Shown: positions 1-64,000 of the stretch, one piece after another
How positions within the stretch are numbered: position 1 is the first letter of the stretch
Layout: each line of letters starts with the position of its first letter
From: Anaeramoeba flamelloides
Taxonomy: Eukaryota > Metamonada > Anaeramoebidae
Assembly: GCA_027625915.1 (NCBI GenBank)
Contig: JANTQA010000023.1
Span: 9,114,001-9,178,000, forward strand
Direction: 5' to 3'
Length of the DNA stretch: 64,000 bases
Notes under the pieces: model-generated
What the model saw: only the letters and a program-made list of their open reading frames with translations
Told to the model about the DNA's origin: nothing
Database searches by the model: none
Made by a program: the position numbers and the translations under genes

Positions 1-2029
1 TGAATTAATAGATTTTTCCATCTAAAAGTATGGGATACACGATACTGTAATTCTTTCCCTTTAAATTTCATTTATTTTGTGAATTACTTGCCATTTCCAT
101 AAAAAGATATTTTTTTTTGGAAGAAAAAGACAATTCTACTAGAAAAAAGTAATTTGAAGTGCACCAATTATTGTGAAAAAAATCAAAAAAATGATCATTT
201 TTTTAACATAATATTATTTTTTTTTAATCTTATAAGCTATTTCCAATAAAGTGGGGCAAATTTATTTTCAAATATATCTTTTAAACTCAATCTTCAAAAA
301 AGTTTTTAAACATACAAAATCATTAACCACCATTAATAGATTCTTGATAATAATTCAATTTGTTTCTTATTATTGTATTACATAAATAAAAGATATTAAA
401 TTTTCCGATCTCGATTTTATCTGATATTTTTTAGGCGTGAAAATTTATGTTTATTATTTTCTTTTTGATTGAAAAAACCGTTTTTATAACTTGTTTAATC
501 TCAACAAATTTTCAAATAGAATTTAAAACATATAACTACATTTTATTGTTTAAAAAATCATTTGTAACCTTTCCATAAATCCAGTTTTTTATTGAAATTT
601 GTAGTTCATCGTTTTCACCAAAAAAAAGTGCTATTTTTTTTTTCCTTTTTTGGAAATATTTCATCCAACATATTTTCAAATAAACGCCTTAGTCATTGAT
701 TCCAATTGGTATTAATATTAAACTTAATTTGGTAATGTCAATCAATGAAGACTTTCACTAACAAAGATGATTTTTTATGAAATGTAAAAAAAAATGCCCT
801 GCTTTTTTGGAAATATCTTAATATTTTCAGAATTACCCAGTCCTTATATTAATCAAGTTCTTATTCAATAACCCATTTTATAGTTAATAATTTTTTGTTT
901 AACAACAAATTGATCCTTAAAACAATTTTTTTTAAAATTGAACTTAAAACAAACAAAAATACATAAAAAATCATATCAAAGCAATTATTGAATTTTGTTC
1001 TGATTTGATTGGTAAATTTATCTATCCATTTCATCAACGCAAATAACAACTTAAGGTAAATTATCATTTCACAAGCTTTGTTGTATCGTTGGTTGTTATA
1101 AAAATAAAATACTTTGCATACTACCAGCTCTATTGAAATTCTATAGATTGGGTTTCCCAGTAAGATAATTTTCTAAAAGTAATCTGCAATACTAAAGGAG
1201 TAACTTCAATTTTTTGTGGCCTTTTCAATATTAGAACCATACAATCACAAATTAATAATTATTGTTGGAAAAGTCTGTTATCTTCTTTTTGTTTATCTTC
1301 TTTTCTTAAATTTACATTTTAGAGAAATTTCAACACTAAAATTGAATTGTTCTTTTTTTAAAATCGAGCACTTAGATCAAATGGAAATTTATCTTTCTTT
1401 TTGAGAATCTAACTTTGAAGGTAAAATACCATTTTTAAAAAACTCTTCTATTCGATATTTCAACACTGTTTTTCTCAATTTGTTGTTGATTGTTTGTTTA
1501 TCTCTAAATTTAAAATTTTAATTATTATGTCAAAAAAATATTTTATCAAATTATTATTTTATTTTTGTTTGAACTTATAAATAAAGATAAGATTAATAGT
1601 TTGGAATCTTTTATATATGGTTTTATTTCAAAAGAAAAATATTTTTTTTAATCAGGAGATCTGAAACAAAAAGATCTTTAAATTGATTGAGTATTATTTC
1701 AATAAACTTTTTCTTTAAATGCTGTTTTATTTGTGAAAAAACAGATAACTTTTCGTGGAAGCCCCAACTTATTCAACAAATCAAAACACTTGTTGAGAAA
1801 AAAGTATTTATTAACGAAAAAGTATTTATTAGCGAAAAAATTTATTTCATTGAAAAAATAGAGTCATTTTCAAACAAGTAACAATCTCCGCAAATTTGTC
1901 ACACTTTGATGGAAAACTCGATTATTCCTTTCAACGAGTTGTGAGAAACAAATTAAAGAAATATGGCAATTTAAAAGAAAAGAGAGTGAAAAAAAAAAAT
2001 AAAAAATATAAAAAAAAAAAAATGATTAC
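1..2029. other. Spacer without a convincing gene
   Basis: Very A+T-rich sequence with only short open frames of skewed composition. It holds one copy of a 600-base dispersed repeat (listed separately) and a short tandem duplication near 1803-1850, in which a unit reading roughly TTTATTAACGAAAAAGTA recurs. The 3' end of the neighbouring minus-strand PH-like gene probably lies somewhere in 1.2-2.0 kb, but I could not place a final exon. Confidence 0.5.
229..835 (+). repeat. Dispersed repeat family E, copy 1
   Basis: About 600 bases that match 37906-38521 in the same orientation along their whole length, with many substitutions and small indels. Shared landmarks in order are AGTGGGGCAAATTT, TTCTTGATAATAATTCAATT, a TCTGATATTTTTTA block and an AAATGCCC block followed by TGGAAATA or CGGAAATA. 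On the minus strand both copies keep a protein-like ICPT-x-LE-x-A segment, so the family may descend from a gene or transposon coding segment. No terminal repeats were recognised. Confidence 0.7.
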
Positions 2030-4477
2030 TTTTGTTTTCATACATAATCCATATGAAGTAATTGCATTAGTTGTAACGAAACGAATTTCATGCTGTGAAA
2101 TTTTCACAAAGGAATTCTGATTTAAGTTTTTTTTTGATCCTTTTTTAAGTGTGCATTTGATAAATCCTTTTTGTAGATATTGTTTAATTATTGACTGTTT
2201 TCCAAATTTTTTCTTAAAATCGATTAGATCTTTTTCTTGTGATTTTAAAGATTCTAATTCCCTTTGTTTGTCTTCTTTTAATTGTTTTTCATACAATTGC
2301 TTCAAAATTTTCTTTTGTTCTTCTTTTTTTTGAATTTTTTTTAAATTTTTTGAAGTCAAAAAATTTTGTTGTGCCGATTGATATAATTTCAATATAATAT
2401 TAAAATCTTTTTCAAAATTTTTTCGATCCCTTGAATTTTCAAAAAAAAGTACCAAAGTTTGGTTAATATTAATTTGAATGACAGTATTATTTTTTATTGG
2501 TGAAAGTAGCTATTAAATTAGAGAAATAAAAGAAAAATATCATCAAAAAAGTAAATAAAACTTTTTTAAATTATATAAAGCCATTTTAAAAAAAGTAATT
2601 TCTTTTTTTTTTTTTTTAATGATCTTGACGGAATTAAAACTTTTTTCAAGTTTTATATTTTTATAAAGTGTGATTTTTTTTTTAAAAAAAGTGCTTTCCT
2701 TCTGACACCAATTCCTAGACCACATTTTAAAGGTCGACCCCTCACTTTATTAAAACAGAAAACTTTTAAAAAGTGTTTAATTCTGAAAAAGATCTTGTCT
2801 TTTTTAAAAATAGAAAACTTGACAAAAAATTTTTTCGAAAAGTTCTCGCATTTTTGAAACAACTGTAATCAAAATTAATCGTTTTTTTTTTTTGAAATTA
2901 ATAATTCGAATTTGAACCTATTCTTCGTTATTCAATTTTTTTTATAAAGTTTTTATTTATAAATCAATAAATTTCAGAAATTTCTTTATTAATTTCATAT
3001 AAAAGATGAAAAAAACTACACTGATCAAATTTAGAACAACATACCTTTGTTTTGTTTCCAAATGAAAAAGTTGCCGAAAATTGAAAATTTCTAAGGATAT
3101 GAATTAAATTCTTTTTCACTTTTAACAATCCCAAAGATCGTTGTGCTTTTTTATTATTCCCTATAACAACACTATATTTTATATTAATATACCCAAGTTT
3201 TTTGAATTTTTCAAGATTTTGAAGTCTGTTCTTTTTTATTTGGCTTGTGGTTAATGGTTTTGTCTTTTTCTTTTTAATGATTTTTTTTGGTTTTTTTTTT
3301 TTGGGTTGCGTTTTCTTTTTACTTTTGTTTCGCAATTGTGGTACACCTGAATTCTTTTGCTCTTGTTCCTTTTTTGTTTCAATTTTTAATTTATTATTGT
3401 TTTCTTTTTGTTTTTTTTTCCTTTTTTTAGCAACTGTTTCTGTTTTATTTTCCTTTTTTACTTTTTCTTTTTGGTTTTCTTTTTTTTTTCCTTTTTCTTG
3501 GTTTGGTAGGATTTTTTTTTGGTTTTTTTTTCCTTTTTTTGTAACTGTTTGTTTTTTATTTTCCTTTTTTACTTTTTCTTTTTCTTTTTGATCTTGTTCG
3601 TTTTTACTTACAATTTTCGTTTCTTCGTCTTTTCCTTTTTCTTTTTTTTTTTCTTTTTCTTTTCCTTTTTCTTTTTGATCTTGTTCGTTTTTACTTTCAA
3701 TTTTAGTTTCAATTTCTTTTTCATTCTCCTTTTTTTCTTTTCCATTTCCTTTTCCTTTTTCTTTTTGATCTTGTGTGTTTTTACTTTCAGTTTTTGTTTC
3801 TTTTTCTTTTTCTTTTTCTTTTTCTTTTTCTTTTTCTTTTTCTTTTGGATCTTGTGTGTTTTTACTTTCTGTTTTTGTTTCAATTTCTTTTTCATTTCCT
3901 TGAGAATCTTCTTGTGTTTTTTCTTCTTTTTCGGTTTCATTATTACTTTCCTTTTTTTCTTTTTCTTTGACTTCTTTTGGTTTTTCAACCTGGTTTTCAT
4001 TTTCCCCATCTTTAATTTGTTTCTCTTTTTCATCACTGTCATTTATATTTTGACTTGACTTGGTAGTGGTTGATTCAATTGAATTTTTCAAGGAATTAAA
4101 ATCCTCTTTATTTGAAAATTTAAATTTAATGAGATTTTTAAGATCAAAATTAACTTCGATCACAAACTCGTCAGTGGCGTTTAACTAAAGTTGTATTAAT
4201 TTTAAAAGGTTCATTAAGGAAAGAAATTTTTTTATTAATTTAATAAAGACATCAAAACTTGAAATAAAAGAATTTTCAAGATTCCAAACCAAGAAGAAAA
4301 AAAAAATAAGAAAAGATAAAAAAGAGTAAGGGGTACCTTTGTTTGGTTTGTCAAAAGAAAAGTTTCAGAATTTTTTGGGTTAGTTTCTAAAATTAGAGAC
4401 GATCCTTTAATCATGACAAAACATTCAAGATCAGGTATCTTGTTAAGATCTTTGCTAAATAACGCCTTAATTTTCAT
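2030..4477 (-). CDS. PH-like-repeat protein with Lys/Glu-rich linker (3' end not resolved)
   Basis: Unrecognised protein, modelled as exon 1 4477-4337, exon 2 4184-3045 and exon 3 2509-2030, all joined in phase 0 with donors GTACCC and GTATGT; a further GTAATC donor ends exon 3. At least 587 residues. Exon 1 plus the start of exon 2 gives a compact beta-rich module (about residues 1-85) resembling a PH/GRAM-type fold. A roughly 250-residue linker dominated by KEKEKE and similar runs follows. A second module spans the exon 2/3 junction, and a third begins at the end of exon 3. Each module is cut by a phase-0 intron right after a TK or KTK at the same place. The ATG at 4477-4475 is directly preceded by AG, so an upstream exon is possible. 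The PH assignment is a fold guess; the coding status of the three exons is well supported. Confidence 0.65.
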
Positions 4478-6210
4478 CTATTTTCAATATTAAAATAAAG
4501 TAAAAGGAAGAAATGAAATTCTTAAGTTATTAATAGGACATGTTGTAATTAAAGATCCAGTTACCATTATAAAAATTTCCAAAAGAATACAGAAATAGGC
4601 TTAAAAATTGAAAAAATGAGTTGATAAAAAGATTAAAATAGTAATTTCGTTGGTGGTGTATAAAATTGGGCTGTAAAAAAGATGAAATAAAAACTTACTT
4701 TGGAACAAAAACGCTTTGTGTTCTCAACTCTTAATATTGATGACTTTTTTTTTTTTCTTTCGGTTGGGAAATCTTGAACAATTTTTTATTTTTCAAATTT
4801 ATTGTTTTTTGGTGAAGGGTTGTACTGTTATTGTTTTCTGAAATCAAGAGTATCAAAAAGGTTTACCAATAAAAAATTCTGTTGTTGTTCCAATAACCAA
4901 ATAAGACTTGGTAAACTGTATTTTAAATAAAAAGATGTGTTTCATTTTTTCAGAAGGAAAAAGACAAATTAAATGATCAAATATACCTACAATAAACTGT
5001 AAGTAGTCTTTTAATTGTTTTCTTAAAGTTGTACAGCAATGTAAATAACCCATGTTGACAACCTCTCAACTCATTTCAAGAATTTAACGGGTGTTTTTTT
5101 TTAAGACTTGAAGTTTTTGGAGATTAGAATACCTATTGTATTCTTGACTCGTATTTAAATCGACTTTAAAGGAGAGATCTTGAATAAGGTAAAAGTTAAA
5201 AAAATATGAAAAACTTTTGTTTTTAAAATTTTTGACATATTTTCAATAATTTCTGACTTGTCATGATTTTTTTTTATAAAAAATTCAAAAAATGATATTA
5301 ATTTCATTTTTTTAGTAAAAAAATCACACTTTAATCTTTTAGTAACTTTATAATCCTTTTTCAAAATTTATTTCAAGAACCCGGTTTCTTGTTTATATTC
5401 TGTTACCACTCCATTAATTTGAATCTTTTATCTTTTACGGTTAATTCATATTTTTTACAATAGTTAAATTTTTGTAGTGAGTTAAATGAAAAAACATAGG
5501 TTATTTATCCCAATGTAAAATTAAAAAAGAAATTCTTTAAGAGGATCATAAATTCAAAAATTTATCAAAAAATACAGTAGATTTTTGAGATAATTTTGTT
5601 ATCACTCGAAAAAAAACAATTTCAAATTAATTGACAAAATTACAAAATTTTTTATACAAATTTCCTTCAAAATATCACTATTTTTAACTCAAAAATTGGT
5701 TTGGCTGTTGTTATTCCTTTGGATAGGGAATTTATGTCCCCTTTATACGAAAATAAAAACAAATTTTATTAGAAATCGGGTTTTTGTATTCTTGTTACAA
5801 GTATTTTAAAAGATTGCAAAGGCGTTATGAATGTTAAAGTGTTTTTTTCAATTATTATAATCTACAAAAAAAAAAATAATTTTAGACGTAAAGTTCATAA
5901 AGAAAGTCCAAAATCAAAGAAAGCAATTCTTTTTTGTTTTTTTTTTTGTGTTCTTTTACTCCTTCCTTTTTTTATTTTTTATTCATCCCGTTTTTATAAG
6001 GATTTTTGTTTTTTCTCTTTATTACGTTAAATAATTGGAAGTTAATATAATTATATTATTTGATTTATTAATGGTCATTCATAGTATCCTGTTATTAAAG
6101 TTTTTTTTTTGAAATATTTTAATTTAAGACCAAATGAAATGTTAAATTATTTAATTATTGTGACGTTGAATTGTATCGGATATTTTCCTAACCAAATGGC
6201 GAAGATTATA

Positions 6211-6329
6211 CAGTAAGTTTCACTTTTAAAGCACAAAACTATCAACGAAATTTAAGGCAAAAAAAAAATCCCAAATTAAGGCACAAAATTTGGAATTTTA
6301 TTTTTTACAATTTATTTTTACTAGAATAT
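6211..6329 (+). mobile_element. Tc1/mariner-type MITE family D, truncated copy
   Basis: Begins TA-CAGTAAGTTTCACTTTTAA and carries the AAGGCACAAAA-type subrepeats of the full copy at 44979-45177, matching it through the central ACAATTTATTTTTACTAGAAT block. The second inverted arm is absent, so this is a one-armed remnant. Confidence 0.7.
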
Positions 6330-7007
6330 GTTTTTTTTTTAATTCTTTACTCGTAACGATATGAAAAGAAGTATTTTTATGATATTTTTTAAATATTTCC
6401 CTTTCACAAAATCTATTGTAAAATTTACAACCGAAGGAAATTGATATATTTGTATTTATTGAATAGAAAATAATTATTAATTTCACTTAATTTTTGATTG
6501 TTATTTTTTATAATGAGGCTTCCAATAAAAAATTTTAAACTAAATAACATTATAAGAAAAGGCAATCATATAAAAAGATTATTTATACCAAATTACAAAT
6601 AAAACATTAGTTTTGGGTCTTTTTCTATTTTTTACTTTTTGAGATTTTTAAATAGAAAATTTATATTTTAAATAATCCAAATTTTTATTATCTTATTTTA
6701 TAATAAATGATATTTGTGTTAAAAAATTATAATTTCATCATTTTTTGAAGTATTATACCTTTTTTTTAAATTTAAAAAATAAAATTTCCTTTTTTTTTTT
6801 AATTTTTTTTTTTTTTTACTTTTCTTTCTCTTTTTCTGTCTTTGTTGAAAAATAAAATTCTTTATTTACATTTTTCAACAAAATGTATAATATAAACCAC
6901 AATCTTACCTAGTTTATATCTTTATGAAAAAAACTCTTAATATAAGTTTACCGTTTCAGAAAGCGCCGTCAAGTATCATATTTCCTAAGAGTGTCCTGTA
7001 TAGCCAG

Positions 7008-7246
7008 TTTTTTTTTTAATTTGAGAAATAAAAAGAAAATTGAATAAATTTTCTTTTCCCTACTTAAATTAAAAAAAAAAAACATAACGAAGTTTTTCAT
7101 GAATTCAAAAGAATAGAAAAAAAATCATAAAGATTTCACTCAATTCTCTGAAATACTGGAAAAGCTAACAGCTTTTTTTTTTTAATTTGAGGAAAAAATC
7201 GAAAATTGAATAAGTTTCAGTTTATTTCTCAAATTAAAAAAAAATT
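7008..7246. repeat. Pair of A/T-rich foldback hairpins
   Basis: Two palindromic units, 7008-7082 and 7172-7246, each start with a T run and AATTTGAG and end with the complementary motif and an A run. They share the middle GAAAATTGAATAA. A related hairpin built on CTTTAGAAATAAA lies at about 20130-20190 inside another foldback element, which suggests a mobile or amplification-prone family. Confidence 0.55.
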
Positions 7247-7646
7247 AAACACAAACAAGAGGATAATAATAACCCCTACCTTAAATAATAATAAAAAAAA
7301 AAGATTTAGTTTCAAAAATTGAATTTTGTTGTGTTAAAAGTTTTGAATTGTAGTTTACTTATAATTTAACATTTTATTCTTTATAATGTGAGTTAAATTC
7401 TATTGTAAAAAATAAATTACAAACCACTTCTCAATAAAAAAAAAAAATCAAAATGTCAATTTTAACAAATCAAGTCGAATTTTCAAATGATCTAAAATAA
7501 TTGATAAAGTTAAAGATTTTTTGTTAAAATTTAAAAGTGAAAATTCAACAAAAAAAAAAAAAAAAAAAAAATTTAAATTAATTTTATTCATTTTTGTTTT
7601 ATCAATTTGTCCAATTAAAAAAAGAGTAATTAAAAAAAAAAAAGAA

Positions 7647-8298
7647 TTAATTTTTTTTTCTTTTATATTTTTTTTCTAGTATGGTTTTTGTATCTATGAT
7701 AAATCTGGGTAAAAGAAATGAATGTTGAAGATATTGAATTTTATTTTTATCAATATTTTTTAACCATCTCAATTTTTTTTCATCTAAATATTTCTCTAAC
7801 CATTCTAAAATTTTTTGAGAATTTTCGCCAAAATCTTGGAAAAATTCCTGAAATACTTTAGGTAACAATAATTTATTTTTTTTGTATTTAATTGATTTGT
7901 TTAATTGGATTTTTGTTACGGCTTCTAAGGCTTGAGAAATTTTATTTTGATAATATACCTGGATTATGGAAATTTCTGAAACTAAGGAAATGATACCAAA
8001 ATGAATTTTTGGTTCAAAATTTGTTAAAACTAATTTATTTCTTGGATCATTTGCTTCAAAATATGGATTATTATTTTTTTGATCTTTGTTACATCTTAGA
8101 ATCCCATGTAAAATATCATATAAAGAAAATTCCATGCCCCCAACAATATATTTGGTTTCTTTAAAGAAAACCTGTAATTCATTTCTTCTTTTTGGCAAAC
8201 CATTAACAATTATCGAATGTAATAACAATACATTATATAAATTTAGCCAAAATGCCAATGAAGTTTTGGTTGATAAAAGAGAAAAATTTATCTAAATA

Positions 8299-8332
<34 letters not shown>

Positions 8333-11300
8333 GTGTGTATTTTTGTATGTTTGTTTGTTTGTTTGTTTGTAAATAGAAGTTAAAATAAATAATTAATCAA
8401 ATTGTCAACACAATTTACCAAAAAAAAAAAAAAAAATAACTACAAACTTTTTGTAATTCTGTTGTTGCTGCAACAAATCGATAAAAAGGGACCGACTGTT
8501 TAATATCATTTAATAATATTTGTCTAGAGCTTATGGAAAAATGTACATTTAATAAAGAAATCATAATTTCCATTAATTCTTCAATAACTATTGTGGGGAG
8601 ACGGGCTTGTGGTATAAATTTAAATTCATCATTAAGAGAATCCACATTACGATCAGTTCGAACAATTTTTACTTTTTTAGGTTTGTTTGTGTTAACGTCA
8701 ATTGGTACTCGTGTTTGAAATGCCTCTTTTAATTCCAAATAATGTTGTGATTCCTTAAATAATTGAAACGAATTTTTTTCTAAATAAATTATCATAATTT
8801 CTTGAATATGATCAAACATTTTGATTGTACATTTTAATTCTGATAATTTATTTTTTATTTCATTTTGAATTTTTGGTAAATTAATTTTAAATATTGCCCC
8901 AACATCAAGATACTTGTTATACAAATGAGTAGCAAAATAATTTATTGTCTATACAAATTAACATTAATTAAAATAAAAAATTATTTTTTGTTATAAAAAG
9001 TTATTAGTTAATTTAGAAAAAGTAAGTGTATATCTTGTAAAATAATTCTTTTGGAAAAAAAACAAAAAACCTAAATAATAATAATTAAAGAATTTTTAAT
9101 TTTAATAGTTGAGAATTATTTAATCAACAAAATTAAAAAATACCCCAAAATATGTTTTCTAAAGGATTTATTTTTATAAAATACTAAACTTAATTTCAAA
9201 AATTGTGACCCACCCAAAATCATAAAAAGAAAAAAAATATATATTCTTTGGTATTCAAAAAAAAACTAATGATTAAATCTGATTAATATTTTACTTTTTA
9301 AATTATTCTAAACATCTAAAAACCTGGTATTTTCAAAAATTAAAAAAAAATAAAATCAAAAACCTAAAAAAAGTTAATCAAAATCTTTGAAATGGGCATT
9401 ACGGATTTTTTATTACTGGAACTTTCACTGAAAAAAATGTTGAACTAGAAGATTTTTTGCTGATCAATTGATTATCTGAATTTTAAAAGATATGACAGAG
9501 TCTCAATTTTCTTAGTGATTATTTATCTTTTGGAAGATCCTTTTTTTTTTTTTCACATGATTCTTTCAAAATAAAAAAAAGAAAAATAAAAAAAATTAAA
9601 ACAAAAATTTGAAAACGAAAACAAAAAAAAAAGAAAAAGATTGAAAAAAAGCTCACGAAAAAAAGTATTAGAAAAACTAAAATAAGAAAAATATATAAAA
9701 AAAAATAATTTGAGGAAATTAGAAAAATTGATTTGAAGAAATTAGAAAAAATGATTCTGATCTAAAAATTGATATTTTTTTTGATAAGGATATGGAATCT
9801 TGGGATGGATGGACGCTGTAAAGGGAATAAAAAATAATTATAAGAATTGATAAACTTATTCAGGATAAGATCTTATACAAAGTGATCTTATTTTGGTTAG
9901 ATTTTAATGAAACTGGACTTAATTGGAGTAACTGAAGCAAATGAAATCAAACTGAAGTTACTCAAGTGAAATAAAACCAACTGAAGCGAATAGGTGCCTT
10001 ATTAAGCAATTTGAAACCGACTGAGGTGAGGTGAAATCAACTTTCCGTACAATTTGTCGAATCAGTACTTGGATTGTGTGAAATCTGCCCAGTCGGTTTC
10101 TTGGACTGGGGTTTTGATATAAAAAGATTTTTAAAGCTTTCAAAAAAATAAAAAATGCAAAAAATTAAAAAGAAAATTTCGAAAACGAAATACTTATTCT
10201 TCAAACTAAACACTACTTTAGAGATGTTCCCTATCTATAAAGTCCCAACTTAAAACTTGATAAAGTAACCTATTTCATTTGATCTATATTTGCTTAAATA
10301 TTTAAACCTCTTTATTAAAACAAATTATGGTTGCGATCATGTTTTTTTTCTACATAAAAGGAAACAACCACCAGCCCATTCAATACTTGTGGTTCAAAAA
10401 ATTGTTTTCAATAAAGTTTTTTACTTTTTTTTCTTTATTTTTTTTACCCTCTTCTTGTTACTTTTTTTTCTTTTTATTTTTCTTGTCTTTGTTTTAAAAA
10501 TAATTTTTTTTCTTTTTATGTTTTAAACAAAAGATTTTTTATATCAGCTATCATCTTGCCTACATTAATAGCTAGAATAAAAGAATCCAAATAAATTTAG
10601 CGTTTCAGATAAGCAAGATGTAATTTTGTTGAATTACCTCTCTCCAATAATAATAATAATAATAATAATAAACATTAAATTTTTTTTATTTAATGATTTA
10701 TTTTTTAATACTAAAATGGTTTTAGAATTTTTTTCGTTTTTAATTACAATATTGTACACAAAAACAAAAAAAAAATTTATTCTAAATTACAATTAAAAGA
10801 ATGAAAAATGTTTTTCTTTTGGGAAAAAAGATGATTGAATTTAAATTTCAAAAATTAAAACAAAAAATATTTTTTTGGTTCTGTGGTACGAACAATTAAT
10901 TTGAGTGTTTCGTAAAATTAGGAATTTTTAAATTTCAAGTTTTAAAAAAAAAAATAATAATAAAAAAAAATTCTTACTTTTGGTTGATTAGTTGAACTCT
11001 TAAATTTCTGTATATCTAAAAAAAATAATAAATATTCAAGATTTCCATTAGTTGATAAAAAATCGCGGAAATATTCTACTGCTATTGGTAATTTTAAAAG
11101 TAATTCAACTGAGTTTATCTCAATTCCAGATTTTTTCTTACTTTTTTTCAGTTTTTGTTTTTTTATTTCAATTTTTACAGGCTCTTTTTTGTTTTCTTTT
11201 ACAATTTCTCTTTGGTTTTCTTTTACGATTTCTATTTGGTTTTCTTTTACGATTTCTTTTTGGTCTTCTTTTACGATTTCTTTTTTGGTATTTTTTTTTG

Positions 11301-12608
11301 GTTTATTTGTTAAATCTAAGATTATATCAGAATCAGAATTTGAATTAGGACTTGAGTCGGTCTTGGAACTTGAATTGAGACTAGACTTAGATTGTGTTTT
11401 AGAATTAATGGGATCGTTTTTAACTGGATTTATATTTGAATTATTCTCTTCATTTTTGGAATTGGTATTTGTAACAAGCAAATTATTTTTTTTATCAATG
11501 TTTTCCTTTTTTTCTGTTTTAAGACTAAGGCCGTTGACGAGCGCCTTGGGTTCTTCGTTTATTATCTTTTTTTCTTTTGTTTTTTTTTCTTGGATTTGTT
11601 CATCCTTTTTGATAAAAGAATCAAAAAAAAAAATAAATAAGCACGATCAATTGAAAAAAAATTGAATCAGCAAATAAAAATCATAAATAAATAGAGAAAG
11701 ACTAAGAATAAACATAATTTAAATGGGATTAAAAAGAAAAGTACTTCTGAATTTAAAGCTGAAAACCCAACAGAATCGGAGTCTGAGTTATCAGTGACGG
11801 GGGCTGTCATTAAAGATCTTAATTCTTCTAATTCTAATGTTAATGTCTTTTTTTCTTTTCTTTTTTCTTGCAGTTGCAACCGAAAGGAATAGAGCCTTTC
11901 TTGTTGGGCAAGATTACTTTTTGTGTCTTCAAGTTTGCGAAGCTTTTTTAATTCAAATTCAAGTTTTTTTAACTCTTGTTTTGTGTTTTGGATTTCTTTT
12001 TCATTGGATCGGTAGATTAATTTTTGATAATTTTCTTCATCAACATCGATACCTTCAATTTTTTTTTTCTTTTTAATTTCCTTTCTTTTCATTTTTCTTT
12101 CTTCCAATTCTTCTGTCTTGTCGACCAGTATATTCCTTTTGTTGTTATTCTCTGAAATGATTTGCTTTAAGTTGTTTTGTGATCGTTGAATTTTTCGATC
12201 AAAATTTGCAGACTCCTCTTGTGATTCAAACTCTGAGATTTTCTTTTTGTGTGTCGCGATTTTCTTTCTTAAGTGTTTCAAATTTTGTTTTGTTTCCTTG
12301 TCCATTAGCTTTTCTAATTCTTCAATGTTCTTTTTGTTTGATTTATCTAATCTTTGTTGTGCCTTTATTAATTTTTCTTTTGCTAATTTATTTTCTTTTT
12401 TCTTTAACACCATTTTCTTTTTTGCTGAACGAAATTGTGCTTGAAGAGAAAGCACATGCTCAGAAGAAGTGAGTTTTTTTTTTTGGTTCGTTAATTTTTC
12501 AAGTTCGATCTTTTTGGTTTTATATTCTAAATGGATTTTTTTTAATGTATGCTTGCCTTGGATTTTAGAAAGATCTTTTGGCTTAAATGTTTTGTTTCGA
12601 AAAGTCAT
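7647..12608 (-). CDS. Coiled-coil / RGS / DUF547 fusion protein
   Basis: Four exons: 12608-11745, 11604-10978, 8948-8448 and 8291-7647, all joined in phase 0, giving 878 residues. Residues 1-288 are a highly charged coiled coil. A Ser/Asn/Lys-rich linker follows. Residues 450-578 form an RGS domain: the first half (VEYFRDFL, EYLLFFLDIQKFK) lies in exon 2 and the second (LYNKYLDVGA, FDHIQE, LFKESQHYLELK) in exon 3. Residues 625-830 are DUF547, recognised by AFWLNLYN, HSIIVNG, YIVGGMEFSLYDILHGILR. RGS domains accelerate GTP hydrolysis by G-alpha; DUF547 has no settled biochemical role and in plants is usually joined to a leucine-zipper N-terminus. The RGS domain is interrupted by a 2029-base intron (8949-10977); the other introns are 140 and 156 bases. 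Stop is TAA. The model is strong because domain continuity and phase agree at every junction. Confidence 0.85.
9170..9560 (+). repeat. Dispersed repeat family F, copy 1 (inside an intron)
   Basis: Matches 50700-51075 in the same orientation and part of 29930-30150 in reverse. Shared blocks include ATTACG(G)ATTTTTT, TTTCACTGAAAAAA or ATCACTGAAAAAA, AGAAGATTTTT and TTGGAAGATCCTTTTTTTTT. It lies in intron 2 of the RGS-DUF547 gene and helps explain that intron's size. Confidence 0.65.
9790..10110. other. GC-richer intronic block with short inverted repeat
   Basis: Within the long RGS-gene intron this block is visibly richer in G and C than its flanks. AACTGAAG recurs three times at about 9930-9990. 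GAAACCGACTG near 10013 pairs with CAGTCGGTTTC near 10088. No open frame runs through it. It may be part of a degraded transposon or a structured RNA; nothing decides between these. Confidence 0.35.
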
Positions 12609-12805
12609 TAAGTTGACTTATGTTTTTGATCTTGGAAGCTAATTTGGGCTATTGTTTGGATATTGTTCACTTTTTCAAAAAATGATAATCTTTTTCTTAT
12701 TTTTTTGTTTCTAATTTCTTGACAAAATAAGTTCGATAAATGTTGGAGTATTTTAGTGAACCAATTCCTAAAGTTGTAAAGTCAATAAATTTGTGATTAT
12801 CAGAA

Positions 12806-13034
12806 ATACTATTTGTTGAAAAATAAAATCGTACAAAATTTTCATTCAGCTTTCCCAAAAAAGAAGATATAAATCATATAAAATTTCATATTTTTTATTT
12901 CTTAAATCAAGTTTAAATTATGAATTTATCTTTTAGAATTGGATGACTTTGATTAATTTATTTGAAATTCTTCAAAGGTGATTATTTTGGAAAGCTGAAT
13001 GAAAATTCTGATCTTTTTATTTGCAATTATCAGA
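12806..13034. mobile_element. MITE family A, copy 1
   Basis: About 230 bases with inverted ends of about 45-50 bases. The inner part of the ends is AAAATTTTCATTCAGCTTTC on the left and its complement GAAAGCTGAATGAAAATT on the right; the outer part resembles AATACTRTT-x-x-TTG. Four copies occur in the window. This one sits about 200 bases upstream of the start codon of the RGS-DUF547 gene. There is no coding capacity, so it is non-autonomous. Confidence 0.8.
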
Positions 13035-13189
13035 AGTTATTTGAAATAAGTAAAAGCTAAATTTAATGTATAAGAAGAATTGATATAAAGTAACAGTGTA
13101 AATTTGTTGAGATCTACAACCAGTGTTTGATATTTTAAGACTCTTAAACAAACATCAAAACTTGGTTAATAATATGTATCAATTTGATA

Positions 13190-13493
13190 CAGTCCTGTGC
13201 CATTTTAAGACACAGGAAAAATCAAGAAATAAGGCACAAAATTTTGTTCACTTTAAGGCACAAATTTTTTGATTTAAGGCACTTTCCCAATTTCAAGATA
13301 TAATTTCACCGAATAATTACAGAGTTAGTTTGAGTATTTTCTTCAATATATATATAGAATATTTCTGAGTAATCTTGGAAATTTACACAGAAAAATTGTG
13401 CCTTATTTTGACAACTTTGATTTTGTGCCTTAATGGGATTTTTTTGTGCCTTATTTCTTGATTTTTCCTGTGTCTTAAAATGGCACAGGACTG
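13190..13493. mobile_element. Tc1/mariner-type MITE family C with near-perfect ends
   Basis: 304 bases flanked by TA on both sides. The ends begin CAGTCCTGTGCCATTTTAAG and stay identical as inverted repeats for a little over 50 bases, through AATAAGGCACAAAA. The arms keep AAGGCACAAA subrepeats, as in family D. Such conserved arms in neutral A/T-rich spacer suggest a recent insertion. No transposase frame is present, so it must have been mobilised by an element elsewhere. Confidence 0.88.
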
Positions 13494-14845
13494 TAAAGGT
13501 TTTTAAAATTTTTCTTAATATTTAAAAGTTAATATCAACAAAAAATTATGTTTAAGGGACTAATCTCTATTATTTTTTTTTTTGGTCAATGACTAAATAA
13601 GGATTGATTATCTAGAAATCAGTTTAATATTGAAAATAAATAGGTTTTTTCAAATCTAAGTAATTGGCAAAAAATTTTCTCAATCTCTATTAAATTTAGG
13701 TAAAAAAAATTATTAGAGACTAGTCGCTTAAGGGAGAAGTATTTATTAAAAATAAAATGAAATCTTTTTGAGATCTTAAAAGTTATCTTTTTGGAATTTG
13801 TGTTTCGGCTTTGAAATGGTGAAATAGATGACTTAACCACAATTTAACAATTTATTAATTTGATTCTATTTTTTGAAATCCAATATCAATATTTTTTCCA
13901 ACAATAAATGATAAAAAATTAACTATATTTATTTAATTGAAATAATGAACATATCATTTTCTTCTGTGTTAGATTAAAAAAATGACAAAAAATAATATTG
14001 CTATAAAGATGATTTAATTAGCTTATACTTTTGATCAACTTCTAGCCACATGCTTACTCTTTCAATTTTAGCTATTTTCAAATTTTGAATTAAGTTTTGT
14101 TATTCAAAATAACTTTTTAGGATGATGGTGAGAGTTTCTAATTTTTAAAATGATTAGAGTTGTGGGATAAATTATATTAGTAAAAATTAATATAGATCAA
14201 GTATAGCAGCTTATACTAGTTTTCAAAAAAAGTGAAAATTTTAAAGAGTCTTTTAATCATCGGATTCATCCAATTTGAATGTTTTTTACCAAACAATAAT
14301 AATAATAAATAACAGTTGAAATTTTCTAGATCAAATTGATCAATTTATTTTAGCTTGGTGGCTTTAAGTTGATTTTTGGATATTCTGTCTTTGTGAAAAT
14401 TTTTCAAAATTATTAAAAAAAAATTGATAGATTTTTTTTTTAATTTTGTTATTTATTTAATAAAAGAAAAATTTTAAATATATTTTTTGTTTCTATTGTC
14501 AGTTTATAATTTTATTTTAATTCTTGTTGGTATTAACTAACCTGTTTCAAATAATAATTCTTCCAATTTTGTTCATTTCTCCAAAATTAGCAAATTATCA
14601 TTCTCTCGATAGGAGATATTATAAATATAACCTATCCAGAATTATTATCTGTATATTTTTTTACTATTAACTAAATTAACATTAGTCGTTTCTAAAAAAA
14701 GGCGTAATAATCATTTTGGGTTTATTATTGAAAGTTTAATTATTAAATAAAATTGTTTATTTAATTATTCGAGATTTTGATGATAGCATATATTATTGTA
14801 ATAAAATAAAAAATAGTGTTTTTTTAAATCAAAATAAAAAAATAA

Positions 14846-15211
14846 CTTGACTTTTAAGAAATCCATGAGACTTTTACAATACTTTTCCATTTTAAAAATG
14901 TCTGGAAGTATTTTTAGAGTTTTGAATTGTCTCCAATTGTTTGAAAGTTTTGAAAGACATAAAACTTTCAGAAACAAAAGAAGTTTGTTTGTAGTTGATA
15001 AAAACATTTTTTTCTTTTCATTTTTTTTTTACAAAAAAAAAATCTCAACAAATTTTATGATCAAACAAACCAAACTCGTTCCCTTTATAAAAGTTTTCTG
15101 TCTTCTAAAACTTTCAAACACTTAAAGACAGTCCATAACTCTTACAAACACTTTCTGTCATTATTAAAGGGGAAAGTGTTGTAAAAGTATCAAGGCTTAG
15201 CAAAAGTCAAG
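14846..15211. mobile_element. Inverted-repeat element K (MITE-like)
   Basis: 366 bases whose ends are CTTGACTTTTAAGAAATCC (left) and, read inward from the right, CTTGACTTTTGCTAAGCC. The ends remain complementary for about 43 bases, through ACTTTTACAA-x-ACTTT-CC. The interior holds several copies of AAACTTTCA-A. Short open frames inside are a by-product of composition. I saw no convincing target-site duplication and no second copy in the window. Confidence 0.65.
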
Positions 15212-17094
15212 AGATTTTTTTTAAGATTTCAAATGAAAATAATTTTTCATTTTTTCGCGATAATGTTGTTTATCACGATTTTATGATTTTTCGTGATAAA
15301 GTTGGACTAATCGTGATTTTTTTAATACTATTGCGATTTTATTGTTAATATTGTGATAATATATGTTATCATCAAAACCTCTATTAAATAAATATTCATA
15401 TTTCACAATTTTTTATATAATAAATTTTTTTGATTATTCAAAAGAATTATCTGAAAAAGATGCAAAACCTTTATATTAAAATATCTGGTAAATTAGATTT
15501 GATATTGGGTAATAATGGTAGTAGTGGTAATAATTGTTGTAAAATATTTTTTATCATATAAGAAATAAATAGAATTCAATTGTTTTATTCTTCATAAAAA
15601 ATGGGGAAAAAAAATTATATACCTGAAACAAGGTTCTTTTCTGAGGTTTCTTTGTTGATTCAAATTTTTTTAACCCTTAGAATTTACAAAATATATAATT
15701 AGAGAATATCATAGATAATATATTTTAAAATTATTCCTTGTTGCAGTAGAAGAATGTACCTTAAAAAATATTTTTTATCTTGGAATTTGGTTAGAACAAA
15801 ACATTATCTTGATTATAATTTTAAAAAACTAAAAAGATACTTGTAAACACACAATCTATTGTTTAAACAAAATAAACTCAATAATGGAGTAAAAATAACT
15901 TTTTTCAAAACTATCATATTAATTCAACTTTAATAGTCGCAAAATATTTGAGTTAATATCACGTGATTATGAAAGAATTGATAGATTAATCGATAAATCA
16001 GTCTCAAATTATTTACAAATTAATATTCCTTCACCAAGAATAATTTATTCTACTGAAGTATTAAATGAACTCGCTAGATTAAAAATATACTGAAGATAAT
16101 ATAAATTAATACAAAAAATTAGATTTCATAAATTTGAAAAATTTAAAAATGATAGTGAATTTTGGAATACTTTTAAAGGAAAATATTAATTGGTATATAT
16201 AGGGAATTACGGTCATTAGTAATGGAATTAATTCTAGTTTAGGTGTACCAACCTGAAAAATTCTCTAGTTAGAAAGTTCAACAATATCTAAAAAATTATA
16301 TAACAACAAAATTAAAATTTAATAGAAATAAATTGAAGAAAGACATTTTCCGACCATAAAGTTTGAATAGTGTTGAAGACGTACTTTCAATTTGTCTTGA
16401 AAGGCAGGTTTTTTTCAATAATTGTTGTATTTCATTCAACAAAGTTCATTTTTATTTTGACTAGATCAAAGTATTGAGTTATTTTTCAGATAATGTTTTT
16501 AAGAGAAATTTTAATTTACCAAGGAGAACTAATATGATTTACAGTTAATGGCATCACAGTTTAATTTTTGACTTATCCGTGGTCATGGTAATTCCTTAGT
16601 TATTCATTTTAATAAGATCTTTTTTTATGGCAGAACTTCAAGATACCAATTAAATATTTACTGATGGTTTATTGTCAGTTTCTTTGATGATTTAATTACT
16701 AGGTTTCTGTAAATGGGAAACACCACTTTTTTACTTTTGAATCACATGTTTATCATGTACTGCACTGTTTATTGTAGCAAGATTCGTTTTGATTGAAATA
16801 ATGGGTTGGTAACATTCGTATCACATTTTTTATTCAGTAGCAAAAAACTTTGTTGATGAAAAAGAAAAAAAGTAATTAGCAATCCATTAAAAGTAAATCA
16901 TCTTAGTTAAAGATTATTTGAGACAATGGGTACACTATTTACCCAATTGTCCAATTATTTCGTCATTAATTTGGATAAATAGACTCAATTTAAGAAATTA
17001 AATTAGCTTGTGTAATAATAAAACAAACTTAACTTTTTCAAAGAGTTGAAAATAATTTATTTTTTTGCTTTCCGCTCTTTGTCAACATCTCACA
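15212..17094. other. Spacer, possibly with an old LINE-like remnant
   Basis: The plus strand at about 15945-16200 has protein-like stretches, such as RIDRLIDKSVSNYLQINIP followed by EVLNELARLKIY, reminiscent of the linker between endonuclease and reverse transcriptase in LINEs. Many stops intervene and I see no diagnostic catalytic motif. The rest is plain A/T-rich spacer, including the 5' flank of the helical-repeat gene. Confidence 0.25.
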
Positions 17095-18108
17095 ATGTTA
17101 TCACAATTAATTTCAAATTCGATTAAACAATTTTCATTCCACTCACTGGCACCTCTTTGTACACCTGTCAAACGATCATTCTTTCAATCAAGTGTCAACC
17201 AAAGAAACAAAAAACCAAGGAAATCGAAAGTGCCACAATACGATTTCAAGCAGGTGATCTCTGAGGCCTACAAGGCATCAGAGTCTAGCCAAATGTTCCA
17301 AGCACTTTTAAAATTTAAAAAAGCTTTTAAAGCAGCCACAACCGATGAAGAGAGATTGGAAACTCTTGTCCAGATTACATACCATCATTACTCCTTGGCA
17401 AGAAAGGAAGAAAAGGCCGGAATTGACACCGAGGATACCGACCATTATGGCGAACTAGCTGTCCAACTTGCTGTCAAGCTAAACGATCTCCAATCGATCA
17501 TGAACATTTCACTCATACGTGCAGAGGCCTTGTTCAAATTAAACAAAAATGACGTTTCCCTTCAAGTGGTCGAAAAGGCAAGCGAGTTGCTCAATTCACA
17601 ATTGGAACAGCAAAACGGGATTGACTTGACATGGTTTATTTCCCTTTCGAGGGCATACATACGCTTACAAGAGAACGAAAAGGCCAGCAAATTGTTAGAC
17701 ACTGTTTTCGAACTTGCACTTAAGGAGTTCGATCGAATCAAAGGCTCCTGGGATGTTCAAAACGGTATTCCTGAATTGGACGAAGACGTTCATTCCCAAT
17801 GGGAAATTAGGCAAGTGGAAGCAATCCTATTAAAAATTGTGCAAATGAGATTTGATTTAGGTCTGCTGATGAATAACCTCGATAAGGCAGCAGAGAATGT
17901 TGATTGGTTTTTACAACGAATCTATTTTAAGCCTTTTTTTCAAAATTTAACACGAATGGCACCAACAGTCGCTAAAAGCAAGAACAAAAGGGTAGCTAGA
18001 TTGCTCATACAATTTATTGGACAATTTGAAAAAGAAGCAGGAATTCAAAGAGCACAAATGGTTCGACAAATACAAATATCAAAAAAGATTTTACAGGAAA
18101 TTTTATAA
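17095..18108 (+). CDS. Helical-repeat (TPR-like) protein with organelle-type presequence
   Basis: Intronless frame of 337 residues starting at ATG 17095 and ending TAA. The first 40 residues lack acidic residues, are rich in Ser, Phe, Lys and Arg, and can form an amphipathic helix (MLSQLISNSIKQFSF, then KRSFFQSS and RNKKPRKSK). This resembles a mitochondrial or hydrogenosomal targeting sequence. The rest is alpha-helical with pairs of helices resembling TPRs (for example around ALLKFKKAF, LAVQLAVKLND, SRAYIRLQENEKASKLLD). Codon use is more G+C-rich than in the KE-rich genes, which suggests good expression. No catalytic motif is visible; a scaffold or assembly factor is likely. Family unrecognised. 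Confidence 0.85.
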   Translation: MLSQLISNSIKQFSFHSLAPLCTPVKRSFFQSSVNQRNKKPRKSKVPQYDFKQVISEAYKASESSQMFQALLKFKKAFKAATTDEERLETLVQITYHHYSLARKEEKAGIDTEDTDHYGELAVQLAVKLNDLQSIMNISLIRAEALFKLNKNDVSLQVVEKASELLNSQLEQQNGIDLTWFISLSRAYIRLQENEKASKLLDTVFELALKEFDRIKGSWDVQNGIPELDEDVHSQWEIRQVEAILLKIVQMRFDLGLLMNNLDKAAENVDWFLQRIYFKPFFQNLTRMAPTVAKSKNKRVARLLIQFIGQFEKEAGIQRAQMVRQIQISKKILQEIL

Positions 18109-18834
18109 ATCAATAATTAGACTCTGCTTTCTATCTTCTCGCTCTTATCAATTAAAAAAGATCAATTTAACTTTGTGGATAGATATATAAATATATATAT
18201 ATATATATATCAATAAAAGGTCTTAATAATGTCTCAATAACAGTTCTTAGGAAAAGAAAAACAAATAGTTTTTTTTCATAAAATTTAAAACTTTACTCTA
18301 AAATCTAAAATAAATTTCACCCTCTTTTTTATTTAATTTATGAAACCAATTTGATTTAAATGAACCTATTACTAATTTCCAAATTAGAAATGTGAGTAAT
18401 CTCATTTAGATTCAAAAAAAAAAAATTCAAGAAGAAATTATAGACTAATACCTCTACAATTAAAATTTTTTTTAACTATTCTAAATTAATATTTTTTAAA
18501 ATTATCCCTTATTCTTTAAATGTTTTTCGAAATCACATGGGATTAAAGTATAAAAATAACTATTTTTTTTTTTTGAAAGAATATCTGTCTTTATTGTTTT
18601 GGCTTGGAAACAACCACTCTGTTATAATCCGAGTTTAACCTGGAAGAACTAAAAAAATGATATTTTTCGAAGTGAGATAAGATGATATTGAGGACTTCAA
18701 AGAAGAACGATTGAGGATATCTTATATCATCTATGCACAAGAACAGGTTCATTATTTTGGGAATGAAAGTGAATTCAAAACGAGTAAATATAACAAGGGG
18801 GTTGTTGAACAAATGTAACAATATGAGATGCTAT

Positions 18835-19208
18835 TTATCCTTGGAACTCAGGATCTAACTCTACACAAAAAAAAGACAATAAAAAAAACAAACAAAATCA
18901 AGGAATTGGTTATTTTTTAATGGTAATTTGAAGAACTTACTCTTCAAGAATCTTTTCCTTGATCCAATGGAGTTATAGAAAGCATTGAAGTTTAATGTTT
19001 CATCTATTAAGGGATTAAAACTTGGTTTAAATTCCAACAGAGAGAAACTAGATCGTTCATCCTTTCAATGAGATCTATCTATCCTTTTATTTTCGATTTA
19101 TCAACCAATTCTCGAAAACGATCAAACTTAAAAATCTGAATATATGTATTACCTGTTCTTGACTTTGAAGGATTTTGAACAGTACTCTAAAATTTCTTGA
19201 ATTGACAT
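18835..19208 (-). CDS. Small three-exon hypothetical protein
   Basis: Exons 19208-19153, 19047-18941 and 18860-18835, joined in phases 2 and 1, encode 62 residues beginning MSIQEILEYCSKSFKVKN and ending in DPEFQG. Donors are GTAATA and GTAAGT, acceptors CTAG and GTAG, and introns are about 105 and 80 bases. The middle exon (LLEFKPSFNPLIDETLNF) has ordinary protein composition in contrast to the surroundings. No family recognised. A longer minus-strand frame at 18591-18821 follows and could belong to a longer alternative transcript. It might instead be a decaying gene copy. Confidence 0.35.
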
Positions 19209-19999
19209 ATAAAAAAAAAAAATGTTTTTTTTTTTTCTCTTCAATACCTAACAATTTTTTTTTTCACCTTTTATGACTTTTTAAAATAGTTTTTTTTTTT
19301 TCATCTAAAATGCAAAAGAAAGTGACCAATTTTTTTTTTAAAAAAAATAGATTGTTTAAGAAACGAGGGGGGAATCATCGGATTTAGAAATCTTTTTCCA
19401 CCAAAAAAGGGAATTTATTTGAGCCCCAATTTCAAAGGGAATACATTAAGGTATTTTTTTGAGTTTTTATTGAATAAATAATTTATTTACTTGAACTTAA
19501 TTATTTTTTCAAAATCATAAATCCTCGGGACAAGATATATTTTGGGATTTATGAGATTAAAAAATTACACAAAAAAAATAAGTTAAAGTCTTGTAAAATA
19601 ACTTTAGTATTTTTAAATTAAAATTTATTTTATAGTAAAATAGAAATTATTTTACTCGAATTAAAATTCGAAATTAGAAGAACCCAAAAACTTCAAACTT
19701 GTCAAACAACTCAATGATTTCACAAAATCTTTCCACATAAACTACAGTATTATCATAATCTTTTTATATTTCTCATCCCTTAAATATCAGTTGTTATCAA
19801 AAATTATTTACTTTAAATTTCACAAAGAAAAAGTTTAAGTTTTAAAAAATGAATTATCTCAATAATCGATTTTGTAAAAAGTTTTATTTTAAAAATTAAT
19901 TTTTGTAAAAATAATAATATAATCTCTAAAAATAATATCAATCCTAAAAACAATTATTTTTATTATTATAATGAAGGGAGGAAATTAATTTCCTCTTAC

Positions 20000-20330
20000 A
20001 GCCTTTAGGTTTTCCAGGATTTAAAAGAATAGAGTAAAATCTAAGATTTTTCTCAATTTTTTTAAATTCTGGATAATCGCACTTAGGTTTTCTTGAGTTT
20101 TCTGTTTATTTGTGAAGTTTTCTAGGATTTTTTTTTACTTTAGAAATAAAAAGAAAATTTATTAAAATTTTCGGTTTATTTCTAAAGTAAAATAAACCTA
20201 CAGAAAATCTATTGATTATCCAAATAAATAGAAAACTTAAATAAAATCTAACGAAAATCGATAGATTTAATAAATAAAACAGAAAACCTCAAGAAAACCT
20301 AGGCACTCTACGGCATGCTACGGCACTCAC
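20000..20330. mobile_element. Foldback element family I, copy 1
   Basis: Long imperfect inverted repeat. The left part carries TTAGGTTTTCTTGAGTTTTC and the right part its complement GAAAACCTCAAGAAAACCTA, followed by a GGCACTCTACGGCA-type tail. A secondary hairpin lies in the middle (20130-20190). A shorter second copy is at 20695-20875. Non-coding. Confidence 0.6.
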
Positions 20331-20334
20331 ATAA

Positions 20335-22010
20335 TTTCTAAATTTTATTTAAAATTTTCAATAAAGAATCATAATTCTCATTACCTTTAACTAATGACAA
20401 AATAAATAATGATTCTTTATTGTGAAGAAGGTCTTTGATATTATTCTGATCATTTTTATTAATTTGAATTAAATCGTTAATTCAAATTATTTGGTTTTCT
20501 CTATAGAATGAACAGTCAATAAAAAATGATTGACATCTTCATTTATTACTAAGTTGAAATATTTTTTGTATAAATTACCATATTTTTATTTCATTTTATT
20601 CTTATCATAAACAATACAAAATCTATTTAGATAATTTGCTAGATTTATTAGTTTTAGCATGGAAGTGGAACCCTTCCATTTTAAATATTTTTTGTCGTTA
20701 GGTTTTTTTTAATTTAAAAGAATAGAGAAATAAATTTTTTTCAATTCTTTTGAATTCTGGAAAATCGTGGTTAGGTTTTCATGAGTTTTCTGTTTATTTG
20801 GTAAATCGATAGATTTAACAAATAAAACAGAAAACCTCAAGAAAACTTAGGCACTCTACGGCACTTGACGGCACGAATGTTTGTTTATATTGTTATTAAA
20901 TCTAATAATTTTTAAATATTCCTGACCTTTCGGCCAAGTGCTATTTATTATTATTTTTTCTCTTGATTGATTAAAATTTGCATTTAGTAATTTAAATTGT
21001 CTACTTTCGATTTAATATTTTTGTTATCTTTTTTTGGGAAAGTTTAAATTTTTTTGGATATTATCTACCAGAAGATTTTCTAATTTATTTTTGAGTTTAA
21101 ATCTTCTTTTATATATCGAAATACTTACTTGGTCTATTTTTGCTTCATTTTTATAAATTAATCTTGAAGAGTGTGTATTAAATTTTTAAAAATTTTGTGA
21201 CTTTTTTATTTATCCAAATATCTATCAAGTTGAAATCGTTTTGGGTTAGATTGAAAATAACTAGGCCTTAAAACAGTTGGCTAACAAATATCAATTTAAG
21301 AATTTCTAATTGTACTCCAGTGGCTAATTATTGCCGGTTAAAAATTATTTTGATTTTTTTATAAAATTGGCTTTTACCCTTTTTCAAGTTTTTTTTTAAA
21401 TGTTCCTTTTTTCAAGCCAAATGCCTAAATACTATTTTTTGAATAATTGATTTGATTTTATAGTTTTATCAATCTTTGGGTTCATTCAAAGTTCTTGAAT
21501 AATTTTAACAATTATTATTAACTTTTTGTCAGTATCTGGAATTTGTCCTTCCATTATTAAAATTAAGTCATCTGCAAACATTTGAACATAATGAACTAAA
21601 TCTGTTATTTTTTCAATTAAAAAGTAGCTGATAAATCCAAACATTAAAGGAGAAAGAGAATTCCCTTGATAAACTCCTATCCCTTCTTTTTTATAATATT
21701 TATGAATCCAAAAAATTGATTTTTTCATTTTTGATCTATTTATTGAGAGCATAATGTATTAGTAAATGACTAAAAGTAATCAAGGTATTTTTTAATATCA
21801 ATTGTAACTAATAAAAAATTTTTTATTTTTTTAAGTTTTTTAAGTTCAAATAGTAAATTTAGAACTGCAATTCAAAAAAATTATTTTTGCCAAAAAAACA
21901 CCTAATGATTGATTAAAATTATGGAATTTTTGTTTAATATCTTACTGATTACATCAACACAATAAATTAAAACTTGTTTTAGCATCTTGATAATACAAAA
22001 ACAAAAAAAA
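20335..22010 (-). pseudogene. Decayed LINE (non-LTR retrotransposon) 3' half
   Basis: Minus-strand remnants follow the order of a LINE ORF2. DIKKYLDYF (RT motif A region) lies near 21800. GVYQGNSLSPLMF and then QMFADDLILI (the QG-x-SLSP and FADD motifs) are in the longest open piece, 21486-21752. YLGIWLEKRN lies near 21440, then a Trp-containing segment near 20910. A C-terminal piece (YLKWKGSTSMLKLINLANYL, RFCIVYDK, NEDVNHFLLTVHSIE) at 20400-20690 fits the usual Cys-rich tail. Several stops and frameshifts separate the pieces and the 5' half is not recognisable. Foldback element I2 is inserted between the RT-downstream region and the tail. The ADD-type motif and YLGI rule out ordinary host genes. 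Confidence 0.8.
20695..20875. mobile_element. Foldback element family I, copy 2, inserted in the LINE relic
   Basis: Same family as 20000-20330, with GGTTTTCATGAGTTTTCTGT facing ACAGAAAACCTCAAGAAAAC around a short loop (GTAAATCGATAGATTTAAC) and the GGCACTCTACGGCACTT tail. LINE-like coding remnants continue on both sides, so this insertion post-dates the LINE. Confidence 0.6.
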
Positions 22011-22118
22011 AAAAAAAAAATAGAATATATTAGGGTTTTGTAAATATTTTTATTTGAAAATTATTATTAAAAGTTCAAAAACAAAAATAAAATAAAAAAA
22101 CAAAAAAACAGAAAAATT

Positions 22119-25100
22119 TTAGACATCTTCATCAGCCGTGATATCGATTGGGTCTCCAATTTTAAAGATTTGTGTTTGCATTTCTTTTATTAAAAATTTG
22201 GATCTATCTGGGTCTTCAATTTCAACATCGATGACGTCTATGATTGTTTCTGAATTCAAGGTCATATAACGATGAACATTAGCTGTTGAAATTTCAAGAA
22301 CGTCTTGTGGCAAGGGAGAGTTTTCGAAGGCCAATTCGTCCATTGATTCCTCTGTGGGTGTGGAAATTTCCAAAAGATATTGGTTTACACGGTCTTGGTT
22401 TTCGTTAATGAAATCGTTTAGTGTTGCCATATATTCTTCCTTGACGCCAAACAATGTGCCATTGGCCAGGTTCATGAGCACCTTGGCGATTAAGATTAAG
22501 GTTCTAAAGAGGGTATCCGAGGGCTCTTCTGCGATGATACCGTAATCGTCACAGGCTGTGATCGCAGGGACGAAGTACCTGAGGATCATCATTCCGCCGA
22601 TCGCTTGGCAGATCCGGTCAGGGAATTTCTGCTCAAGGAGCTGTCTAGTGGTGCTTAAGATGAATCTAAATGAAGGGGGGATGTCGTCGCTGTGCGAAAC
22701 AATTGCCGACAAAAAGGATTCTGAGGCAGCCATTAAATTATATTTGTTGGAACTTTGCGCGCCAATCTCTTTGACCTGATCGGGGTCCAATTCGACTTCC
22801 AGTTTTTCTTGATCCTTGAGGAGATCGTAAATAGGCTGGGACAGTGTCCTATGCAAGTATTCGATTGCGCATGCCAAATGGCAAAAGGATGTCCACAGTT
22901 TACTTGCCATTGAATATCCCCGAAAGAGCAAATCGCCGTCGTCACATTCATTAATTTCCTTTTCGATAAAGTATTTCATTATAGCTGGCGAATCACCATT
23001 GGATTCGAAAATGTACAATAATGATTTTCCCAAGTAATCTGCGACCTTTGTTTCTGCAGCGATACAGAGGCAATTAACAAAATCCAGATTTTCTAGTAAT
23101 AGTTCTTGCAAATCGAACAAATCCCTCTTCGTCGATGACTTTCGTAATCTTGAGATTTCGTTATCAGATACTGAAAAGCCATCACCAAATAATGTTTGAA
23201 GGTCGTATATAGGCAAACAGAGGATATCAGAATAGCGATCCCTCTCGGAAAGTTTTTTGGAAACGAAAAATAGTAATAATACCAAAAGTACTCCTCCAAT
23301 AAGTAGCATTCCAACAAAAAATGCGATGAATCCACCAGTGCTAAGGCCAATTTTATCTGCATTGCTTTCAAACCATCCATTGGATTCTGATTCGCTTTGG
23401 CAAGTGGCCCCTGTAAACCCAGTTGCACATTTACATTGTCCCGTTTCTACGATACATTCGCCTCCGTTTTTGCATTCGATCGCATCACATAGATAATAAT
23501 CACAATATGTCCCGGTATATCCCTTTTCACATTCACAACTTCCATCCTCTTCCATGCAGACACCATTATTACATTTATCTGTTCCCTCGATACAATTTAT
23601 ATATTGGCAATTTGAACCAGAATAATTTGGAAAGCAGTCACATACCCCATTTAACGAGCATTTTCCTCTTGGTGGATCATAATTTTCTCCACAATTGATT
23701 GTATCGCAAATTCGAGTGTTACAATCAGATCCAGTCCACCCTTCCTCTTTGTCACATACACAAAATCCATTTTTTCCAGAATAATCACAGGTTCCTTGTG
23801 GATAAGTACAATTATCATAATTTTCCTCACACAAATTTAAGTCACAACTTACTCCTCCGTACATGTCATCACAAATACCTATTTTTTTTTTTTTAAAAAA
23901 AATGTATTTGGTAATTTTTTTAATTGATCCTTGAATTATTTTTTTTTTTTGTTTCTTGTTTTTTGTTTTTGAAACTAATAAATTCATTAAGAAAAATATT
24001 TACATTCACCAGTTTTATTCAAACAAGTACCATGTTCACATTTATCATCGGGACAAGTTAATTTAGAACAATATTCTCCAGAATATCCTTCTACACATTC
24101 ACAAATGTTATTAGTATTACAAACGCCATCATTTTCACATTGGTCGTTGTTAATACAACCAGCTATTTTTTAAAAAAATTATAGATTATAATTTTGGAAA
24201 TTTATAAAAAAAAAATAAAATTAGGGATTTTATAATTAGATATTAAAGAAAATTTAGGAATGAAAAAAAAAAAAAAAAAAAGGAATAGTAAAAGGAACTA
24301 GTAGAAAATAATAACTATCCATAGTGCAAAAAGACATAAAAAATTTTCAAGTTTTTATAAATTTATTCTGATTTCACCTTGCCTTAAAAAAAAGTGCCTT
24401 TTTTCAAAAATCATTTAAAAAAAAATAAAAAAAAATTTTTTTTTTCAATATGTTATTGTCTTGAAATTTTGAAGATTTTTAAGATCCTTTTCGTAATCAA
24501 AAATTTTTGGATATTAATAAATTTTTAGGGCTATTAATACAAATGTAAATCTAATAATATAAGATTGATCCAAAATAAAATAATTGTAAAATCGAACAAA
24601 ATCATAATTCAATAAAAGATTTTTAGAAAATATGGTGTTTTAAGGATCTCATATTCAATTTTGTTTTTGATTAACACCTTTTTCATTTGCTTTTTTTAAA
24701 AAACTTATTAAATTTAAATTCCAGTAGATATTAATTTTTGAAAATAATTTCTTATGTCGAAATTTTTGAATCCTATTTACTTATTGTGGAATGAAATCAT
24801 GATAAAGATTTGAGCAATGCAAAAAAATTAATATATTTGCTTTTTTGTGACTATGGTTTTAAAAAAAAAAAATGTGGATAAAAGTTTTATAAAGGGTTAT
24901 TTCAAACTGTCAAATCAACAGGTTTTAAGCCGTTTTATTAACACTTTCACAAGGTTTGGGTTCGCTCTTTTTTAAAATAGCTATATAATTTGTTTTTTTT
25001 TAAGCTAATATCTAATTTTAAAAAATTTTATAGTTAAAAGAGTTGCCTAAAATGATTGTTGTTGTTAATGAAAATGATTCAATCAATTTATCGGCCAAAC

Positions 25101-26402
25101 TATTCTAAATATCAAAATTTTCTATGAATAGTTAAAAAAAACTTTATAAGATTATTTATCATAAATGTTGTGATTTTGTAAAAATTAAAATCATAAGGGT
25201 TTTGAATTCTTTTAAATATTCAGATTGATCTTTTTTTTTTTCTTTTTTTATGAGAAATTTTGATCCGAAGTTCCTTTGGTGTGTCGAAATTAGTGAATTG
25301 AAATGAAAAGGAAAAAAAATAAATATTACAATAATATTCATAAAGTATATTTGAACCAGTAAATGAGTGTGCATCTTCATAAAAAGATACCTCAACCGAA
25401 GCAGAATATCCTTTGTTTCCACTGGGTGCCATACATTCGATATAAGAGTCTTCTACATTAATGCTGTGCGCGGTATCCACCGTTCCATTTATATTACACC
25501 ACCATTTAACAGTCATTCCTTCATATGCCCTTTCTGCGATAACAGATCCTGTGGCCATATTAACCCTAATTATATCGCCTTCAGCGCCTTCTTCTGGGAA
25601 AATTGATTCGATTTCAATTGTATAACTATATTTCACTGTTAAATTCATTGCACCGATAACACTGTCCCATCTATAACCATTTGGCCAACTAGTGGGATCT
25701 GCTGTATCTAATTCTGGTGTTGTACAAAGTATATTCCCATCAATAAGAAAATCATCGCGATTTATCTTTTTTATATTTTTTGGTAATTGATTTTTTATTT
25801 TAATATTGTTAATTATACAAGAATAATGAATAATTGATACAAAAAAAAAATTAAATTAAATTAATAGATGAATAAAAAGATGAATGAAGAGATGTATAAA
25901 TATATAAATTGGTAGATTAAATAAATAAAAAGGTTAGAAAATGTGATTTTTTGTTTAACAATCGAAAAGTTTTCATTTTATTTTTGAACTTGTCGAACTT
26001 ACAATATAAAAAATATTTTAGATAATGTATATTTTCTCAAATGGTTTTTATTTCCCAAATAAGGAATTATTCACTTAAAAAATTAAGTCCGCTGATAATT
26101 AATGATTATTTTTTTCTTTTTGATTTGCTCGATTTGTGTTATTCAAAAATAAAAAATCTAAAATATTAAATATACTGTTAAATACCAATTAATTTAAGAA
26201 AATTTTTAATTGAATTTCTATTTTTGTAATCAATAAATACAACTTTTAAAACAACTCAAGAGAAAGAGTCTTTTGAAACCAAAGCAATTTTATAAAGTTT
26301 CTAAAGATTAGTCCAATAAAATGGTTTACTCATAGTCACATAAAAAAAGTACTAAAATCGAAAATTAAGAAATAATTTTCAGATATTTATCTTAATTTAT
26401 CA

Positions 26403-26465
<63 letters not shown>

Positions 26466-28558
26466 TCTTACAAACTATTTAAGAAACAGATTAATATGAT
26501 ACAAACCACATTTTTACTTAACAAAGCAATTCTAGAAATAGATAATATTTTACATTTTTTAAAATTAATAATATTAAAAGAATAAGAACAGCAACATTTT
26601 TTATGAAAGCTTCTATGTGTAAAAATTCCAGATTCAGAAAATTAAATAAGGTATATCAAATTTTCTTTCTTTAATTTTTTTTTTTTCAAAAATTCTCAAA
26701 ATCTCATTTCTTAAGATGGAATTAATTTTATTAAAGTTTGATAGTAAAAAAAATTCAACCTAATAAAAATAAGAATACATTTTTAAAAACTAGAACATTT
26801 CCTTTAATTCTAATGAAAAGTTTAATCTCTGATAAAATTAATGACTCTAGAACCTTGAACATTTCATTAAAAGTTTGTTTTGAATGGGATAATGAATCAT
26901 TTAAAATTGAAACAGACCATTCTGTTATTATTATATTCTCTTATTTTATTGTGTTCAATAAATTGCCTTTTGTAGAAAAATCTATTTGAATTGAAAAAAA
27001 CATCAACAACCTGAGGGTTTAATTATTTAGTCTGTTTCTTAACCCTTTTGGAAAAAGCTATCCCCACCAACAAGAGTATTATAAATTTTGATAAAAGATT
27101 TCTTATTTACTAATAATCATATTTTGGTTGATTCTGAAAAAAAAAAAAAAAAAACTTTGGTATCGATCTGGTTAATACTCGTATTTGAAGAATAAATAGG
27201 AAAAAATTTCGCTTCATCTTTTCATTTTCGTTTTCAGAAATAGAGTTTTCAACTCAATAGATTTGTAATTTATGTTCTCTATTTATCTATTTGACAGCTC
27301 TTTTTTTTTTTTTTTTCAATCTATTGAGAAAAATTGGTGAACAAAGAAGCCTAAACGAAACTCAGATTTCAGAAATAAAGAAAAAAGATAATCGATCGAC
27401 GAAATTTTGATCATATTTAGATCTCAAATACCTTCATTCAAAATTCCGAATAAAATAATCGATTTTATAATGCGAAAGGTTTCCCCTCGGGGAATAAAAA
27501 GTTATTAGATGCAAGGTTTCTTATTTGCAACCAATTCTACGAGAAGAAGAAAGATTACAAAGCTGTTATCTGTTTTTTGAAAATGATCACTGTTTTTTAA
27601 TTTTCTGGGAAACTAAGATCAGGATCAAATGTTTGTGGAAGTGTGAAGTGAAAATATCACTTAAATTGGTGAAAGTGACGAAAATTTTTATCAGCACTTG
27701 GCTTTGTCCTTCAAAGATAATGAGAAACAACCCACACACCACAAAAAAAAAAAAAAAAAAAAAATTTAATTTTTTTCAGTTTACAAAACAAGAAAGAAAT
27801 CATATTTTTCGTTTGCGAACACAATTCAGCTTATTGTATTCCTTCTTCTTTTGACAATAAAAAAATAAAATTTTCCCTTTCAAAAAAAAAACAGTTTTTC
27901 GAATGAAAAAAAAATGAGATCAAGAAAAAACAATTAAAAATTAAAAATTTTTTACTCCTGTTGCAAGTGCTTGAGATGTGATTGTTGATAAGGATCCACC
28001 AAAATCCCGAAACCTAACAACTTCTGTGCTGTCACCCCATTTTTGCATTTTGTAATCGCCAGAACGAGAGCCAGATCGGATTACCTCAATATTGATCGAG
28101 TTGCTTTCGGTGTCTTGCATGCGAAAATAAAGATTACCATCCCAAACCCAATCATACCCCAAATCGTCAAGGTTCTTTTTGTGGTTCTTATAACTGTCAC
28201 GTGTTGAACTAAATGTGATGTCATCGATCAAGAGACTTGACCTTGGCACGGGTGGCAGATCAAAGCCAAAGTCCTGTAAAATGAAACTTCGATCAGGATT
28301 ATTGGACTTCACTCTGGTTTGTGCAGCAGTTGTGTCGTATTGACTCAGGTCCTTGGGCTCTGAGTATTTCATTGTTGGCGAATTAGTTGCTGCGTTTTCA
28401 AGTAGATCCCATCCATTTTTGTATAAAATATCCTCTGGAGAGAAAGAACTATAATAGTGGACATCAGACTGGCACTGTTCAGTCAGACCAGTACCAACAC
28501 AAGAGATTTCCACACGCAACAAAGAGAGAACAAAAAAAAAGAAAAAAAAACTTTTCAT
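22119..28558 (-). CDS. Transmembrane receptor with IPT/TIG and EGF repeats and a cytoplasmic RasGAP domain
   Basis: Four exons: 28558-27956, 25765-25330, 24162-24004 and 23878-22119 (junction phases 0, 1, 1), 985 residues, TAA stop. A signal peptide (MKSFFFFFFVLSLL) is followed by a beta-sandwich ectodomain (about 22-250; FGFDLPP near the middle, MNLTVKYSY at its end), an IPT/TIG domain (about 251-346; IESIFPEEG, C-I-x-G, YIECMAP) and six EGF-like repeats (347-565). Then come one membrane helix (579-605) and a cytoplasmic RasGAP (about 655-880) that retains LLFRGYSMASKL, with the finger Arg near 719, and MMILRYFVPAI, with the second conserved Arg near 833. The predicted role is ligand- or contact-controlled inactivation of a Ras/Rap GTPase at the plasma membrane. 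The exon 3/4 splice rebuilds an EGF cysteine codon (T|GT), a strong check. Introns are 2190, 1167 and 125 bases. Exon 1 could be a separate secreted-protein gene ending at TAA 27941, but phase and fold continuity favour one gene. Confidence 0.8.
26403..26462. repeat. (TA)n microsatellite
   Basis: About 60 bases of pure TA inside the first intron of the receptor-RasGAP gene. Shorter TA tracts occur at 8299-8320, 33141-33152, 33675-33692, 36064-36103 and 59818-59834. Confidence 0.95.
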
Positions 28559-29929
28559 ACAAAAAAAATTAATTTTTTATTTTGACAAATGACAAAAAAT
28601 GACAAATTTCAAAGGATAACAATCCAACACTTGACAATCAAATTCGTGTTTTGGTTGAAAATAATGATATAACATCGTTCAGGAAAATAGGTAGTTTTTA
28701 TAAGAATAATAATTTTTTTTTTTGTTGTTCATTTTGATAAGAGGCTGTGCCTTAAAAGTGTTTATCAAAAAATAGAAGATTTTTTTTTGACATTTACAAA
28801 AAATTTTTTTTCCCAAAAAGTTTTTTGCCTAAAAGACTTTTTCAAGTAAATTCAATAAATTTTTTTCAAAATAAAACACAACACTAACTTGGTATTCATC
28901 AAATAAACAATTCTAATATTTTCTTTTTTTTATGGAAAAAAAATTTTTTTTGAATGATTGAAAAAATTTTTTTTTTCCTTATCTTCAAAAAACGATCACA
29001 AAGACCACCACCAAAAATCCTCGAAAATTCTTTTCGTTTTTTGACAGGCATCTAAAAAATTTTTCGAATTTTGATACAAATATTAATTTTTCATTATTTT
29101 ATTTGTTTTGAGGAATCCTTTACTTAAGTTACCAAACGATTTTTTCTGTTTTCCATTGAACTGTTTTGAGAGTTTCTGTTGATCACTTTGAAGGATCGTA
29201 AAGTAATTATCATTTTGCATTTTGGTGTCAAATTATATTACTCATTTAACAACTATTATTTTTTATTAAACTTTCCAAAGAACGAACTGAAAGGAAAGCA
29301 AAATTAACAGTATTTGCTAAAGAAGTTGTACAGGTCAAAAAGTTCGAAAGTTGACTGGTACTCAAATCTTTTTTTGTCAACAGAATTATTTGCAAATACC
29401 CCCAACATTTTTCCTTATTTAAGGACAAAGTTCCCGCCATTTGAAGTGCTTGAGTTATTGTGTTAATTCACTTCTCAAAAAGAATTTTCCATCTGAAGAA
29501 ATTGGATAAAAAAAAAACCATTTTTTTGTAATCTTTCCAATTTTTACATACTTTTTTTCTTTCTTTTTCGTTGTATTAATACTAAATATCACAAAATGAA
29601 CTAGATTTCAAAAATTTTGAAACACTTTATAATGCTAATGGAAGCTACTTTGGTTTGAGGGTTTATTCCAGTATTCTTTTCAAAAAAATATTTTCAAATT
29701 TTTGGATCAGAATTATTTCTTCTAATTTTTGTTTTACTTTTTCTAATTTTTGTTTTTCATTTGTTTTTCTTGTTTCTTTTCTTTTTTTTTGACAATTTTT
29801 TCCATTTCTTTTTTTTTTTCTTCTTTTAATTTTTTTTTGCAAAAGATAATGTGAAAAAAAAAATCGATCTTCAATAAGTTGAATAATCATAAAGACAATT
29901 GAGATTATGAAATGTCTTTTAAAATCAAT

Positions 29930-30150
29930 TTAATTATTAGCATAAAAAATCTTCTTGTTAACTTTTTTCCAGTGAAAGTTCAGTAAAAAAAAATCAGTAA
30001 TGCTCTTTTCAAAAATTGTGACTCACTTTTTTTTAGTTTTTGGTTTTATTTTTTTTAATTATTAAAATACCAGGCTTTTATCTTTTTACAATTATTTAAA
30101 AGTGAATTAAAAATCAGATTTAGTTATTAATTGTTCTAAAATAAAAAAGG
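29930..30150 (-). repeat. Dispersed repeat family F, copy 3 (reverse)
   Basis: The reverse complement of this stretch matches the cores of 9170-9560 and 50700-51075: GTGAGTCACAATTTT or equivalent, GAGCATTAC, TTTCACTG and AACAAGAAGATTTTT. Only the middle third of the family is clear here. Confidence 0.55.
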
Positions 30151-31879
30151 GGTATTTTTTTTTACAATTTATTATTTTTGATGAATCAAAATTTTTGAAA
30201 TGGTGTTTATATGCCCTTAATAAAATTAAGCACTATTTTTTTCTGATTAATATTTTTCGAAATCTAGCGTTTTAACTTAATTCAATTAACCACTGGGATG
30301 TTTTTTTTTTTTAGAATAAAAATACTCTCAACTTTTGAATATCGAAAATATTTTTAGAAATTACTGTGTACTTTTTTATTTTTTTTTTGAAAAATTGGGG
30401 TTGAGAAAATTTTGAAATGAAATAATAAGCTAATATATTAAATTAGAATATTTTTCCAAAGAGTTTATATTTTTAGTTTAACTTTTTTTTGAATTTTACC
30501 ATTTAAAAATAAAAAAACATTTGAAGATCAAATTAGTCCCTTTTGTGAAAAGAAAATTCCCATAATTTAGAATTTGTTTGAGTAATTGAGTTAAAATAAG
30601 ATAGTGTATCTAAAAATATACATAATTTCAACTTTGAATTCAATAATTTTGGCAAAAAATTTTTTCAAGAAAAAGTTAATTGAAACTTTATTTATTTTAT
30701 TTTTTTCATTTAGTTTTTTTAATTTTTCTTAATGGAAGGTATTTGATCAGTTTTCCATTTTTAGTGTTTGTTGGGTTATAGGGTCATATTAACTTCAAAT
30801 TTTTTAAAAAACAATTTAATAGTTTTGAATTTTTCATATTTTTTGAAAAATAATTACTTACCAAAGATCAAATGGTATGATATTTAATAGATACGTACTT
30901 ATCATTAAAGTAAATTAGAAAATATCTATATAATTGTAAAAAAAAAAATGGATTGACTTATTCCTCCAATAAAACCAGAATTAAATTTATTATTAATATT
31001 ATTTAAATATTAAATAAAAGTATGGATATCTAATAGTAAACCCGATCTCGGGCATATTGGTAGCACTAAAAATGAACAATTCATGTTTTAAGAAACAAAT
31101 GATAAAAAATTTATTAGTACCAAGAGAAATAATAACCCTCAAATCTGATTAAAAAGAATTAAATTGCTTTTATAATTTAAGAAAAAAAAATTTTTCAACT
31201 TTATTTAATTTAAACAGTGGAAATAAACTGCATTTTAACCAAAGGGTCCAAGAAAAAAATGAAAAATTCAAACTTTTTAAGAATTAACCAAAACAAGATT
31301 GTATATGAATAAGAGAAATAACAAATTTAATATTGGAATTGATATTCATAACAGTAATGCCCGAGGCAAAACTAAGGATTTTCCAAAAAATAAATACTTG
31401 TAAAAAATTTCGTCTCCTTTAATTGGAGCATCTTATGTCAAAATTCTTCAATTGCATTTGGAAAATTAAAATTGTTGACAACAATATTTTTTAATAGTAA
31501 ATGTCTATAGTTTAAAAGAAAATAAAAACCCACACTTTTTTTGAGTTTATTTGGAGTTTATGTCATATATCTCAGATTGGTGTTATAAAAAAACAAGAAA
31601 AACCAACAAAAAAAAAATTGAAAAAAGAAAAAGAAAAAAATAAAATACAGGCCAAAAGATAAAAAAAAAATGCTAAAATTTGACAATAACTAAAAAAAGG
31701 ATTAGATCCAATAATTGAAAAGGGGTATTTGAAAAAATCCTGAAAAGAGTAGAAAACTGAAAACACTCAAAAACCTTTTAAATCTATAAAAATACGATAT
31801 GAAACACTTGTAAGAAACACGAGTGTTCAGAGATAAATATTTAGGGTAAAATAACAATTTATCTTAACGACAAAATATT

Positions 31880-32290
31880 TTGATCTTTTGAATTTTCGAC
31901 TATTGACTCCTCTGAGGAGTTTTTGGCATCTTTTTAGTATATTTGAGTATACTAATAATTGTTAGGTGGCGTTATGGCATATGCTAGATATTTTAAGTAT
32001 GTTTGGGTTTGGATGGGGTGTACCGGGATGAGCAGAGTTTGACAAAATTAAAACAAATTCTCTCCTTAAATGGAAATATAAATGTGATTTGGCTTGTGTA
32101 TGCTTGGGAACCCGAGTGAAGTGTTTGTGTATCCGCATTTTAATATGACTAGGCTATTTTTATATTACTTCGATGATTAAAATATTACGAGTTATGCTAC
32201 ATAATTAGAAATTGTGTTTACAAGTACATATCGTCTTATTAGACAAGCCAATTTAGCAATGATCATCAATATTACAGACATCTCAGTTAC
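31880..32290. other. GC-rich non-coding block with hairpins
   Basis: This stretch has clearly more G and C than its surroundings but no open frame of note on either strand. It contains the near-perfect palindrome ACTCCTCTGAGGAGT followed by a T run, the inverted pair AGTATA...TATACT, GGATGGGGTGTACCGGGATG and GGGAACCCGAGTG. It does not match the U1, U2, U4, U5 or U6 snRNA, SRP or tRNA motifs I know. Candidate structured non-coding RNA or remnant of a foreign element. Confidence 0.3.
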
Positions 32291-33051
32291 CAATTCCTTT
32301 TATCCATAATTTTTTAAATTTTGTTTCCCAAAAGTTGTTATTTTGAATTTTGTATTTTTTCATTTAATAAAAAAAAAATTCTAAAATAAAATTCTAATTT
32401 TACCATTAACCGGGGTGTGTTTGATACTAAAATTTTAGAATTTGTTCAAAAAGTACTATTTTAGTTGTTAAATAATTACAGGCATTTTCGATTTTCGGGT
32501 ATTTTTGGAAATTTTTAATAGATTCAATGAAAATTTATTTAAAAGGGTACAAATATGATAAAATACATTGGGTTTACCCAATTCCCTCAAACGCACACAC
32601 ACACCCATCCAACTGAAGTGAGTATATTACTCTATAAAAAAAAATTTTTTTTTCTTGGAATTACTCTATTTTTAAGTACAAATTGTAAAAAAAATAATAG
32701 TTTTTTTTTGATCTACTTTTATATCAAATTAAAAATGGCCTTTTTGTAGATTTAATAGGGTAAAAAAAAGTTTGGGTTGTATCATAGTTAACCCAGATTT
32801 ATTTTTTGAAGAGCATTTGTAAAATTTTCGATTTAAAAAAGAAATCCAAAAGAAGATGTTGGAAAAGTTTCAATTAGTATTTTACCAATACCTAGAAAAT
32901 AGATTTTAAAGGCAACCACTTTTAAATAATTACAAAAATTATTCTTAATATATAAATCAATAAGCAAACTTTATAGATTTGATTTATTTAAATTAAAAAC
33001 AAAACAAAACATAATATAATGATAATATACTATAATCTACATACACACACA

Positions 33052-33678
33052 TACATATACATCACAGGTATGACGATTTTTTGGTTTCATTAAACGTGTT
33101 TTGCAGGTGTGAGCGACACCTAAAATTCGTTTGTCTGATATATATATATATATAAATCAAAAAACAAAAAAAAATAGGTGAGCTGATCTAATTTGGAATT
33201 GGTAAAAAAGTTTTATTTTGATCACTTTTCTTCCACCATCTAATAATTTTTGTAAAAAAAAAATTAATTCTTTTTTTTAGTATTTAAAGAATTTCCAATT
33301 TTCAAGGGTATTAAACGGAAAACCTTCTTTGTATTGTTTTGGTGTTTTCAAAATAGAAAATCAAACCATTTTCAAGCTTTTAAAATACAAATCCACCCAC
33401 TTAAATGGGAAAATGCGAATTCCCATTGTTTTTCAATTCTTTTAAGGTAATTACTTCCCACCTGTTATTAATTGTTTTTTTTTTAAAGTTTTTTAGTTTG
33501 CATTTTTTCATATACCAGAAACGAAAAGTATGATTTCAAAAGAATTTGATAACTTTTTCAAAAAATAAAAAAATAAAACAACAAATGAAAAGAAAAATAT
33601 ATAGAAAAAATTCGAAAAAACGCGATTTTATAATTCTTTCGTGATTTTAACACGAAAAAATTTACTACCTGTGATATA
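33052..33678. repeat. Candidate inverted-repeat element with CACAGGTA ends
   Basis: ATCACAGGTA near 33060 faces TACCTGTGAT near 33665-33676. Both sit next to TA-rich tracts, and CGTG-type segments follow inward on each side. The match beyond about ten bases is poor, so this is a weak call. Confidence 0.25.
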
Positions 33679-33782
33679 TATATATATATATATTGTATTT
33701 AATGATCTAAAACAATCAAACAATCAAAGATTTAAATTATTTTAATTTTTATTTTTATTTCAATCTTAAAGCTTTCAAATAT

Positions 33783-36062
33783 TTATTTTTCATGACTTTC
33801 GGTCTGTAATTGTTTTTTTCTTCGATAAAATAAAACATAGGCATTTTGGGTGATTATATTTTTTAAACTATCAATTTCTGTAACTGAGGAATCATTAAAA
33901 TTAAACCATTTATTAGTTGTTTCATTTTTTAGTGTGGCTGTATAATGACCACTGCCTACCCCTCCATAATGATTTGAAATTGCATATAATTCGTATTTAT
34001 AACCACAATTATTTTTTGGACTTAAAATATATTTTTCCATATCTAAAACTTCTGGGAAATTAACAAATTTGGCAATTTTTTTTCGAGAAAATTTTGTTTC
34101 TGAAAATCTTTTTAAATGGATTATTAATATTTCTGGCAATTTCCATATATCATATTTAATCCATGCGCATACATGCTTTTTGCAATCGGGGCAATACCAC
34201 ATATTTTGCTGGTTTAGTTTTTCTTGCTCAAGAAATGTTTTTAAACAATCGTCAAGTGTAATTCTTGTATTTTTTGAATTTGTTCCATTTGATTTTGTCC
34301 CATTTGTTTTTGTTGAATTGATTTTTTCATAATGCTTTAAATAACTGGAATGCTTTTGCACCATTTCAAATTGTTTACACATGTTTGGTATCCTTGGAAT
34401 AAGGTATGGGTTTATTCTAATACTTAACCTCATTCTTTGGCGAATTTCAATTTTGGTATTTGGCTTTATAATTTCAATTTCTTGCCGTGAGCGATGGTCA
34501 TATTTAGACATTGTAACAACAAAGTAAGGTGTTTTTTTTTTATATTCAAAACCAAAATTTTTAATTTTTTGTTCTTTATTTTTTTTTTCATTTCCGTTTC
34601 CGTTTCCGTTTCCGTTTCCGTTTCCGTTTCCGTTTTCGTTTCCATTTTCTGTTTCGATTTCAATTCCTTTTTCCTTTTCATTTTCCTTTTCATATTCATT
34701 ATTATTCTTATTTTCAATTTTCTTTTTATTATTAGTGATATCCTTTCTATTATCATCCACTTTACAGGTTTCGCCCCCCCATTCTTCATCACTCCCGCCA
34801 TCATCTTGAATGTTTTCAATGTTGCTTTCAAAATCAGAATAAATTTCTTTAATCTTTTCTAGACATAACGAATAAATAACATTCGAATTAATTTCGGTAA
34901 GTGGGAGCTTGATAAATACTGGCCAGCCAAATCTATGAGATTTGTTTATTTCAAATAATTCAAAATTTACAGGGATATATGTTTCTTCAATTGTGTTTTT
35001 GAGCGGATAAAGTTCATATGCAGCTATAATATCATTTTGACGGATTTTATCTAAATCATGATTTTGTAAAAACTCTTGAAAAATTCCAGATCTATAAATT
35101 TCAATGAGCTTAAGATTTTCAGCTTCAATACTTGAAAGCATAGAGATTTTGTTAAGAACGCCTTCTAACCCTTGCGATTTGTTAATAGAAATATGATAAA
35201 TTAATAATGGCTTTCTTCTGTCATATGGTACCAAGGTAATATCCAAATGAAATTCTCTTGTTGAAGGTAAAGGGATAGTCAAGTACATTAAGGGATCGAA
35301 TTTAAAGGAAACAACTTTACAAATTGGACAAATCAATCTATTTCTTAATAAGCCTTGGAAATGATCTTTAATATTTTAATTGTTTGTTTGTTTGTTTGTT
35401 TGTTTTTTGATTGATTTTTTATTTTGTTAATTTGTGATAATAAAATTAAATTTTTGTCAAATAAAGTTTTTTTGTTACAAATTTATGATCGAAATCGTAG
35501 AATCCAATATTTATACAATACCAAACATTAGCAAAGGTACTTTTTTTGATGTTTACTTGTATTTTGGTTTTATGTTATAAAAAATTATTTTCATTTCATT
35601 TTCTTTTTTCTGATATTAAAAATTTATTTTTAGAATCTTCACTTCAACTCAAAGATAACGTGTATCGTAAATAAATCAAATTTCAAAATTTTGGAAACGG
35701 CTTAGGGAATTACCATATTAAAACTTTTTATTAAATTTGGAAATAATTTTGATTTTACAATTATTTTTCTCAATTTTTTTGTCTTTTCTGTTTTGTTTTC
35801 ATTTCGTTTTTCTAAGAGTTACCTAATTTGTTTCATTTGATCGTAAAATGTTACAATGATTGATATAATGGTAAAAGTTGAGTTCATGCAAATAGAACAA
35901 CTCGAATACAATTAGTTGATTGTATCTAATCATTTGATCGATCAATAATTGTTGATGAATTTTCAACAACAATTTAGTAATGTAATTTTTTGTTCCCACT
36001 TTTTTTATCATATTGAAAACATCAATTTTAATTTTTTAGTTTTATTTTTATTTTTAAATGGG

Positions 36063-36107
<45 letters not shown>

Positions 36108-39100
36108 TTTCTACTGGGTAACTTAAGGGATTAACGTCTACCAAGGAGAAGTCTAGGATCAACGAATGTTTTTATTGGGTTTAACCACATTAGTGCTACA
36201 TGGTTCAAATGTCTCTAAAAAATCGATTCGTCAAGTAGTAATATTTGTTTATCTCATCAATTAAAAATGATACTTGTATTAGTAAAAAACTCAACAATTT
36301 CAGAATAAAATCTGCATTTCGCCATAAATTTAAAGGCTGAATTATCAATTTTCAGACTACAAAGTTGCAAAATATCTTTCTTAAATTTGTAGCGAAATGA
36401 CGATTAGTTACTAAAAAATTCGTTTTTTTTTTAAAATTAAATAATTAATTCTGGTATTATTATTCCAAATTATTTTCAATTATTCGAAATATATTGATGA
36501 TACAAGTAGCTTTACCAAAAGTAAACAAAACTAATCAGTCTTTGTGCTTTTATGTTGATGATTATTGAGTTAATCTTTGAAATTCAAAAATTATAAAAAT
36601 AGTTACTTTTGGAAGTTCTAAATCTAAAATTATTAAATACCAGAATACTGTATTTTGGAGTTTCTATTTTTAGATTTGGAAAATCAATTAAAAAAAATTT
36701 TTTCAAAATGAAACTTTTTTAATTATGATCATAAGTAAAAAATGTAAAAATTTATTGTGCAATAAGATTTATAATAGATTTTTTAGAACTATTTGAGCCA
36801 TGGCGCACTAATATCATTTACACCCAATTACAACATACTTTGATTATAGAGAAATCTATGGTGACCCTAATCCCTTAAACGTGATTTAATATTACTTTTT
36901 GAAAAATATAGAAAATTTTCTTTTCTTCTCTTATTTTTTTTATTCTTCACTTTTCACTCTCCATTTTTTGTTTCTCTCTTTTTCTCTTTCTTTCTTCTTC
37001 CTTTTTTTTTTGTATAAACTCTTTATGCTATTTTAGAAAACTAAACCGAGTTTAAAATTCTTCTAATGACTTATTTAAATGGGTGTTTTAGAAACTCTTT
37101 GAATTAGGAGACACGAATTTAGTCAATTCAAAATTCTCTCTCTACCAGACTAAGTGTCAAAAACTTTTTCTTAACAAGAAATCCGAAAATACAAAAAATT
37201 AGGGTTTTTTTTGGCCTCTTTTTGAATTTGAGTGTGTCCAAATTTTTGGAATGGAATTTATTATTTAAAATGGTAGTGAGTGTATAAAAACAAAAATAAC
37301 TCAATTTTTGAAACATTTTTTTTAAAAATAGCTTTAAATTAAATTTAATTCAAATTTTATGTCTTTAAATATAGAGTTGAATGATGTTAAATTTCGTACA
37401 AATCTGAAAATTTTGCTCTAAAGTGGTACATAATTCCAGTGTTAAGATAATGAAAAACACGTGTTTCAAATTTAAACACATGTTACTTTTTTTTTCATTC
37501 TTGTACCAAGACAGCTTCTAAATTGTCATATAGTAGTATTTCCAAGGCAAAATCAAATTTGAAGGTAAATTACTTGATATTTTGAGAAAAAAATAAGAAA
37601 CTTTGTCAATTTGTTTTTGGGTTATTTTCATATAAATTGATAATAAACTCTTTTCCAATAATTACATCTGATTTATAAATAAAAAAAAAACATTATTATT
37701 TTAGAAAATATTTCTTTAATTATATTTTCTAGAAAGCATGAAAATATTTTATCTTGAATATATAATTTTCTCTTTTGATAATATATGAATTTAATTTTTA
37801 TTTTTCAAAAAAGAAATAAGTTCTAAATCTAAAAAAAAAAATAAAAAAAAATATAAAAAAAAATTATTTTGATTCAATTTCCATTTTTTAAAATTTGTCA
37901 TGTAACTCCAAGCTCTTTCCAAAAAAGTGGGGCAAATTTCTTTTAAAATATCTTTATTAAACCCAAACATCATTAAACTATTCAAATATACAAAATCAAT
38001 AACAATAATTTATTGATTCTTGATAATAATTCAATTTGTTAGTTTGTATTGTTATTATATAAAAAAAATATATTATATTTTCTGATCTCGGTTGTATCTG
38101 ATATTTTTTATGTGTGTGAAAATTTCTATTTATTATTTTATTTTTGATAGGAAAAAATAGTTTTGCTAACAACTTTAATCTCGACAAATTTTTCAATAGA
38201 AATAAAAAACATATAGCTGTATTTTATTGTTTAAAAAAACCATTTGTACCTTTTCCATTAATCACAGTTTTTTATTGAAATTGGTCGTTCATTGTTTTCT
38301 CCCAAAAAAGTGCTATTTGTTTTTTTTATTTTTTGGAAATATTTTTTGGAATATATTTTGAAATAACTACCATCGTCATTGATCCAATCAATACTGATAT
38401 TTAACTTAATTTGTTATTCTCAATTAACGAATACCTCTACTAACAAAGAGGGTTTTTTATCAAATGTAAAAAAAAAAAATGCCCACTTTTTCGGAAATAC
38501 CTTATTTTCAAATAATTACATTCAAAGATTATTTTGAAATCAAGAGCTTTTTATGGGGTATCCTTGCATTTAAAAAAAATAAAATTCTTTATTCAAAACA
38601 AGTTGAAAAAATTCAAAAATAGAAAAATAAACCAAAATTTTTAAAATATTTTTATTGAATTTATTTTTCAAAATAAAAACAGGTTAAAATTTTGGTAATA
38701 ACAATTCTCAAATTATTACTGGCTTAGTTTTATTGGAAAACAGTCAATACTAAACAAAATATAATTCAGAAAATAGAAGCACGTAATTTTCATTAAAGGT
38801 TGGCTTAAAAGTGGCATTAAAATATTTAAAATTTGAAACAAAAAATTGATTATTGTGATCTCATACTGTTTTTTGTTTTTTATTACTTGTATTTGTTTCA
38901 ATTTTTTTTTAATTCATTAAAAAAATCATCAACAACAAAGCTGAATATTTATCTCGTTAGTTCGATTTTTTTTTTTTTTTTTATCTTTTTGAAGTTGAAA
39001 CCTTCCATAAAAGCAACTATCAAGATTGTTTTCTTGAAATTTTGTTTTTTTAAAAAGTTCATATTTCAAATTGTAAATAAAATTAAAAATTAAAAAAATG

Positions 39101-41692
39101 ATTTTTTAAGAGATAATTTTGTTTTTGGATAGAGATTGTTATTATATTTCTGAGCGTATTACTTGTTACCAATATTGTGAGAATATGTCTGATTTTTCAA
39201 TTCACCATCTTCCCGTGAAAAATTTTAATTCATTTTAAATCAGAATTCACATTTTGATTCTTTTTCGAAATAAAAAAAAAAAAAAATCATTTGATTTCAT
39301 CGAATCAAAAAACAAATTTTTTGTGGGTTTTTTAGAAAAAGAATCAACTTATTTCCTATTTAAATTTAGTTTTTAGTAGAATCCCATCATTCTCGAAATT
39401 TAAGAATTAATAAATAGATTTTTCAAAAGTTTATTTTAAAAAAATTGAGAATTTTTCTCAAAAAAAATAAATATTTGGTGTTTTTCTTCTTGAGATTTTA
39501 GTTTTATTCATCATTTTCGCCAATCCTGATATTTTTGTGTTTATTGCTCATAAGAAAATGATGTTAGTTTGAAATGGAATCAATAACATCTTTTTTTTTT
39601 TTTTAATCTAGCTTTGATACCAAAAAAAAAATTCAATTTTTGGTTCCAAAGAATCAGAATACTCATATTTTCCAATTAAAAAATGAAAATTTTTAGATTA
39701 CTTTCCAAAATATTTTTCTAGTTTATTAGTCGAAGAAAATCCAAAGATCTTGACAAAATCTTTTAGAAATGATATTTATAGACAATAAATTAAACTTCTT
39801 TAGTTAACTCTCAGACAAAATTTTCACTCTACTAATTTGATTGTAGCAATAATCATTAATATTCATTATAGAACCTGAAATAAAAATTTTTATTTATTAA
39901 TTGGAAAATAACAGTATTATGATTTATGATGCTTTTGAAAAAAGATTCCTATAAGGTACTTTAACAAGTCGAAAATGTTGACAAAAACCAATACCATTTG
40001 AAATTGTTTTCATATTATCGTGATTCCAAATTTTAAATTTTTGTGGTTCTAAAAATTCCAAAAATGGAATCATTTTGTGTGCTCTGTTTGAATTTCGGTT
40101 AAATTTAATAAAAAAACAAAAAACTATTAAAAAAAAAAAAAAAAAGAAAGTTAGTGTTACCAACAAAAAAGCTATCATTTCTTTTTTTATAGTTTACCCA
40201 GCTGTTTGTAGCCAAGCTATTTAAATCTTTACAATTTTTACCATCGATGTCTGATGTGGAAGGCTTTTTAATGATTCGATTTAAATCTTCATGAAGTCCG
40301 TCTAACAAAAAGGAAATCAATTCTTGTGAATCCTGTTGGGCATACCCCGAGAATTGAGGAGCAAATCTGCCGATCACATATTTCAAATTCCTTGGTGTAA
40401 TTACAGAGCTTTCGCCTGCCCAATAGAGTTTCATTAGATCGGCAAAGGAGTGTGACAATTTCCCACCAGATCCGATTGGGTTTGTTTCGTTTATTTCCTT
40501 TAAGTATCTGCCTGACAAAAAATAATTTCTTACTGGGATAGTGTTTAAGAGGCATTGTAGCCCACTGTTCATAAAGCACGTGTTGCCCAAATTACTTAGC
40601 CCTGTTAGTCCTCTTTCTTCTGGTTTTGTAGTTTTCCACACACTATTAATTTGGTTTCTTGTTGGATAGCGATGTCTTTTTTTTTTTTCAGTTTTCATGG
40701 CTTTGTCATTAGAGATCTCGCTTGCATTGTTGCTCTGGAGCGGGATCCTTTTTCTTGAATTTGTGCTTTTATTTGAATTCGTTTCAACTAAAAGATGGTC
40801 GTTGTCTTGTAATTTGGAATCATACAAGGTGGTGTCTTTGGAGTACTCGATTTCCTCTGATTTTATTTGGCTATCTAAAAAATACAATTTGATGTCTTTG
40901 ACTGGGGTTTTGATTTTTTTGGACAACAACTCCCAGATACGAGACAATTTGGAGTTTCGTCGAATATTCAAAATACCCTTAGACCCACCAACCTTGGTTG
41001 TATAATTTATTCTTAAAAGATGAATTTCAACAATTTTTTTGTTATTTGGACCTACTTCGATGACCCTTTTACGAATTTTTTTGTTACCACCATATCTAGG
41101 TTTTTTGTTGTTGTTTTTGTTTTTCCAAGTGGTTTTTGAGTTAGTGTTTTGTTTTTTTAAGCAAATTACAAAGAAAAAAAAATTAAAACATGGCTTTGTT
41201 TGTTTCACAAAAATACTTGTGAATGGATTCGTTACATTTTAAAGAGCAAATCCCAAGTGTTTTCATGAATAAGAGTATAGTCTCTATTTTCCAGAATACC
41301 TTTCCTGAGCTCATTTTTGTTATCCAAAAGCGGTGAATTGTCAATGAAGCCAGGATTTGGATACTTGAGATCACTTTCATCCAAATCTTGTTGTTCAGAA
41401 TAAAGCTGCCATTTTTTATACCACGAAATCTCCACTAAGCACCAAAACTCATTTGCAATAAGTTTGGAATGCTTTTTTTCACATTGCCTAATTATTTCTC
41501 TTTGTTGCTTGATCGAAAGTGAATTAATTTCTTCGTTGTGTGCAAGTGTGTTCCTATTCAAAAGAAACGAATTGTTTGAAGGGTTTGGGGTTAATTGTTT
41601 AATATTATTAAAAGGAATTAAAAAGCAAAAAATTACATTGTTTTTTCAAGAGCAATATACAAAAAATGAAATTTGTGAAGATTAATTTCCAT
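33783..41692 (-). CDS. Ubiquitin carboxyl-terminal hydrolase, DUSP-UBL-USP (USP4/11/15 type)
   Basis: Exons 41692-41637, 41553-41236, 41095-40161 and 35365-33783, phases 2, 2 and 1, giving 963 residues (human USP15 is of similar length). A DUSP domain covers about 30-130 (EFWCLVEISWYKKW, FIDNSPLL, then YGGNKKIRKRVIEVG across a junction), and a UBL about 147-227. The USP domain starts at GLTGLSNLGNTCFMNS with catalytic Cys near 298 and ends with GSGHYTATL, His near 910. Zinc-ribbon CPIC (449) and CPDC motifs are present. A Gly-Asn repeat and acidic insert near 680 lie between the halves of the catalytic domain. It should remove ubiquitin from substrates. The last junction joins NDSFFV and DHFQGLL exactly as the family requires, across an intron of 4795 bases; the other introns are 83 and 140. 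The 18-codon first exon is the least certain part. Confidence 0.88.
35640..36012 (+). repeat. Dispersed repeat family G, copy 1 (intronic)
   Basis: Resembles 49480-49750 in the same orientation and 59215-59350 in reverse. Landmarks are TTTTGTTTTCATTTC, ATCATTTGATCGATCAATAA, TTGTTG-TGAA-TTCAACAA and TTTTTTGTTC. It lies in the 4.8 kb intron of the deubiquitinase gene. Confidence 0.6.
37185..37300 (+). repeat. Dispersed repeat family H, copy 1 (intronic)
   Basis: Shares GTGTGTCCAAATTTTTGGAA, preceded by a GGTTTTTTTTG block and a TTTTTGA-TTT-G segment, with 49855-49945. TTCCAAAAATTTGGA is nearly self-complementary. Position: the 4.8 kb deubiquitinase intron. Confidence 0.5.
37906..38521 (+). repeat. 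Dispersed repeat family E, copy 2 (intronic)
   Basis: Same orientation and extent as 229-835. Its minus strand (37850-37985) retains an open segment reading MMFGFNKDILKEICPTFLER, the best-preserved trace of a coding ancestor for this family. It lies in the 4.8 kb intron of the deubiquitinase gene. Confidence 0.7.
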
Positions 41693-41730
41693 TTTAAAAC
41701 AAAGAAAAACCATTTACGAGAGAAACTTAG

Positions 41731-41966
41731 ATACTGTTTGTTGCAAAATATATGGAATACAATTTTCATTCAGCTTTTCTAAAATAAGATTTTAAAAATC
41801 ATATAACCATTTCAAATTTATTAATTCTTAAGACCAGCTTAGATTATTAATTTCACATCTTTGAGAATTGGGGACTTTTTATAATTTATTTTAATTCTTG
41901 AAATGTGATTTTATGAAAAGCTGAATGAAAATTTTGATCTTTATACTTTACAATTAACAATAAAAC
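41731..41966. mobile_element. MITE family A, copy 2
   Basis: Ends carry ACAATTTTCATTCAGCTTTT on the left and AAAAGCTGAATGAAAATTTT on the right, with the outer TACTGTTTGTTG and CAATTAACA parts. It lies some 40 bases upstream of the proposed start codon of the deubiquitinase gene, where it could supply promoter or 5' UTR sequence. Confidence 0.78.
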
Positions 41967-41984
41967 GAAATATTTTTTAAATGT

Positions 41985-42672
41985 TTTTCTATTGGTTGTA
42001 AAATAATGGCAACCTAATTTTCATTCAGCTTTCCAAAAAAAGATTTTACTGTTGAGAGATAAATGGTGGACACAGAAAAATAGTTGGACAGCATTTTTAA
42101 TTGGGAACATTAGTAAAATTGAAAATCAAATCCTATTGATAATTAGGTGAATTTTATATAAATCCAGGTTTAAATGTGTTACAAGTTCATTAATTTGTGG
42201 TGTGTGTAGAATACTCATTTGAATGGATAATAACTAAAGTAGATCATAATATTTTAACAAAAATCCAAATTTTAGTAAATTTTACTTATTAATTCTGAAT
42301 TGGTAATTTTTAAACTTGCTTTAGATTATAAGAGATAAGGTTTTGAAAAAGTAGAATTACATTAAACATTATTCTAATAAGTAGATTATTGTTATTTTCT
42401 TTTGTTATTTCACAAACGAAAGAAATTAAAAATGATTTTCAGTAAGGTTTCCAATTAAAATCGGTATCCAACATTTTTCTCTCAACAGTTATAAATCAGA
42501 GAACTTTTGAAAATTTTAATTATGAAAATACAGTTAAAAAATTAATTTCGATTTGTGGAATTGGTAAATTTGATGTTTTATTTTACAAATTGAGATATGT
42601 GTTTTTTTTTGGATGGTTGAATGAAAATTTTGATCTTGTTATTTTTTGGCAATTAATAGTATTATTTTTTTA
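41985..42672. mobile_element. MITE family A, copy 3, split by another element
   Basis: The left arm TAATTTTCATTCAGCTTTCC is near 42015 and the right arm GGTTGAATGAAAATTTTGATC near 42620. Removing the family B insertion at 42049-42488 leaves about 250 bases, the normal length of family A. It follows copy 2 almost immediately, giving a tandem pair. Confidence 0.75.
42049..42488. mobile_element. Tc1/mariner-type MITE family B, nested copy
   Basis: About 440 bases starting CTGTTGAGAGATAAATGGTG and ending in the complement CTCTCAACAG, with TA at the left edge and TTA at the right. The arm contains the twin motif TTGGACA / TAGTTGGACAGCA. The interior matches 61145-61603 in reverse orientation. It is inserted in a family A MITE. 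The right arm lacks the inner TTGGACAGC copy. Confidence 0.82.
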
Positions 42673-45600
42673 AAAATACTATCAAAATTTGGTTTATTTA
42701 AGATCTACTTTATGTGTCTTTTGAGAGATTTTTCGAAAATTAACTTTTTCTTGATGTACTGGAAAAAATACCATATTAGGGCGGGTTTAGCAGATATATT
42801 AATAACCTAGAACTACCCGTCCTTTTTAGTTTAAGTGATGAAAACGTTGTATTAAAGGATATAAATGTTTTTTTTTGAAATAGCTATTGTATTAAGAGAT
42901 CTTAAACAAAAACAAATTTTTCCTGAAAATTATTGTTTTTTGGTTTTTCTCTGAATAATTAGTTTCTGAAAAAGAATATTTTCCAAAATTAATTATTTTG
43001 ATATTCTTTCAAAATATTTTATATTTATATTTATTTTGAACCTATTAAGATTTTTAAAAACATTTAAAGGGCAAAAAAATAATTTTGAAAATTAATCTCA
43101 CATATAAAAAACTTTTAATTGTCAATCTTCAATAAAAAATTCTTTCTGAATATTTAAAAATCTAAATGAGATTGTTCATATTCTTTATTTATAAACTCAT
43201 AATTGGGTCTTTTAAATTATCTTTTATTAAATTGAGGAAAATCAAATATTTACACTTTCATTGTACAAAAAACAAGAAATATCATACTGATAGATACAAA
43301 ACCAAAATTACTTCAAACACAAATCTTAAAGAAAAAAAAATCTATTTTTTTGTTCTTTTTAAATCTATCAATTTAATTAATAAATAACATGGCCACAATT
43401 TTAATTTTAATTCATTTTTATTTTTGATTATTTTTTTTTCGATATTTGGAGTCAATATATCAACATTTGGTGTGGTAAAAACTAAATCCAAAATCAATTT
43501 TCTGATTTTCGACTTCTTAAACTTTAAATTTATTATATTTTTACTTAATTTAAATGGTTTTTCCTTTTCATTTTCAATTTTTATTTTCTTCTTTTTATCT
43601 AATCTCTAAAAAAATTAGGGTAATGCAATTTCTATTCTTCAAATACAAGTTTAATAATTTTTACAAAAAAAAATGTGTCATAATATTCACAAGTGCTTTT
43701 ATCTCAATAACTTTATTAATTTTTTTTGGAAGAATTTACCACCTTCAAAAAACAACAAAAAAATCTTCAAATATATCAATGCTTTTTGATCATTCGAAAA
43801 TTCAACTTTAAGTTTATAAAAATTGAAAATTTTGTACAATTTTATCAAATATTTCACCATTCGATAAGAAATAAAAGTTCACAATATATTATTATTTGTA
43901 TTACTTTCAAAAAAAACTTTTCTTTCAAGCAGGAAAAATGAAAAAAAATAAAATAAATATAAATAACAATTGTCTAAATCATTTATTTGGGTTTTTAAGT
44001 GGTCAAAATTCATTTTATAAACCATTCTATCTTCAAAGTAAAAACATTTTTTTGTACTTGATATTTATAAATCACAATTAGTTGCTTTTTTATACATTTA
44101 AATCACAATTTAAGGTTTTTGTATTTTCTCTCTCTTTCTCTCTCTCTCTTTACACCCAACCATCAACTCCTCTTGTAATCTTTTTAATTTTTTTTTTTTA
44201 ATTTGAATTTTTAAATAAAGTAAATAACATCCTTTTATTTATTCACTTGATTGAATATTTAAAAATTAGTAACAATAAAATGAAAATATTCAATTATTTT
44301 TTTTAAAAAAAAAAAGTTTACCAAACACATAAACTGAAAAAATAATGTTTTTTTAATTTATCAATTCTTTTTAACTGATTTGGGTATTATTGTATTTGAA
44401 CTGATCAAATTGTGTATCAACTATTGTCATTGTTTATATTTATTATTTTTAAGAACGTATTGGGTTTTAATAATATCTAGTGTAAATTTAACTATTCTAT
44501 TAAAACGTAGATTTGTAATTTTTTTTTACTTTTAGTCACCTATGCAATAATGATTTATTATATTTTCGATTATCTAAAAATAGAATTACAATCTTCACAA
44601 AAAAAAATATAAAAATACATTTTCTTGTTAAAAATACAAAATCTTGTATACTTTATTTAAAAATCAAAGACTCATGAAATTCATAAAATATAAATAAAGG
44701 AATAATTAATAGTAACATGATCTAATAAATATGATATGTTTTTTTACAATAATATATGTTTTCTAAGTTTTTATAATGGTTAATCTGTTATTAAATATTT
44801 TTTTTCTATTTACAGTTGTGAAAAATTCCTGTATTTGAGGCATATAGACCTTTTTGTAAATTAATCCTTAATTTTTCTTCTTTTTTGTCAATATAATCCC
44901 TAAGTAATATGATGCTATTATATATAAAGGGAAATAAAGTTTAAAATAATCTATTTGATTCTTTTGATAAATCCTATACAGTATGTTTCACTTTTAATTC
45001 CCAAACTTTCAACAAAATTTAAGGCACAAAAAAATCTCAAATTAAGGCACAAAATTTTAAATTTTTTTTTTTTTTACAATTTATTTTACTAGAATTTGAA
45101 TTTTGTGCCTTAATTTGAGATTTTTTTTGTGCCTTAAATTTCTTTGAAAGTTTATGCCTTAAAAGTGAAACTGACTGTATTCGATATTGAATTTTCTTGA
45201 AATCTTTTCTGATTGGTTTTTTTGAGTAAATTTTTCTTTTTGTAATCGAAAATTTCTCTCAAAAAAAATGTATCTATTTTTGGGCTTTGAAAAAATATCA
45301 GCTTTGATCATTTATTTAAGGTCCTACTAAACTCAAAACATCTTCGAGTAACTCTAAAAGTATATTCAAAAATAATTAACATTTATTGAAATTAAAAATT
45401 AAGTAAAATTATGATCAATAAAAGACAAAAATTACTTTTAATTACATTTTCAGAAATAAAGTATGATTTTACTTAGTTTGATCCATTTTTTTGATTTTTT
45501 TTAATATCAAAATCCAAAATATTTCCTCCGAATTATTTCAAAAAAATATTCACTTTGAAGAATAAAGGTAATATATATATATAAGAAGTTACCAAAATAC

Positions 45601-46806
45601 ACTAAAAACTGAAATCACTACGTTTCGGAATAACTAGGAATAATTAATTTACTTAATTTCAAAAAAAAATACAATAATTTTTTTAAACTTGAAATAAATA
45701 AAATATTTCTATTCAAATGATATTTTTAATCAATTTCTCTTTTTATTTAATCAATGTATATAAAACAAAAAATTTCAAATAATCAATTAAAAATTCTTCA
45801 CAAAATATTATTTTCAAACCTGAAAAATTCAACAATCTAACAAAAAGAAACATCTTTTTAAGTAAAATGATTTTTAATGAATTATTAATAGTAAAATTTG
45901 AATTCTTTGCATATCAGAAATAAACCAAAGATTAAATAAATCAATAGGTTTAACATTTTTGTTCTCAAATTTTAAAAATATTCTTAAACAAATAATATTA
46001 ATTCAAATATATAATTCTAATATAAAAAAAAAAAATAAATAAATAGTTTAAAAAAACTTATCTTAATACAATAACAGTTCGTTTTTATAATCTTAATATT
46101 TGGAAAAGAATAATTACAAGATCTTTTAAATTTCGGAAATTGAAAAATTATTTGTGAATAAAATAAATGATCAATTTTTTTCCATCTTTAAGTATTCAAT
46201 ATTGAATTTATTGTTTTTTTGTTTTTAAAATAAGACTAAAGTTCAATGTTATTTGTTTACACAATTTCTCAGAAATTATTAAAAATGGGATTTCCATAAA
46301 ATAAAAAAAATTTAGGAAATTTTTCTTTTTCTGTTTTGGATTCAAAAATTCAAGCAAAAAAAGTATGCAATCTTTATTAACTGAAAATTTATAAAGGGGA
46401 AAAAGAATTCTTTTAAATATGATAATTCATTTCTCTAAAGGTGGATTATAGGTTCTGTCTCAATTTTAATAGTTACTTGGTGTAAATAATTACCCACTTA
46501 CCTTTGTGAGGAAAAAAAAACAAAAAAGAGTTTTTAGTACCTGAAGAAATATCTTTTTTCAAAAGTAAAACTTTTATAAATCAATCGAATATTTCAATCT
46601 GTTTATTATCCTTTTATTTATCATTTGGTGTGTAAACCTTTGAGAAAAAAAGAAATAGACTTTAAATTTGAATAACTTTGTTTTACAAAGTCTTTAGAGG
46701 GTTATTTTGACAACTGAATCCAATAATTTTTATCAATTAGTATGTAAGATTTTGATTATTCATTTTTTTTTAATCAGCAGATCTGGAATTTACTTTTTGG
46801 AGTTTT
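42673..46806. other. Long A/T-rich spacer without a recognisable gene
   Basis: Short plus-strand frames between 43166 and 44081 are Phe/Ile/Lys-rich, as expected from the base composition, and resemble no family. A CT-rich tract lies at 44131-44150. The family D MITE is listed separately. Nothing else stands out. Confidence 0.45.
44979..45177. mobile_element. Tc1/mariner-type MITE family D, complete copy
   Basis: 199 bases between TA dinucleotides. The ends CAGTATGTTTCACTTTTAA and, inverted, CAGTCAGTTTCACTTTTAA continue as inverted repeats for about 80 bases with a double AAATTAAGGCACAAAA subrepeat, so almost the whole element is two arms around a short A/T loop. Its AAGGCACAAA motifs relate it to family C. 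Confidence 0.85.
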
Positions 46807-48438
46807 ATGGAATTTGAAGACCTTACAAATATTCAAAAAATTGGAAAAACATTCCAAAGTAACTTTTTTAAATTAATTAGAAACGAGAATGAAATACAAA
46901 AAAAAAGTTTAGTAAAGGAACAAAAAAACGTGAAAGAGGACCAAAACAAAAGCATAGAAAAAGACAAGCAGGAAGAAAAAGAAAAACAAAAAGAACAAGA
47001 ACAAGAAAAAAAACAAGAACAAGAAACAGAAACAGAAACAGAAAAAGAAAAAGAAAAAGAAAAAGAAATTCCTGAAGAAAATTCAACTTCAAATATCTAT
47101 ACCGAACAATCAAAATTAATTATTGAATCAGCAAATTCTAAAAACAAATCAAATTTTAATGGAAAAGTTTGTTTTTAATTCTTTCTTTCTTAAATGAGAT
47201 CGACAGTACTCTTTTTTTAACAATAATATTACCAAAAAAACAAAGAAAACAAAAAAAAACAGATCATTGTTTTTTTTTGAGAAATCGAGGCAAGATTGAT
47301 CTAAAGTTAAAGAAAAGAGATTTTAATAACTTTTAATTTCACTTCTCCTCCAAAACAGTCTTTGAGTTTCTCCGTTTCGAATAAAATTAATTTTCTTTAT
47401 TACGTATTTTGCTTTTTTTTATTTCCAAAAACCTTCAACAAAAAATTCCAACCTCTAAAAAAATATCAAAACAAAAAATAATAAAAAAAACCCAATCAAT
47501 AGGCAATATTTAAACATTTAAAAATCGATCCTGATCGAATCATTAAACGAATTGATGTGTCTTCTCAAGAAACGATCAACAATGGATTTTTAATCTTTGT
47601 TACGTATTTGGTTGTGCCATTTTTCAAAAACACAAGCCAAACAACAACCGAAAAAAATAAGAATCGAAGGAAAAAACGAAATAAAGAATATTATAAAAAA
47701 CGAAAGGAAGAAGAAAAGAAAATCGATAAAAAAATGCTGAAAGTTGAAGTCTTTAAATATTATCGAACATTTATTCTTGAGCCATTACCAGAAAGCAAAA
47801 AGTTTTTCATAAGGCTTGATCAATTACAATCAGTTAAGGCGAGTGTTGAAGAAATTATTAAATATGGGGGGAATCGATTAAAAAGAATCTATACAGAAAA
47901 GGAAAAGGAAAAAGAAACAGGAAGCCAACTGGAAACAAGGAATAATAACAATAAAAACAAGAAAACCCAAAATTCAAAAGCATCGTCAAAGGGGAATGGA
48001 AAACAATCAATGTCTCAATTAATCCAAGATCGAAATTTTTCAAATAAAAAAAAAAAAAAAAAAACATTAAAGGTAACAAACACAAGGCCAGTTCAAAGGG
48101 AAGCAAAAACAAAGCCAACACCAAAAACAAGAAATACAAGCCAAAATCAAAGATATAATCAACCTAGAAATTTCAAAAAGAAAACCCAAAGTGTGGAAAG
48201 AGATCCTAAAAAAACTGTCTTTGTGGGTAATTTAGATTTACAAACAACAAGCCAAGAATTAAAAAGTGTAATGGGGCAGTTTGGCGTGGTTGACAGTGCC
48301 TATACTCCCAAATTTGAAACGTTTGGATTTGTTCAATTCAGATCAATCCAGGAAGTTAAGAAAGCAATTATGAATCAAAAAACTATTCTTATCAGGAAAA
48401 AAAAAATTTTCATCACGAAATATAGAGAACGAAAATAA
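46807..48438 (+). CDS. G3BP-like protein: NTF2-like domain plus C-terminal RRM
   Basis: Exons 46807-47166 and 47503-48438, phase 0, 431 residues. The NTF2-like domain is spread over IGKTFQSNFFKLI and IYTEQSKLI (exon 1), then IFKHLKIDPDRIIKRIDVSS, NNGFLIFVTYLV and, after an insertion, FKYYRTFILEPLP and KKFFIRLDQLQ (exon 2). A KE/QE/TE-rich low-complexity block and a Lys-rich block interrupt it. A disordered Lys/Asn/Gln segment leads to an RRM at about 360-431 with RNP2 (VFVGNLD) and RNP1-like (FGFVQFRS). The NTF2+RRM order is that of G3BP, the stress-granule nucleator in animals and fungi; the same role here is inferred. The donor is GTTTGT, as in the RGS-DUF547 gene, and the intron is 336 bases. 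Confidence 0.8.
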
Positions 48439-49479
48439 AAAAATTATTTTTCTTTTATTTGATTTTATTCTTTGTCCAAGAATATTTTTTGTAAATGGAT
48501 GAAATTTTTTAATTGAATGTGTTGAGAAATGGATTTGTATATATTCTTTTTGGTGGTTCTATTAAATAGATCAGATCAGATCAGATAAGATCGGAGTTTT
48601 CAAAAAAATCATGGTTTTGGGCCATTTTTATTCAATGGAAATCTTATTATCTATATATTTTTTAAATATATTCAATAAAAAATAAAGTTCAAATAAAAAC
48701 AAATTGTTTTTTGTTTCAAAATGTTAACATTCATCACAATACTTTAATTGTGGTGCTGTTATAATATTTTAAATAAACTTTGTTTCTGCCAAACGGCCCA
48801 ATTTTTTTTTTTCAAAATATCGTTTATTTTTTGATCATTGGCCATTGAAGAACAAAAAAGAAATAAGCTGAAGAATACATATCAGTGAATAGTTGATATA
48901 TATATATATGAAAATAAAACTAATAAATCAATAGATTGCCAAAGAAATTGAAAAATCCAAATTCTTGGGTTATCATTTTGAAAAAAAATAAGAATGTTCA
49001 TTTTGGATCTCTGATTGAAAATCCAAATAAAATTCCAATAGAAATAAATATAAATTTCTCTACAATCATTTTTTACTTTATCAATAGCATTTAAATAACA
49101 CGTTTTTACCAAGTGGTTATCGTTCTTGTAATAATAAAAAAAAAATTGGAAATGAATTAGTTATCAAAAAAAAACAGAAAAAAAAGAAACAAAAATGTGA
49201 AATAATGATTTGATTTTTGAAATTTCAAAAATTAATTTTTTTCTACTAATATCAATTCAAACTCTTTAAATACCTGTATTTTACTCATCACAATTGGGTC
49301 GATTTGGCTAGAAAATGGTTTATTCTCATAACAAAAACGAATAGGATTTTTTTCGATTTGCTTTTTGAAAAAAAAAACAATATGTGTTTGAATGGAAATA
49401 TATATATAAACTAGATTCTAAAAATATGGATGCAGTTTAAACAGTGGAAAGAACACCAAAAATGCACTTTAAATTCAAT

Positions 49480-49750
49480 TTGTAAAGAATTTTGATTTTA
49501 CAAACTATTTCATTTTTTGTCTTTTTTGTTTTGTTTTCATTTCCTTTTTTGCAGTTACGTAATCTGATTCGTTAGATCTGAATTTTTTTTTTAAATGGTT
49601 GATAGAAGGTTAGTGTTGAGTTTGTTAAATTGGAAAAAACATACAATTGATAGATGTTATCTTATCATTTGATCGATCAATAATTGTTGGTGAAATTCCA
49701 ACAAATTTACCAATACATTTTTTGTTCAGCTCGTTTCATTAAAATTTTGG
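49480..49750 (+). repeat. Dispersed repeat family G, copy 2
   Basis: Matches 35640-36012 through TTTTGTTTTCATTTC, ATCATTTGATCGATCAATAA, TTGTTGGTGAAATTCCAACA and TTTTTTGTTC, with an intervening diverged part. Confidence 0.6.
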
Positions 49751-50699
49751 ACACATCGGTTTTTATTTTTGAGTTTTCATTTTTTTCTTTTATTTGGATT
49801 AAAATGATTACTTATTAAAAGATCAATACTCGGTAACTTAAATGTTGTTTTATATTAGGTTTGGTAAAATACAATAAATTGGGTTTTTTTTGCCTATTTT
49901 TGATTTTGGGTGTGTCCAAATTTTTGGAATGGGGTTTATATATAATTCGCACAAGTATAAAAGAAGTAAATTCCATTGGTTAAATGAAAAAAGAAAGAAG
50001 GGGAATGAACAATGTTCCAATTTAATAATGTTGTAAAAAAAACATAGGTATGTTGAAAAATCAAAGAAATCATTAATCATTTATAGCGAAAAATGGAATT
50101 TAAACAGGTTTCTTGATGAAATCTTCATATTAATCAATCAAATGTTATTTTGTTAAAAATCATTTTGATCAAAAAAAAAAAAAATTTAATTCTTTTTTAT
50201 CAAATGATTTAAAATAATAATATGACTCTTTATTTCAATGTTTTGATTTTTTTTTTTTTTTTGAATTATCTTTTTTCTAATTATGTTACAGCCATTCCAA
50301 CACTGTCAGAAAATTTTATAAGAAATAGTAATCAATTTTCTAAATTATAATTTATCGCTTGACATACAGAAAAATGTTTCGAAGGTTTACATAGAGTATT
50401 ATCTTATAATCGAAGGGGAAAAAGAGGTTATCAATTTTTTGGTTTTGTACATTAACAACCTAAATTCCAAAAAAAAACAACTTACTTTAATTTGGATCTT
50501 TAATTTCCAAAGATGTTTGAATCCCATATTTAAATAATTTAAAAACAACGAAGGGTAAATTTCTTGTCTCTGGCATTTCTTTTATTTCTTTTTATGTGAA
50601 AAATTAATTTTTGCGTTTGGTTAGTTCATTACTAAAAAAATTTCTCATTTGATGTTGTAGAAATTGAAATTTTTATTTTATGACGGAATTAGGATTTTC

Positions 50700-51075
50700 T
50701 ATTTCATAAAACACAAATATAAATAGTTTTAAAAAATGGTGACTGTCATAAATAATAAATTGAAAATAAAAATATATCCATTAGTATTCAAGAAAAATCA
50801 ATAATTAAATTTGGTTTGTAATTCATTTTTTAGTCATTCAAAAAATATAAAAAGTGGATATTTTAAAAATTAAAAAAAAAATAAAACCAAAAAATAAAAA
50901 AAAGTGAGTAACAATTTTAGAGATGAGCATTACGATTTTTTTAATAGTGAACTATCACTGAAAAAATATAACAAGAAGATTTTTTACTAATAATAAAATT
51001 CATTTTAGAAGACATTACATATTCGAAATTTTCTAAGTATTTTTTTCTATCTTGGAAGATCCTTTTTTTTTTCAA
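50700..51075 (+). repeat. Dispersed repeat family F, copy 2
   Basis: Co-linear with 9170-9560 over nearly the full length, from a TATTCAA-type start to the closing TTGGAAGATCCTTTTTTTTT. Confidence 0.65.
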
Positions 51076-52519
51076 ATAATATTTTACAAGAAAAAAAGGA
51101 AAAAAAAACGAAAAGAAAATGAAAAAGAAAAAGAAAAAGAAAAAATACAAGAAAGGAAAGGAATAGAAATCGGAATAAGAAAAAATGAAATTAAGGGATC
51201 AAAACATCTACAACAACAAGGAAATAATTTAAAATATGATACTGATTGTATTCTCTCGTTACAAATTTTGATATGTCAAGCTCAAAAAATTCTGATCATA
51301 TAAAGAAATCCAAAAAAGGATAATTATTTCTTTTTGTGGGATCATTTTTTTTTTTTTTCCATTTTTTCCAAAATAGAAAACTTTTAAAGTTATTATATTT
51401 CTCACATTATAAAAATTTTTACCCTATTCATGGTCGTTTTCATTAAAGTTATACAAAAGTGGTCTCTGTTTACTGGAATATCAATATAATGATTTTTTTT
51501 TTCTTTTTTGAGATAATTCTTTTGGTTAACCAAAAAAAAAAATAAAAAATAATATATTCAATTGATTGGGAAATAATTATGTCTAGTTTTATGGGTGTAA
51601 TTTTAAATATTAAATTTTCAAATTGTTTACCTAATTTTAATTCATAATTTTTTTTTTGTTCTTATATTAAATTTGATTTTTCAAAATATAATTTTCTTGA
51701 AGATATTTGGGAATTAGTAAATTTTATCCTTAATAATTTAAATTCAATTTGTTTATTCCAAAAATGATTTGAATTGTCATAAAAGCTCTTGTGAATCAAA
51801 AGAAAACAATTTGTTAAAAAATTTTTTCCAATTTTTTTTTCATTTTTTTTAAAACCAGAATCAACTTTTAAAAAACTTTAAAGAATAAAAAAAAAATGCA
51901 TAATAGATCTAAATTTACATGAGAAACTTTTGTTAGGCTTCCATTAAATTTTTATTTATTAAATAGTGTATAGTCCAATTCGTTTTATTGGTTGATATTT
52001 GTATTGAAATATTAATAATTAAAAATAATAACAAAATAAAAAATTTTATTTTCAAAATCAAGAATTTCAAACATAAAACCAAAAATATCTTGTTTTGAAT
52101 TTCCAAGAATTATCTTAATTGTTAATAAAAATAATGATTAACTTTTTTTCATTTTATATTGGAAACATTCGAATTTTGGATTTCAAAAAAGAGACTCAAA
52201 TTAAGAAATTTTTTAAATGAGTTTAACTCATCCATTTCATGAGTGGAAACACAAATTAGAAAAAAAAATTTTTCAAGATCCTCTTGACAAAATTTAATTT
52301 TATTTTTGAAAAATACTACTCCCTGAAAAACATTTTTGAAAATTTGTCAGTAATGTACTAACTTTTAAACCATTTTTATTAACAAATATATTGTATTCCA
52401 ATCATCAGTGAACACACAATTGGATCGTCCTTAAATCAAAAAAAGGTAGATGGAGTTCAATTTTTTTTCCCTTTTGAGATCATAAGAACATTAACGAACC
52501 CATTTTTCTTCTTTCTTTG

Positions 52520-52742
52520 ATACTATTTGTTGTAAAACAAACCAAACAAAATTTTCATTCAGCTTTCCAAAAAATGTTTTTATATAGAATTTATTATTTT
52601 AAATTTTAAATTTGAAAAGAAGCTTAAATTATTAATTTCCTTAGAGAATTTAGTTCTTTGATGATTTATTGTAATTTTTGAGAGGTTTTTTGGAAAACTG
52701 TATGAAAATTTTGATCTTTTTATTGAACAATTAACAGTATTT
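52520..52742. mobile_element. MITE family A, copy 4
   Basis: The left end TACTATTTGTTG plus AAAATTTTCATTCAGCTTTC and the right end GGAAAACTGTATGAAAATTT plus CAATTAACAGTAT define a 220-base element. The right arm carries substitutions not seen in the other copies (CTGTATG for CTGAATG). It lies about 420 bases beyond the stop codon of the DUF1805 gene. Confidence 0.75.
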
Positions 52743-53157
52743 TCAAAATAGTTTTTTTGTCCTTACAAATAGGAGCAAAAAATCTTATTTTTTTGATCAT
52801 TTAGTTAATATTTTCTTTCTCAAAAATCTTTTAAAAAGTATTGATATTGGAACGAAAAAATCTAGGGTATTTTAAGTTTATAAACTAGTTTCAACAGTTA
52901 CTGATCAAAGTAATTTTTTGAAACAAAATACTTGATAGTCAGCATCAAAAAATAACGAGCAAAAAAAAAAAAGAAGAAAAAAAAATTTCAAAAATAATCC
53001 TTGTTTTCTTTTATTACTTTTTTAAGTGTGTTAATTTGCTTTTAACTGTATAAATGATCCATTGTAAGCGAAACAAACTAAAACAGTGTTTTTTTTTGTA
53101 ATAAACAACAAAGCAGTCTCTTTTTGTTTTTGTTTTAGAGCATGTCAATTGAATTGC

Positions 53158-53424
53158 TTAAAGGTTCATTAATTCAAGAGCCTCAAGACCTGTCATTCCT
53201 TTCTCGACACCTTTTTCTTGTGCTGCCTTTGATACAAATTTAACCAACGCTTCGAACATTGACTCGTGTGTGGAAACACCACTGACAATTGCACAACTTT
53301 CGCCGGTCTTATTAAATGTTTCAATATTTAAATACCCACACCCTAAAAGCCCGTTTTTTGCTTTAATGATAAGGAGAGGCAATTTAAGATCAATTTTTTC
53401 ATAAACATATTTTTTGATTGACAT
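53158..53424 (-). CDS. DUF1805 (YunC-type) protein
   Basis: Intronless 88-residue frame, ATG to TAA, almost the whole length of the family. Diagnostic features are LPLLIIKAKNGLLGCGYLNI, then AIVSGVSTHESM, and a C-terminal EKGMTGLEALELM resembling the GMSGREAL ending of Bacillus YunC. The family is small, mostly found in bacteria and archaea, and its biochemical function is not established, so none is assigned. In this eukaryotic contig, between spliced genes and a family A MITE, it is a good candidate for acquisition from a prokaryote. It has adapted to the local A+T-rich codon use, so it is not contamination or a very recent arrival. Confidence 0.85.
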   Translation of the reverse strand: MSIKKYVYEKIDLKLPLLIIKAKNGLLGCGYLNIETFNKTGESCAIVSGVSTHESMFEALVKFVSKAAQEKGVEKGMTGLEALELMNL

Positions 53425-53956
53425 ATTTTGTAAAAAATGAATTTCTTAAAGGGAAAACATCTTGTAAATTGCTTTTTCTCTCATTAAAAAAAACAAACTG
53501 TGTTTACAAACCAAGAAAAAGAATTGAAAAGACTTTATTTCAAATTTGTTTTTTTCTCTTTTATTTAAAGACATATTTCAAAAAACACCAAAAAGCAAAA
53601 TTCGTTTCGAATCGAATTTACATTCCTTTGTTGAAAGTTTAAAGTTATAAAACAAAATTTCTAAAAGAAAGAATCAATAGGAGTTTCTTCATAGAACCAA
53701 AAATCATACATTTTCTCTTCTAAATTTCATTTTGAAATTATTTTAATATTCTCCCTTCCTAATGATGAAAAATCGGAAATTAGAAAACTAATCAAGACAA
53801 GTTTTCCCTAAAAGATCCCTTTGGAAGTTTTTGAAAAATAGAGTTATAAAACCAATAACTAATATTTTCCTTTTCATAATCAAGAGAAATATTGTACTTT
53901 TTATTTTTTGTTACTATCATTTTTTTTTAAATTTTATTTATTTTTTTTTTTGACGT

Positions 53957-56900
53957 ATGTCTACATCCGAAAGTTCTGATCAAGAAAAAAAAGGCCTTCT
54001 ACAAAACGATGAAAAAAAAATTGTCTTGGAAGGTGGCACATCAAGTTCTGAAGAAGAAAATAATCTTTCACTTGAACCACAATCTATGATTATTAAACAA
54101 GACGAAGACGAAGAAGAAGAGGAAGAGCTACCTGGTCCTAAATTTAAACTTGTCATTCGAAATATCACTGTAATTTTTTCCTCATCTTTTTGATTTTTTT
54201 TTTAAAAACCTATCTTTTTTTCTCTTTATGATTCAAATAAAAAAAAAATAAAAAAAAAAAAAACTTTTTTATTAAATTTGTAACAAAGAATTTCTTTTAA
54301 ATTCTTTTACATTTAGTGTGTTTAAATTTTTTTTCAAAAAAAGAAAAAAACAAAACAAAACTAGGATACCTTCATAATTATTTTTTATTTATTTTTTTTT
54401 TATTTTTATTATTTTTTTGAAAAAGAAGTTATCGATCGTAACACAAAAATTTTATTTATCATACAAACAAAGTCATTTAAACTTTTTCCCAATCATTTCT
54501 TTTTTAAATTTTCATTTGTTGACTCAATTTTCTTTTTTTTTTTTTTAAAATTTCATTATGACTTTAATAAAAGCTAACAAAACTAAACTCTTCAAAACAC
54601 AAATTATGACTCTAGAATTTATTGTTCTACCCAACCTTAAATTTCAATTTCTTGTTACCTATTTTTTGTTTTTTTCTTCAAATTTACGAAAAATTCATCA
54701 AAAAAAATAATTTAAATAAAATATTGAATTTTTTGGGATTAAAGAACAAAAAAGAAACTCAACGAATTTATAAAAAAGTGTTACCTCAAAGTTTTAAATA
54801 CAGTTTCTGAAAATAGTTTTTTCTATTGAAGTTTATCAACCATTTTTATCAATCTTTTGAAAACTTCAAAGACACACACTTTTTTGAAATTCCCGTTTTG
54901 AATTCACACATTTTCAATTTCTTCAAAACAGAACATAACATAAAAAAACGAAACAAAACAAAACAAAACGAAACGAAACGAAACAAACAACTAATATAAT
55001 AATATCAAACAATTTAACATTATAAAACCACAATAAACAAACAAAACACAATAAATAAAAAAAAACCAAAACAAACTTTAAATAGATTCGACAACACACC
55101 GTTAAAAGTCCAAAAATAAGATTTACCTTTGGAGGCAACTTCAAAGTTGTTGACAACCGCCACAAAGGGGGGAAAATTGAAGAAATTGGTGAGAAGGGTA
55201 AACAATTCACCACAAGCAATTGCGAAGTAGATACCGGAGGAAGTGGAGGTGTTTTTAAAAACACGTTTATTAAATACAAAAGATTTAACAACTATGAAGA
55301 TTTAGAGGATCAAGAGCTAACGATTGAATTGATCACTGCGGGGTGCTGTAAAATAGCGACCCAGGGAAGTGCCAAGATCAATTTATTAGAATTAGCCAAT
55401 AGCCACATCCAAAGGGAAGTTCAGACCGAAATCCACCAAAAAGGGAAGCACAAGATCACCGGCAAGGTTTCGTTCCATTGTTATTTACAGGAGGTGTGGA
55501 ATTTCAATTTACACTTTTATCAATTTGAAGGTATCAATTTATTGGGAAACCAGAACGATCAGGAGCCAGATCCACAGATTAAATTAAAAATCAAATCTGC
55601 GTTTCTGAACATTTTCAGAAGAGACAAAAACTGGACGAATCGAGATTGCAAATCCGAACCGGAACTAAACACGAAAAACCCCAGATGGGAAGAAATAGGG
55701 AATATCACGTATCGGGGGATCTTTTCCGAGCTTGAAAACGAAGATCTGCTGTGCGAGGTCTTTAATCATAACACTTTAAAAAGTAGCACCAAAATGGGCG
55801 AGTCCTTAATTGAAATGAGAGGGTTTTTAGATTACGGGCTATTGGAGGGCCCATTAGTTTTGACCAAATCGTCGAACGTCAAAAACGAGTCCACAGGCAG
55901 TAAGGAAAAGCAAATTTCCAAAACGGAGGGGGGCACTATTAAGGGGCTCGTCGAGGTCGAGGAATTGCCACCACATCAGCAGTATGGCGACATAATCATT
56001 CTCAAGCCAGGGAGGACATACATTGGCGTTCATCTCATTCGCGGTGTCAACTTAAGAAGCGCAGACCCCAATGGCTTTTCTGATCCATTTGTCATTGTCG
56101 AATTTGGGGGCTTTAAGCAACGGACGAAGGTCATTTATCGGTCCCTCGATCCCATCTGGGAAGAGACCCTGTATTTTTCGATCAAAGTCGGGCTACTCAC
56201 TGAACAGAACATCGGCAAAAAGGGAAATATTAAGGTTATGGTCTTTGACGATGACGAAGCAGGAGACGATTTCCTTGGATCGTGCGAAATTGAACTCAAG
56301 GACATTGTCACTTCCCCACAGGGCAAGGCAGGGAAGGGGCCAAACGAATGCCAAACGAGGGTTTTGAACGAAAGATATAGCCTGTATTACAATGGCGAGG
56401 AAACTGAGCAAAAGGTTGACCTCAAGGCATGGTTTGTCCCAGACGTGCCAAGCAGCTTCAAATTTGAAAACATCCAAAAAAAGCAAACAAAGACAAAATT
56501 GAAGAAAAGCTTTGCCAAAAGGGAAACCGCATGGAGGCAGGGCATCCCAGAAAAAAACCTCGAGGAGGGCGACTACGAAATTAAAGGAGCCGACGAGGAC
56601 TACTGCGAACGCTTCATTCCCACATTCATGTTTAAAATGGATCTTCCCCGAGATCTGAGGGACAGGAAGGTCATTGCCCGAACGGTCAAATGCTTCACCT
56701 ACGAGAACGACGAGATCACCTTCGGTGGCAGAAGGGATGTTTGGTGCTCGCCAAATTTCTTTTTATCCCTCATGAAGGGATCCCAAGAGGAACACGCTGC
56801 CCTGCATGTTTCAATGCTGCTGGGCGTGGACATCGATGCCTATTTGTGCCAGGGGAAAACAAAAAATGGCGAAGAGCATTATTGGGTGATGATCAGAGAA

Positions 56901-58028
56901 AACAACGGCACCATTACATTCGTTGAGTGCTCAACAGGAAAGGAATACCATTTAGAAAATAAATGGAAAGGAATTCCTGAGATCGAGATCGATCCAAAGG
57001 ATAAAAAAAAAAACAAAAAAAACAAGCAAAAAAAAATCAATTTAATTGAGTCTTCAGACGACGAATTACAAACCAAAAAAAAAAAAAAAAAAAAAAAAGA
57101 AGATAAAAAAAAACAAAGCAAAAAAATTGAGCTCGAGTCCTCAGGAGATGAAAAAGATGACGAAAAAAAAAAAGAAGGCGAAGAACCAGAACCAGAGCCA
57201 ATTAAAGACGAATTAATCCTCCCATATATGACGATTGAAATAATCGCCAATCATGAAAACCTCTGGGGCAACATCAACGAAACGATGGATCCGGCAGAAA
57301 TCCTTTACGATTTGGAAAACAAAAAATCATGGCACCCATTTGTTGATCCAGACGAAGGCTTTAGCAAGGAAGTCAAGCCATTCTACGAAGCATGCAGATT
57401 AGGGCCAAGGTCTTCCGAGGGGAGAGCCAAAGGCTTTGCCATCAGGATTCGAAAGGAAGTTATCGCAGGGTATACCAATTTTAGACACGGGAAGAATTTG
57501 AAAACGGCCTTTTTAAAAAAATTTACTCCAGTTATCGAATCTGGGCTCGACTATTACGAAAAAAAGGCAGTTGGCAATTTGGATGAAGAAGACGAAAAGA
57601 ATTATAAAATATGGAGAGGAAAAATCACAGAATTGTGCCCCCAGGGATACATATTCGATGCATTTACAATCAACTTCACCTACGTCGATCCAACAAGAAT
57701 CAGAAATTGGATCATGGAGAAATATGATTTCCATAAAGAGGAGGACATCAATACGGTATTCGCATGCGGCGCCTACGTTCAACCATATTTTGGCAGAGTG
57801 TCTTCAGTTTGGGTAATGCTATGCGTAATGAGAGTAAAGCCAAAGACAGAAGGCGAAAAAGAAGAGGAAAACAAAAAAGATGAGAAAAAGGATAAAAAAG
57901 AAAAAAAATCAAAGAAAAAGGACAAAAATTCAAAAACAAAGAAACCAAAATCAAAAGGCAATCAATTATCCACACCTTTATTAAACGACGAAACTTCTTC
58001 AGAAGACGATGAACTTGGCAAAAATTAA
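53957..58028 (+). CDS. C2 / transglutaminase-like protein related to CC2D2A and CEP76
   Basis: Exons 53957-54169 and 55086-58028 (phase 0; intron 916 bases), 1051 residues. An acidic N-terminus (EDEEEEEELPGP) precedes three C2-type domains at about 62-195 (crossing the splice: KLVIRNIT then IRFTFGGNFKV), 207-342 and 382-517. The third keeps the calcium-binding pattern (DPNGFSDP near 398, FDDDEAGDD near 458). A transglutaminase-like domain follows at about 607-702 (GSQEEHAALHVSMLLG, EEHYWVMIRE, ECSTGKEY); no Cys is apparent at the usual nucleophile position. The C-terminus has VQPYFGRVSSVWVML, like the closing segment of CEP76/CC2D2A. Those proteins act at centrioles and the ciliary transition zone; here a membrane or cytoskeleton scaffold is the safe inference. 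A long Lys run near 725 and Lys/Glu-rich tails are low complexity. It is notably more G+C-rich than neighbouring genes. Confidence 0.82.
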
Positions 58029-59653
58029 TTATTGATTATTTTTATTTTCTTTTTTTTGTTTTACTTTTTCTTTTTCTTTTTTATTTTTATTATTTGTTTT
58101 TTTTTTCTATTCTTCTTATTATACTTTATTTTATTTTCTATTTTTACAAGATGTTCTTTTCTATTTTATTTTTATTTCATTTTGATGAAATGAAAAAATT
58201 TATCTATTCTTTCAAAAGGAATTTATATATATATATATATATATATTTCTATTTAAAATAAACAGATCAATTGTGAATTAATTTTTTTTATTATTAATAT
58301 TTTCATTTTTACCAGAACAACTTTTTTAGATAAATTTTTGCAAATTAATTTTTGATAATTCCTTTTTCCTTTTTTATCCAAATACTTTTCTATCTCTCAT
58401 AGTGCAAAATGAAAAGATTCCATATTTCATCTTAATCGGTATAATAATCACATTTTTTTGATTTTTCTAATTGTATGATTACCTTTTAATATTTTTTAAA
58501 ACCTATGAGATTATATTTAAAAAAAAAACTATTGTCTGAGAAAAAAATAATAATAATAAATATTGTTTTTTTTTTTTTTCATTTTTTTGGTTGATTTGTT
58601 GAATAAATTTACAGGAACAAAACTAAAAAAATAATAAGTTTTACAGATTCTTATTATTACTTTTTAAATATTAGAATACTTTAATTTTCGTCCCCATCTT
58701 CCAATTTTCAAAATTAATTCCAAAAATCACTCTTTTATTTTGAAGGTCTTCTTTCTTGAAAAAACAAATAATTATTTATTAAATAATACCAGTTTTTAAT
58801 TTTTTCAAAAATCATTGGAACCAACAAGTATTAATGCACTTTGTATCAAACTACTATCAATTTACTTAGAAAATAATCACCGTGATATACCCATACTTTA
58901 ATAACCAAAGTAAACTCAAACATCAGTTTTTTTCAGTTTTATAAATAAACTCCAATTCAAAATTTTTAACAGAACAAAATTTAATTTTTGTAAAAATGTA
59001 AATCCTATTTAATCAATTCTCGAAGAAATACCAAATTAGAACCATCCATTAATAGAAATATTGAAACTTGTTTATAAATTACATTACTCAAAAAAAAAAA
59101 AAATACAAATAATTATCAATGCTAATAAATTAACAGCGTGTTAAAAATTTTGGAGATGGGATGAATAAAAAAAATGCAGTTGGCAAATTTATTTAAATTC
59201 TATTAGAAATATCGATCTACCAAATGATTAGATATCATCAACTTATTTGTATTTCAACACTTCTGTTTTTGAACAACTCAATTTTAACCTAATCTCAATC
59301 GTTTCTAAAAAATTATTGATCGAAATGAAACAAGTTTTAATATTCAAAAAATGAAATAAAAATAAAAAAATAAAAGATGAAAAAATGAATTTTCATATTT
59401 TTCAAAAATCAAAATTATTTCCAATTCAAATGAAATTGAATTATTTTTATTGCTTGAACCGTTTTGAATATGTGGAAAATTTTGAATTTTTCGTTTCGTT
59501 TGTTATGTATATATAATATTTTTCTTTTTATCAAAAAATAACTTTTTTATATTTTCAAAATCTTTTTCTAGAAAACCCAACTCAATTTTTAAAAAATATT
59601 TTCTTATTAGAGTTAAAAAAGAATTTTACAATAATTAAGTTTAAGGTTTCAAC

Positions 59654-59752
<99 letters not shown>

Positions 59753-59790
59753 GATTATGATTATTATTATTATTATTATTATTATTATTT
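59654..59790. repeat. (ATT)n microsatellite
   Basis: About 137 bases of the ATT trinucleotide interrupted by two ATG units. Such arrays are unstable, and the length here may be collapsed or variable. Confidence 0.95.
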
Positions 59791-61144
59791 GGTTAATAAT
59801 TGAACAATATATTGTTATATATATATATATATATAATTATTCTTTATATTATTATTGAAGACATATATACATCAAAATTAAATCCTTTTTACTTAAGCCA
59901 TAATTTTATTTAGAGTTATTTTTCCGAGCAAAATTTTAGACAAGATAATAAATGAAAAGTTAAACTGATTTAAAGAATGAAAAAAAAAAAAAAAAACAAC
60001 AGGTAAGGTCATATGAAGGATGATTACAATTATCTCTTTTTCTTATAAAAAATATTTTTTCTTTTTAAAATAAAGATTTTGTAAAAATTTCTTTCAATTT
60101 AAATTCAAAAAACGGTATTAAAATAATTCTAAATAAAGAAAAAAATTACAACACTTGGAAAAATACCACAATTGGTTTCAATTTCTAAGTTAATATAAAG
60201 AAAGTATTCAATATTATTGTAATAAATATTTAAAAATAGTTCTCTCTGAACAAGAAATTTTATTTTATCATATAGGTGTTTTTTTACTTAAGGAAACTAT
60301 TCTGATTCAAAAAAAAAAAAAAAATATTTTATTGGTTTGTTAATAACCACCAAATAAAAAAATGTATACTATTGGGTTAATAAACCAGCTAGCAATACTT
60401 TATCCACCCCAATCACTTGTTTCCCGAAATTTTGATTTTTTAGCAATGAAATTTTTATACTTTTTTTTAATCTTGTAAAAAAAGAAAAAAAATTAATTTA
60501 TTTACTCATTTTGTTTACTTTTGAAAAATTACAAACATTTAAAATAAAGAATTCCAAAAAAAAGATTTTTTGAAAGTGTACAAATTATTCTCGAAAAATA
60601 TAAATTTTTAAAATATTTATCCATCTTTTAAAGTTTTTTTCTTCCAGTTTTTTAACATTTTAAACAAATAAAACCAATCCAATAAATATATGATATAATC
60701 TACTTTGATAATCACGATTATCTAGTAGGCAACACTACTTTTCTAATGTTAGGTTTTGGAAATACAAATCATTATTCCAACTTTTATTTGAAATGGTATA
60801 TCAGTGTTTAGTATCAAATGAGATCTAAAACAATTTATGTCTTAAAATAAAGTTTAATTTTTTTCAAAATTTAAACTCTAAAAAAAAAAATATTTGCCTC
60901 AAAATTAATTTTTTTTGGCTCAATACCAAATTTTAAAATTTTGGATTGTCAAGTATAAGGAAATACTAAAACCTTGGCGACTAACTATTTTTCTTTTGTT
61001 GTCTTAATATATTTTTTTTTTATTTTCAATTTTAAAATAAAATTATCTTGAACAAGTACTTCAAATTTTATTAACAATTCCAAAACCAAAATAAGTTCAT
61101 TTCTCAAAAATTTAAATGTGAGTCAAGTTTAAAAAATTACATTA

Positions 61145-61603
61145 CTGTTGAGAGAAAAATGTTGGACAGTGAAAAATAGTTGGACAGCAATTTTAATTGG
61201 GAACCTTACTGAAAATGATTTTTAATTTCTTTCGTTTGTGAAATAACAAAAGAAAATAACAATAATCTACTTATTAGAATAACGATTAATGTAATTCTAC
61301 TTTTTCAAAAGCTTATCTCTTATAATCTAAAGCAAGTTTAAAAATTACCATTTTCAGAATTAATTAGTAAACTTTACTAAAACTAGGATTTTTACTAAAA
61401 TAGCATGATCTACTTTAGTTATCATCCATTCAAATGAGTATTCTACACACACCACAAATTAATGAACTTGTAACACATTTAAACCTGGATTTATATAAAA
61501 TTCACTTTGTTATCAATAGGATTTGATTTTCAATTTTACTAATGTTCCCAATATTAAATGCTGTCCAACTATTTTTCTGTGTCCAACATTTTTCTCTCAA
61601 CAG
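61145..61603. mobile_element. Tc1/mariner-type MITE family B, complete copy
   Basis: 459 bases flanked by TA on both sides. Ends are CTGTTGAGAGAAAAATGTTG and its complement. Both arms carry the repeated TTGGACA motif and the TTGGGAAC block, giving inverted repeats of about 60 bases. The interior matches the nested copy at 42049-42488 in reverse. No transposase. Confidence 0.85.
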
Positions 61604-62046
61604 TAACGTCTAATTAAAAATATTAAATAGGAAATCAAAAGTCTTTCAAAAAAAATCACTCTTATATTATCATCTTTTTGTTAGCTGCGGTATTAAAAGA
61701 AATTTCTTTCAAGTTTCTCATGATTTAAAGTTGATTAACAAAATAATAAGCACAAGAATAGATCTTTTCAAAATGTGAAATCAAAAAGATTTTTAAAAAA
61801 ATGTCAAAAAAAAATGATCTCCATAGTTTTAAGCAGTTGTATATCTACTATTTAAAACCAATTTGTCCTTGTTTTTATAAAATTACTCAAATTGGAGAGA
61901 TACTGTTATATTTACAATAATAAATGAATAAAAGATTACTCTAAAATAACGGAGAGTCAAATATGACTTTGTTTCCTATAGGAACCATTTCAATTCATTT
62001 TTAAAATTGTTTCTGCAACTAAAAAAGTTTGACCCGCCTTAATTTT

Positions 62047-62047
<1 letters not shown>

Positions 62048-62087
<40 letters not shown>
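62048..62087. repeat. 40-base poly(A) tract
   Basis: Uninterrupted run of A on the plus strand, the longest homopolymer in the window. No retroposed sequence is recognisable upstream. Confidence 0.95.
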
Positions 62088-62089
<2 letters not shown>

Positions 62090-62258
62090 AAAAGTGAATT
62101 TTTAGGTTAAAGTGATCTCTATTTATTATTTGCTACCACCTGAGAAATTAAATATAAAAATAATTTATATTATTATTTTGCTTTTACTTTTTGTTGAACT
62201 TTTGTTTGCTTTTTAATTTTTACTTTATGAAAAAAAAAGTTTCTTTTGTTTTCGAAAT

Positions 62259-62739
62259 TTAGTCTTGTTTTTTGTTTTGGATTTGTTTTTTGTGTTTCAT
62301 TGGGATACCACCTTCACGGAAGTTGTGTTTGAATCTTCTTGGAAGATTTTTCATGTATCTCATTCTTCCTGTTCCGAGAGTTCTTCTTCTTTTTGCTTTT
62401 GCGGCCCAATTATCTGTTAGTAATTAGTTTTAAAGAAACATCAAAATTCAAGAAAAAAAAAAAAAACAAACCATTTCAAATAAGTAATTCATTTTATGAC
62501 TTCTTAAGTGTATTTGTTTTTTAAAAACACCCCAACAAAGGTATTTTTTTTTTTTTTTTTTTATATTCCTATTTTATTTTAAAAAAGGAAAGTCCCTTAC
62601 ATTTTCTCATTTTAGAGCTTGGGTATCCACAGCTTGAACATTTATGCTTTTGAATATGATAAGATCTTTTTCCACATCTTCTACATAACATGTGGGATTT
62701 GTTACCTCTTTTACCTTGGGCTTGTGTACCTTTGGTCAT
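62259..62739 (-). CDS. RPL37: 60S ribosomal protein eL37
   Basis: Exon 1 62739-62601 and exon 2 62413-62259, phase 1, 97 residues, the normal family length. It begins [19 protein letters not shown] and contains the zinc-binding [10 protein letters not shown] and KCSSCGYPS pairs. The splice completes Tyr in [14 protein letters not shown], and GTGRMRYM and FREGGIPMK follow, as in all eL37. It is a small rRNA-binding component of the large ribosomal subunit. The intron is 187 bases with donor GTAAGG and acceptor AACAG. The start is about 115 bases from the divergent start of the small hypothetical gene on the other strand, so the two may share a promoter region. Confidence 0.97.
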
Positions 62740-62853
62740 TTGAATAAACTATCAAATAAAAATCTATTGAAATAAAAAAAAATGAAAAAACCTTATTAAA
62801 AGAAACCTTGAAAACACTTATTTAAAGGTTGGAACCAAAATTTGTCTTGGCTC

Positions 62854-63143
62854 ATGTCAACCAGTCGCACTCAAGATGAAGCAAATCATTATAGTACGTG
62901 TTTAAAGCTTTAGGATTTACTTTTTACTTTATAAAAATTTTCATAACCAACCAAATTGCAGAGACAATTTTCAACAAAAACCTTGAAGATTGTTTTCTTG
63001 GATATATTTTGGTTGATTTCTTTTCCTATGTACTTTCAAGGAAAGTTGTTATTGTGTTTTCAATTCCTATTATCCTAAAAAATTTTGACAAGAAAAAACT
63101 AATTACTAATCTTTTTGAAAAAACAAAGTACAAAATCAAGTAA
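62854..63143 (+). CDS. Small hypothetical protein, two exons
   Basis: Exons 62854-62893 and 62962-63143, phase 1, 73 residues starting MSTSRTQDEANHYK, TAA stop. The donor GTACGT and acceptor TTGCAG are good, and the intron is 68 bases. A hydrophobic middle (DCFLGYILVDFFSYVLS, then VVIVFSIPIIL) is followed by a Lys-rich end, so a membrane association is conceivable. No family recognised. It lies between eL37 and eL41 with its 5' end facing eL37; it could also be a non-coding leader of the eL41 transcript. Confidence 0.4.
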
Positions 63144-63285
63144 CTTTCAAATTTGTTATCCTAAAAAGAATCTTTAAAAAACTTGAGGAATTCTATTGAA
63201 GCAACTGTTTGTTTCTTGTTTGAAAAAGAAAACAAAATTTTTGTTTTCATTTTTTTATTTATTTATTTAAAAATTCTTAATTAAA

Positions 63286-63363
63286 ATGCGTGCCAAGTGG
63301 AAAAAGAAAAGAATGAGAAGACTTAAAAGAAGAAGAAGAAGATTAAAAAAGAGAGCAAAATAA
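63286..63363 (+). CDS. RPL41: 60S ribosomal protein eL41
   Basis: A 25-residue protein, MRAKWKKKRMRRLKRRRRRL followed by KKRAK and TAA, identical in design and length to eL41 across eukaryotes, the shortest ribosomal protein. The A-rich context before the ATG (TTAAA) is typical of start sites here. It is intronless. Confidence 0.97.
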   Translation: MRAKWKKKRMRRLKRRRRRLKKRAK

Positions 63364-64000
63364 ATCAACCTTATTAATTGTGCTTCTTTTCTTGTTGCTG
63401 CTGTCAAGAAAAGAAAAAAAAATATTTAACCTATTTCTTGTTAATACACATATTAGACAAAAATAAATTATTAGGCTTTTGTTCTTCTTTTTTATGTTTA
63501 ACCTTTTTACTTTTTTTTCTTTTTTTAGTTTTTGCTTTTCTTTTTTACGTTTCGTAATTTTTTATATGAAAGAAGAAAATTGAAAATCTCAGAATTCACA
63601 AAAAACAAACCGAAAAGTTTTATTTTTTGGTTCTTCAAGATCCTTAAAAAGCCCAAACCTTTCCTACTCTTCACAACAAAATTTTAAATCCTGTTAAAAT
63701 CAAATTAACAGTATCGAAACCTTTAAGGTTTACAATCCCTGAAATTTGAAAAAAGATTATCTTGTGTAGGGTGTAGTGGCTTGTTAATTTGGTTTTTCGC
63801 TGATCGATCTTGTACTTGGTATGGATTTTAAGAGTGGTTCAAAATGTTAATTTTTGACAATTTATTTTTTTTTTTTTCGAAATTCGAATTGAAGAGTTTA
63901 AGATTAAGTGGCTGGGACGTAAGTTATAAAAAAATATGGTTTGTAGGTTGTTGATTGAAATTTTTAATTAAGTTTGGTTTTATTGGGAGCTTTTAAAAAA
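63364..64000. other. Spacer downstream of eL41
   Basis: Contains the presumed 3' UTR of eL41 and an A/G-rich stretch on the minus strand near 63480-63550 encoding Lys-rich peptide with stops. The last 250 bases are somewhat richer in G and could be the flank of a gene outside the window. Nothing firm is seen. Confidence 0.4.

What the first reader, a model, noticed from the sequence alone, without database searches (positions are those of the whole stretch)
22119..28558. Receptor-like transmembrane RasGAP
One gene appears to join a signal peptide, a beta-sandwich ectodomain, an IPT/TIG domain, six EGF-like repeats, a membrane helix and a full RasGAP domain with both conserved arginines. Classical RasGAPs are cytosolic or peripheral. 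The nearest known logic is the animal plexin, a TIG-bearing receptor with a cytoplasmic GAP for Ras-family GTPases, but plexin GAP regions are divergent and carry a Sema domain outside. TIG/EGF ectodomains are used for cell-cell recognition in Dictyostelium (Tgr and ComC families). A protist receptor that directly switches off Ras on contact or ligand binding would be an independent plexin-like solution.
Basis: partly seen in the sequence, partly recalled or inferred. Interest (0 to 1): 0.88.

Follow-up and report, generated by a model that had tools for sequence, protein, structure and literature searches.

The report
Protist cell-surface receptors carrying RasGAP domains
An AT-rich single-celled eukaryote has a small family of proteins that look like cell-surface receptors whose inner half is a module that switches off Ras, a layout otherwise known mainly from the animal plexins but apparently built here from different outer parts.

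Summary
The window encodes, on the minus strand in four exons (28558-22119), a 985-residue protein: signal peptide, N-terminal ectodomain of unknown fold, an exon weakly like Ig/TIG, six EGF units, one membrane helix, neurofibromin-like RasGAP with both catalytic arginines, short tail. RasGAP is certain (111 bits); TIG is sub-threshold (14.6 against 20.9 bits).

The same genome has six paralogs of the EGF-TM-RasGAP type. EGFs, helix and RasGAP share one reading frame in each; in L028, L029 and L043 that frame holds all EGF units. Exon 1 precedes exon 2 across a phase-0 intron at the same place in the six genes checked. Two more membrane RasGAPs (L045, L046) carry another ectodomain. In three EGF-type pairs dN/dS of the GAP part is 0.04-0.10, of ectodomain exons 0.19-0.40. 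Two of nine have lost both arginines, and six ectodomain paralogs lack the GAP and end in GPI-like tails.

Best reading: a receptor family that turns Ras (or Rap) off locally, plexin-like in logic but not a plexin. Ligand, GAP activity and location are untested, and no eukaryotic sequence database could be searched.

The parts
27956..28558 (-). Exon 1: signal peptide (about 28558-28499) and N-terminal ectodomain of unknown fold
   Evidence: model; hydrophobic N-terminus; aligned with exon 1 of L025-L029, L032, L034 at 20-42% identity; no Pfam or PDB match
25766..27955 (-). Intron 1 (2190 bp, phase 0)
   Evidence: GT..AG, GC 0.22; phase-0 GT..AG intron at the same aligned place in L025-L029, read by eye
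25330..25765 (-). Exon 2: ectodomain, weakly Ig/TIG-like
   Evidence: TIG 14.6 bits, below cut-off; aligned with 10 other loci at 21-44% identity
24163..25329 (-). Intron 2 (1167 bp, phase 1)
   Evidence: GT..AG, GC 0.20; absent in L028 and L029, where the frame runs on
24004..24162 (-). Exon 3: EGF unit 1 and most of unit 2
23879..24003 (-). Intron 3 (125 bp, phase 1)
   Evidence: GT..AG, GC 0.14
22119..23878 (-). Exon 4: rest of the EGF units, membrane helix (23345-23247), juxtamembrane part, RasGAP (23042-22338), C-terminal tail, stop
22920..22922 (-). Arginine finger, R719 (LFRGYS)
   Evidence: Aligned with neurofibromin LFRGNS; codon place
22578..22580 (-). Second conserved arginine, R833 (MILRYFVPAI)
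   Evidence: Aligned with neurofibromin FLRFINPAI; codon place

Best explanation
A type I membrane receptor family in which an N-terminal ectodomain, a weakly Ig-like exon and EGF units sense a ligand or another cell or surface, and a cytoplasmic neurofibromin-type RasGAP switches off a Ras-family GTPase under the membrane. Shown by sequence: the domain order, a single membrane helix, an intact GAP active site in the window gene, nine membrane RasGAPs in this genome (seven EGF-type, two with another ectodomain), conservation of the GAP and faster change of the ectodomain. Inferred: cell-surface location, ligand binding, that binding alters GAP activity or its place, and that the target is Ras rather than Rap.
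For: RasGAP 111 bits and neurofibromin E about 4e-33 over the GAP-related domain with both arginines aligned. EGF and RasGAP on one uninterrupted frame with one membrane helix in L028, L029 (795 aa) and L043 (749 aa). Genome search with the membrane-plus-GAP part: 102 matches (264 candidates, 102 scored); the best seven (353-904 bits) are the EGF-type genes, the next two, L045 and L046 (155 and 138 bits), align from query residue 17 and 6 and have one membrane helix. Exon 1 to exon 2 junction, phase 0, at the same aligned place in the six genes checked: window, L025-L029. dN/dS of the GAP part 0.041 (L028/L029), 0.086 (window/L025, dS 2.1, saturated), 0.103 (L026/L027), against 0.19-0.40 in ectodomain exons of these pairs where it could be computed. 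Cysteines lie mostly before the helix in the seven EGF types (20-42 before, 3-8 after, counted in the helix-bearing frame only).
Against: No transcript. The charge rule for the helix is weak: the 15 residues after the called segment have net charge -2 in the window gene, as do the 15 before it, though two K lie inside the segment's end. Signal peptide and helix rest on hydropathy only. For L045 and L046 I hold no start or signal peptide. The ectodomain has no recognised ligand-binding fold beyond EGF. Two of nine members lack both arginines, so GAP catalysis cannot be the job of all members.
Confidence: 0.68

Rival explanations
1. The protein is mainly an adhesion or matrix-binding protein; the RasGAP is constitutively active and the ectodomain only places it at chosen membrane patches (cups, contacts), without ligand-controlled switching.
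For: EGF-rich ectodomain; six paralogous loci share exon 2 and EGF units without the GAP, so the ectodomain has a use of its own.
Against: None direct; differs from the best explanation only in regulation, which sequence cannot show.
Confidence: 0.2
2. The GAP part is a Ras- or Rap-binding scaffold rather than an enzyme, as in IQGAPs.
For: L026 and L027 have lysine for the arginine finger and no arginine in the FLR motif, yet their GAP part stays under purifying selection, dN/dS 0.10.
Against: Seven of nine members, the window gene among them, keep both arginines.
Confidence: 0.09
3. The model fuses neighbouring genes; there is no receptor RasGAP.
For: Introns 1 and 2 are long, and no transcript was seen.
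Against: EGF units, helix and RasGAP share exon 4 in the window and one frame in L028, L029 and L043; exon order and intron 1 phase are kept in the six genes checked.
Confidence: 0.03

Closest known systems
Plexins (animals and choanoflagellates)
   Same: Single-pass receptor with a cytoplasmic RasGAP-type domain, possibly an Ig-like TIG outside; [quoted passage not shown]
   Different: No Sema, PSI or plexin cytoplasmic profile at E <= 0.1; EGF units instead; GAP closest to neurofibromin among solved structures.
Neurofibromin GAP-related domain
   Same: Best solved relative of the GAP part, E about 4e-33, both arginines aligned.
   Different: Neurofibromin is a large non-receptor protein (recalled); here the GAP follows a membrane helix and EGF units.
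IQGAP-type and IqgC RasGAPs
   Same: PMC12871552 (passages read): IQGAPs have threonine for the arginine finger and a changed FLR motif; L026 and L027 show a like loss. Dictyostelium IqgC keeps the finger and sits at macropinocytic cups.
   Different: In the passages read IqgC is not described as a receptor; a legend notes an extra ABC-transporter membrane domain in the C. fasciculata orthologue.
Dictyostelium Tgr and ComC surface proteins (recalled)
   Same: TIG and EGF type ectodomains in an amoeboid protist.
   Different: TIG not established here; whether any Tgr or ComC protein carries a RasGAP was not tested.

Membership tests
RasGAP (PF00616) | Profile match above the curated cut-off | tested here: met
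   111 bits against 28.3
RasGAP (PF00616) | Arginine finger and FLR-motif arginine | tested here: met
   R719 and R833 align with neurofibromin; kept in 7 of 9 membrane RasGAPs
RasGAP (PF00616) | GTPase-activating activity | not testable with these tools
   Needs a biochemical assay
Plexin | Sema domain and PSI domains outside | tested here: not met
   No such family at E <= 0.1 in the 985-aa model
Plexin | IPT/TIG domain outside | tested here: inconclusive
   14.6 bits against 20.9; 2 of 11 homologous exons match at E <= 10, best E 0.012; 0 genome hits; profile against PDB finds no TIG at E <= 5
Plexin | Plexin cytoplasmic GAP with inserted GTPase-binding domain (recalled) | tested here: not met
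   Only PF00616 matches the cytoplasmic part at E <= 0.1
Neurofibromin | Sec14-PH module after the GAP domain (recalled) | tested here: not met
   No such Pfam match; tail after the GAP is about 72 residues
EGF-domain receptor | EGF units before a single membrane helix, with a signal peptide | tested here: met
   (signal peptide and helix by a hydropathy scan, not by a trained predictor)
Tgr/ComC | TIG repeats (recalled) | tested here: inconclusive
   As for plexin IPT

The most novel reading that the evidence does not exclude
An independently evolved receptor-RasGAP signalling system with three kinds of parts in one cell: active receptors, pseudo-GAP receptors without either arginine, and GPI-anchored proteins with the same ectodomain that could serve as ligands, co-receptors or decoys. 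It would be a contact or recognition system that turns Ras or Rap off, with the membrane RasGAP joined to ectodomains perhaps twice.
Probability: 0.27. Interest if true: 0.9.

Novelty: new variant of a known kind. Interest (0 to 1): 0.72.

Why it matters
Receptors usually recruit RasGAPs through adaptors; plexins are the well-known receptor family that carries the GAP itself (both recalled; PMC12871552, passages, lists plexins among the six human RasGAP groups). A second, separately assembled family with an intact Ras-type active site, natural pseudo-GAP members and GAP-free ectodomain paralogs would give a comparison for how a receptor can end Ras signalling directly, and whether this logic arises easily. 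The genome also holds at least 228 RasGAP and 150 RasGEF profile matches, so it is a rich place to study Ras control.

Tried and rejected
TIG domain: tested with Pfam on the full model, on 11 homologous exons (L033 and L034 left out as near copies of L032), genome-wide and by profile against PDB (3 chains at E <= 5, all nudC-type, best E 0.025, not credible); left as 'weakly Ig/TIG-like, unproven'. Fold of exon 1 and exon 2: structure prediction was not accepted, so no fold search was made.

Giant RasGAP frames of 2000-3200 codons: I looked at seven (L036-L042). Four, scanned with Pfam over their C-terminal 1000-1160 residues, show RasGAP, three of them with a PH match, one of these below its cut-off. 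At the hydropathy threshold used, six of seven have no segment outside the GAP region; the seventh (L037) has one near the frame start; read as cytosolic. L047, L048 and L049, fetched because they align near the membrane end of the query, have no helix before the GAP and were rejected as receptors. In the short stretches held for L001-L008 I saw no receptor layout; segments found in L001-L003 lie within or just after the GAP stretch. I did not look at most of the other RasGAP matches, so nine membrane RasGAPs is a lower bound.

One origin for all nine: the tree of 21 rows needs 2 changes of the membrane label and 0% of 200 bootstrap trees have 1; joined twice or lost, not decided. Left out of that tree among the RasGAP loci held: L001, L002, L003, L007, L008, L044, L049 (and L022, L023, which are cuts of the genes in L028, L029).

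Organism: Anaeramoeba is my guess. 16 matches to the ribosomal S8 profile fit the more than 1100 ribosomal protein genes of A. flamelloides reported in PMC11550330 (section 10 read; passages), and the window is AT-rich. A class II ribonucleotide reductase profile gives four matches far below its cut-off (33.5 bits at best against 399.95). Not proved.

Literature: (terms such as 'transmembrane RasGAP', 'receptor RasGAP', 'RasGAP receptor') returned 0 papers in open-licence PMC only. Searches gave papers; besides PMC11550330 I read passages of PMC6374515, PMC12871552 and PMC12821622 (nothing on a Tgr-RapGAP link), and saw the rest, PMC4758236 among them, as listings only.

Full report
What is in the window. 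The window is G000:C24:9114001-9178000 of a 254 Mb, 76-contig assembly. On its minus strand, exons 28558-27956, 25765-25330, 24162-24004 and 23878-22119 join in frame to 985 residues. The three introns are GT..AG, of 2190, 1167 and 125 bp, and poorer in GC than the exons. Pfam finds RasGAP (9.5e-32) and EGF families. Six C-x-C EGF units precede one strong hydrophobic segment, residues 578-610. The GAP part matches neurofibromin in the PDB at E about 4e-33, then p120GAP, SynGAP and IQGAP; the arginine finger R719 and the FLR arginine R833 are both there.

What is not shown. The TIG domain scores 14.6 bits against a cut-off of 20.9 in the window's exon 2. Of 11 homologous exons 2 match TIG at E <= 10 (best E 0.012), while 3 match the anthrax-receptor Ig-like family as weakly (best E 0.043). 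The TIG profile search of the genome had no candidate. I call the exon weakly Ig/TIG-like.

The family. A genome search with the first 346 residues gave 16 matches, two of them the window gene itself; a search with the membrane-plus-GAP part gave 102 (264 candidates, 102 scored). Together they show seven EGF-type membrane RasGAP genes: the window's, C11 (L025), C24 13.09M (L026), C37 2.38M (L027), C75 (L028), C29 (L029) and C48 (L043). In L028, L029 and L043 the EGF units, the helix and the RasGAP lie in one open frame of 795, 795 and 749 codons, so no splice choice is involved. Exon 1 lies before exon 2 in the window gene and L025-L029, with a phase-0 GT..AG intron at the same aligned place in all six, read by eye, from about 0.16 kb in L029 to more than 2 kb in the window and L025; L043 was not checked for this. 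Two further single-frame membrane RasGAPs, L045 (968 codons) and L046 (1004 codons), have an ectodomain poor in cysteine (5 of 575 and 3 of 590 residues) without Pfam matches at E <= 1; their starts are not held. Most other RasGAP matches were not inspected, so nine is a lower bound.

Catalytic residues and selection. In the nine-row alignment both arginines are kept in 7 of 9; L026 and L027 have lysine at the finger and no arginine in the FLR motif. Pairwise dN/dS by a simple Nei-Gojobori script: GAP part 0.041 (L028/L029), 0.086 (window/L025), 0.103 (L026/L027), 0.176 (L045/L046); exon 2 0.22 (L028/L029), 0.40 (window/L025), 0.19 (L026/L027); exon 1 0.30 (L028/L029) and 0.22 (L026/L027), not computable for window/L025; EGF 0.20 for L028/L029. 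Values for window/L025 and L045/L046, and for exons 1 and 2 of L026/L027, rest on dS above 1.3 and are rough; L028/L029 is the sound pair. The pattern, a steady cytoplasmic part and a faster outside, is that of a receptor family; it also suggests that the pseudo-GAP pair is kept rather than decaying.

Ectodomain paralogs without GAP. Six loci (L030-L035) hold the same exon 2 and 4-29 EGF-type units, then end in a short hydrophobic tail at the stop codon. This looks like a GPI signal; no GPI predictor was run. Three sit within about 24 kb on C33 and two within about 25 kb on C37 (coordinates).

Origin. In a tree of 21 RasGAP rows of this genome, the seven EGF-type genes group with the cytosolic L047 and L048, while L045/L046 fall with the other cytosolic ones; the membrane label needs two changes. 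The root is unknown, so two joinings or one joining with losses are both open. RasGAP and RasGEF are both hugely expanded here: 228 matches (299 candidates, 150 scored, as printed) and 150 matches (304 candidates, 150 scored). Both count exon-level matches and are called lower bounds by the tool.

How it probably works. The ectodomain meets a ligand, a surface or another cell; the cytoplasmic GAP lowers Ras-GTP or Rap-GTP at that patch of membrane, which in amoeboid cells would damp protrusion or cup formation (inference from the role of IqgC in Dictyostelium, PMC12871552, passages). Pseudo-GAP members may hold active Ras without hydrolysing it. GPI-like paralogs may be ligands, co-receptors or decoys. 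None of these steps is shown.

Against what is known. It works like a plexin but fails plexin membership on Sema, PSI and the plexin cytoplasmic profile. Its GAP is of the neurofibromin type by sequence rank, but it is not a neurofibromin. My five listings for receptor or transmembrane RasGAPs returned no paper, in open-licence PMC only. No eukaryotic sequence collection could be searched, so I cannot say how widespread the layout is or whether it stands unnamed in public proteomes.

Noticed in passing
L026:5683-7347 (+) and L027:2694-4355 (-): Two receptor RasGAPs have lost both catalytic arginines (lysine at the finger) yet remain under purifying selection: candidate pseudo-GAP receptors.
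   Followed up: partly
L030-L035: Same exon 2 and EGF units without GAP, ending in GPI-like hydrophobic tails; near copies close together on C33 and C37, one with 29 EGF-type units.
   Followed up: partly
window 22122-22145 and the ends of the paralogs in A3: Of eight membrane RasGAPs whose C-terminus is held, seven end in V or I (such as EDV, TKI, TII), reminiscent of PDZ-binding ends; may be chance.
   Followed up: no
G000, e.g. L036-L042: Very large uninterrupted reading frames (2000-3200 codons) with C-terminal RasGAP and some PH matches; RasGAP and RasGEF families are greatly expanded in this genome.
   Followed up: partly
window 55086-58028 (+): C2 domain plus CEP76 peptidase-like and CEP76 C-terminal matches in one frame: a centriole-type gene, perhaps hinting at a flagellated stage.
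   Followed up: no
window 21486-21758 (-): Reverse-transcriptase-like fragment just downstream of the gene (E 4e-4, below the Pfam cut-off).
   Followed up: no
window 10942-11646 (-): RGS-like fragment just below the Pfam cut-off (23.8 against 23.9 bits).
   Followed up: no
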